The notes under the pieces: generated by a model
What the model saw: only the letters and a program-made list of their open reading frames with translations
Database searches by the model: none
What the model was told of the DNA's origin: nothing
From: Candidatus Eiseniibacteriota bacterium
GTDB taxonomy: Bacteria > Eisenbacteria > RBG-16-71-46
Reading direction: 5' to 3'
DNA length: 32,210 nt
Assembly (NCBI GenBank): GCA_016223045.1
Contig: JACRPT010000066.1
Span: forward strand, 1 to 32,210
Shown: positions 1 through 32,210 of the stretch, one piece after another
Position numbering within the stretch: position 1 is the stretch's first letter
How the letters are laid out: each line of letters starts with the position of its first letter
Made by a program: the position numbers and the translations under genes

Positions 1-690
1 GACGACGGCCTGGCCGAGCTGCGCGCCGAGGTGGACACGCTCATCACCATCCCCAACGAGCGCCTGCTCGCCGTGGTGGAGCGGGGCACCTCGCTCACCG
101 ACGCCTTCGGCGTCGCCGACGAGGTGCTGCTCAAGGCCACCAAGGGCATCTCGGACCTGGTCACGGTGCCCGGGCTGGTGAACCTCGACTTCGCCGACGT
201 CAAGGCGGTGATGTCGAACCGCGGCAACGCGCTGATGGGCACCGGCCGCGCGTCGGGCGAGCAGCGCGCGCTCGAGGCGGCGCAGGCCGCGGTGGCGAGT
301 CCGCTGCTCGAGGACGTCTCGATCGCGGGCGCCGAGGGCGTGCTGGTCAACATCACCGGCGGGCGCGACCTCACGCTGCACGAGGTCAACGAGGCGGCCT
401 CGGTGGTGGTGAACGCGGCCGGCGAGGACGCCAACGTCATCTTCGGCGCGGTCATCGATCCCAACATGGACGGGGAGCTGATGATCACCGTGATCGCCAC
501 CGGCTTCGGGCGCGTCGAGGCCGGCGTGCGGCCCGAGCGGTCGCGCGCCGAGGGCGAGGAGCACCGGCGCCCGCGCCCGTGGCGCCACGAGGAGGCGGGG
601 ACCGGCGGCGGGCGCGGCTGGGGCAAGAACGGGACGCGGGGCGGCGACTCGCTCGAGGTGCCGGCCTTCCTGCGCCGCCAGATGGACTGA
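1..690 (+). CDS. ftsZ: Cell division protein FtsZ, C-terminal part (5' end outside window)
   Basis: This is the C-terminal two thirds of the tubulin-like GTPase that polymerises at midcell into the division ring. The frame is open from base 1, where the sequence already reads as FtsZ (VDTLITIPNERLL), so the GTP-binding half with the GGGTG signature lies upstream. The T7 synergy loop is present (VNLDFADVKAVM), supplying the aspartates that drive GTP hydrolysis in the neighbouring subunit, followed by the usual GNALMGTG segment. The core ends with MITVIATGF. A charged, glycine/arginine-rich linker of about 50 residues follows, and the protein ends in DSLEVPAFLRRQMD, the conserved C-terminal peptide that binds FtsA, ZipA-type anchors and MinC in other bacteria. 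The identification is secure; only the start is missing. Confidence 0.97.
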   Translation, partial: DDGLAELRAEVDTLITIPNERLLAVVERGTSLTDAFGVADEVLLKATKGISDLVTVPGLVNLDFADVKAVMSNRGNALMGTGRASGEQRALEAAQAAVASPLLEDVSIAGAEGVLVNITGGRDLTLHEVNEAASVVVNAAGEDANVIFGAVIDPNMDGELMITVIATGFGRVEAGVRPERSRAEGEEHRRPRPWRHEEAGTGGGRGWGKNGTRGGDSLEVPAFLRRQMD

Positions 691-758
691 TCGCGCCGCC
701 GCCGGGGCCGCGGGCGACCGCGGCCCCGGGCGGAGCGCGGCACGAAAGGAGCCCCGCC

Positions 759-2474
759 CTGTCGCTGTTCTCGGCCCTGCTCAAGTGGGGCCACAACCGG
801 CACTACAACCGCGGCATGGTGCACTTCAACCGCGGCGAGTACGAGCGTGCCGCGGCCGAGTTCGAGGCCGTGCTGGCCGAGGTGCGCGATCCCTCGGACC
901 CCGACCACAGCCTGGCGCTGTGCTACGCGGCCGAGGCGCGCGCGCACTTGGGGTTGGCGTTCTTCCACGCCGGGCAGTACGCCAGCGCCGGCGAGCAGTT
1001 CGCGAAGGCGCTCGAGGAGAACCCGTCCTTCCCCGACCTGCGTTACTACCGCGCCCGCATCCTCGAGCGCTCGGGGCGCGCCGCCGAAGCGGTGGTCGAG
1101 CTGGAGCGCGCGCTGGCCGAGCACCCGCGCTACGTCGAGGCCTGGCTGCTGCTCGCGGTGTGCCGCGGCCAGCTCGGCGAGCAGGAGCGCTCGGTCGAGG
1201 CCCTGAACCAGGCGCTGGCGCTCGGCGTCGAGCTGCCCTCCGGGCTGGCCGCCGCGCGCGCCTCGGAATGGGGCGCGGCCGACTGGCAGGGGCTGCTCGC
1301 GGTGCTGGCGCGCGGCGCCGGGGAGCAGGCGCCCCAGCCCTCGCCGATTGACCGCGCGCTCGAGCGCTACCACGGCGGCGACCTGGCCGGCGCGGTCACC
1401 GAGGTCGAGCGCGCGGTCGCGGAGCGCCCGGGCTACGCCGACCTGCGCTGCCGCCTGGGCGGCCTGCTGCTCGAGGCGGGGCGGCAGGAGGAGGCGCTGG
1501 TGCAGCTCGACTGGGCGCTGCGCATCAACCCGCGCTACCTGGAGGCGCGCCTGCTGGCGGCGCGCGCGCGGCTCGAGCGCGGCGAGGCGCGGCTCGCGGT
1601 GGAGCACGTGGAGGCCGCGCTCCAAGCCTTCCCGGGCTACCCCGACCTGCACTTCTGGCTGGGCCTGGCGCGCTTCCGCGCCGGCGACCTCGAGGCCGCG
1701 GTGGCGCCGCTCGAGCGGGCGGTGGCGCTCAACCGGCAGTTCGCCCGCGCCCAGCGCCTGCTCGGGCTGATCTACCACGCGCTCGGCCGGCATGAGGACG
1801 CGCTGCGCACGGTGCGGCGCGGGCTCACGCGCGACCACGAGATCCCGCAGGAGACGCTGGACGCGGCCTCGCTCCAGCTCGCCGTGGGAGACGCCGCGGG
1901 CGCCGAGGACGAGATCCAGCGCGCCATCGCGGTGCAGCCCGACTACCCCGACCTGCACCTGGCGCTGGCGCGCACGCGGCGGCTGCGCGGCCAGCTCGAG
2001 GCGGCGCGCGAGGCCTACCGCCGCGCGCTCGAGCTCAAGCCCGGCTACGACGCCGCGGCGCTCGAGCTGGCGGGGGTGGAGCTGGCGCTGGGTCACGGCG
2101 CCGCAGCCGAGGGACTGCTCGCGGAGCTGGTGGCGCGCCACCCCGACTGGCCGGACGCGCACGCTCTGCTGGGGCGCACGCGACTGCTGCGGGGCGACGC
2201 GGCCGGGGCGGAACCGCCGCTGCGCGCGGCGGTGGAGAAGAACCCCGGCTACGCCGCCGGGCGCGCGGACCTGGGCTGGGCGCTGCTCGCGCTCGGCCGC
2301 TCGTACGAGGCCGACGCGGAGTTCGCGCGGGCGCTGGAGCTCGATCCGCTCGGCACCCTGCCGCGCCAGCAACTCGAATGGCGCGAGCTGCTCAGCACCG
2401 CCCGGGACGCCGGAGCGCGGGCCGCGGCCAAGACCAGCCGGCCGGCGCCGCCCGCCCCCGCGGCTCAGGCCTGA
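759..2474 (+). CDS. Tetratricopeptide-repeat (TPR) protein, probable CTG start
   Basis: About 571 residues made almost entirely of tandem 34-residue helix-turn-helix TPR units, with recurring signatures such as YERAAAEFEAVL, AVVELERALAEHPRYVEA and AVAPLERAVALNRQFARA. Such proteins are scaffolds for protein-protein contacts; the partner cannot be read from sequence. The reading frame stays open upstream into ftsZ, but the only good ribosome site is AAAGGAG at 745-751, seven bases before a CTG at 759 (reading L-S-L-F-S-A-L-L-K-W). The next in-frame ATG is at 816 and would cut into the first helix, so CTG is preferred. No signal peptide is visible, so it is probably cytoplasmic. A strong hairpin follows the stop. 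The fold is certain, the role unknown, and the start needs checking. Confidence 0.85.
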   Translation: MSLFSALLKWGHNRHYNRGMVHFNRGEYERAAAEFEAVLAEVRDPSDPDHSLALCYAAEARAHLGLAFFHAGQYASAGEQFAKALEENPSFPDLRYYRARILERSGRAAEAVVELERALAEHPRYVEAWLLLAVCRGQLGEQERSVEALNQALALGVELPSGLAAARASEWGAADWQGLLAVLARGAGEQAPQPSPIDRALERYHGGDLAGAVTEVERAVAERPGYADLRCRLGGLLLEAGRQEEALVQLDWALRINPRYLEARLLAARARLERGEARLAVEHVEAALQAFPGYPDLHFWLGLARFRAGDLEAAVAPLERAVALNRQFARAQRLLGLIYHALGRHEDALRTVRRGLTRDHEIPQETLDAASLQLAVGDAAGAEDEIQRAIAVQPDYPDLHLALARTRRLRGQLEAAREAYRRALELKPGYDAAALELAGVELALGHGAAAEGLLAELVARHPDWPDAHALLGRTRLLRGDAAGAEPPLRAAVEKNPGYAAGRADLGWALLALGRSYEADAEFARALELDPLGTLPRQQLEWRELLSTARDAGARAAAKTSRPAPPAPAAQA

Positions 2475-2480
2475 AAGCGC

Positions 2481-2515
2481 CGGACTCCGCCGCGCTGCGG
2501 CAGCGGCGGAGTCCG
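2481..2515. terminator. Hairpin between convergent TPR gene and rpmB
   Basis: A perfect 13-bp stem (CGGACTCCGCCGC at 2481-2493 with its complement at 2503-2515) encloses a 9-base loop. It starts six bases after the TPR stop and lies just beyond the rpmB stop, which reads from the other side. There is no good T-tract on the plus side and only a short TTT on the minus side. It probably serves both genes as a bidirectional terminator. Confidence 0.7.
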
Positions 2516-2540
2516 GGCAGGCAGCCGGAGTGGCGGCGGA

Positions 2541-2762
2541 TCAGGCCGTGACCGGGGCCTTGCCGCGGTTCCTGACGGCCTTCTCGACCTTGCCGCTGCG
2601 CAGGCAGCGGGTGCACACGTCGAGGTTGCGCACCTGCCCGTTCACGAGTGCGCGTACCCGCTGCAGGTTGGGGTTCCAGACGCGCTTGGTCAGGTTGTGA
2701 GCGTGGCTCACGCTGTGGCCAAACATGATCCCCTTCCCGCAGATATCGCAACGCTGAGCCAC
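2541..2762 (-). CDS. rpmB: 50S ribosomal protein L28
   Basis: A 73-residue protein that fits the L28 family in length and sequence. It begins [11 protein letters not shown] and continues with the GHSVSHAHN segment, WNPNLQ, and a second cysteine pair VCTRC. The two CxxC pairs mark the zinc-binding form of L28, as opposed to the cysteine-free form some bacteria carry for zinc shortage. L28 is a late-assembling protein of the large subunit. The start is GTG at 2762, preceded on the minus strand by a strong GAGGAGG ribosome site. The gene stands alone, with its own promoter at 2816-2844. The usual rpmG partner is not adjacent. Confidence 0.97.
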
Positions 2763-2815
2763 GGCAGAACCTCCTCGAGAACGGCAGGGTCCAAGGGGTG
2801 TCAGAAGGACGCGGG

Positions 2816-2844
2816 AGACTAGCAGGCCGGCGGGGCGAATGCAA
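2816..2844 (-). promoter_or_regulatory. Sigma-70-type promoter of rpmB
   Basis: On the minus strand, TTGCAT (2839-2844) and TAGTCT (2816-2821) are separated by exactly 17 bases. Transcription would start near 2809, giving a leader of about 45 bases before the rpmB GTG. Four of six bases match consensus in each box. Predicted from sequence only. Confidence 0.5.
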
Positions 2845-2886
2845 AGCGCAGGGCCGTGCCCTGCACGGCCGGCCGACCGCTTCCCC

Positions 2887-2921
2887 CTTCGGCCCTACCG
2901 CTTCGGCCTACCGCTTCGGCC
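2887..2921 (+). repeat. Short tandem repeat, 13-bp unit
   Basis: Two perfect adjacent copies of TACCGCTTCGGCC (2896-2908, 2909-2921) follow a partial copy, CTTCGGCC (2887-2894). The array ends exactly where the -35 box of the predicted promoter at 2922 begins. It may be a replication-slippage product or a small binding-site array. Confidence 0.7.
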
Positions 2922-2950
2922 TTGTCCTGCCGGTGGACGTCCGCGATACT
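2922..2950 (+). promoter_or_regulatory. Predicted sigma-70-type promoter of the small cysteine-rich gene
   Basis: TTGTCC (2922-2927), a 17-base spacer and GATACT (2945-2950). Transcription would begin near 2957 and reach a GGAGGG ribosome site at about 2990 and the ATG at 3003. It lies directly after the 13-bp tandem repeat. This is a prediction from box match and spacing. Confidence 0.4.
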
Positions 2951-3002
2951 GGCGCTTCGTTCGATCATCGCCCGCCCCATCGCCCGATCCGGAGGGCCGG
3001 TG

Positions 3003-3243
3003 ATGGCCGTCGCCGCATCGTTCGTCTCGCCGCGTCCGCTGGCAGGCGGGCATCGGCAAGTCTGCGACATATGTCGCGCGCTGCCGCACATGTCATGTCC
3101 GCGAGCCGGACATCGCTCGGCCGTGGGGCTGGCCGATCAGCCGGTGCCACTGCTGTGGGAAGCCCCACAAGAGCGTCCTGACGCGACCGTTGCATCAAGA
3201 GCGCAAGGAGCGGATTCAGGAGTACTTGAGGCGGTCGCAGTAG
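3003..3243 (+). pseudogene. Small cysteine-rich (zinc-finger-like) gene, apparently frameshifted
   Basis: A frame open from 3004 to a TAG at 3241-3243 encodes a protein-like tail: YVARCRTCHVREPDIARPWG, then a second cysteine/histidine cluster RCHCCGKPHKSVLTRP and a charged helix QERKERIQEYLRRSQ. The CxxC pair and the later CHCC could ligate zinc. This frame has no ATG or GTG, and no TTG before its last quarter. A good start (GGAGGG then ATG 3003) exists in the neighbouring frame, with a predicted promoter at 2922. The simplest reading is a small gene with one frameshift between roughly 3010 and 3070, by decay or sequence error. I do not recognise the family. The case rests on the cysteine spacing and the charged C-terminal helix, so confidence is modest. 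Confidence 0.35.
3064..3077. promoter_or_regulatory. Perfect 14-bp palindrome
   Basis: GCGACATATGTCGC is its own reverse complement. It falls inside the damaged cysteine-rich gene. A palindrome of this length could be an operator half-site pair, but no regulator is known and chance cannot be excluded. Confidence 0.3.
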
Positions 3244-3352
3244 CCGCATGATGGCGCACGGCTGCCCAGCAGCATGCAGCGGCCGGCTCTCCGCGCTAGG
3301 CCGCAGGCGCCCTGCCGAGCCGGGGCGCCGCCGACGATGATAGGGTGGACGA

Positions 3353-3592
3353 ATGTCTCCAACAGTGCTGCGATCCGGCCCATACCGGTTGTTCTTCTTC
3401 AGCAACGAGGCGGGCGAACCGCCCCACGTGCACGTCCAGCGTGAACGGATGCTGGCGAAGTTCTGGCTTGAGCCGGTGGCCCTCGCGCGGTCCACCGGGT
3501 TCTCCCCTCCCGAACTCCGGAGGATTCAGACCATCGTGATCGAGAACCTGAACGCCATTCTGGAGGCCTGGAATGAGTACTTCACCGATTGA
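3353..3592 (+). CDS. DUF4160 family protein
   Basis: A 79-residue protein with the typical DUF4160 layout: a short N-terminal strand, YRLFFFSNEAGEPPHVHVQR (the family's aromatic strand followed by a conserved proline/histidine turn), and a helical C-terminal half ending EAWNEYF. The function of the family is not established. The start is ATG 3353, with a weak AGGGTGG ribosome site. The 3' end overlaps the next gene by 20 bases, so the two are translationally coupled. DUF4160 and DUF2442 genes commonly occur as such pairs and have been suspected of being toxin-antitoxin-like, but nothing here proves that. Confidence 0.85.
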   Translation: MSPTVLRSGPYRLFFFSNEAGEPPHVHVQRERMLAKFWLEPVALARSTGFSPPELRRIQTIVIENLNAILEAWNEYFTD

Positions 3593-3833
3593 ACTCCGTC
3601 CCCTGGCGCGGACCGTCATCGTGTCCGAGGATGAGTTGACCGTTCACCTCGCAGATGGACGAGCCATCACCGTTCCACTCGTCTGGTTCCCCCGCCTGCT
3701 CCGAGCGACCGCCGCGGCGAGGAGCAATTGGGAACTTCTTGGCGACGGCGAGGGCATTCACTGGCCGGAAGCGGACGAGGACTTGAGCGTGGAGGGCTTG
3801 CTTGGAGGGAACCGGGCCAGAGGGGCGGCCTAA
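3573..3833 (+). CDS. DUF2442 family protein
   Basis: An 86-residue protein. Its core VHLADGRAITVPLVWFPRLL is the DUF2442 signature: a beta-hairpin carrying the D/G-R turn, then the conserved WFPRL segment. A second conserved part, GIHWPEADEDLSVEGLL, follows. The fold is small and related to the NE0471 N-terminal domain; its biochemical role is unknown. The ATG at 3573 sits inside the DUF4160 gene, with GGAGG about six bases upstream, so the start is well supported. Together they form a two-gene cassette between rpmB and recG. Confidence 0.85.
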   Translation: MSTSPIELRPLARTVIVSEDELTVHLADGRAITVPLVWFPRLLRATAAARSNWELLGDGEGIHWPEADEDLSVEGLLGGNRARGAA

Positions 3834-3951
3834 CACCACAGTTCAGGGGTCGGACCGCTGAGGCCCCTGGCCAGCGCGCGGTTGCAGCGGCTGGCGCTCA
3901 GGCGCCGCCGCTGAACCGCGGGTGCCTGGCCCCCGGAGCCACGCCACGACC

Positions 3952-4365
3952 ATGGACGCCAGAGCCCTCATCCACGCGTTCTACGAAGAGATCTGGAACC
4001 GCCACGACACGTCGCGAGTGCCGGCCCTGGTGGCGGAGGGCCTCGTCTTCCGCGGCTCGCTGGGCCAGGAGCGCCATGGCCACGACGAGTTCATCGCCTA
4101 CGTGGACTTCGTGCACGCGGCTCTCGGGGGGTATCGGTGCGAGATCCAGGAGATCATCGCCGAGGGAGACCGGGCCTTCGCGCGCATGCTCTTCTCGGGT
4201 ACGCATCGCGGTCCGTTCTTCGGCTACCCGCCCACCGGCAGGCCGGTGTCGTGGGCGGGTGCCGCGGTGTTCACGTTCCGCGACCAGAAGATCGCCACGC
4301 TGTGGGTCCTGGGCGACATCCACGATCTGCTGCGGCAGCTCGCGGCCGATGCGGAGCCGCAGTGA
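3952..4365 (+). CDS. SnoaL-like / ester-cyclase family protein
   Basis: A 137-residue protein of the NTF2-like superfamily. It begins MDARALIHAFYEEIWNRHD, the usual first helix of SnoaL-type proteins, and ends with GYPPTGRPVSWAGAAVFTF and an acidic-aromatic strand near KIATLWVLGD, matching the C-terminal beta sheet of this group. Family members form a cone-shaped pocket and include polyketide cyclases, small hydrolases and many proteins of unknown substrate. The gene stands alone and no pathway partner is nearby, so the substrate cannot be assigned. A start at GTG 3922 would add ten residues not typical of the family, so ATG 3952 is chosen although its ribosome site is weak. Confidence 0.8.
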   Translation: MDARALIHAFYEEIWNRHDTSRVPALVAEGLVFRGSLGQERHGHDEFIAYVDFVHAALGGYRCEIQEIIAEGDRAFARMLFSGTHRGPFFGYPPTGRPVSWAGAAVFTFRDQKIATLWVLGDIHDLLRQLAADAEPQ

Positions 4366-4463
4366 ACGGTGACCGGCGCCATGCCGCCTGAGCCGCCCTT
4401 CGCGCCGCTGATTCGTATGACGCGGGCAGCGGCGGCGCACCGTCGCGCGCCCGACCGAGGTCC

Positions 4464-6596
4464 GTGCCGATCATGACCATCCATCGCTCGCCCACGCCCG
4501 GCTCCGCTTCGGGCCTGCGGCGGCTCGAACCCGCTTCGCGGCTCCAGTTCCTGCCCGGGGTGGGGCCGAAGCGCGCCCTGCGCTTCGAGCGCCTCGGGCT
4601 CACCACGCTCGAGCACCTGATCCGCCACTACCCGCGCACCTGGCTCGACGCGCGGCGCTTCGTGCGCATCGCCGACCTGGAGCCGGGCGAGCTCGTGACC
4701 GTGGACGGCACCATCCACAGCGCGGCCGCGGTCCGCACGCGCGCCGGGCGCACCGACTTCGTCGCGGCACTCGAGGACGGCAGCGGCGCGCCGCTCGGGC
4801 TCTACTTCTTCGGCCAGCCCTTCCTCGCCCGCACGCTGCGCAAGGGCACGCGGGTGCTGGTGAGCGGCGAGCTGGACGCGGTCGAGCACCGGATGCTCAA
4901 CCCGATGTTCGAGGTGGTGGAGGGCGAGGTCGCGGACCTGCTCCACGTCGGGCGGCTGATCCCGGTGCACGCGCTCACCAGGGGGCTCACCGCGCGCGGC
5001 ATGCGCAAGGCGGTGCGGCTCGCGCTCGACGCGGCGGCCGGCGATGTCCCCGACCCGATCCCCGCCGAGGTCGTGGCAGCGCACGGACTCGGGCCGCTGT
5101 GCGAGGCGCTCGCCCAGATCCACTTCCCGGACGACGAGGAACGCCTGCAGGCGGCGCGGCGCCGGCTCGCCTTCGAGGAGCTGTTCCTGCTCCAGTCCGT
5201 GCTCGAGCTGCGCCGTTGCGCGCTGGCGCAGGAGGGCCGCGGGCTCGCCACCGCGGGCCCGGGCGCTCTCGCCGCGCGCGCCCGCGCCGCCCTGCCGTTC
5301 GCGCTCACCGGCGACCAGGAGCGCGCGCTGGCCGAGATCGTGGCCGACATGCGGCGGCCGGCGCCGATGCAGCGCCTGCTGCTGGGCGACGTCGGCAGCG
5401 GCAAGACCGTGGTCGCGCTGCTGGCGGCGCTGCACGCGCTCGAAGCCGGACACCAGGTGGCGTTCATGGCGCCGACCGAGATCCTGGCGCGCCAGCATGG
5501 CGCCACGCTCGCCGCCCTCGCCGCCCCCGCGGGCGCGGAGGTGCTCGTGCTGACCGGCGCCACGCCCGCGGCGGAGCGCCGCGCGCTCGCGCGCCGGCTC
5601 GAAGCCGGGGAGCCGCTGCTGGTGGCCGGCACCCATGCGCTGCTCGAGGAGAAGGTCAGGATGCCGGAGCTGGGCCTCGCCATCGTGGACGAGCAGCACC
5701 GCTTCGGCGTGCGCCAGCGCGCCACGCTGGCGAAGAAGGGCGTGATCCCCGACGTGCTGGTGCTCACCGCCACGCCGATCCCGCGCACGCTCCAGCTCGC
5801 GTACTACGGCGACCTCGCGCTGAGCACGCTGCGCGCGCGCCCGGCCGGGCGCGGCCGGCTGGTGACGCGCGTGACCGGTGAGGAGAAGTTCCCGCAGGTG
5901 CTCGAGTTCATGGCCCGGGAGCTGGCGGCCGGGCGCCAGGCCTTCGTGGTGGTGCCGCTCATCGAGCAGGACGGGCGGCTCGACTCGCGCGCCGCCGAGG
6001 CCGAGCACGAGCGGCTCTCCGGGCATCCGCTGCTCGCGCGTTTCCGGGTCGGGCTGCTCCACGGCCGGCTCAAGGCCGAGGAGAAGCAGGCGGTGATGGA
6101 GGGATTCGCGGCCGGCGAGGTGCACGCGCTGGTGACCACCACGGTGATCGAGGTGGGGGTGGACATCCCGCACGCCACGCTCATGGTGGTGGAGAACGCC
6201 GAGCGCTTCGGCTTGACCCAGCTCCACCAGTTGCGCGGGCGGGTGGGGCGCGGGGCGCACCGCTCGGTGTGCGTGCTGGTGCCGGGCGCGGGCGCCGGGG
6301 CGCTGGCGCGCGAGCGGGTGGCGCTGATGGCCAGGACCGACGATGGCTTCGAGCTGGCGGAGGCGGATCTCAGGATGCGCGGCCCGGGCGAGCTGTGGGG
6401 CGTGCGCCAGAGCGGGCTGCCGCGGCTCAAGCTCGCCGACCTGGCGCGCGACCAGGCGCTGCTCGAGGAGGCCCGGGACGCCGCGCGCGGCGTGGTGGAG
6501 GCCGACGCCATGCTCCTGCAGCCGGCGCACGCCGCGCTCAGGGCCACGCTGCTCGCCCACTACCGCGAGCCGATCGAGCTGGCGCTCGCGGGGTGA
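4464..6596 (+). CDS. recG: ATP-dependent DNA helicase RecG
   Basis: A complete RecG of about 710 residues. RecG reverses stalled replication forks and branch-migrates Holliday junctions. The N-terminal wedge begins with LQFLPGVGPKRALRFERLG and contains the OB fold (LVTVDGTIHSAAAVR). The helicase core shows motif I LLLGDVGSGKT, motif Ia APTEILARQH, a DEQH box (IVDEQHRFGVRQ), motif III LTATPIPRTL, motif V TTVIEVGVDIPHA and motif VI QLRGRVGRG. The C-terminal FELAEADLRMRGPGELWG segment is the RecG wedge-anchor region. Start candidates are GTG 4464 and ATG 4473; the CGAGG ribosome site at 4456 is weak for both. No partner gene is adjacent and no lesion is visible. Confidence 0.97.
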   Translation: MPIMTIHRSPTPGSASGLRRLEPASRLQFLPGVGPKRALRFERLGLTTLEHLIRHYPRTWLDARRFVRIADLEPGELVTVDGTIHSAAAVRTRAGRTDFVAALEDGSGAPLGLYFFGQPFLARTLRKGTRVLVSGELDAVEHRMLNPMFEVVEGEVADLLHVGRLIPVHALTRGLTARGMRKAVRLALDAAAGDVPDPIPAEVVAAHGLGPLCEALAQIHFPDDEERLQAARRRLAFEELFLLQSVLELRRCALAQEGRGLATAGPGALAARARAALPFALTGDQERALAEIVADMRRPAPMQRLLLGDVGSGKTVVALLAALHALEAGHQVAFMAPTEILARQHGATLAALAAPAGAEVLVLTGATPAAERRALARRLEAGEPLLVAGTHALLEEKVRMPELGLAIVDEQHRFGVRQRATLAKKGVIPDVLVLTATPIPRTLQLAYYGDLALSTLRARPAGRGRLVTRVTGEEKFPQVLEFMARELAAGRQAFVVVPLIEQDGRLDSRAAEAEHERLSGHPLLARFRVGLLHGRLKAEEKQAVMEGFAAGEVHALVTTTVIEVGVDIPHATLMVVENAERFGLTQLHQLRGRVGRGAHRSVCVLVPGAGAGALARERVALMARTDDGFELAEADLRMRGPGELWGVRQSGLPRLKLADLARDQALLEEARDAARGVVEADAMLLQPAHAALRATLLAHYREPIELALAG

Positions 6597-6681
6597 GGGG
6601 GCGAGGCCGGTGCCTCTCCCCGGACGCGCGGCAGCCGGGGCCGTCGAGGCAGCGACCCGGCGACACGGCGCGCTCGATCAG

Positions 6682-6700
6682 GCGCCCCCCCGGGGGGCGC
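6682..6700. repeat. GC-only inverted repeat downstream of recG
   Basis: Nine-base arms GCGCCCCCC and GGGGGGCGC flank a single C. Folding as RNA would sacrifice a base pair for the loop but still give a very stable hairpin. No T-tract follows. It lies 86 bases after the recG stop and may slow or end transcription, but it could also be a sequencing-sensitive GC block. Confidence 0.4.
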
Positions 6701-6775
6701 GACCGGCCCGATGGCGCGGCGCGCCGGCGCGAGCGGGCCGACGTGACGGGGCTCTCGAGACGAGCCCGACGGGAC

Positions 6776-6804
6776 TTCACCCCGGCCGGGAATTGGGGCA
6801 CAAT
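6776..6804 (+). promoter_or_regulatory. Predicted promoter of the zinc-ribbon gene
   Basis: TTCACC (6776-6781), a 17-base spacer and CACAAT (6799-6804). Transcription would start near 6811, giving a leader of about 22 bases to the ATG at 6833. The alternative in-frame ATG at 6803 would lie inside the -10 box, which supports 6833 as the start. Sequence prediction only. Confidence 0.4.
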
Positions 6805-6832
6805 GCCGGCCGTCCCCCATCGAACGGGAGCC

Positions 6833-7327
6833 ATGATCGTCTCCTGCCCGCAGTGCTCGACCGGTTACCTGCTGCCCGACCACCTGCTGGGCGGAGCCGG
6901 CGCGCGCATCCGCTGCCCGCGCTGCCAGAACCTCTTCACGGTGGCCCGCGACGGTGCGCCTGCGGCCGCCATCCCGTCCGGGTCCGCGGCCGCCGCGGCG
7001 GACCCGCCGCCCGCCGCCGCGCGCCCGCTCGAGCCGACCGAGGAGACGTGGCCCCAGCAGCCGCAGCCCGCGCCGGCGGAGGGGATCGCGCTGGCGGTGC
7101 TGAACGAGCTGTCGGCGCGCGTCGGGCAGGCGCTCGATCAGGCCCGCCTGCGCGGGCGGCTGTTCAGCGAGTTCGGCGGGGAGCTGATGGACGCGTTCGA
7201 CGAGTACCGCCGGCGCGCCGGCCAGCAGGCGGGCACCGCGCCGTTCCGCGCCGCCTTGCGCGAGCGCTGGGGCGTGGACCTGGTGACGCTGCGCGCCGCC
7301 GATGAGCGGCCGGCCGCGAAGCCCTGA
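6833..7327 (+). CDS. MJ0042-type zinc-ribbon protein
   Basis: A 164-residue protein that opens with MIVSCPQCSTGYLLPDHLLG and closes the ribbon with IRCPRCQNLF. The two CxxC pairs, the YLLPD strand and the following G match the MJ0042/zinc_ribbon_5 family, in which one zinc is held by four cysteines at the very N-terminus. A proline/alanine-rich linker (about residues 40-80) leads to a helical C-terminal half of unknown fold, with ELMDAFDEYRRRAG and FRAALRERWGVDL. In many Deltaproteobacteria and related phyla such ribbons precede a membrane or signalling domain; no membrane helix is visible here. The start is fixed by the ribbon itself. Function unknown. Confidence 0.75.
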   Translation: MIVSCPQCSTGYLLPDHLLGGAGARIRCPRCQNLFTVARDGAPAAAIPSGSAAAAADPPPAAARPLEPTEETWPQQPQPAPAEGIALAVLNELSARVGQALDQARLRGRLFSEFGGELMDAFDEYRRRAGQQAGTAPFRAALRERWGVDLVTLRAADERPAAKP

Positions 7328-7330
7328 GAC

Positions 7331-7381
7331 GCCCGAGTCGCGCCCGCGTGGCGCCCGCGTGCCGCCCGAGTCGCGCCCGCG
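7331..7381 (+). repeat. 18-bp direct repeat in the intergenic gap
   Basis: GCCCGAGTCGCGCCCGCG occurs perfectly at 7331-7348 and 7364-7381, 33 bases apart. Related GCGCCCGCGTG units lie between them. It starts just after the stop of the zinc-ribbon gene. Most likely a slippage-prone spacer; no regulatory meaning is evident. Confidence 0.6.
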
Positions 7382-7495
7382 CTGACCGCACTGCCGTGCG
7401 CGCGGTGAGCGGAGGACGCGGGTGCCGGGCGTGGCGTGCTGAGGGTCCCGGAGGAGCGCCGCACCCGGGCCGTTCACCGACGGGGAGGTGGTGGC

Positions 7496-8056
7496 ATGCG
7501 ATGGCCTGGATTCCTGGGCGGCAGGCGCTACCCGAGCGGCCTCGTAGCGCGTGGCGACCCGCTGTTCAAGCAGAAGGAGCGGTGGGGCGAGGCGCTGCTC
7601 GAGCGACTCCTCCGCTACGCCGAGTGGGATGCGGCGAGGGACGTGGCGCGCTGCGTCATCGAGAACGGGTTCAGGACCGACAGCTTCCTCGAGGAACGGA
7701 CCGTCACGGTGTTCGTTGACGTCATCATCCCGATCGTGCTCCCGCCGGATGTCGGCAGCCGCCGGGAGATCGTGCGGAAGGACGTCCACCGGCTCGATGT
7801 CCCGGGCCTGCTGCGCAGCGAAGAGGACGTCGCCCGCCGGCTCTTCCTGAGCTGGAGCAAGCGCTGGCTCTACGCCTTCGCCGCGATCAAGCTGGTGCTG
7901 CTCGTGACCAGCCCGCGGGATGAGCGCCGGGTGGGACCGAGGGAAGCCGTCCTGGCGTGGACCGCCCTCCGGCTGCAGGAAGCGGGCGCCGGCGCGCGCT
8001 CGATCGAGGAGAGCGCGGAGGCCTGGTACGGCTCACTGAGTGGCCTCCCCGGCTGA
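7496..8056 (+). CDS. Hypothetical protein
   Basis: A 186-residue protein I do not recognise. It is largely helical, with a charged N-terminal half (KERWGEALLERLLRYAEWD) and a more hydrophobic centre, VFVDVIIPIVLPPDVGSRRE. A second hydrophobic stretch around WLYAFAAIKLVLLVTS is too short and too flanked by charge to be a confident membrane helix. The ATG at 7496 follows a strong GGGGAGGTGG ribosome site, which together with codon use makes a real gene likely. It is convergent with the MFS gene, and only 28 bases separate the two stops. Confidence 0.6.
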   Translation: MRWPGFLGGRRYPSGLVARGDPLFKQKERWGEALLERLLRYAEWDAARDVARCVIENGFRTDSFLEERTVTVFVDVIIPIVLPPDVGSRREIVRKDVHRLDVPGLLRSEEDVARRLFLSWSKRWLYAFAAIKLVLLVTSPRDERRVGPREAVLAWTALRLQEAGAGARSIEESAEAWYGSLSGLPG

Positions 8057-8084
8057 CGGCCGCCACCGGTCCGCCAGCTCCGCG

Positions 8085-9350
8085 TCAGTCCGCCGCCGGC
8101 ACCTTCGTCGCGCCGAGGGCGGGGTCGCGGTGGCCCCACGCCAGCACCACCACGCCGATCACCCCGACCATCGCGGCGCAGACCACCAGCGTGGCGCCGG
8201 TCCCCAGCCGCGGGGTCGCCCAGCCGGCGGCCGAGGTGCCCACCAGCAGCAGCAGGCGCATGAGGAAATCGCGCGCGCTGAACACCCGACCGCGCTGGCG
8301 CGGCTCGGTGCCGAGCTGGAGCAGCGTCTCCGAGAGCACGAACACCGGCGCGGCGGCGAGCCCGATCAGGAACCCCGCGACCGCGAACACCGCGAAGCGG
8401 CTCGAGACGGCGAGCGCGGTGAGGCCCACGGTCGCGAGCAGCAGCCCACCGCCCAGCAGCGTGGAGGGGCGCCGGCCGTGGCCGTGGCGGTTCACCAGCC
8501 AGGTCCCGAGCCCGCTCCCCGCGGTGAGCACGAACATCAGCCCGCCCAGGCGCTCCACGCCCGGGATGCTCGCGGCGCGCTGGATGTGCTGGTTGCCGGC
8601 CACGTGCACGAAGCCGCCGCCCGCCCACACCGCGCCCAGGGCGAGCAGCCCGAGCGCGACCGGCGCGCTGCCGCGCACCAGGCCCCAGCCTTCGCGCACC
8701 TCGTGCAGGTAGCCGCGCACCGACACCGCCATCGTCGCCGGCCGCGTCTCGTGCGGGCGGTAGGTGATGAACAACAGGCTCACCACCGAGACCAGGTAGG
8801 TCGCGGCGTTGATGTAGAGCGCCACGGGCCAGCCCCAGTGGTCCACCACCCAGCTGCCGGCGAGGAATCCGGCCCCGGTGGCGGCGATGCCGGCCGCCGA
8901 CAGCAGGGTGTTGGCCAGCAGCAACTGGGCCGGGTCCACGATCTCGGGCGTGATGGCGCTCTTGGCCGGGAGGAAGAACACGTTGCAGGTGAACAGCAGG
9001 AAGACCAGCGCGAACACGGGTGCGACGGCATGGGTCGCCAGGTAGAGGACCGGCATGAAGATCACGATGGCGCCCCGCAGCAGGTCGGAGATCACCATCA
9101 CGCGCTTGAGATCGCAGCGGTCCACCCACGCCCCGGTGAAGGGCGCCAGCAGCAGCACCGGGGCCAGCATGACGCCCAGCATCACCGCCAGCAGCAGCGA
9201 GGAGCGGTAGGGCTCGGTGAAGCTGGCGGTGTGCCGGGCGATGAGCCCGAGCAGCGCGAGGTAGGTGAGCCGCTCGCCGAGGATGGAGACGAGCTGGCCG
9301 CCCCACAGGGCGGCGAAGTTGCGCTGGCGGAAGAGCGGTACGGTCCCCAC
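8085..9350 (-). CDS. Major facilitator superfamily transporter
   Basis: A 421-residue membrane protein with about 12 hydrophobic helices. It begins VGTVPLFRQRNFAALWGGQL, a typical start of MFS_3/enterobactin-exporter-like (EntS/MdtH-type) permeases, and carries the A-motif-like loop TGAWVDRCDLKRVMVISD between helices 2 and 3. The second half repeats the pattern more loosely. The start is GTG 9350, five bases after the stop of the CDP-alcohol phosphatidyltransferase gene, so the two share a transcript. It is the last gene of the minus-strand lipid operon. Export or flipping of the lipid product, or of a precursor, is an attractive guess; the substrate cannot be told from sequence. Confidence 0.85.
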   Translation of the reverse strand: MGTVPLFRQRNFAALWGGQLVSILGERLTYLALLGLIARHTASFTEPYRSSLLLAVMLGVMLAPVLLLAPFTGAWVDRCDLKRVMVISDLLRGAIVIFMPVLYLATHAVAPVFALVFLLFTCNVFFLPAKSAITPEIVDPAQLLLANTLLSAAGIAATGAGFLAGSWVVDHWGWPVALYINAATYLVSVVSLLFITYRPHETRPATMAVSVRGYLHEVREGWGLVRGSAPVALGLLALGAVWAGGGFVHVAGNQHIQRAASIPGVERLGGLMFVLTAGSGLGTWLVNRHGHGRRPSTLLGGGLLLATVGLTALAVSSRFAVFAVAGFLIGLAAAPVFVLSETLLQLGTEPRQRGRVFSARDFLMRLLLLVGTSAAGWATPRLGTGATLVVCAAMVGVIGVVVLAWGHRDPALGATKVPAAD

Positions 9351-9355
9351 GGCCC

Positions 9356-10111
9356 TCAGCGCTCCCCCGAGTCCTCGCGCTCGAGGGCGCGCACGATCGC
9401 GGCGGTGCGCCACAGCGCGGTGCCCAGGGAGCCCGCCGCGATGAGCGCCACGGCAGCGACCAGCAGGCTGCCGTCCGGCCAGCCGGCGAGCGCGCTCACG
9501 GTGTGGTCGAGCACCGAGGCGACCGCCAGCAGGACCAGCCGCTCGGCGCGCTGCATCACGCCGCCCCTGCACTCGATGCCGAGCCCCTCGCCGCGCGCGC
9601 GTGTGTAGCTCACCAGCAGCGAGCCACCCAGCGCCAGCGCGGTGGCCAGCACCCGCCACGGCGCGTCCCGGTGGTACAGCGCGAGTCCGGCGAAGGTGAA
9701 GGTCTCGGCGAAGCGGTCGAGCGTGGAATCCAGGAAGGCGCCGGCGCGCGAGACTAGGCCGCGCGCGCGGGCGACCCGGCCGTCGAAGATGTCGGCCGCG
9801 CCGCCCAGCAGCACCAGCCAGCCGCCCAGGGCGAGCGCGCCGGCCGCGTAGGCCGCGCCCGCGGCCATCCCCAGCAGGGCGCCCAGCACGTTGAAGGCGA
9901 CGGGCGGGACGCGCGCCGCGACCGAGGCGCGCACCAGCGGGCCGATGAGCCACATCAGCCAGTCGCGGACCCAGGTGCCGAGCAGCACGGTCCGAGGGCG
10001 GCGCGCCACCTCGACGTCCACGGGGCGGCCGCGCGCCACCAGCGCGAAGACCGGCATGGTGAGCAGCGCGACCGCCACCACCAGCAGCGATGCGAGTTCG
10101 GCCCGGCTCAC
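9356..10111 (-). CDS. CDP-alcohol phosphatidyltransferase
   Basis: A 251-residue integral membrane enzyme with the full catalytic signature of the family, D-x2-D-G-x2-A-R-x8-G-x3-D-x3-D. It is seen as DIFDGRVARARG followed by RAGAFLDSTLDRF, and holds two metals and the CDP moiety. Such enzymes move a phosphatidyl group from CDP-diacylglycerol to an alcohol such as inositol phosphate, glycerol phosphate or serine. The later SYTRARGEGLG and QRAERLVLL segments resemble phosphatidylinositol(-phosphate) synthases more than PgsA, but the acceptor is not certain. The start is GTG 10111, with GGAGGTGA upstream and one base after the Tam41-like gene. Its donor would come from that neighbour. Confidence 0.9.
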   Translation of the reverse strand: MSRAELASLLVVAVALLTMPVFALVARGRPVDVEVARRPRTVLLGTWVRDWLMWLIGPLVRASVAARVPPVAFNVLGALLGMAAGAAYAAGALALGGWLVLLGGAADIFDGRVARARGLVSRAGAFLDSTLDRFAETFTFAGLALYHRDAPWRVLATALALGGSLLVSYTRARGEGLGIECRGGVMQRAERLVLLAVASVLDHTVSALAGWPDGSLLVAAVALIAAGSLGTALWRTAAIVRALEREDSGER

Positions 10112-10112
10112 G

Positions 10113-11114
10113 TCACCTCCGGCGTCGCGGCCGCGAAGCGAGGAAGCGCAGCGCTTTCGGCCACAGGAACAGGAGCGGCCAGCGCCGCTCGCGGGGCGTC
10201 AGCTCGATGACGACGCCGCTGCGGCGCTCGACCTTGTTCACCACGTAGTCCAGCCAGCCGTCGTAGAGCGCGACGTACTTGGCCCAGCGCAGCGTCGCCC
10301 GCAGCTTGCTCCCGGCGAACCACAGCCGCGCAACCAGCCGGCGCAGGGTACTCGGGGGCCGGCGCTGGCGGAAACGGTTTCCTTCGCGCGCCAGCACGCC
10401 GTGGCGCGCCAGGTGGCCGAGCAGCGCCTCGCACACCGGCAGCAGGGTGCCGCGCTGCGCGGTCACCAGCGCCGCCACGTGTCCGGGCTCCTCGGGGCGG
10501 ATCTCGCCCGCGTACGAGGCGCGCAGCAGCGCGTGGGCGTACGCGTCCGCGTCGAAGAAGGCGGGCAGGAAGGTCCGGCCCCACTCGAAGGTCCGGGCGC
10601 GCGCCTCGCGCAGGGCCTCGAGCACCGCCTCGCGGCTCTGCGGGTCCCGCGCCCACACCAGCTGCACCTGCTGGAACAGCCGCCCGCGCACCCACTGGTC
10701 GCGCGGCCGCGGCCCGCACGCGGCGCGCAGGTCGCGCAGCGAGAGCACGGCGCACTTGGCGAGGCGCGGCCGGGACCCGCCCGGCACCTCGAGGCTCAGC
10801 ACGTTGGGCGGCAGCACGCGGTTGAGGAAAGTCGCCAGGCCCGGTGGCCGGCGCAGGCGGCGCCCGGCCGCGAGCGCGCGGTAGGCGGCGCCGTAGCCGT
10901 CCACGATCACGAAGAAATCGCGGGCGCTCCCGGCCGGCGGGGCGAGCTGCTGGGCCCAGGAGCCGTAGTGGACCAGCGCCGCGGTCGCCGGGCCGAAGGC
11001 GGCGGCGACGTGCCTCGCGGCCGGCAGGGCCCCGGCGTCGGGCACGGCGTCGAGTCCCAGTTGCAGCGCGGCCCGGAGGTCCGGATCAGTGGAGGGGACG
11101 AGGGTCGGCGGCAC
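10113..11114 (-). CDS. Tam41-like phosphatidate cytidylyltransferase (CDP-DAG synthase)
   Basis: A 333-residue soluble protein that lines up with the mitochondrial CDP-diacylglycerol synthase Tam41/TAMM41 along its whole first two thirds. Shared elements are a nucleotidyltransferase GS motif (LVHYGSWAQQ) followed by DFFVIVDG (TAMM41 has YGSG then DFVFTVDD), a KCAVLSLRDL strand (KYGVIST in TAMM41), VRGRLFQQVQLVW (IAGRLQKPVKII) and ASYAGEIRPE (LSYSGDFRM). Tam41 makes CDP-DAG from phosphatidic acid and CTP, and is unrelated to the membrane enzyme CdsA. Here it sits between a PlsC-like acyltransferase, with a 29-base overlap, and a CDP-alcohol phosphatidyltransferase: exactly the enzymes before and after that step. 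The alignment is from memory, not a search. Start GTG 11114. Confidence 0.75.
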   Translation of the reverse strand: MPPTLVPSTDPDLRAALQLGLDAVPDAGALPAARHVAAAFGPATAALVHYGSWAQQLAPPAGSARDFFVIVDGYGAAYRALAAGRRLRRPPGLATFLNRVLPPNVLSLEVPGGSRPRLAKCAVLSLRDLRAACGPRPRDQWVRGRLFQQVQLVWARDPQSREAVLEALREARARTFEWGRTFLPAFFDADAYAHALLRASYAGEIRPEEPGHVAALVTAQRGTLLPVCEALLGHLARHGVLAREGNRFRQRRPPSTLRRLVARLWFAGSKLRATLRWAKYVALYDGWLDYVVNKVERRSGVVIELTPRERRWPLLFLWPKALRFLASRPRRRR

Positions 11115-11901
11115 GGGGGACCGGCGCGAGGTCGGGAGAAGGGCGATCCTGCCGGGCGCCGATCATCCGCTCGCGCAGGGACTCGATGAAGGGGCCGACT
11201 CGTCCTGCGGCCGCAGGAATGGTATAAGGCCCGAGGACGGTCACCCGCGCGGTCGTCCCGGCGATTCGGAGGGCGGTTTCGGCCATGCTTCCCAGGTGTC
11301 CGAGCCCGTCCGCCACAACGAGATAGACCGGTCGGTGGGGCGCGTGCCTGAAAACCAGGCGCAGTCCGGCAGGCATGAAGGGTAGGATACGTCCGTTGCG
11401 GGACCGGTGCCCTTCGGGAAAGATGAGCACCGACTGCTCGCCCCGGGCCACCGCGTCCGCGGCGGCGATGAGGGAGCGGAGCTCGGCTCGCGTGGGGGTC
11501 TCACGCTCCGAGACGAAGGGGAAGCCGGCCAGGGCCATCAGGGTCGAGACTCCCGGGACGCCGCGGCGATAGCGCGCCCGGGTGGGGATGACGGGAAGGG
11601 GCCCCGGGACCAGCGAGAGGCCGATGACGACGTCGAGGATGGACTGGTGGTTCATCAGGACGATGCAGCTCTCGGGCGGGATCGCGCCGCGCACCGAGAC
11701 GCGGAGACCCGCCATCGCCCGCGCGACCCTGAGCATCAGGAGCAGCTGCCCGCGCAGCCACGCCCGCACGATCGCGCGGCGACGCGCGGGCATGAGCCTG
11801 ACCAGCGGCCACAACACGAGCCACTGCAGGGGCTCCATCACGAGAGCGAGGTAGAGGAAGTAGGGGACGAAGAAGAAGAGACTGCGCGCTGAACGGCTCA
11901 C
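11086..11901 (-). CDS. PlsC-like lysophospholipid acyltransferase
   Basis: About 271 residues of the LPLAT/PlsC family, which acylate lysophosphatidic acid at sn-2 to give phosphatidic acid. Motif I is NHQSILDVV (the H-x4-D catalytic pair). Motif III is FPEGHRSRNG, where H replaces the usual T of PEGTRS. A substrate-binding stretch, GFPFVSERET, lies between them. The N-terminus has a hydrophobic helix (LFFFVPYFLYLALVM) that would anchor it in the inner membrane. The frame is open further upstream to 12045, but those codons overlap the divergent gene and look non-coding, so GTG 11901 is chosen; the ribosome site is weak. It is the first gene of the minus-strand lipid operon. Confidence 0.85.
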   Translation of the reverse strand: MSRSARSLFFFVPYFLYLALVMEPLQWLVLWPLVRLMPARRRAIVRAWLRGQLLLMLRVARAMAGLRVSVRGAIPPESCIVLMNHQSILDVVIGLSLVPGPLPVIPTRARYRRGVPGVSTLMALAGFPFVSERETPTRAELRSLIAAADAVARGEQSVLIFPEGHRSRNGRILPFMPAGLRLVFRHAPHRPVYLVVADGLGHLGSMAETALRIAGTTARVTVLGPYTIPAAAGRVGPFIESLRERMIGARQDRPSPDLAPVPRAADPRPLH

Positions 11902-11951
11902 TCGCTGTCCCAGGTGGAGGGGTGTGGGCCAGTCGTCATGATTCCCGATAG

Positions 11952-11966
11952 CAGGTTGCCAACCTG
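11952..11966. promoter_or_regulatory. 15-bp palindrome in the divergent lipid promoter region
   Basis: CAGGTTG-C-CAACCTG has perfect 7-base arms around one central base. It lies in the 74-base gap between the divergently read acyltransferase and serine-palmitoyltransferase-like genes, and abuts the ribosome site of the latter. The position suits an operator that controls both lipid operons; the regulator is unknown. Confidence 0.4.
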
Positions 11967-11975
11967 AGGTCGCCC

Positions 11976-13244
11976 ATGGCAGGACAGATCGAAGCCGAGA
12001 TGGAGTTCTTCGACTACGATTACAGTAGCTTCTACTACTCGTCAAGCGACGACGTCTTCGCGATCCTCGAGCCCTACACGCAGTGGTACGACCAGGCGCA
12101 GGTGCGCGGGTACGCGCTCTACGCGCAGCCGATGTCCTCGCGGCCGGCGACGCGCGTGGATCTCCGCGAGAAGCTCGGGCAGGGCCGCCTCAACCTGCTG
12201 AATCTCTCCTCGTACAACTACCTCGGGATGTCCGCGCGGCCCGAGGTCATCGCGGCCGCCAAGCGCGGCCTCGACCAGTACGGGCTGGGCGCGGCGGGCT
12301 CGCCGGTGCTGAGCGGCACGATGGACGTGCATCTCGAGCTGGAGCGCGAGCTGGCCTCGTTCAAGGACAAGCCGGCGGTGCTGCTGTTCCCCTCCGGCTA
12401 CAGCACGAACGTCGGCCTGCTCCAGGGCCTGATGCGCCCCGGCGACCTGATCCTGTGCGACCAGAACGTGCACGCCAGCATCGTGGACGGCGCCATCCTG
12501 TCGAAGGCGGACGTGCGCTTCTTCAAGCACAACCGTCCCGACGACCTCGAGAAGAAGTTCAACGCGCGCCGGGGCAAGAAGCTGGTGGTGATCGAGGGCG
12601 TCTACTCGATGGACGGCGACGTCTGCCGGCTGCCCGAGATCGTCGAGATCGCGAAGGCGCACGACGCGCGCATCATGATCGACGAGGCCCACTCGACCTT
12701 CATCTACGGCGAGCACGGCCGCGGCGTGGCCGAGCACTTCGGGCTCGAGGACGAGATCGACATCCACGTCGGCACCCTGTCGAAGGCGATGGGCGGCCAG
12801 GGCGGCTTCGTCGCGGGCTCCACCAGCCTCTACAAGTACCTGGAGGGCTTCGCCCGCTCGCGCCTGTTCTCGTGCAGCCTCTCTCCGGTGGTGGCCTCGG
12901 GCGTGCTCGAGGCGGTGCGCATCGCGCGGCGCGAGCCGGAGTTGCGCGCGAAGCTGTGGGCGAATGTGCGGCACATGCGCGCGCGGCTGGCCGAGCACCA
13001 GGTGGACGTGGGCGATTCCACCTCGCAGATCATCCCGCTGATGATCCGCGACGACCGCCGCATCTTCGACATCGCGCACCACATGCAGCGTTCGGGCCTG
13101 TACCTCCAGCCGATCGTCTACCCGGCGGTGGCCAAGCATCGATCGCGCTTCCGCATCTCGGTCTCGGCGGCCCACACGACCGGGCAGCTCGACGAGGCGG
13201 TGGACATCCTGGTGCGCGTGCTGCGCACGGAGGGCGTGCTATGA
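11976..13244 (+). CDS. Alpha-oxoamine synthase, serine-palmitoyltransferase-like
   Basis: A 422-residue PLP enzyme that condenses an amino acid with an acyl-CoA or acyl-ACP, losing CO2. It shows the family order: LSSYNYLGM, YGLGAAGSPVLSGTMDVH, HASIVDG (cofactor-stacking histidine), IEGVYSMDGD, MIDEAHS (aspartate to the PLP ring) and HVGTLSKAMGGQGGF with the Schiff-base lysine. HASIVDG-to-KHNRPDDLEKKF and the final VSAAHT resemble bacterial serine palmitoyltransferase more than biotin BioF or Kbl. An unusual acidic, tyrosine-rich N-terminus (about residues 8-25) precedes the domain. Start ATG 11976, with TGAGGT five bases before it. It leads an operon with decarboxylase, lipid-kinase and dehydrogenase homologues, so a long-chain-base-type product is likely but unproven. 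Confidence 0.8.
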   Translation: MAGQIEAEMEFFDYDYSSFYYSSSDDVFAILEPYTQWYDQAQVRGYALYAQPMSSRPATRVDLREKLGQGRLNLLNLSSYNYLGMSARPEVIAAAKRGLDQYGLGAAGSPVLSGTMDVHLELERELASFKDKPAVLLFPSGYSTNVGLLQGLMRPGDLILCDQNVHASIVDGAILSKADVRFFKHNRPDDLEKKFNARRGKKLVVIEGVYSMDGDVCRLPEIVEIAKAHDARIMIDEAHSTFIYGEHGRGVAEHFGLEDEIDIHVGTLSKAMGGQGGFVAGSTSLYKYLEGFARSRLFSCSLSPVVASGVLEAVRIARREPELRAKLWANVRHMRARLAEHQVDVGDSTSQIIPLMIRDDRRIFDIAHHMQRSGLYLQPIVYPAVAKHRSRFRISVSAAHTTGQLDEAVDILVRVLRTEGVL

Positions 13245-13936
13245 ACGCCGGCGAGATCCTCCAGTACCGCTACCGCGACGCGGTCAACGGCTTCTTCGAG
13301 TTCCCGACCCCGAACGCGCGCGACATCCTGCCGCGCGGCCTCCAGCCGGTCGAGCCGCACCACGGCTCGAGCATCCTCGCGGTGACGGCGTTCGAGTTCG
13401 AGGACAGCGCGGTGGGCGCCTACCGCGAGGTGGTGCTCTCGGTGGTGGTGGCGCCGCGCCTGCTGCCGGGCGAGCCGATGCCGCGGTCGGCGATGTACCC
13501 CTTCATGGTGGGCACCACCACGGCCGCGGCGCGGCGGCACGGCATCGAGGTGTGGAAGCTCCCGCACCTGCCGGCCGACCTCGAGGTGGAGTTCGACCGC
13601 CACGACTCCGAGGTGCGGGTCACGGCGGCGGAGGGCGGGTGCCCCGTCCTCGAGCTCACCGTCTGCGATCCCGGGCTCGCCTGGCAGCCGGTCGAGCACC
13701 GCTACCAGACTTGGTCCCAGGACGGCGCCGGGCTCTACCTCTCCAACCTGATGATGCGCGGCGCGTTCATGGAGAGCGAGGAGGAGCGCGGCAGCCTCAG
13801 GCTGCACCCGCACGCCTTCGCCGCCGGGATCGAGCTCGGCGAGATCACCGACACGCCGTTCCGCGAGCAGTGGATGCGGGATGGCGTGGAGAGCATCCAC
13901 CCGCTCCAGCCGCTGCCCGCGTTCGCGGAGCGATGA
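13241..13936 (+). CDS. Acetoacetate decarboxylase-like protein
   Basis: A 231-residue protein of the acetoacetate decarboxylase fold. The N-terminal half has the family barrel strands (SILAVTAFEFEDSAVGAYRE) and the substrate-loop region PFMVGTTTAAA. HGIEVWKLPHLPADLEVEF contains the lysine that corresponds in position to the Schiff-base lysine of true decarboxylases. Members of this fold also act as cyclases, hydratases or proteins of unknown role, so decarboxylation is only a possibility. The ATG overlaps the stop of the upstream gene (ATGA), so the pair is translationally coupled. Acting after an alpha-oxoamine synthase that makes beta-keto amines, a keto-acid or enamine reaction would fit. 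Confidence 0.75.
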   Translation: MNAGEILQYRYRDAVNGFFEFPTPNARDILPRGLQPVEPHHGSSILAVTAFEFEDSAVGAYREVVLSVVVAPRLLPGEPMPRSAMYPFMVGTTTAAARRHGIEVWKLPHLPADLEVEFDRHDSEVRVTAAEGGCPVLELTVCDPGLAWQPVEHRYQTWSQDGAGLYLSNLMMRGAFMESEEERGSLRLHPHAFAAGIELGEITDTPFREQWMRDGVESIHPLQPLPAFAER

Positions 13937-14841
13937 ATGCCGTGGTGCGCGTCATCGTCAACCCCGCCGCCGGGCGCGGCGCGGGGGGGCGGGCGCTGCC
14001 GGCGGTGCGGCGCGCCTTCGCCGCGGTCGGTGTCGACGGCGTCCTGACCACGGGGGCGCCGGGCGAGGAGCGCGCGCTGGCGCGCCGGGCCCTCGACCAG
14101 GGAGCGGCCACGCTGGTGGCGGTGGGTGGCGACGGCACCTGGAGCAACGTGGCGAACGCCATCCTCGAATCGGGCGCGGACTGCCGCCTCGCCCTGGTCG
14201 CGGCAGGCACCGGCAACGATTTCGCGAAGACCCTGGGCGTGCCGGCCACCGACCTCGCGGCCGCCGCGCGCCTCGCGGTCGAGGGGCCCGATGCGCGCGT
14301 GGACGTCGGGCGCATCGAGGGGCGCTGCTTCCTCAACATCGCCGGGTTCGGCTTCGACATCGCGGTGCTCGAGGACATCGGCAGGATCCCGCTGCTCTCG
14401 GGCAGCGCGCTCTACCTGTTCTCGGCGCTGCGCCAGCTGTTCGGCTACGGCGGCATCGCCATTGACGTGGCCTCGCCGGAGCGGCGCCGCGGCGAGCGGC
14501 GCCACCTCATGCTCATCATCGCGAACGCACGCCACTTCGGCGGCGCGTTCCACATCGCGCCCGGGGCCGACGTCACCGACGGCCGGCTCGACGCCGTCGC
14601 CATCCTCGACGCGCCGCCGTTGCAGCGTCTGAAGCTGTTCCGGGCGGTGGGTAAGGGCGCGCACCTGGGGCTGCCCGGGGTGAGCACCGAGCAGGCGCCG
14701 CGCTTCACGCTGCGCTTCGCGTCGCCCCCGGCCTACGAGACCGACGGCGAGTACCGCCGCGCCGCCACGCCGGAGCTCGAGGTGACGTGCCTGCCGCGCG
14801 CGCTGCGCGTGGTCGGCGCCCCCGGGGGCGCCCCGGCGTGA
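13933..14841 (+). CDS. Diacylglycerol kinase / sphingosine kinase family lipid kinase
   Basis: A 302-residue ATP-dependent lipid kinase of the DAGK_cat (YegS/DgkB/LCB kinase) family. It opens VRVIVNPAAGRG, the phosphate-contact loop, followed by VAVGGDGTWSNVANAIL with the catalytic GGDGT motif and GTGNDFAKTLGVP, which completes the nucleotide site. The second domain contains FLNIAGFGFDIAVLE and GGAFHIAPGADVTDGRLDAV, typical of the lipid-binding beta sandwich. Whether it phosphorylates diacylglycerol or a long-chain base cannot be decided from motifs; the neighbouring serine-palmitoyltransferase-like gene makes the second possible. The ATG overlaps the upstream stop by four bases. No lesion seen. 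Confidence 0.9.
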   Translation: MNAVVRVIVNPAAGRGAGGRALPAVRRAFAAVGVDGVLTTGAPGEERALARRALDQGAATLVAVGGDGTWSNVANAILESGADCRLALVAAGTGNDFAKTLGVPATDLAAAARLAVEGPDARVDVGRIEGRCFLNIAGFGFDIAVLEDIGRIPLLSGSALYLFSALRQLFGYGGIAIDVASPERRRGERRHLMLIIANARHFGGAFHIAPGADVTDGRLDAVAILDAPPLQRLKLFRAVGKGAHLGLPGVSTEQAPRFTLRFASPPAYETDGEYRRAATPELEVTCLPRALRVVGAPGGAPA

Positions 14842-15966
14842 AGGCCATCTCGTTCGCGGCGCCCGTTCCTACCTACCTGCTGACGCTCGCGGGGCGACTG
14901 GGTGCGCGTGCGGACCCGGCTCGGCGGTATCTGCGGCAGCGACCTGGCGGTGGTCTCGCTCGCGGCCAGCCCCGCCACCTCGCCGTTCTCCTCGTTCCCC
15001 TTCGTGCTCGGTCACGAGAACGTGGGCGAGGTGGTCGAGGTCGGCCGGGACGTCCGCGGGTTCGCGCCCGGCGACCGCGTGGTGGCGAACCCGCTGCTCG
15101 CGTGCCGCGCCCGCGGCATCGCGCCGCCGTGCGCGGCGTGCGCCGCCGGAGCGCCGCAGCGCTGCGAGCGCTTCCCCGACGGCGCGCTCCCGGCCGGGAT
15201 GCTGATCGGCACCACGCGCGGGCTGGGCGGCAGCTGGGGCGAGCGCTTCGTGGCGCCCGCCGCGCAGCTCCTGCCCGTGCCCGCGGGCGTGGCGGACGAA
15301 GCGGCGGTGCTGGCGGAACCGCTGGCCTGCGCGGTCCACGCGGTGCGCGGGAGCCTGCCGGCGGCGGGGGAGCGCGTCCTGGTGCTGGGCGCCGGCTCGA
15401 TCGGGCTCCTCACCCTGGCCGCGCTGCGGGCGCTGGCCCCGCAGGCGGAGGTCACGACGCTGGCCCGCCACCGCTTCCAGGCGGAGCACGCGGAGCGCCT
15501 GGGCGCCGCGCGCGTGGTGATGGCGGCCGCGGGCACGCGGGCGCTCGCCGCGGCGGCCGGAGCGCGGCTGCTCGCCCCCGTGGTGGGCCCGCCGGTGGCG
15601 CTCGGGGGCTTCGACCGCAGCTACGTGTGCGTGGCGGGACGGCGCGCCATGGAGGAGGCGCTGCGCTTCACGCGCGCCGGCGGCACGGTGGCGCTGCTCG
15701 GCAACGCGCGCTCGCTCGATCGCGTGGACTGGACCCCGCTGTGGCTCAAGGAACTCGCCCTGCGCGGCAGCGTGTGCTACGGCGGCGGCCACGCCGGGGC
15801 CGCCCGGGGAGACTTCGAGGAGGCGATGCGGCTGGTGGTGGAGCACGGGGCCGCGCTGCGGCCGCTGGTGACCCACACCTTCCCGCTCGCCGAGCACCGG
15901 CGCGCGCTGGCCACGGCCCGGGACAGGGCGAGCGCGGGCAGCGTGAAGGTGGCGTTCCGGTTCTAG
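14838..15966 (+). pseudogene. Zinc-binding medium-chain dehydrogenase, frameshifted by an N-terminal deletion
   Basis: The start, GTG 14838, overlaps the lipid-kinase stop (GTGA) and reads VKAISFAAPVPTYLLTLAG, which looks like a genuine N-terminus. From about 14896 the dehydrogenase continues in a different frame: DWVRVRTRLGGICGSD, FVLGHENVGEVVEVG with the zinc-ligand GHE, four structural-zinc cysteines between CRARGIAPPC and QRCERF, and the Rossmann motif VLVLGAGSIG. An in-frame TGA at 14881 bars the body frame from starting earlier. The family normally has some 20-30 residues between these parts (a PG-rich loop), so a short stretch plus the frame was lost. Without the deletion it would be the fourth enzyme of the operon, perhaps a reductase of a keto intermediate. 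Confidence 0.75.
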
Positions 15967-15988
15967 TGTCCCGGGTCAGCGGTCTGCC

Positions 15989-16007
15989 GTGGCGCCGGGG
16001 GCGCCAC
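15989..16007. terminator. Hairpin between the convergent dehydrogenase and glycosyltransferase genes
   Basis: GTGGCGCC-GGG-GGCGCCAC forms a perfect 8-bp stem with a 3-base loop. It starts 22 bases after the dehydrogenase stop and lies 51 bases beyond the stop of the oppositely read glycosyltransferase. No T-tract follows. It probably acts as a bidirectional attenuating hairpin. Confidence 0.5.
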
Positions 16008-16057
16008 CGCGCCCGGATGCAGGCGAACCTCCGGCTCGGGACGCTGGCCGGCGGCGC

Positions 16058-17239
16058 TCACGCCGCGGAGGGGCAGCCGTCGGGAGCGCCGGTGCGGACG
16101 GGGCGTCCGCCGGGCGCGGAGCGCTTCGCGAGCGCCTGGCGGTAGACCTCCTCGATGCGCTCGGTGACGCGCGGCCAGGCGAGCTCGAGGGAGCGCGCGC
16201 GTCCGCGCTCGGCCAGGCGCTGGCGCCGCCCAGGATCGTCCACCAGCGCCACCAGCGCGGACGCCAGGGCGGGCACGTCACCGGGCGGGAACATCACGCC
16301 GTTCTCGCCCGGCGTCACCACCGAGCGGTAGCCGGGGATGTCCGAGGCCACCACCGCACGGCCCGCGGCCATCGCCTCCGCCAGCACGATGCCGAAGCTC
16401 TCGTTGCCGGAGGCGGGCGAGACGAAGATGTCGCCGGTGGCGTACCAGCGTGGCAGTTCGGCGCTCGGCACGTGCCCGAAGAACCGCACGCTGCCGCGGA
16501 TCGAGGCCGGCACCATGGCCTCGAAGCGCGCGCGCAGGTAGGAGTCACCGACCACCAGCAGCCGGGCGCGACCCCGCGTGCGCTCGACCACCCCGGGCAT
16601 CGCCGCGATCAGGTACTGCAGGCCCTTGCGCGGGTCGAGCCGGCCCACGAACAGGAGGTTCACCTTGTCCGGGTCGCGCCACTCCTCGAAGGGCCGCACC
16701 TCCGGGTGGAAGCGGGCCACGTCCACGCCGTTGGGGATCACGACGTACTCGCCCGGGTAGTAGCGTGCGGCTGTGGCCTCCGCGGTGCGCGACACCGCGA
16801 TGCGCGCGTCGAGCCGCGCCATCGCCCTCGCCAGGTACGCGCGGCCCATGTCCTGCAGCAGACTCCGCCCGCAGGTGGTGTGGAAGGTCCCCACCTGAGC
16901 GCAGGTCGCGATCTGGACCGCCAGCAGCGGCAGGGTGGGGGCGCTGGGGCTGTGGATGTGGAGCAGGTCGAAGTCGTAGGCCCGCATCAGCCGGCGCAGC
17001 TCCTGGCGCAGGGTGAGGCCGACGGTCACGTCCACGAAGGCGCCGTTGAAGGGGATGAGCAGGTTGTGGCCCACCCGCTCGACGCCCACGGTCCCGTTCG
17101 TCTCACCGTGGCGGAACCGGCTGGTGATGATGGTGACCTCGTGGCCGCGCCGGCGCAGCTCGACCGCGGTGTGGTGGACGTGCTCGGTCACACCCCCGTA
17201 GCGCGGGTAGTACGACTGCGAGACGATGCCGATCCTCAC
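16058..17239 (-). CDS. GT4-family glycosyltransferase (PimA-like)
   Basis: A 393-residue retaining glycosyltransferase of the GT-B fold. The N-domain begins VRIGIVSQSYYPRYGGVTEH, with the glycine-rich acceptor loop, and has HIHSPSAPTLPLLA and FHTTCG. The C-domain carries NLLFVGRLDPRKGLQYLI and the nucleotide-sugar site SPASGNESFGIVLAEAMAAG, the E-x7-E motif of family 4. The order of acceptor loop, HxH and C-domain resembles actinobacterial PimA, which mannosylates phosphatidylinositol. It reads from GTG 17239, overlapping the acyltransferase stop (GTGA), so the two are one transcript. PimA and an LpxL-type acyltransferase (PatA) are likewise paired in mycobacteria. The sugar and acceptor remain inferred. 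Confidence 0.85.
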   Translation of the reverse strand: MRIGIVSQSYYPRYGGVTEHVHHTAVELRRRGHEVTIITSRFRHGETNGTVGVERVGHNLLIPFNGAFVDVTVGLTLRQELRRLMRAYDFDLLHIHSPSAPTLPLLAVQIATCAQVGTFHTTCGRSLLQDMGRAYLARAMARLDARIAVSRTAEATAARYYPGEYVVIPNGVDVARFHPEVRPFEEWRDPDKVNLLFVGRLDPRKGLQYLIAAMPGVVERTRGRARLLVVGDSYLRARFEAMVPASIRGSVRFFGHVPSAELPRWYATGDIFVSPASGNESFGIVLAEAMAAGRAVVASDIPGYRSVVTPGENGVMFPPGDVPALASALVALVDDPGRRQRLAERGRARSLELAWPRVTERIEEVYRQALAKRSAPGGRPVRTGAPDGCPSAA

Positions 17240-18132
17240 GCCTCGACGCTCCTCGCCGCTGCCGCGGACGCTTCGGGCTCCGGCCCGGTGACGCCTTCCC
17301 AGAGCGGCCGGAAGATGCACCACTGGTCGATGTGCTCGCGGATATGGCGCTCGGAGGCGGCGGCCACCGCGGCGTTGAGCGCCGCGGTGGTGGGAAAGCG
17401 CGCCGGGTCGAGCGCCGGCTCCATGACGATGCGGAAGCGCCCCGGGCTCACGCGCTCGCAGTAGCCGCAGAGGATGAGCGCGCCGGTGCGCTGGGCCAGC
17501 ACGCCGGGGCCGGCGGGGAAGCGGGTCTCGCGCCCGAACAGCTCGACCGGCACGCCGTGGCTGTAGATGTCCCCGTCCACCATGAGCGCGACCAGGTCGT
17601 TGTGCTCGAGGGCCCGGAGCAGCTTGCGGAAGCCGTCCTCGGGCGCGACGGTGTGGATGGCCAGCTCGGACTTGGTCTCGCGCACCGCCGGGGTGAGCCA
17701 GCGCGTGATCTGCACCCCGGCCACCGCGTAGAGCGTCTAGCCCCAGTGGGCGAGCACGACGGCGGCCAGCTCCCAGTTGCCGAGGTGAGTGGAGGTGAGG
17801 ACCACGCCGCGCCCGCGCGAGACCGCCTGCTCGAGGTGCTCGCGCCCTGACACCTCGACCGAGTGCAGCAGCTCGTCACGGGTCAGGTGCGGGAGGCGGA
17901 AGAACTCGAACATCATGCGGTTGTAGCTGCGCATCATGCGCCGCACCACCTGAAGCCGCTCGCGGCGGCTGGCGCGGGGCATGACGGCCGCGAGGTCGGC
18001 GAGGGCCGCGTGGGGGCGCGCCGGGAAGCAGCGGAAGTGGACTTCCGTCAGCAGGTCGGCCAGCGCGTAGCCGAACCCCAGCGGCATCCCCGCCACCAGG
18101 GCGGTGAGCCAGCCGAACACCAGTCGAGACAT
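17236..18132 (-). pseudogene. LpxL/PatA-like lipid acyltransferase interrupted by an in-frame TAG
   Basis: The two halves lie in the same frame and join into one LpxL/HtrB-family acyltransferase of about 298 residues. The first half has an N-terminal membrane helix and the catalytic TSTHLGNWEL (the H-x4-E dyad). The second half has LVALMVDGDIYSHGVPVELF and FPAGPGVLAQRTGALILCG, the conserved GV-x-V-x-FFG and P-x-GP-x-LA-x-TGA blocks. Between them a TAG at 17739-17737 separates AHWG from TLYAVAGVQ, a place where a tyrosine (TAC) would fit. One base change would restore the gene. TAG is an ordinary stop for other genes here (15966, 29615), so recoding is unlikely. The start is ATG 18132, with a GGGGGAACGAG leader. 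Confidence 0.85.
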
Positions 18133-18187
18133 CTCGTTCCCCCACTCCGTGTGTGGGCGCGGCACGCCGGATCGGCCGAGCGCGGCC

Positions 18188-18217
18188 AAACTACTTTCTC
18201 GCCGGAAACGCTGTCAA
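18188..18217 (-). promoter_or_regulatory. Promoter of the acyltransferase-glycosyltransferase pair
   Basis: On the minus strand a perfect TTGACA (18212-18217) is followed after 18 bases by TAGTTT (18188-18193). Transcription would start near 18181, about 49 bases before the ATG at 18132. It points away from the predicted plus-strand promoter at 18273, so the gap is a divergent promoter region. Confidence 0.55.
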
Positions 18218-18272
18218 GCCGCGAGGCCCGCCCGGGGAGGCCGAGCGTTCTGCGCCGCACACACTTGCGTCA

Positions 18273-18302
18273 TTGACCCGCGTGCGCGGGCGGCGCTACG
18301 AT
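18273..18302 (+). promoter_or_regulatory. Promoter of the unrecognised gene at 18418
   Basis: TTGACC (18273-18278), an 18-base spacer and TACGAT (18297-18302). Five of six and four of six bases match the sigma-70 consensus. Transcription would start near 18309, giving a leader of about 109 bases before the ATG at 18418. Confidence 0.5.
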
Positions 18303-18417
18303 GCCGTCCGTTCGACCGGTTCCATCCGCTTTCCCGCCATCCGGGCGCGTCCGCGCCGGGATGCGTCGGGGAAGTGGGCTGCAGCGGGGCCACCCGGGGA
18401 TGCGGCAGGAGGCCTTC

Positions 18418-18840
18418 ATGGGCAGTCAGAAGATCGTCCGCTGCGAAATCCGACGTCGCGGGGCCGCGGGCGCGGGAACCACGCGCTTCGTCCCGCTCGA
18501 GATCTTCGGCCTGTGGGAGTACCTGATGACCCACAAGCACGACTTCGAGGTGCACGATCCGAGGGCATCGCTGTGGCTCGACATGGAGGACTCGCCGGAG
18601 GCCGCCTACGGCGAGAGCCAGTTCGAGCGGGTCACCGAGGTCACGGCATTCGTGTACTCGGAGCGCGACGAGATGTTCACGCGGGCTCGTCGCTACTTTT
18701 CGACCGAGGAGTGCGATCGCCTCAAGGAGATCTTCCTGAGCCACTACGGGGGCACGGACGCCAGGCTCCAGACCCACCTGCGCGAGCGCCCCGGCATCTG
18801 GCTGCACCGCGAGACCGCCGTGGTCGAAGCCGGCGGCTGG
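18418..18840 (+). CDS. Unrecognised protein, stop codon apparently lost
   Basis: The ATG at 18418 follows AGGAGG (18407-18412). The first 140 codons look like a genuine soluble protein: MGSQKIVRCEIRRRG, then VPLEIFGLWEYLMTHKHDFE, a run of acidic and aromatic residues, and GIWLHRETAVVEAGG. I do not recognise a family. After 18837 the translation turns into proline/arginine-rich noise, yet the frame has no stop until the end of mglA at 20301. A textbook terminator lies at 18903-18942, so the transcript should end before mglA and a fusion is unlikely. The TGG at 18838-18840 would be a natural TGA with one base changed. The 3' end given here is that inferred point, not an observed stop. Confidence 0.55.
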
Positions 18841-18902
18841 CCCTCCCCGGCCGCGCCGGGCCGCACCCCGCGCGGCCCCCCGGCCCGCTGGCGGCCCCGC
18901 CA

Positions 18903-18942
18903 GGCCCGCGCCGCCCCCCCCCGGCGGCGCGGGCCTCGTTTT
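18903..18942 (+). terminator. Intrinsic terminator after the 18418 gene
   Basis: GGCCCGCGCCGCC (18903-18915) pairs perfectly with GGCGGCGCGGGCC (18923-18935): a 13-bp stem with a loop of seven cytosines. TCGTTTT follows (18936-18942), giving a short T-tract. The nine-C run (18914-18922) that spans the stem base and loop is also a risky homopolymer for sequencing. Confidence 0.75.
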
Positions 18943-19248
18943 CCATCAAGGTCGCGTTCCGACCCGCCGATAAGAACCCCTGACAGGAGGCGCCCGGCGA
19001 GCAGCGCGGTCGCGCCCGCCGTGCGCACGACCGGCGGACGGCCCGCGTGCCCGCCATCGGCGGCGCCGGACGCCGCTAACGAGTATGGCGACCCCATCCG
19101 GCGGTTCGCGGCCGTACGCGCGGGTGCTTCGAGCATCGCGTTCGTGGCGGCTGCACCACCTTCAGGGTCCCTGTGGAGAAAGGGCGGCAAGGGGCTCCAT
19201 GGGAATCGGCCTTGCGAAAGGGTGGGGTCGCACAAGGAGGAAGACGCC
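18943..19248 (+). other. Intergenic stretch upstream of mglA
   Basis: About 306 bases between the terminator and the mglA start. The plus frame that leads into mglA is open here by chance (high GC) and shows no protein-like composition. I find no convincing -35/-10 pair; TAACGA at about 19078 is the only AT-rich element. It ends in the strong AAGGAGG (19234-19240) ribosome site of mglA. The mglA promoter must lie here but cannot be placed. Confidence 0.4.
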
Positions 19249-20301
19249 GTGGTCGTCGTGAGCTATTCCGGCAAGGAGATCAACGCCAAGCTCGTCTATT
19301 ACGGCGCCGGCTTGTGCGGGAAGACGACGAACCTCGAGTCCATCTACGAGGCGGTCCCCGATACCAGCCGCGGCAAGATGGTCAGCATGAAGACGCAGTC
19401 CGACCGGACGCTGTTCTTCGACCTGCTGCCGCTCGACCTCGGCGAGATCATGGGGTTCAAGACCCGGTTCCTGCTCTACACCGTGCCGGGCCAGGTGTTC
19501 TACAACGCCACGCGCAAGCTGGTGCTGAAGGGCGCCGACGCCATCGTGTTCGTGGCCGACAGCGAGGTCGGCAAGATGGAGGAGAACCGGGAGAGCCTGG
19601 CCAACCTGCGGGCGAACCTCTCCGAGTACGGGATCGCCCTGGACGACCTGCCCTGGGTGATCCAGTACAACAAGCGCGACCTGCCGAACGTCTACTCGGT
19701 GGACGAGCTGAACGCCGAGATGAACCCCGACGGGAAGATCCCCTGGTTCGAAGCGGTCGCGACAACCGGCAAGGGGGTGTTCGAGACCTTCCGCGGGGTC
19801 TCGCACCTGCTGATGGAGCGGGTGACCCGCGACCTGCGCCGCACCCCGACCGGCGCGGGCGCCTCGCGCTCCGCCGCGGCCGATGGGCCGGGGGCGAGGC
19901 CCGCGCACGGCACCGCGGCGCCGGTGGCGCCGTCGCGCGCGATCGCGCAGGAAGCCCAGCAGACCGCCCACCGCGAGGCCGGGGTTCCGGCAGGCCTCGA
20001 CTACGGGCGCGAGATCGATCTGCCGGGCGAGCCGCCCGCGCCGCCGAAGAAGGCCGCCGCGCCGGCGCCTGCCGGGGCCACGGTGCCGGCGGGTCGCAGC
20101 GTGCCGGTCGGCCCGGCGGCCGGGAAGCCGGACGCAGCCGCCAGCGGCCCCATCGCGGTGGTCAGCGTGGAGGCCCTGCCCGAGAGCGTGGGCGCAGCGG
20201 GCGGTGAGCCCGCCGCGCAGGCGGTCGCGGTGCCGATCGTCCTGCCGAAGAGCGGCACGCACGAGATCGTCGTGCGCATCGTGTTGAAGGTCGAGGGCTG
20301 A
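19249..20301 (+). CDS. mglA: MglA-type small Ras-like GTPase with long C-terminal tail
   Basis: Residues 1-200 form an MglA GTPase, the polarity switch that controls gliding or pilus reversals in myxobacteria. The P-loop is GAGLCGKTTN (residues 19-28), and the switch region gives DLLPLDLGEI and FLLYTVPGQVFYNATRKLVL, the MglA-typical replacement of the Ras DTAGQ. The base-specificity motif is NKRD. A further 150 residues follow, absent from canonical MglA (about 195 aa): a proline/alanine-rich linker, a DYGREIDLPGEPP patch, more linker, then a beta-like end GTHEIVVRIVLKVEG. GTG 19249 with AAGGAGG eight bases upstream fixes the start. No mglB (roadblock GAP) is adjacent. The tail may dock a partner or replace MglB contacts; this is inference. 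Confidence 0.9.
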   Translation: MVVVSYSGKEINAKLVYYGAGLCGKTTNLESIYEAVPDTSRGKMVSMKTQSDRTLFFDLLPLDLGEIMGFKTRFLLYTVPGQVFYNATRKLVLKGADAIVFVADSEVGKMEENRESLANLRANLSEYGIALDDLPWVIQYNKRDLPNVYSVDELNAEMNPDGKIPWFEAVATTGKGVFETFRGVSHLLMERVTRDLRRTPTGAGASRSAAADGPGARPAHGTAAPVAPSRAIAQEAQQTAHREAGVPAGLDYGREIDLPGEPPAPPKKAAAPAPAGATVPAGRSVPVGPAAGKPDAAASGPIAVVSVEALPESVGAAGGEPAAQAVAVPIVLPKSGTHEIVVRIVLKVEG

Positions 20302-20364
20302 CCCGGTCCGCGGTTGACGAAAGCTTTACCCGCGCCATCGGAGCCCGCGTCCCCGACATCCTCA

Positions 20365-20393
20365 TTGACACCGGGGGCGCGGGTTCCTAACTT
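20365..20393 (+). promoter_or_regulatory. Consensus promoter giving a possibly leaderless mRNA
   Basis: A perfect TTGACA (20365-20370), a 17-base spacer and TAACTT (20388-20393). Only six bases separate the -10 box from the ATG at 20400, so transcription should start at or next to the start codon. No ribosome site is present before the ATG, which agrees with leaderless translation. Confidence 0.65.
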
Positions 20394-20399
20394 CGTGGC

Positions 20400-20861
20400 A
20401 TGAAAGATCCCGTGCGGTGCATCACCACGACCCTCGTCCTTGCGCTCGTCCTCGGCGCAGCGCTGGCCCCGCGGCCGGCCCGTGCCGGTCTGTTCGATCC
20501 CCCCGCGTTCACGCCGCGCGTGCCGGTGAGCCCGCTGGCGCGGCCCGCTGCCTGGTTCGACCCGTCGCGCCTCCACCTCTCCTCGCTGGTGAGCGTGGGA
20601 TCGGGCGGATTCCGGGGCGGGGAACTCGGCGCACTCCAGGTGACGAGCCTGAGCTACAGTTTCAAGGCGCCGGTGTGGATGAGCGTCAGCCTCGGGAACG
20701 CCTGGGGTGCGGGGAGAGGGGATGCGCGCTCCTCGTTCTTCCTCGAGGGTTTCAACGTGCTGTACCGGCCGAGCGCCTCGATGTTCTTCCAGATCCAGTA
20801 CCGGGACATCCGCTCGCCGCTCCAGCTGGGCCCCTCCGGCTACGGCTACTGGGCGCCTTGA
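20400..20861 (+). CDS. Secreted, probable outer-membrane protein of FCB type
   Basis: A 153-residue protein with a clear signal peptide: positive MKDPVRC, hydrophobic TTTLVLALVLGAALA, then cleavage around RPARAG-LFD. The mature part has FDPSRLHLSSLVSVGSGG followed by amphipathic strands (LQVTSLSYSFKAPVWMSVSL, GFNVLYRPSASMFFQIQY) with alternating polar and hydrophobic residues. This matches the short beta-barrel-like proteins common in Eisenbacteria/Krumholzibacteria-type genomes, whose function is unknown. The promoter overlaps the start, making a leaderless mRNA likely. The gene ends 27 bases before trpA and may share its transcript. Confidence 0.7.
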   Translation: MKDPVRCITTTLVLALVLGAALAPRPARAGLFDPPAFTPRVPVSPLARPAAWFDPSRLHLSSLVSVGSGGFRGGELGALQVTSLSYSFKAPVWMSVSLGNAWGAGRGDARSSFFLEGFNVLYRPSASMFFQIQYRDIRSPLQLGPSGYGYWAP

Positions 20862-20888
20862 CCGGCCGCCCGGCGGCGGCCTGACCCG

Positions 20889-21677
20889 GTGAGCCGGCTC
20901 GCGGCCGCCTTCGCGCGCGCGCGCGGCGAGACGGGCCTCGTCCCGTTCGTCACGGCGGGCTATCCCTCGCTCGAGGAGACGCTCGCGATGCTGCGCGGCT
21001 TCGCGGCGCTGGGCGTGCGCGCCGTCGAGGTGGGCATCCCCTTCTCCGACCCCATCGCCGACGGGCCCGAGATCCAGCGGGCCTCGGAGTGGGCGCTACG
21101 CCGGCGTACCGGGCCGGCCGAGGTGCTGGCCGTCGTCGAGGCGCTGCGGCGCGAGTCCGAGCTGCCCGTGGTCGTGATGACCTATGCGAACCCGGTGCTG
21201 CGCTTCGGGCTGCCCGCGTTCACCGCGCGCGCGCAGGCGGCGGGGGTGGACGGGGTGATCGTCTCGGACCTGCCCCCGGACGAGTCGCCCGAGGTGTGGA
21301 GCGCCTTCGACGCGGCCGGGCTCGACACCGTGATGCTGGTGGCGCCCACCACCGACGAGGAGCGCGTGCCGGGGATCGTGGCGCGCTGCCGCGGTTTCCT
21401 CTACTGCCTGGCGCGCACCGGCGTGACCGGGGCGGTCTCGGCCGGCTTCGCGGGCTCGCTGCCCGAGCGCGTCGCCGCCCTGCGCCGGCACACCACGCTC
21501 CCGATCGGCGTGGGTTTCGGCATCTCGAATGCGGAGCAGGCGCGCGCCCTGAAGGGTCTGGCGGACGCGGTGGTGGTCGGGGCCGCCTTCATGCGCGCGG
21601 TCACCGAGGCGCCCGGTCGCGGCGCCACCGGGGGTGTGCTCGCGCTGGCGCGGGCGATCCACGAGGCGCTCGCCTGA
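20889..21677 (+). CDS. trpA: Tryptophan synthase alpha chain
   Basis: A complete 262-residue TIM barrel. The alpha subunit cleaves indole-3-glycerol phosphate to indole and glyceraldehyde-3-phosphate. PFVTAGYPS is followed by VEVGIPFSDPIADGPEIQRA, holding the catalytic glutamate and the conserved loop; MTYANPVLRFG corresponds to loop 2 with the second catalytic acid region; TGVTG and GVGFGIS form the phosphate-binding end. The start is GTG 20889, with a poor ribosome site. Unusually, no trpB or other trp gene is adjacent, whereas trpBA is normally a coupled pair; the partner must be elsewhere. No lesion seen. Confidence 0.95.
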   Translation: MSRLAAAFARARGETGLVPFVTAGYPSLEETLAMLRGFAALGVRAVEVGIPFSDPIADGPEIQRASEWALRRRTGPAEVLAVVEALRRESELPVVVMTYANPVLRFGLPAFTARAQAAGVDGVIVSDLPPDESPEVWSAFDAAGLDTVMLVAPTTDEERVPGIVARCRGFLYCLARTGVTGAVSAGFAGSLPERVAALRRHTTLPIGVGFGISNAEQARALKGLADAVVVGAAFMRAVTEAPGRGATGGVLALARAIHEALA

Positions 21678-21854
21678 CCCCCGCTCCGGCGATAATCGCA
21701 TGGGGGGGGAGGACATGGAGGCCGGGAGCCGGACCGGAGCCAGGCACCCGAGAGCACGGGGGCGGCGGGCGCCGGAGCGGGCCGCCGGCATGAGCGTGGG
21801 GCGGGGCGTCCACTCCGGGCTTGGACGACCGGGGCGAATGTGACTATTCTCGCC

Positions 21855-21882
21855 TTAAGTTGTTTGCAGTCCTAGCCGATAC
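21855..21882 (+). promoter_or_regulatory. Sigma-28 (FliA)-like promoter of csrA-flgM
   Basis: TTAAGTTG (21855-21862), a 12-base spacer and GCCGATAC (21875-21882) resemble the flagellar sigma-28 consensus TAAAGTTT-N11-GCCGATAA, with six of eight and seven of eight matches. It sits 55 bases upstream of csrA. The window encodes FliA itself (27381) and a FlgM-like protein (22236), which makes the assignment fitting. The spacer is one base longer than the optimum. Confidence 0.6.
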
Positions 21883-21894
21883 GCAGCTTGAACA

Positions 21895-21911
21895 GGGGTG
21901 AGGGAAGCCCC
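21895..21911 (+). promoter_or_regulatory. Possible CsrA-binding hairpin in the csrA leader
   Basis: GGGG (21895-21898) can pair with CCCC (21908-21911), presenting the loop TGAGGGAAG with a central GGA. A second GGA lies in the ribosome site GCGGAGGTGG (21921-21930). CsrA binds GGA in hairpin loops and near Shine-Dalgarno sites, so autorepression of csrA translation is plausible. The stem is short. Confidence 0.35.
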
Positions 21912-21937
21912 GGTGCTGGTGCGGAGGTGGCTTCACG

Positions 21938-22192
21938 ATGCTGGTCCTAACACGGAAGTTAGGAGAGAACATCCGGATCGGTGACTCGGTCAAGATCACG
22001 GTGCTCGAAGTCCGTTCGGGCCAGGTGAAACTCGGCATCGAGGCTCCCCCGGAGATCAAGGTGCACCGCGAAGAGATCTACGCCCGCATCCAGGAGGAGA
22101 ACCGCCGCGCCCAGCGCTCCAAGCCGGACGCCGCGGCGCCCTCCCCGGGCGGGGAAGACGACGACTCCAAGAAGGCCACCGGCTCCGGCTGA
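21938..22192 (+). CDS. csrA: Carbon storage regulator CsrA
   Basis: An 84-residue protein. Residues 1-58 are the complete CsrA/RsmA core: [34 protein letters not shown], and [14 protein letters not shown] with the conserved RNA-binding VHR-E. CsrA dimers bind GGA motifs in leaders and repress or stabilise mRNAs; beside flagellar genes it often represses flagellin via FliW. No fliW is in this window. The C-terminus adds an acidic/serine-rich tail of about 25 residues beyond the usual core. ATG 21938 follows GGAGGTGG. It is first in a two-gene unit with the FlgM-like gene, under a sigma-28-like promoter. Confidence 0.95.
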
Positions 22193-22235
22193 GAGCCTCG
22201 CGACGAGAGGCCGCCGGCTCCGGGCACGAGGGAGC

Positions 22236-22439
22236 ATGACGACGAGTCCGCGAAGCTCACGACGCGTCCGCAGGGAGCCACCGCGCATCCTGCGCCTGGA
22301 GGAGTCCCCCGCCGTCGCCCGCGTGCGCTGGGCCCGGGTCGAGACCGCGCGGGCCCGCATCGCCGCCGGCTACTACGACCGCGCGGAGATCCGCGAGCGC
22401 CTGGCGGACGCCGTGCTCGAGGAACTCGACAAGAGCTGA
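22236..22439 (+). CDS. flgM: FlgM-like anti-sigma-28 factor
   Basis: A 67-residue protein. The basic N-terminus looks disordered, as in FlgM. The C-terminal part VARVRWARVETARARIAAG, then YYDRAEIRERLADAVLEEL, matches the helical FlgM core (RV-x2-LK-x-RI-x2-G-x-Y followed by a helix ending A-x2-LL). FlgM binds FliA and keeps it inactive until export through the finished hook. Its place after csrA, with fliA 5 kb downstream, supports the call. The similarity is short, so this is a family assignment by pattern and context. An intrinsic terminator follows. Confidence 0.65.
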   Translation: MTTSPRSSRRVRREPPRILRLEESPAVARVRWARVETARARIAAGYYDRAEIRERLADAVLEELDKS

Positions 22440-22458
22440 CCGCGTCCCGCGCCGTGCC

Positions 22459-22490
22459 GCCCGCCCGCCTCCCCGGCAGGGCGGGCTTTT
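22459..22490 (+). terminator. Intrinsic terminator of csrA-flgM
   Basis: GCCCGCCC (22459-22466) pairs with GGGCGGGC (22479-22486) and is followed at once by TTTT (22487-22490). A slightly shifted pairing (22463-22469 with 22480-22486) is also possible. It lies 20 bases after the flgM-like stop and separates that unit from the histidine kinase gene. Confidence 0.8.
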
Positions 22491-22539
22491 CGCGGCGTCG
22501 CGCCTCTGCGATACTGCGCGCGATGCAGGGACCCCGCCG

Positions 22540-23715
22540 TTGAAGCGTGTCCGCCGCGCCCGCGCCGAAGGCCCGGCGCGCTCTGCGCTGCTGAGCCGGA
22601 TCCTGGTGGCCGACTCGGACAGCGCCGTGCTGCTGTGTGACCCGCGCGGCCGGGTCGTGGAGCTGAACGCGGCGGCCGCACGGCTGCTGGGGCTCGCCCC
22701 CGCGCAGGCCCGCGGCAAGCCCGCCGTGGAACTGATCCGCACGGTAGTGGCCGGCGACGACCCGGTGCGCGACGCCTGGCGGGCCGCCAGGACCGAGCGC
22801 GAAACGGTGCTGCTCGGGCGCCGGGGCGGGGAGATCCCGGTGCTGCTGCGCTCGCGGCGCTTCGGGAGGCCGCCCGCCCTGGTGCTCATCCTGCGGGACC
22901 TGACCCAGGCCCGCCGCATGCAGCAGGAGCTGCGCCGGCACGAGCGGCTCGCCACCCTCGGCCAGCTCTCGGCCGGGGTGGCCCATGAGATCCGCAACCC
23001 GCTGGCCGGGATCGGCACCAGCGCGCAGGTGCTGCTGCGGCGCTTCGAGCCGCGCGACGAGCGCGCCCGCTTCGTGCGGGTCATCCTCGACGAAGTGGCC
23101 CGCCTCGACCGCATCGTCACCAGCCTGCTCCAGTACGCGCGCCCGCGCAGCCCCGAGCTCACCGCGGGCTCGCTGGCCGCCTGTATCGAGCGCGTCCGCG
23201 GGCTTTCGGCCGACGCGGTGGCCCAGTCCGGCGTCGAGGTCGAGGTGGACGTGGCGCCGCGGCTCCCGCCGGTTTACATTGACACCGACCTCGTGGTGCA
23301 GGTGCTGCTCAATGTCACGCTCAACGCCGTACAGGCCATGCCGCAAGGCGGCCGGCTGCGCTACGAGGTGCGCGCGGTGCGCCGGCGGCCGCCGCCGCGC
23401 GGGCCCGGGCGCCGCTCCTCGGACGCGCCGCGGGGGCGGGCCGCTTCCGCGGCGGGCGGGTGGGGGGCGCTGCAGCAGGTGCGCGTGGGCGACACCGGCG
23501 CCGGCATCCCGCGCGGGCTGCTGTCCAAGCTGTTCGATCCGTTCTTTTCCACCAAGCCCCAGGGCACGGGGCTCGGTCTGTCCATCTCGCAGACCATCAT
23601 GCAGGAGCACGGCGGCTCCATCTCGGTGGCGAGCCGCGAGGCCCGCGGGACCACCCTGCTGCTCGACTTCCCCGTGGAGAAACGACATGGGAGCCCTCGA
23701 TCCGCACGGGCCTGA
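22540..23715 (+). CDS. NtrB-like PAS histidine kinase
   Basis: A soluble kinase of about 391 residues. An N-terminal PAS domain (VLLCDPRGRVVELNAAAARL) is followed by the dimerisation helix RHERLATLGQLSAGVAHEIR with the phosphoacceptor histidine, an N-box (QVLLNVTLNAVQAMPQGG), a G1 box (GDTGAGIP), an F-box (LFDPFFSTKPQGTG) and a G2 box GTGLGLSIS. The catalytic domain holds a basic, low-complexity insert of about 35 residues between the N- and G1-boxes. Start TTG 22540 has AGGGA eight bases upstream. The 3' end overlaps the sigma-54 activator, its evident partner; the pair resembles FlgS/FlgR and FleS/FleR, which turn on sigma-54 flagellar genes. The last dozen codons may be read-through caused by the neighbouring deletion. 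Confidence 0.9.
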   Translation: MKRVRRARAEGPARSALLSRILVADSDSAVLLCDPRGRVVELNAAAARLLGLAPAQARGKPAVELIRTVVAGDDPVRDAWRAARTERETVLLGRRGGEIPVLLRSRRFGRPPALVLILRDLTQARRMQQELRRHERLATLGQLSAGVAHEIRNPLAGIGTSAQVLLRRFEPRDERARFVRVILDEVARLDRIVTSLLQYARPRSPELTAGSLAACIERVRGLSADAVAQSGVEVEVDVAPRLPPVYIDTDLVVQVLLNVTLNAVQAMPQGGRLRYEVRAVRRRPPPRGPGRRSSDAPRGRAASAAGGWGALQQVRVGDTGAGIPRGLLSKLFDPFFSTKPQGTGLGLSISQTIMQEHGGSISVASREARGTTLLLDFPVEKRHGSPRSARA

Positions 23716-25058
23716 GCGAGTTCCTGCGCGACTCGAGCCTGAACGCCATCGCGGTGGCCAGCGGGAGCGAGGCGCTCGAGATCGTGCGCGAGCAGCCGGT
23801 GGATGCGGTGGTGCTCGACCTCAGGCTGGGCCGGGAGAACGGCCTCGACGTGCTCGAGCGCCTGCTCAAGGAGGAGCCCGAGCTGCCGGTCATCATGCTC
23901 ACCGCGCACGGCTCGGTGGAGGACGCGGTGCGCGCGGTGAGGCAGGGCGCCTACGGCTTCCTGCAGAAGGTGTCGAACTACGAGGCCCAGCTCGAGATCG
24001 AGCTGCAGCGCGCGCTCGAGCAGACGCGCCTCAAGCGCGAGGTCGAGCAGCTCCGCGGCCCGGACGCCGGCGCCCAGACCCTGATCGGCGAGAGCCCCGC
24101 CTTGAAGCGCGCGCTCCACCGGCTGGAGAAGGCGGGGAAGAGCTCCTCGGCGACCATCCTCATCTACGGCGAGACCGGCTCGGGCAAGGGGCTGCTCTCG
24201 CGTTACCTCCACGCGCACAGCGCGCGCGCCGCGGGACCCTTCATCGAGCTCAACTGCAGCGCCATCCCCGAGCAGCTGCTCGAGAGCGAGCTGTACGGCC
24301 ACGAGAAGGGCGCGTTCACCGACGCCAAGCGCTTCAAGAAGGGGCTGTTCGAGCTGGCCGACGGTGGCACGCTGTTCCTCGACGAGATCGGGGAGATGAC
24401 CGCGGGGCTCCAGGCCAAGCTGCTCCACGTGCTCGAGACCCGCACCTTCCGCCGGGTCGGCGGGAGCGCGGACATCACCGTGGACGTGCGGGTCATCGCC
24501 GCCACCCACCGCGACCTGCAGAAGGCGGTGGTCGAAGGACGCTTCCGCGAGGACCTCTACTTCCGGCTCAACGTGGTGCCGATCGAGGTGCCGGCGTTGC
24601 GCGACCGCCCCGAGGACGTGACCGCGCTGGCGCATCACTTCATCGCCCTGTTCTGCCGCGAGCTGGGGCGCCCGCCGGTGAAGCTCCATCCGGACGCGCT
24701 GCGGGCCATGCTCGACTATCCCTGGCCGGGGAACGTGCGCGAGCTGAAGAACGTCATCGAGCGCGTGGTGCTGCTCGAGGCCGAGGACGAGATCCGCCAC
24801 GAGCACCTGCCCTCCGAGCTGGCGCGCGGACGCGGGCGCGGCAGCGCCGCCGGCGGCACCGCCAGCGTGTTCCCGCCGGGCGTGGTGCGCCCGCTCACCG
24901 AGGTCGAGAAGCTCGCCATCGAGCACGCGCTGCGCGTGTGCGAGGGCAACAAGACGCGCGCCGCGCAGCTGCTCGGCATCTCGCGCCAGACCCTGCGCAC
25001 CAAGCTCAAGGAGTTCGCGCTGGAAGACGACCCCGAGGAGGCCACCGAGGGCGTCTGA
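23687..25058 (+). pseudogene. Sigma-54-dependent response regulator (FlgR/NtrC type), 5' deletion in the receiver
   Basis: The ATG at 23687, seven bases after GGAGA, is the natural start, but the body is in another frame from GAG at 23691: EPSIRTGLSEFLRDS. A receiver should open with about nine residues such as VLVVDD before EPSIR; that strand and the acidic pair are missing, about 26 bases by frame arithmetic. The rest is complete: phosphoacceptor VVLDLRLG, MLTAHGS, an AAA+ domain with Walker A GETGSGKG, the sigma-54 contact loop as GAFTDA (canonical GAFTGA), Walker [13 protein letters not shown], the arginine-finger region, and a Fis-type helix-turn-helix at GNKTRAAQLLGISRQTLRTK. The kinase gene precedes it and a sigma-54 promoter follows, so its target is probably the next operon. 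Confidence 0.8.
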
Positions 25059-25072
25059 GCGCGCGACCCCTG

Positions 25073-25134
25073 GCTTTCCGGGTCTCCACCCGCGGCCCGC
25101 GCGACCGACCAGAGAGCAGCCGACCCCGGAAAGC
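25073..25134. repeat. Inverted repeat with 10-bp arms downstream of the activator gene
   Basis: GCTTTCCGGG (25073-25082) is the exact reverse complement of CCCGGAAAGC (25125-25134), 42 bases apart. It begins 15 bases after the activator stop. It could be a terminator with a long loop or a pair of binding sites for the activator, 220-280 bases upstream of the sigma-54 promoter, a usual distance for an enhancer. Confidence 0.4.
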
Positions 25135-25352
25135 GGGCGGAACGAGGTTGGGCGGGCGAAATGCACGCGGGGCCGCGGCGCCTGCACGGCACCCGCGCAC
25201 CACCGCCCGCCCGGGCCCGGCCCGAGTCCGTTCCCGAGGTTCCCCGGAACGGGCTAAGCCGCCACCCTGAAACGAAGTGGCCGCGAGGCCGCGGCCCGTC
25301 CCCCGGGCCCGCTCCGGGCCCGCGCGGAACGCCTGCGCGCCCGGCTCCCCGC

Positions 25353-25368
25353 TGGCACGCAGGCTGCA
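25353..25368 (+). promoter_or_regulatory. rpoN-dependent: Sigma-54 promoter of the motility regulator operon
   Basis: TGGCACG (25353-25359), four bases, then CTGCA (25364-25368). The -24 element is a perfect match and the -12 element four of five to the consensus TGGCACG-N4-TTGCA. The invariant GG and GC are exactly ten bases apart. Transcription should start near 25379, followed by a CGGAGAG ribosome site and ATG 25406. A sigma-54 activator is encoded just upstream. Confidence 0.8.
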
Positions 25369-25405
25369 ACCCACGGGCTCCGAACCACCACGGAGAGCCC
25401 GGTCC

Positions 25406-25801
25406 ATGCCCCACATCCTGATTGTCGAAGACGAACCCAGCACCTCCTGGGCCCTGGCCGAGGGCCTCTCGGACGACGGCTTCACGATCGACACCTTCGC
25501 GACCGCCGAGGAGGCCTGGCGCTGGCTGCAGCGCGGCCGGAGCGACCTGGTGATCTCGGACCTGCGCCTGCCCGGCATGAGCGGCCTCGATCTCGCGAGG
25601 AAGCTCGCGCGTGGCCGCCACGCCCAGCCCGTGATCATCGTGACCGCCTACGGCTGCCCCGAGACCCAGCGCGAGCTGCAGCGCGCCGGCGTCTTCGAGT
25701 GCTTCTCCAAGCCGTTCCGCATCGACCAGCTCCGCGACTCCGTGCGGCGCGCGCTCGCGGAAGTCCCGACGCGCGCGAAGCCGCGCCGGCGGGCGGCATG
25801 A
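25406..25801 (+). CDS. Stand-alone response-regulator receiver
   Basis: A 131-residue protein that is only a receiver domain plus a basic tail. It opens MPHILIVEDEPSTSWALAEG with the acidic cluster, has the phosphoacceptor aspartate in LVISDLRLPGMSGLDLA, the switch threonine in VTAYG and the conserved lysine in CFSKPFRIDQL. There is no output domain, so it must act by binding a partner, as CheY or Spo0F do. It is the first gene after the sigma-54 promoter. Candidates to phosphorylate it are the stand-alone DHp protein (28250) and the hybrid kinase (29636) in the same operon. Its stop overlaps the next ATG (ATGA). CheY-like motor binding is possible but not shown. Confidence 0.92.
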   Translation: MPHILIVEDEPSTSWALAEGLSDDGFTIDTFATAEEAWRWLQRGRSDLVISDLRLPGMSGLDLARKLARGRHAQPVIIVTAYGCPETQRELQRAGVFECFSKPFRIDQLRDSVRRALAEVPTRAKPRRRAA

Positions 25802-26103
25802 AGCGCCGCGGACCGGGCGCCCGCCCCGCGACCGACCCGCGCCGGTGCCTGGCACGTGCGCTGGCCCGCTGCGCGGTGCGCGAGCGCCTGCTGCTCGCGC
25901 TGGTCCTGTTCGAGCGGTTGACCCTCGCCGAGGCCGCCGACGTGCTCGGCGTACCGGTGCGGCGCGTCCATCGTCTCTACGCCCGGCTGCTGTCCGACCT
26001 GCGCGATGCGCTGGCCGGCCGGCGGGCACCCGCCGCAGGCGGGTCCCGCGCCGCCGGTTCCCGTCCCGCCGCGCCGGCCGCGCGTCTCCGGAGGGCTTCG
26101 TGA
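25798..26103 (+). CDS. Stand-alone sigma-factor region-4-like protein
   Basis: A 101-residue protein. Residues 25-72 read as a sigma-70 region 4 helix-turn-helix: CAVRERLLLALVLFERLTLA, then EAADVLGVPVRRVHRLYARL. It parallels the region 4 of FliA encoded 2 kb downstream (QERLVVALYYYEHLTLKEIG, then ISESRVSQVHTRA), with the same spacing and the same LTL turn. There is no region 2, so it cannot melt promoters itself. Flanks are basic and proline/alanine-rich. It could bind -35 elements, the beta flap, or FlgM in competition with FliA. The ATG overlaps the receiver stop and its own stop overlaps the next ATG. Assignment of the fold is good, the role unknown. Confidence 0.7.
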   Translation: MKRRGPGARPATDPRRCLARALARCAVRERLLLALVLFERLTLAEAADVLGVPVRRVHRLYARLLSDLRDALAGRRAPAAGGSRAAGSRPAAPAARLRRAS

Positions 26104-26357
26104 TGCGCCACGCCCCGCTCACCCCCGGCTCCGACCCCGCCCGTCCGCTGCCCGCCACGCCCGGCGCGCGCCTCGACGGCGCGCACGCCGCGCTGGCCTC
26201 GCTGCGCGCCGAGGAGCGGCGCCTCGCGCGCCTCGGTCTCGCCGAGCCGCTGGCACGCTGCCGCGAGCAGATCCGCTACTGGGAATTCCTCGCCGCGCTG
26301 TTCGCTCTGCCCGCCGGTGCCGCGACCGTGCGCCGCTGCGCCCGCGGGAGCCGCTGA
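26103..26357 (+). CDS. Small helical hypothetical protein of the motility operon
   Basis: An 84-residue protein I do not recognise. A loose proline-rich N-terminus is followed by one or two helices, LDGAHAALASLRAEERRLAR and CREQIRYWEFLAALFAL, which could form a coiled coil. Both ends are fused to neighbours by TGATG overlaps, so translation is coupled to the region-4 protein before it and to flhG after it. The tight packing argues for a real gene with a role in the same process. The position just before flhG is where flhF often lies, but this is not FlhF. Confidence 0.6.
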   Translation: MRHAPLTPGSDPARPLPATPGARLDGAHAALASLRAEERRLARLGLAEPLARCREQIRYWEFLAALFALPAGAATVRRCARGSR

Positions 26358-27367
26358 TGCCTGCGCGCACGCCGCCCGAGCCGCGCCGCCCCGCGGGACG
26401 CACGCGGGGGGAGTCCGCGCCCGACGGCGGCGCCCGCCGCAGCCGCGCCGCGGGGGAGGGCACCCCGCCGCTGCGCGTGATGCCGGGACGCGCCCGCGCG
26501 GGCAGCGCCGCCGCCGGCGACCATCCGGCGCACTGGACGCGCCCGCGCGGGCGCACCGTCGTGGTGGCGAGCGGCAAGGGGGGCGTGGGGAAGAGCAACC
26601 TGTGCGCGAACCTCGCGGTCGCCCTGGGCGAGGCCGGCGCGCGCGTGCTGCTGCTGGACGGCGACCTCTCGCAGGCCAGCCTCGACCTGCTGCTCGGCCT
26701 GCATCCGCGCTACGACCTGCAGCACGTGCTCTCGGGCGAGAAGACGCTCGAGGAGATCGTGGTGACGGGTCCGCGCGGCGTGAAGCTCATCCCGGCGGCC
26801 TCCGGCGTGCCCGAGCTGGCCGACCTCGACGACTACCGGCGCGAGTGCCTGCTGCGCGGGCTCGGCGCGCTCGACGGCGAGGCCGACATCGTGCTGATGG
26901 ACACCGCCTCCGGCGTGTCGCGCCAGGTCACCTCGTTCTGCCTCGCCGCCGACGACGTGCTGGTGATGACCACGCCCGAGATGCCCGCGTTCTCCGACGC
27001 CTACGGGCTCATCAAGCTGCTCCAGGGTCAGGGTCTCAGGAAGGCCCCGCACCTGCTGGTGAGCCAGGCGGCCAGTCCCGAGGAGGCCGAGGAGACGGCG
27101 CACCGCATCCGGCTGGTCGCGCGCCGCTTCCTGCGGCTCGAGATCGAGGCCTGGGGCCACGTGCCCGAGGACGCCGCGGTGCCGCGCGCGGTGCGCCGCC
27201 AGGAGCCCGTGGTGACCGCGTTCCCCCAGTCGCCGGCCGCGGCGGCCTACCGCGCGCTGGCCGCGCGCCTGTTGCCTCCCGCACCGGACCCGTCGTTCGA
27301 CGAGCACTCCGACCCCGCCTACCCGCTCGCCGGCCTGCGCGGCGGCCGGCAACGCCTGGAAGCCTGA
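26357..27367 (+). CDS. flhG: Flagellar number regulator FlhG (FleN/YlxH), MinD-like ATPase
   Basis: A 336-residue protein. After a basic disordered stretch of some 60 residues comes the deviant Walker A VVVASGKGGVGKSNLCANLA (lysines at both ends), then VLLLDGDLSQASLDLLLGL with switch-I aspartate, the FlhG-typical HPRYDLQHVLSGEKTLEEIV, and the Walker B-type IVLMDTASGVSRQVTSF. FlhG is the ATPase that limits flagellar number and restrains FlhF and, in FleN form, the sigma-54 master activator. Directly followed by fliA as in many polar-flagellate genomes. A helical DQAR-type N-terminal motif is not clear, and flhF and flhA are not present here. Start ATG 26357 overlaps the previous stop. Confidence 0.9.
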   Translation: MPARTPPEPRRPAGRTRGESAPDGGARRSRAAGEGTPPLRVMPGRARAGSAAAGDHPAHWTRPRGRTVVVASGKGGVGKSNLCANLAVALGEAGARVLLLDGDLSQASLDLLLGLHPRYDLQHVLSGEKTLEEIVVTGPRGVKLIPAASGVPELADLDDYRRECLLRGLGALDGEADIVLMDTASGVSRQVTSFCLAADDVLVMTTPEMPAFSDAYGLIKLLQGQGLRKAPHLLVSQAASPEEAEETAHRIRLVARRFLRLEIEAWGHVPEDAAVPRAVRRQEPVVTAFPQSPAAAAYRALAARLLPPAPDPSFDEHSDPAYPLAGLRGGRQRLEA

Positions 27368-27380
27368 GGAGGTGACTCCC

Positions 27381-28253
27381 ATGCCACGTCCCGCCGCCGC
27401 CACGCTCGCCCGATCCACGCCGGCCCTGCGCGTCACCGGCCGGCGCCCCGCCGCGAAGCCCGCGCCCGCGCGCACGCCCGCGCCGGGCCGCGGCGCGCCG
27501 CGCCTGGTGCCGCCGCCCGCTCCGGTGACCTATTCCAAGGAGGACCTGCTCGCGCGCTTCGCACCGCTGGTCCGGCACGTGGTGGAGCGCGTGGCGGCGA
27601 ACCTCCCGCGCAACGTGGACCACGAGGACCTCTATTCGGCGGGAGTGCTGGGGCTGCTCGATGCGCACGCCAAGTTCGACACCGGCAAGGGCGTCAAGTT
27701 CGAGACCTACGCGGTGTGGCGCATCAAGGGCGCGGTGCTCGACCAGTTGCGTGCGCTCGACTGGGTGTCGCGCTCGATGCGGCGCAAGGCGCGAACGCTC
27801 GACGGCGTCACCCGGCGGCTCGACCAGAAGCTGGGGCGCGCGGCGTCCGAGGAGGAGGTGGCGCGCGAGCTCAGGATGTCGCGCGGGGACTTCTACCGCC
27901 TGCTCGACCACGTGCGCGGCGCCGTGCTGGTATCGCTGGACGAGAGCCGCTCGAGCGAGGACCAGGAGTCCTCGACGCTGGGCGACCATCTGCCCGATCC
28001 GCGCGCGGTGGACCAGGAGGCGCGCCTCGAGGAGGAGCAGACCCGGCTGGTCCTGCTGCGCACGCTCAACCTGCTGCCCGAGCAGGAGCGGCTGGTGGTG
28101 GCGCTCTACTACTACGAGCACCTGACGCTCAAGGAGATCGGGCGCGCGCTCGGCATCTCCGAGTCGCGCGTCTCGCAGGTGCACACGCGGGCGATGGTCC
28201 GCCTGCGGCTGCGGCTCCACCGCGCGCTGGGCGGAGAGGAGCTGGCCGCGTGA
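27381..28253 (+). CDS. fliA: Flagellar sigma factor FliA (sigma-28)
   Basis: A 290-residue group-3 sigma factor. After a proline/alanine-rich N-terminus of about 50 residues, not usual in FliA, come region 2 (VERVAANLPRNVDHEDLYSA, then GVKFETYAVWRIKGAVLDQL, which reads the -10), region 3 (WVSRSMRRKARTLDGVTRRL, SEEEVARELRM) and region 4 (LPEQERLVVALYYYEHLTLK with the recognition helix ISESRVSQVHTRAM). The ATG at 27381 follows a near-perfect AGGAGGTGA, better than the in-frame start nine bases earlier. Made from the sigma-54 operon and probably held by the FlgM-like protein, it should read promoters like that before csrA at 21855. Confidence 0.95.
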   Translation: MPRPAAATLARSTPALRVTGRRPAAKPAPARTPAPGRGAPRLVPPPAPVTYSKEDLLARFAPLVRHVVERVAANLPRNVDHEDLYSAGVLGLLDAHAKFDTGKGVKFETYAVWRIKGAVLDQLRALDWVSRSMRRKARTLDGVTRRLDQKLGRAASEEEVARELRMSRGDFYRLLDHVRGAVLVSLDESRSSEDQESSTLGDHLPDPRAVDQEARLEEEQTRLVLLRTLNLLPEQERLVVALYYYEHLTLKEIGRALGISESRVSQVHTRAMVRLRLRLHRALGGEELAA

Positions 28254-28666
28254 GCGAGCGTCCGACGAACCCCGCGATCGCCACGCCGCCGTGGGAGGCG
28301 CTGCGACTCCGGCTGCTCGGACAGGCCGACCGCCTCGAACAGGGCGGGCAGGCGCAGGCCGCGCGGGAGCTGCGCGGGCTGGTCGAGGTCTGGTGGGAGG
28401 AGCAGCAGGCCTGGGCGGCGAGCCTCGCGCGCGTCCTGGGCGTGCATCACGACATCAACAACGCGCTGGTGGGCGTGCGCGGCAACGCGCAGCTCATGCT
28501 CATGGGTTCGGCGGGCCAGCAGCCGGGGATCAAGGAACGATTGGAGGTCGTGCTCCGTGAGTCCGGTCGGATCAAGGAAGCCGCGTCCCGGCTCCACGAG
28601 CTCAAGGCCGTGATCGCGGGCGGTGCCCGCGACGGCGGACCGGGGCCCGCAGCCCGTGCGGCCTGA
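28250..28666 (+). CDS. Stand-alone DHp (HisKA-like) histidine domain without ATPase
   Basis: A 138-residue protein. From about residue 45 it forms two long helices like a histidine-kinase dimerisation domain. LARVLGVHHDINNALVGVRG followed by NAQLMLMG mirrors the H-box of NtrB-type kinases (AHEINNPL...GNAQLLL), with H67 as the likely phosphoacceptor. The second helix is IKERLEVVLRESGRIKEAAS. The protein ends about 20 residues later: no N, G1, F or G2 box, so no catalytic domain. It could be a phosphotransfer protein like Spo0B or ChpT, fed by the hybrid kinase and passing to the lone receiver. GTG 28250 overlaps the fliA stop (GTGA). Confidence 0.75.
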   Translation: MSERPTNPAIATPPWEALRLRLLGQADRLEQGGQAQAARELRGLVEVWWEEQQAWAASLARVLGVHHDINNALVGVRGNAQLMLMGSAGQQPGIKERLEVVLRESGRIKEAASRLHELKAVIAGGARDGGPGPAARAA

Positions 28667-29615
28667 GACGAACGCGCTGGCGCCGCCGCCGGTGGCGGTG
28701 GTGCGCGGCACCGACCCCCACGGGGCCGGGGCCGAGCGCCGCCGCGCTTCGCGTGCGCTGTGGCAGGCCTGCGAGGCGCTGCTCTCGGCCCCCGCCGACC
28801 CGCGCGCGCTGGATCGCGCGCTCGCCGGGCTGCGCCAGGCGTTCGACTGCGACGGCGTGGCGCTGCACGCCCGCGGTCCGGACGGGGAGATCGAGCCGTG
28901 GCACGCGTGCGGCGAGTGGCGGAGCGCGCCCGGCGACCTCAGGGACTGCATGACCGTGCCGCTGCTGTGCGGCGCGGAGCGGCTCGGCATCCTCGACCTG
29001 CGCGCGCGCGCCGGTCAGCGCTGGCGCCCCGCTCAGTTCGGGCTGGTGCGCGCGGCCTCCGGCGCGCTCGGCGCGGCGCTCGGCGCGCGGCTCGAGCTCG
29101 AACGCCTGCGCCGCCGCCCCGGGCGCGACCGGGTGACCGGGCTGCCCGACGCGAAGGCCTTCCAGGAGCGCCTGGCCGAGGAGCTGGCGCGCGTGCGCGC
29201 GCACGGCCCGGCACTGGCGGTCGCGCTGCTCGAGATCGACCACTTCGACGCGCTGCGCGCGCGCCACGGGCGCGAGATCGCGGACGCGGTGCTGGCCGAG
29301 GCGGCGCTGGTGCTCAAGCTGGCGCTGCGCGACGGCGACGTGCTCGCGCGGCTGGCGGGGGCGCGCTTCGCCGTGGCCCTGCCCGAGACCGATACCGTGC
29401 CCGCGCTGCGCTGCGCCGAGCGGGTGCGCCGCGCGGTCGAGGACCATCGTTTCGCGCGCGTCGGCAACCTGAGCGCCACCGCCGGACTGGCGGCCAGCCC
29501 GCGCGAGGGACTCGAAGCCGTCGAGCTCATGGAGAAGGTCGAGCGCGCGCTCGCGCTCGCACGCAAGGCCGGACGCCGCCGCGTGGCGGCCGCGCCCACC
29601 GCGCTCACCCAGTAG
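28656..29615 (+). CDS. GAF plus degenerate GGDEF protein with intact I-site (PelD-like layout)
   Basis: About 319 residues from GTG 28656; GTG 28623 is possible. Residues 35-150 form a GAF-like domain (CMTVPLLCGAERLGILDLRA). Residues 155-305 form a GGDEF domain: RDRVTGLPDAKAFQERL, LLEIDHFDALRARHG, then ARLAGARFAVALPETD. The active site GGEEF is replaced by AGARF (234-238), so it should not make c-di-GMP. The inhibitory-site motif R-x-x-D (RDGD, 225-228) lies exactly five residues before it, as in PleD, and would bind c-di-GMP. GAF followed by a dead GGDEF with an I-site is the layout of the receptor PelD. In this operon it probably feeds second-messenger level into motility control. Confidence 0.8.
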   Translation: MRPETNALAPPPVAVVRGTDPHGAGAERRRASRALWQACEALLSAPADPRALDRALAGLRQAFDCDGVALHARGPDGEIEPWHACGEWRSAPGDLRDCMTVPLLCGAERLGILDLRARAGQRWRPAQFGLVRAASGALGAALGARLELERLRRRPGRDRVTGLPDAKAFQERLAEELARVRAHGPALAVALLEIDHFDALRARHGREIADAVLAEAALVLKLALRDGDVLARLAGARFAVALPETDTVPALRCAERVRRAVEDHRFARVGNLSATAGLAASPREGLEAVELMEKVERALALARKAGRRRVAAAPTALTQ

Positions 29616-29635
29616 GCACGGAGGCCCGATCGTTC

Positions 29636-31471
29636 ATGGACCCGCTTCGACAGGGCACGCCCGAGATCCCGGACGAGGCCGGACCCGGCGCCCTCGAGCC
29701 GGCGCCGACGGGCGCCCCGGGGCTGGCCGAGGCGCCGGCGCGGGTGCTGGTGGTGGACGACGAGCAGACGGTCGTGGACGTGCTCCAGGAGTTCCTCGCG
29801 TCGCTGGGCTACGACGTGTCCATGGCCGCGAGCGCCGAGGCAGCCCAGCGCCTCATCCCGGAACTGCGGCCCGAGGTGGTCCTCACCGACCTCAACCTGC
29901 CCGGTCGGTCCGGGCTCGACGTCATGCGCTTCGCCAAGAGCGTGGACGAGGAGACCGTGGTCATCGTGGTGACCGGGCACGCCTCCACGACCTCCGCGAT
30001 CGATGCGCTGCGCCAGGGCGCCTACGACTACATCACCAAACCGTTCGAGCTGGACGACGTCCAGAAGAGCCTCGAGCGGGCGCTCGCGAACCGCCGGCTG
30101 CGCGCCATCAACCGCCAGCTGGTCGAGGAGCTGCGCCAGAAGAACGGGATCCTCCAGAACCATGAGCAGGAGCTGAAGGAGAAGGTGCGGCTGGCGACCT
30201 GGCAGATGAGAACCCTCTACGAGATGGGCAAGGAGATCAGCGCGAACCTGGAGCTGGCCCCCCGGCTCCAGATCATCGCGGCCAAGGCCGCGGAGCTGGC
30301 CGGGGCGCGGGCCGCGGTCGTGTACCTGCGGAACCACGAGACCGAGGAATGCCGCGTCGCCGCGGTCCACGGCCTCGAGCTGCCGCCCTCCGAGGAGCCG
30401 TGCACGCACTTCTTCGCCGCCGAGCGCACGCTGGGCTTTCCCGTGTTCGAGCAGCGCCCGGTGCGCCGCAATGCCGCGGACGGCGAGCCCGGCTTCGAGC
30501 TGCCGGCGCTGGGCGGTCTGAGCTTCCGCCAGATGCTGGCGCTGCCGCTCGCCACCGAGGGGCTCTCGATCGGCATGCTGGTGCTGCTCGACAAGCCGGG
30601 CGGCTTCACCGGAGAGGACGAGAGCCTGCTGGAGCTGTTCGCCTCGCAGGCGACGATCGCGGTGCAGAACTCGCAGCTGTTCGAGCACACCAAGAGCCTC
30701 GACCGGCTCAAGTCGGAGTTCGTCGCGGTGGTCTCGCACGAGATCCGCACGCCGCTCACCTCGGTCAAGGGCGCCGTCGAGCTGCTGTCCGACCACCGCT
30801 ACTTCGCGAACACCGACCAGCAGCACAAGCTCCTGAGCATCGCCCAGGCGAACGCCGAGCGGCTGCTGCTGCTCATCAACGACATCCTGGACTTCTCGAA
30901 GCTGGAGTCGGCCTCGCTCCCGATGGTCCTCGAGCGCCAGCGCCTCGAGCCGGTGGTCCGGCAGGCCGCGCAGAACCTGCGCACGCTCATCGAGGAGCGC
31001 CGGATCCAGCTCGACGTGGACCTCGCGGAGGACATGCCGGACCTGCTGCTGGACGCCAACCGCGTCGCGCAGGTGCTCACGAACCTGCTCTCGAACGCCA
31101 TCAAGTTCTCGCCGCCCGAGGGCCGTATCGAGCTGGGGGTGCGGTGCGAGCGGGAAACCGTGCGGGTGTGGGTGCGCGACTACGGCGAGGGCATCGCCGC
31201 GGAGGACGTGCCGAAGCTGTTCCGCAAGTTCTCGCAGATCGACTCCGGCTCCACGCGCAAGGTGGGCGGCACCGGGCTCGGGCTGGTGATCTGCAAGGGC
31301 ATCGTCGAGCAGCACGGCGGCACCATCGGCGTGGAGACCACGCCGGGCGAGGGCAGCACGTTCTTCTTCACCCTGCCCACCGCGGACTACGCGGGGGAGC
31401 ACGCGCGCGGCGCCGACAGCGGCCGCGCGGCGGCTTCGGGCACGGCCGCGGGCGAGCGCCCGGCCGCCTGA
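29636..31471 (+). CDS. Receiver-GAF-histidine kinase (N-terminal hybrid)
   Basis: A 611-residue soluble protein. Domains in order: receiver (about 35-150; VLVVDDEQ, phosphoacceptor D85 in VVLTDLNLPG, K135 in YITKPFE), a coiled-coil linker (150-200), GAF (about 205-350), the dimerisation domain with H368 in FVAVVSHEIRTPLTSVKGAV, and a HATPase with QVLTNLLSNAIKFSPP, DYGEGI, KLFRKFSQ and GGTGLGLVICKG. The receiver comes first, so the kinase is probably tuned by phosphorylation rather than passing phosphate onward. The C-terminal 25 residues are low-complexity. ATG 29636 follows ACGGAGG. It is the last gene of the sigma-54 operon; the output may be the DHp protein and lone receiver. Confidence 0.92.
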   Translation: MDPLRQGTPEIPDEAGPGALEPAPTGAPGLAEAPARVLVVDDEQTVVDVLQEFLASLGYDVSMAASAEAAQRLIPELRPEVVLTDLNLPGRSGLDVMRFAKSVDEETVVIVVTGHASTTSAIDALRQGAYDYITKPFELDDVQKSLERALANRRLRAINRQLVEELRQKNGILQNHEQELKEKVRLATWQMRTLYEMGKEISANLELAPRLQIIAAKAAELAGARAAVVYLRNHETEECRVAAVHGLELPPSEEPCTHFFAAERTLGFPVFEQRPVRRNAADGEPGFELPALGGLSFRQMLALPLATEGLSIGMLVLLDKPGGFTGEDESLLELFASQATIAVQNSQLFEHTKSLDRLKSEFVAVVSHEIRTPLTSVKGAVELLSDHRYFANTDQQHKLLSIAQANAERLLLLINDILDFSKLESASLPMVLERQRLEPVVRQAAQNLRTLIEERRIQLDVDLAEDMPDLLLDANRVAQVLTNLLSNAIKFSPPEGRIELGVRCERETVRVWVRDYGEGIAAEDVPKLFRKFSQIDSGSTRKVGGTGLGLVICKGIVEQHGGTIGVETTPGEGSTFFFTLPTADYAGEHARGADSGRAAASGTAAGERPAA

Positions 31472-31476
31472 GCGAC

Positions 31477-31490
31477 GGCGCTCCGGCGCC
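31477..31490 (+). terminator. Short GC hairpin after the motility operon
   Basis: GGCGC-TCCG-GCGCC gives a 5-bp stem six bases after the hybrid-kinase stop. There is no T-tract and the stem is short, so this is a weak candidate for the operon's end. Confidence 0.3.
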
Positions 31491-31507
31491 GACCGCTGCA
31501 GCCCCGC

Positions 31508-31619
31508 GCGCATCCCTCACCGCTCGCATCGGCTCCGCCGGCATCCCGCCGCCCACGCATCCCGCGCATCCTTCACCGCCCGCATCGGCTCCGCCGGCAT
31601 CCCGCCGCCCGCGCATCCC
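31508..31619. repeat. Two-copy 56-bp tandem repeat
   Basis: Units 31508-31563 and 31564-31619 differ at three of 56 bases. Each contains GCATCGGCTCCGCCGGCATC. Shorter related pieces (CGCTCGACCCGC, GCATCCCGC) continue to about 31740. It fills most of the 376-base gap after the motility operon. No gene fits it on either strand: minus-strand readings are only the repeat translated. Confidence 0.8.
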
Positions 31620-31758
31620 CCGCTCGACCCGCAGGCATCGCGCACGCGCGTCCTCGCATCCCGCGCTCGACCCGCGTGCGCCCGCCCACGGCGCACGGGC
31701 GTCCACTCACCCCGCGCCCGACCCGCGCGCCACGCATCACGAACCAGGCATCGCGAGC

Positions 31759-31787
31759 TTGACCCACACGCGGCGCGCGGATACCTT
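31759..31787 (+). promoter_or_regulatory. Promoter of the last gene
   Basis: TTGACC (31759-31764), a 17-base spacer and TACCTT (31782-31787). Transcription would start near 31794, leaving a leader of about 54 bases to ATG 31848. An AAGGAGGG at 31807-31814 lies 33 bases before that ATG, too far to serve it. Confidence 0.5.
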
Positions 31788-31847
31788 GCGTGCGCAACGC
31801 AGGTCCAAGGAGGGTCTGCGTTCTTCCGTCCACCTCCGACCCCTTCC

Positions 31848-32210
31848 ATGCGCGCCAGGGACGACGCCCGACATCGCGACGCGGCACGCCCGCCGGCACT
31901 CCGCGGGAGCCGCGGCTCGCGTCTCGACCGGCCGCCGTCGGCGCGCCACGTCCTCCTCGTCACGCTGCTGCTGGGCGCGCTGCCGGGCGCCGCCCTCACC
32001 GGCCTGCTCGCCGAGCGCTTCGCGCCCGACCGGTTGCCGCGCTACGTGGCGCGCGCCGCCTGGCGCGGGGCTGCGCCCGGCCCGGCCGAGTGGCCGCGCG
32101 CCCCGCGCGCGGGGGAGAGCGCGGTGACCGCGGCCACGTCCGGCGGCCCCGTGCTCGAGGTGAGCGCCCACACCGCGGCGGGCGCCGAGCAGCTCGCCCG
32201 CGAGCTCCAG
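31848..32210 (+). CDS. Unrecognised single-span membrane protein, 3' end outside window
   Basis: The frame from ATG 31848 is open to the last base (121 codons). A basic N-terminus of about 35 residues is followed by a hydrophobic helix, HVLLVTLLLGALPGAALTGL, so the protein is probably anchored with the rest outside the cytoplasm. After a proline/alanine/arginine-rich stretch comes VLEVSAHTAAGAEQLARELQ, which has the flavour of the first strand and helix of a SPOR domain (peptidoglycan binding), but this is too short to assign. A good promoter lies at 31759. The start is uncertain since no ribosome site is near the ATG. Confidence 0.5.
   Translation, partial: MRARDDARHRDAARPPALRGSRGSRLDRPPSARHVLLVTLLLGALPGAALTGLLAERFAPDRLPRYVARAAWRGAAPGPAEWPRAPRAGESAVTAATSGGPVLEVSAHTAAGAEQLARELQ

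Follow-up and report, generated by a model that had tools for sequence, protein, structure and literature searches.

Spo0B, which belongs to the Bacillus phosphorelay, has a vestigial C-terminal domain, and ChpT keeps a degenerate CA domain. Proteins with a HisKA domain and no ATPase domain have been recorded in an archaeal census as 'HisKA, no HATPase' (in P2CS, 'possible incomplete histidine kinase'), and phosphoacceptor, phosphotransfer and phosphatase roles have only been proposed for them (PMC5847659). In HisKA proteins, the residue following the phospho-acceptor histidine (H+1) is required for kinase activity (CrdS needs it for the autokinase reaction and can do without it as a phosphatase), the residue at H+4 is required for phosphatase activity, and a P376A substitution in the H-box of CrdS lowers phosphatase activity by more than half (PMC3510030).

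Here we describe HKd, a stand-alone DHp (HisKA) protein of 138 amino acids encoded at positions 28250..28666 (+ strand) of the window, the 32,210-nucleotide stretch of DNA that was analysed. HKd has a DHp-only architecture, strictly conserved His67 and Asn71 residues and a fixed operon position, and it is a real protein under selection.

The HKd gene and its protein

The HKd open reading frame starts with GTG at 28250, overlapping the fliA stop codon as GTGA, and ends with TGA at 28664-28666. HisKA is the sole Pfam match (residues 64-115, E 4.2e-5), and when the window sequence is used alone it scores 24.0 bits, short of the 26.9 cut-off; all 17 HKd orthologues match HisKA (PF00512), with a best E of 9.5e-8. 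The best NCBIfam match is NtrB, although only in part. In Pfam searches of the 17 sequences, neither an in-frame HATPase_c domain nor a PAS or GAF sensor domain was found in HKd or any orthologue. The protein ends approximately 15 residues past its second predicted helix (alpha2), and the gene directly downstream encodes a GAF-GGDEF protein, not a frameshifted ATPase. The earlier note described this gene as a kinase dimerisation domain without a catalytic domain and placed H67 in an H-box reading HHDINNALVG; both descriptions are correct, including the position and the residue numbering. Because HKd has no ATP-binding domain, self-phosphorylation is impossible.

The orthologue search took in 47 genomes of the phylum, 20 of which belong to the family of the window genome. 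Clear orthologues are present in 17 of these 20 genomes and in none outside the family, meaning that every orthologue comes from a single family. They are 115-144 residues in length, all occupy the same operon position, and their start codons mostly overlap or sit just past the fliA stop codon. A chance origin of the observation is excluded by these 17 same-position orthologues, their mean pairwise amino-acid identity of 53% and a dN/dS of about 0.27 for the core (codon analysis by a simple method).

The resemblance of the H-box to that of NtrB indicates that HKd derives from a kinase, and on that ground it could be taken for the remnant of a full histidine kinase in decay. This reading is close to refuted by the similar short length of the protein in 17 genomes, the dN/dS of its core and the lack of an ATPase remnant downstream. 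Truncation of a full kinase by a frameshift or an assembly error was rejected on the same uniformity of length and on the identity of the next gene. A full kinase as the ancestor at this site was also rejected, as fliA and the GGDEF gene, in the loci inspected in other families, are separated by HDOD and small proteins with no full kinase among them. Homologues carrying an intact HATPase in frame, which the earlier note held would tell against its proposal, were not seen among the 17 orthologues.

The H-box of HKd is highly conserved. The putative phospho-acceptor His67 (codon CAC, 28448..28450, + strand) is invariant in 17/17 sequences, as the earlier note had proposed to check, and is the canonical phospho-site by alignment; the adjacent His66 is also present, except for a Tyr in one genome. 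Position 68 (H+1) is Asp or Glu in all 17. Asn71 (28460..28462, + strand), at the H+4 position required for phosphatase activity in HisKA kinases (PMC3510030), is likewise invariant in 17/17, together with I69, N70, A72, L73, V74, G75 and G78. The position of the H-box proline is occupied by Ala in every orthologue. In EnvZ, H+7 and H+11 are kinase-regulator specificity sites; by that numbering they correspond to the invariant V74 and G78 of HKd. The retention of H67, the acidic residue after it and N71 makes it likely, as judged from sequence, that HKd is a phosphate-handling DHp protein.

An AlphaFold2 model of a single chain, built from the 17-sequence alignment, has a mean pLDDT of 82.2 and a pTM of 0.53. 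It predicts an N-terminal helix (residues 15-31; 28292..28342), a long helix alpha1 that bears H67 (residues 35-85; 28352..28504) and a helix alpha2 (residues 94-124; 28529..28621), all on the + strand. The predicted monomer is therefore a DHp-type helical hairpin with a short extra helix, a point in favour of the earlier note's interpretation. A Foldseek search of the PDB with this model returned nothing at E <= 0.001, the short hairpin being an uninformative query; the third-ranked match was the cytoplasmic domain of the ZraS kinase (E 2.1, probability 0.63). A profile search of solved structures gave nothing at E<=0.01, and its best match at E<=10 was the Leptospira LvrB kinase (0.35).

Operon partners, flagellar genes and C-termini

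HKd is the seventh of nine genes in the following order, all on the + strand: an NtrB-type PAS-HisKA-HATPase kinase (22540..23715), a conserved neighbour; an NtrC-type sigma54 activator with a receiver (23634..25058, start approximate); a lone receiver, or single-domain response regulator (25406..25801); a lone sigma-70 region 4-like protein of 103 amino acids (25792..26103); an FlhG/MinD-like ATPase (26369..27367, start approximate); a FliA/WhiG-family sigma factor (27372..28253); HKd; a GAF-GGDEF protein with a degenerate signature, AGARF (28656..29615, start uncertain); and a receiver-GAF-HisKA-HATPase kinase (29636..31471) in which the phospho-Asp, H-box and ATP boxes are intact. Many of these genes overlap or abut, and synteny is the same in 17 genomes as far as the contigs reach. 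The lone receiver and the receiver-kinase do share a gene run with HKd, as the earlier note stated, and orthologues of the 29636 kinase keep the receiver Asp, H-box and ATP boxes wherever these are visible. Among the NCBIfam matches of the lone receiver, CpdR ranks in the middle and scores well under the cut-off. Many loci of the family have the sigma-70 region 4-like protein, encoded after the lone receiver and ahead of the FlhG-like ATPase. Most of the family has a degenerate GGDEF signature that varies (AGARF, PGARF, SGDRF, EADRF and others), whereas several other families have GGDEF or GGEEF. The C-terminus of the GAF-GGDEF protein is Thr/Val/Ser-His in nearly all orthologues with a visible end (L035-L048) and Thr-Gln in the window.

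HKd could be the substrate of a split kinase, an extra phosphodonor with H67 phosphorylated in trans by either the 29636 kinase or the NtrB-type kinase through its ATPase domain. The same operon encodes intact ATPase domains, examples of split histidine kinases exist (PMC7656254, PMC3591291), and HKd keeps the acidic residue at H+1 that kinase chemistry requires. However, no ATPase-only partner gene adjoins HKd, both operon kinases carry an H-box of their own, and the H-box proline is replaced by Ala throughout. We regard this explanation as quite improbable.

A role in flagellar control, as suggested by the earlier note, is not borne out. The window genome (G000, 97.6% complete) lacks FlhA, an absence that concerns one gene in a draft genome. 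With the same qualification of one gene in draft genomes, FlhA is absent from 13 of the 20 family genomes, including that of the window and G021 (99% complete). It is present in the other seven (E about 1e-250), all of which have a second, separate fliA; several of them carry it and flhA on one contig. No sigma28-type promoters (TAAA-N14-16-CCGATA) were found in the window genome. In genomes of other families (G002, G004, G008, G018), flhA shares a contig with the operon and is at most a few kilobases away from it. Since FlhA is missing here and flhA adjoins the operon elsewhere, the operon appears to have once been a flagellar regulatory one and to have outlived the flagellum. The retention of a FliA/FlhG-type operon in genomes apparently without a flagellum is a caution against naming such loci flagellar.

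HKd ends in Arg-Ala-Ala (28655..28663, + strand). A terminal Ala-Ala is found in 16 of the 17 orthologues, preceded by a variable linker, and also in FliA (18/20), the lone receiver (17/20) and the receiver-kinase (7/12), including the window copies of FliA and the lone receiver. It never occurs on the NtrB-type, NtrC-type, FlhG-like ATPase or GGDEF proteins with readable ends. The background in sampled contigs of the window genome is 0/139 predicted proteins (1/158 with looser gene calling). In G021, 11/183 proteins end in Ala-Ala, among them the CheA, MCP, CheB and CheX-like proteins of one cluster (L124:5001-13391). The codons of the tail vary among orthologues. An overlap with the start codon of the gene downstream was rejected as the source of the tail, as most orthologues have no overlap and the codons differ. 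The tmRNA tag of the window genome is ADEQLAFAA, and the proteolysis of CtrA needs its C-terminal alanines (PMC4433202); the ssrA-like Ala-Ala ends are possible degrons. A bolder reading, which we hold to be very unlikely, is that an ex-flagellar operon whose flagellum was lost has turned into a proteolysis-linked phosphorelay: the lone receiver, the DHp-only phosphotransferase, the sigma factor and often the kinase would carry ssrA-like Ala-Ala tails next to a degenerate GGDEF protein, an independent likeness to the Caulobacter CckA-ChpT-CpdR-PopA/ClpXP circuit.

Loss of HKd within the family and its proposed role

The earlier note read the locus as a phosphorelay. In its obligatory form, a Spo0B/ChpT-type link, phosphoryl groups would leave the receiver of the 29636 kinase, pass to H67 and end on the 25406 lone receiver. 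One operon encodes every part, and 17 genomes conserve the whole set; H67 and the acidic residue at H+1 are kept, and CckA-ChpT-CpdR, in which a CA-degenerate phosphotransferase works alongside a lone receiver, provides a precedent (PMC9981736). However, the receiver of the 29636 kinase is N-terminal, whereas typical hybrid kinases carry theirs C-terminally, and the lone receiver has VTAYG in place of the FATGUY-type motif of some relay receivers. In addition, G021 has Glu and G035 has Ser at the phospho-Asp position of the lone receiver (loci L039 and L046) while retaining HKd, although each is a single-residue reading from a draft assembly in which a sequence error is possible.

The converse is also observed. 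G036 and G037 have a short stretch only between the fliA and GGDEF genes, and no HKd orthologue was found elsewhere in these two genomes; both keep an intact lone receiver (Asp present) and an intact receiver-kinase. (The contig of G022 stops just past fliA, short of the place where HKd would lie.) A concatenated tree puts G036 and G037 among the HKd-bearing genomes, which makes two losses of the gene the most likely history; the node uniting G037 with G025 and G027 has 98% support, and the placement of G036 has 68%. HKd is dispensable in two lineages. The Asp losses with HKd kept and the HKd losses with the receiver kept argue against an obligatory link to the lone receiver. Of the phosphorelay reading, the conserved H67 stands and the fixed relay to the 25406 receiver is doubtful; the obligatory relay as a whole is unlikely. 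This pattern of losses is compatible with a phosphatase or redistribution role.

With the kinase and receiver kept after both losses within the family, a modulator fits better than an obligatory link. Our tentative preference, held at slightly less than even confidence, is that HKd is an auxiliary DHp protein that docks on the receivers of the operon and drains or redistributes phosphoryl groups. HKd would probably form a homodimeric four-helix bundle, and the dimer would dock on same-operon receiver domains, the candidates being those of the 29636 kinase and the NtrC-type activator and the 25406 lone receiver. It may then remove phosphoryl groups by Asn71-assisted hydrolysis or, alternatively, take them back onto His67 and pass them onward; either way HKd would tune the module. 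A simple phosphatase is opposed by the Ala found in all 17 sequences at the place of CrdS P376, and a pure phosphatase by the acidic H+1 residue, which is kept though a phosphatase would not require it.

DHp domains dimerise, and HKd might instead act as a competitor or scaffold, forming heterodimers with a full kinase or binding receivers with no phosphoryl chemistry. Its dispensability in two lineages agrees with such a role, and a protein whose level is controlled could well carry such a conserved -AA end. The invariance of H67 and N71 would then be needless, however, and we think the scaffold distinctly improbable. The phosphotransfer, phosphatase and competitor models are separable with a few purified proteins.

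Comparison with known systems

HKd was compared with the phosphotransferase families to which the earlier note likened it. Like HKd, Spo0B is kinase-derived and without autokinase activity, but the vestigial C-terminal domain of Spo0B is absent from HKd, and the Spo0B Pfam models match none of the 17 HKd members at E<=1. ChpT, of the CckA-ChpT-CtrA/CpdR relay, is also DHp-based and in the company of a lone receiver, and CtrA of that relay depends on C-terminal alanines for its proteolysis (PMC9981736, PMC4433202), but HKd has no counterpart of its degenerate CA domain, and the ChpT (HPTransfase) Pfam model matches neither HKd nor its orthologues. Monomeric HPt (PF01627) gives no match in these proteins either. 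The Spo0B/ChpT-like label thus fails as family membership by sequence, and a functional analogy may still hold.

NtrB/ZraS-type kinases share the H-box and DHp sequence with HKd, which differs in having no ATPase domain and in the Ala for the H-box proline. HKd relatives in contigs of named genomes amount to two loci, both encoding kinases with ATP-binding motifs. Within the phylum, 8 of the 13 non-orthologous matches are CA-less, mostly PAS-GAF-DHp proteins. The nearest of these (L018, L024-L027, L029) are CA-less like HKd but carry sensor domains at the N-terminus, and their H-box still reads NNPL. Proteins in which PAS and/or GAF sensors precede an H-box and no ATPase domain follows are seen at L018, L019, L021, L024-L027 and L029, in about ten genomes of the phylum.

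The archaeal 'HisKA, no HATPase' proteins have, like HKd, a DHp domain with a conserved His and no ATPase domain (PMC5847659). They carry PAS/GAF or other sensors, whereas HKd has nothing but a short N-terminal helix ahead of the DHp and always occupies one position in a sigma-factor operon. With its invariant phospho-site, fixed operon and natural loss mutants, HKd offers a minimal, sensor-free case; its closest known kind is this already annotated class, of which HKd is a minimal form.
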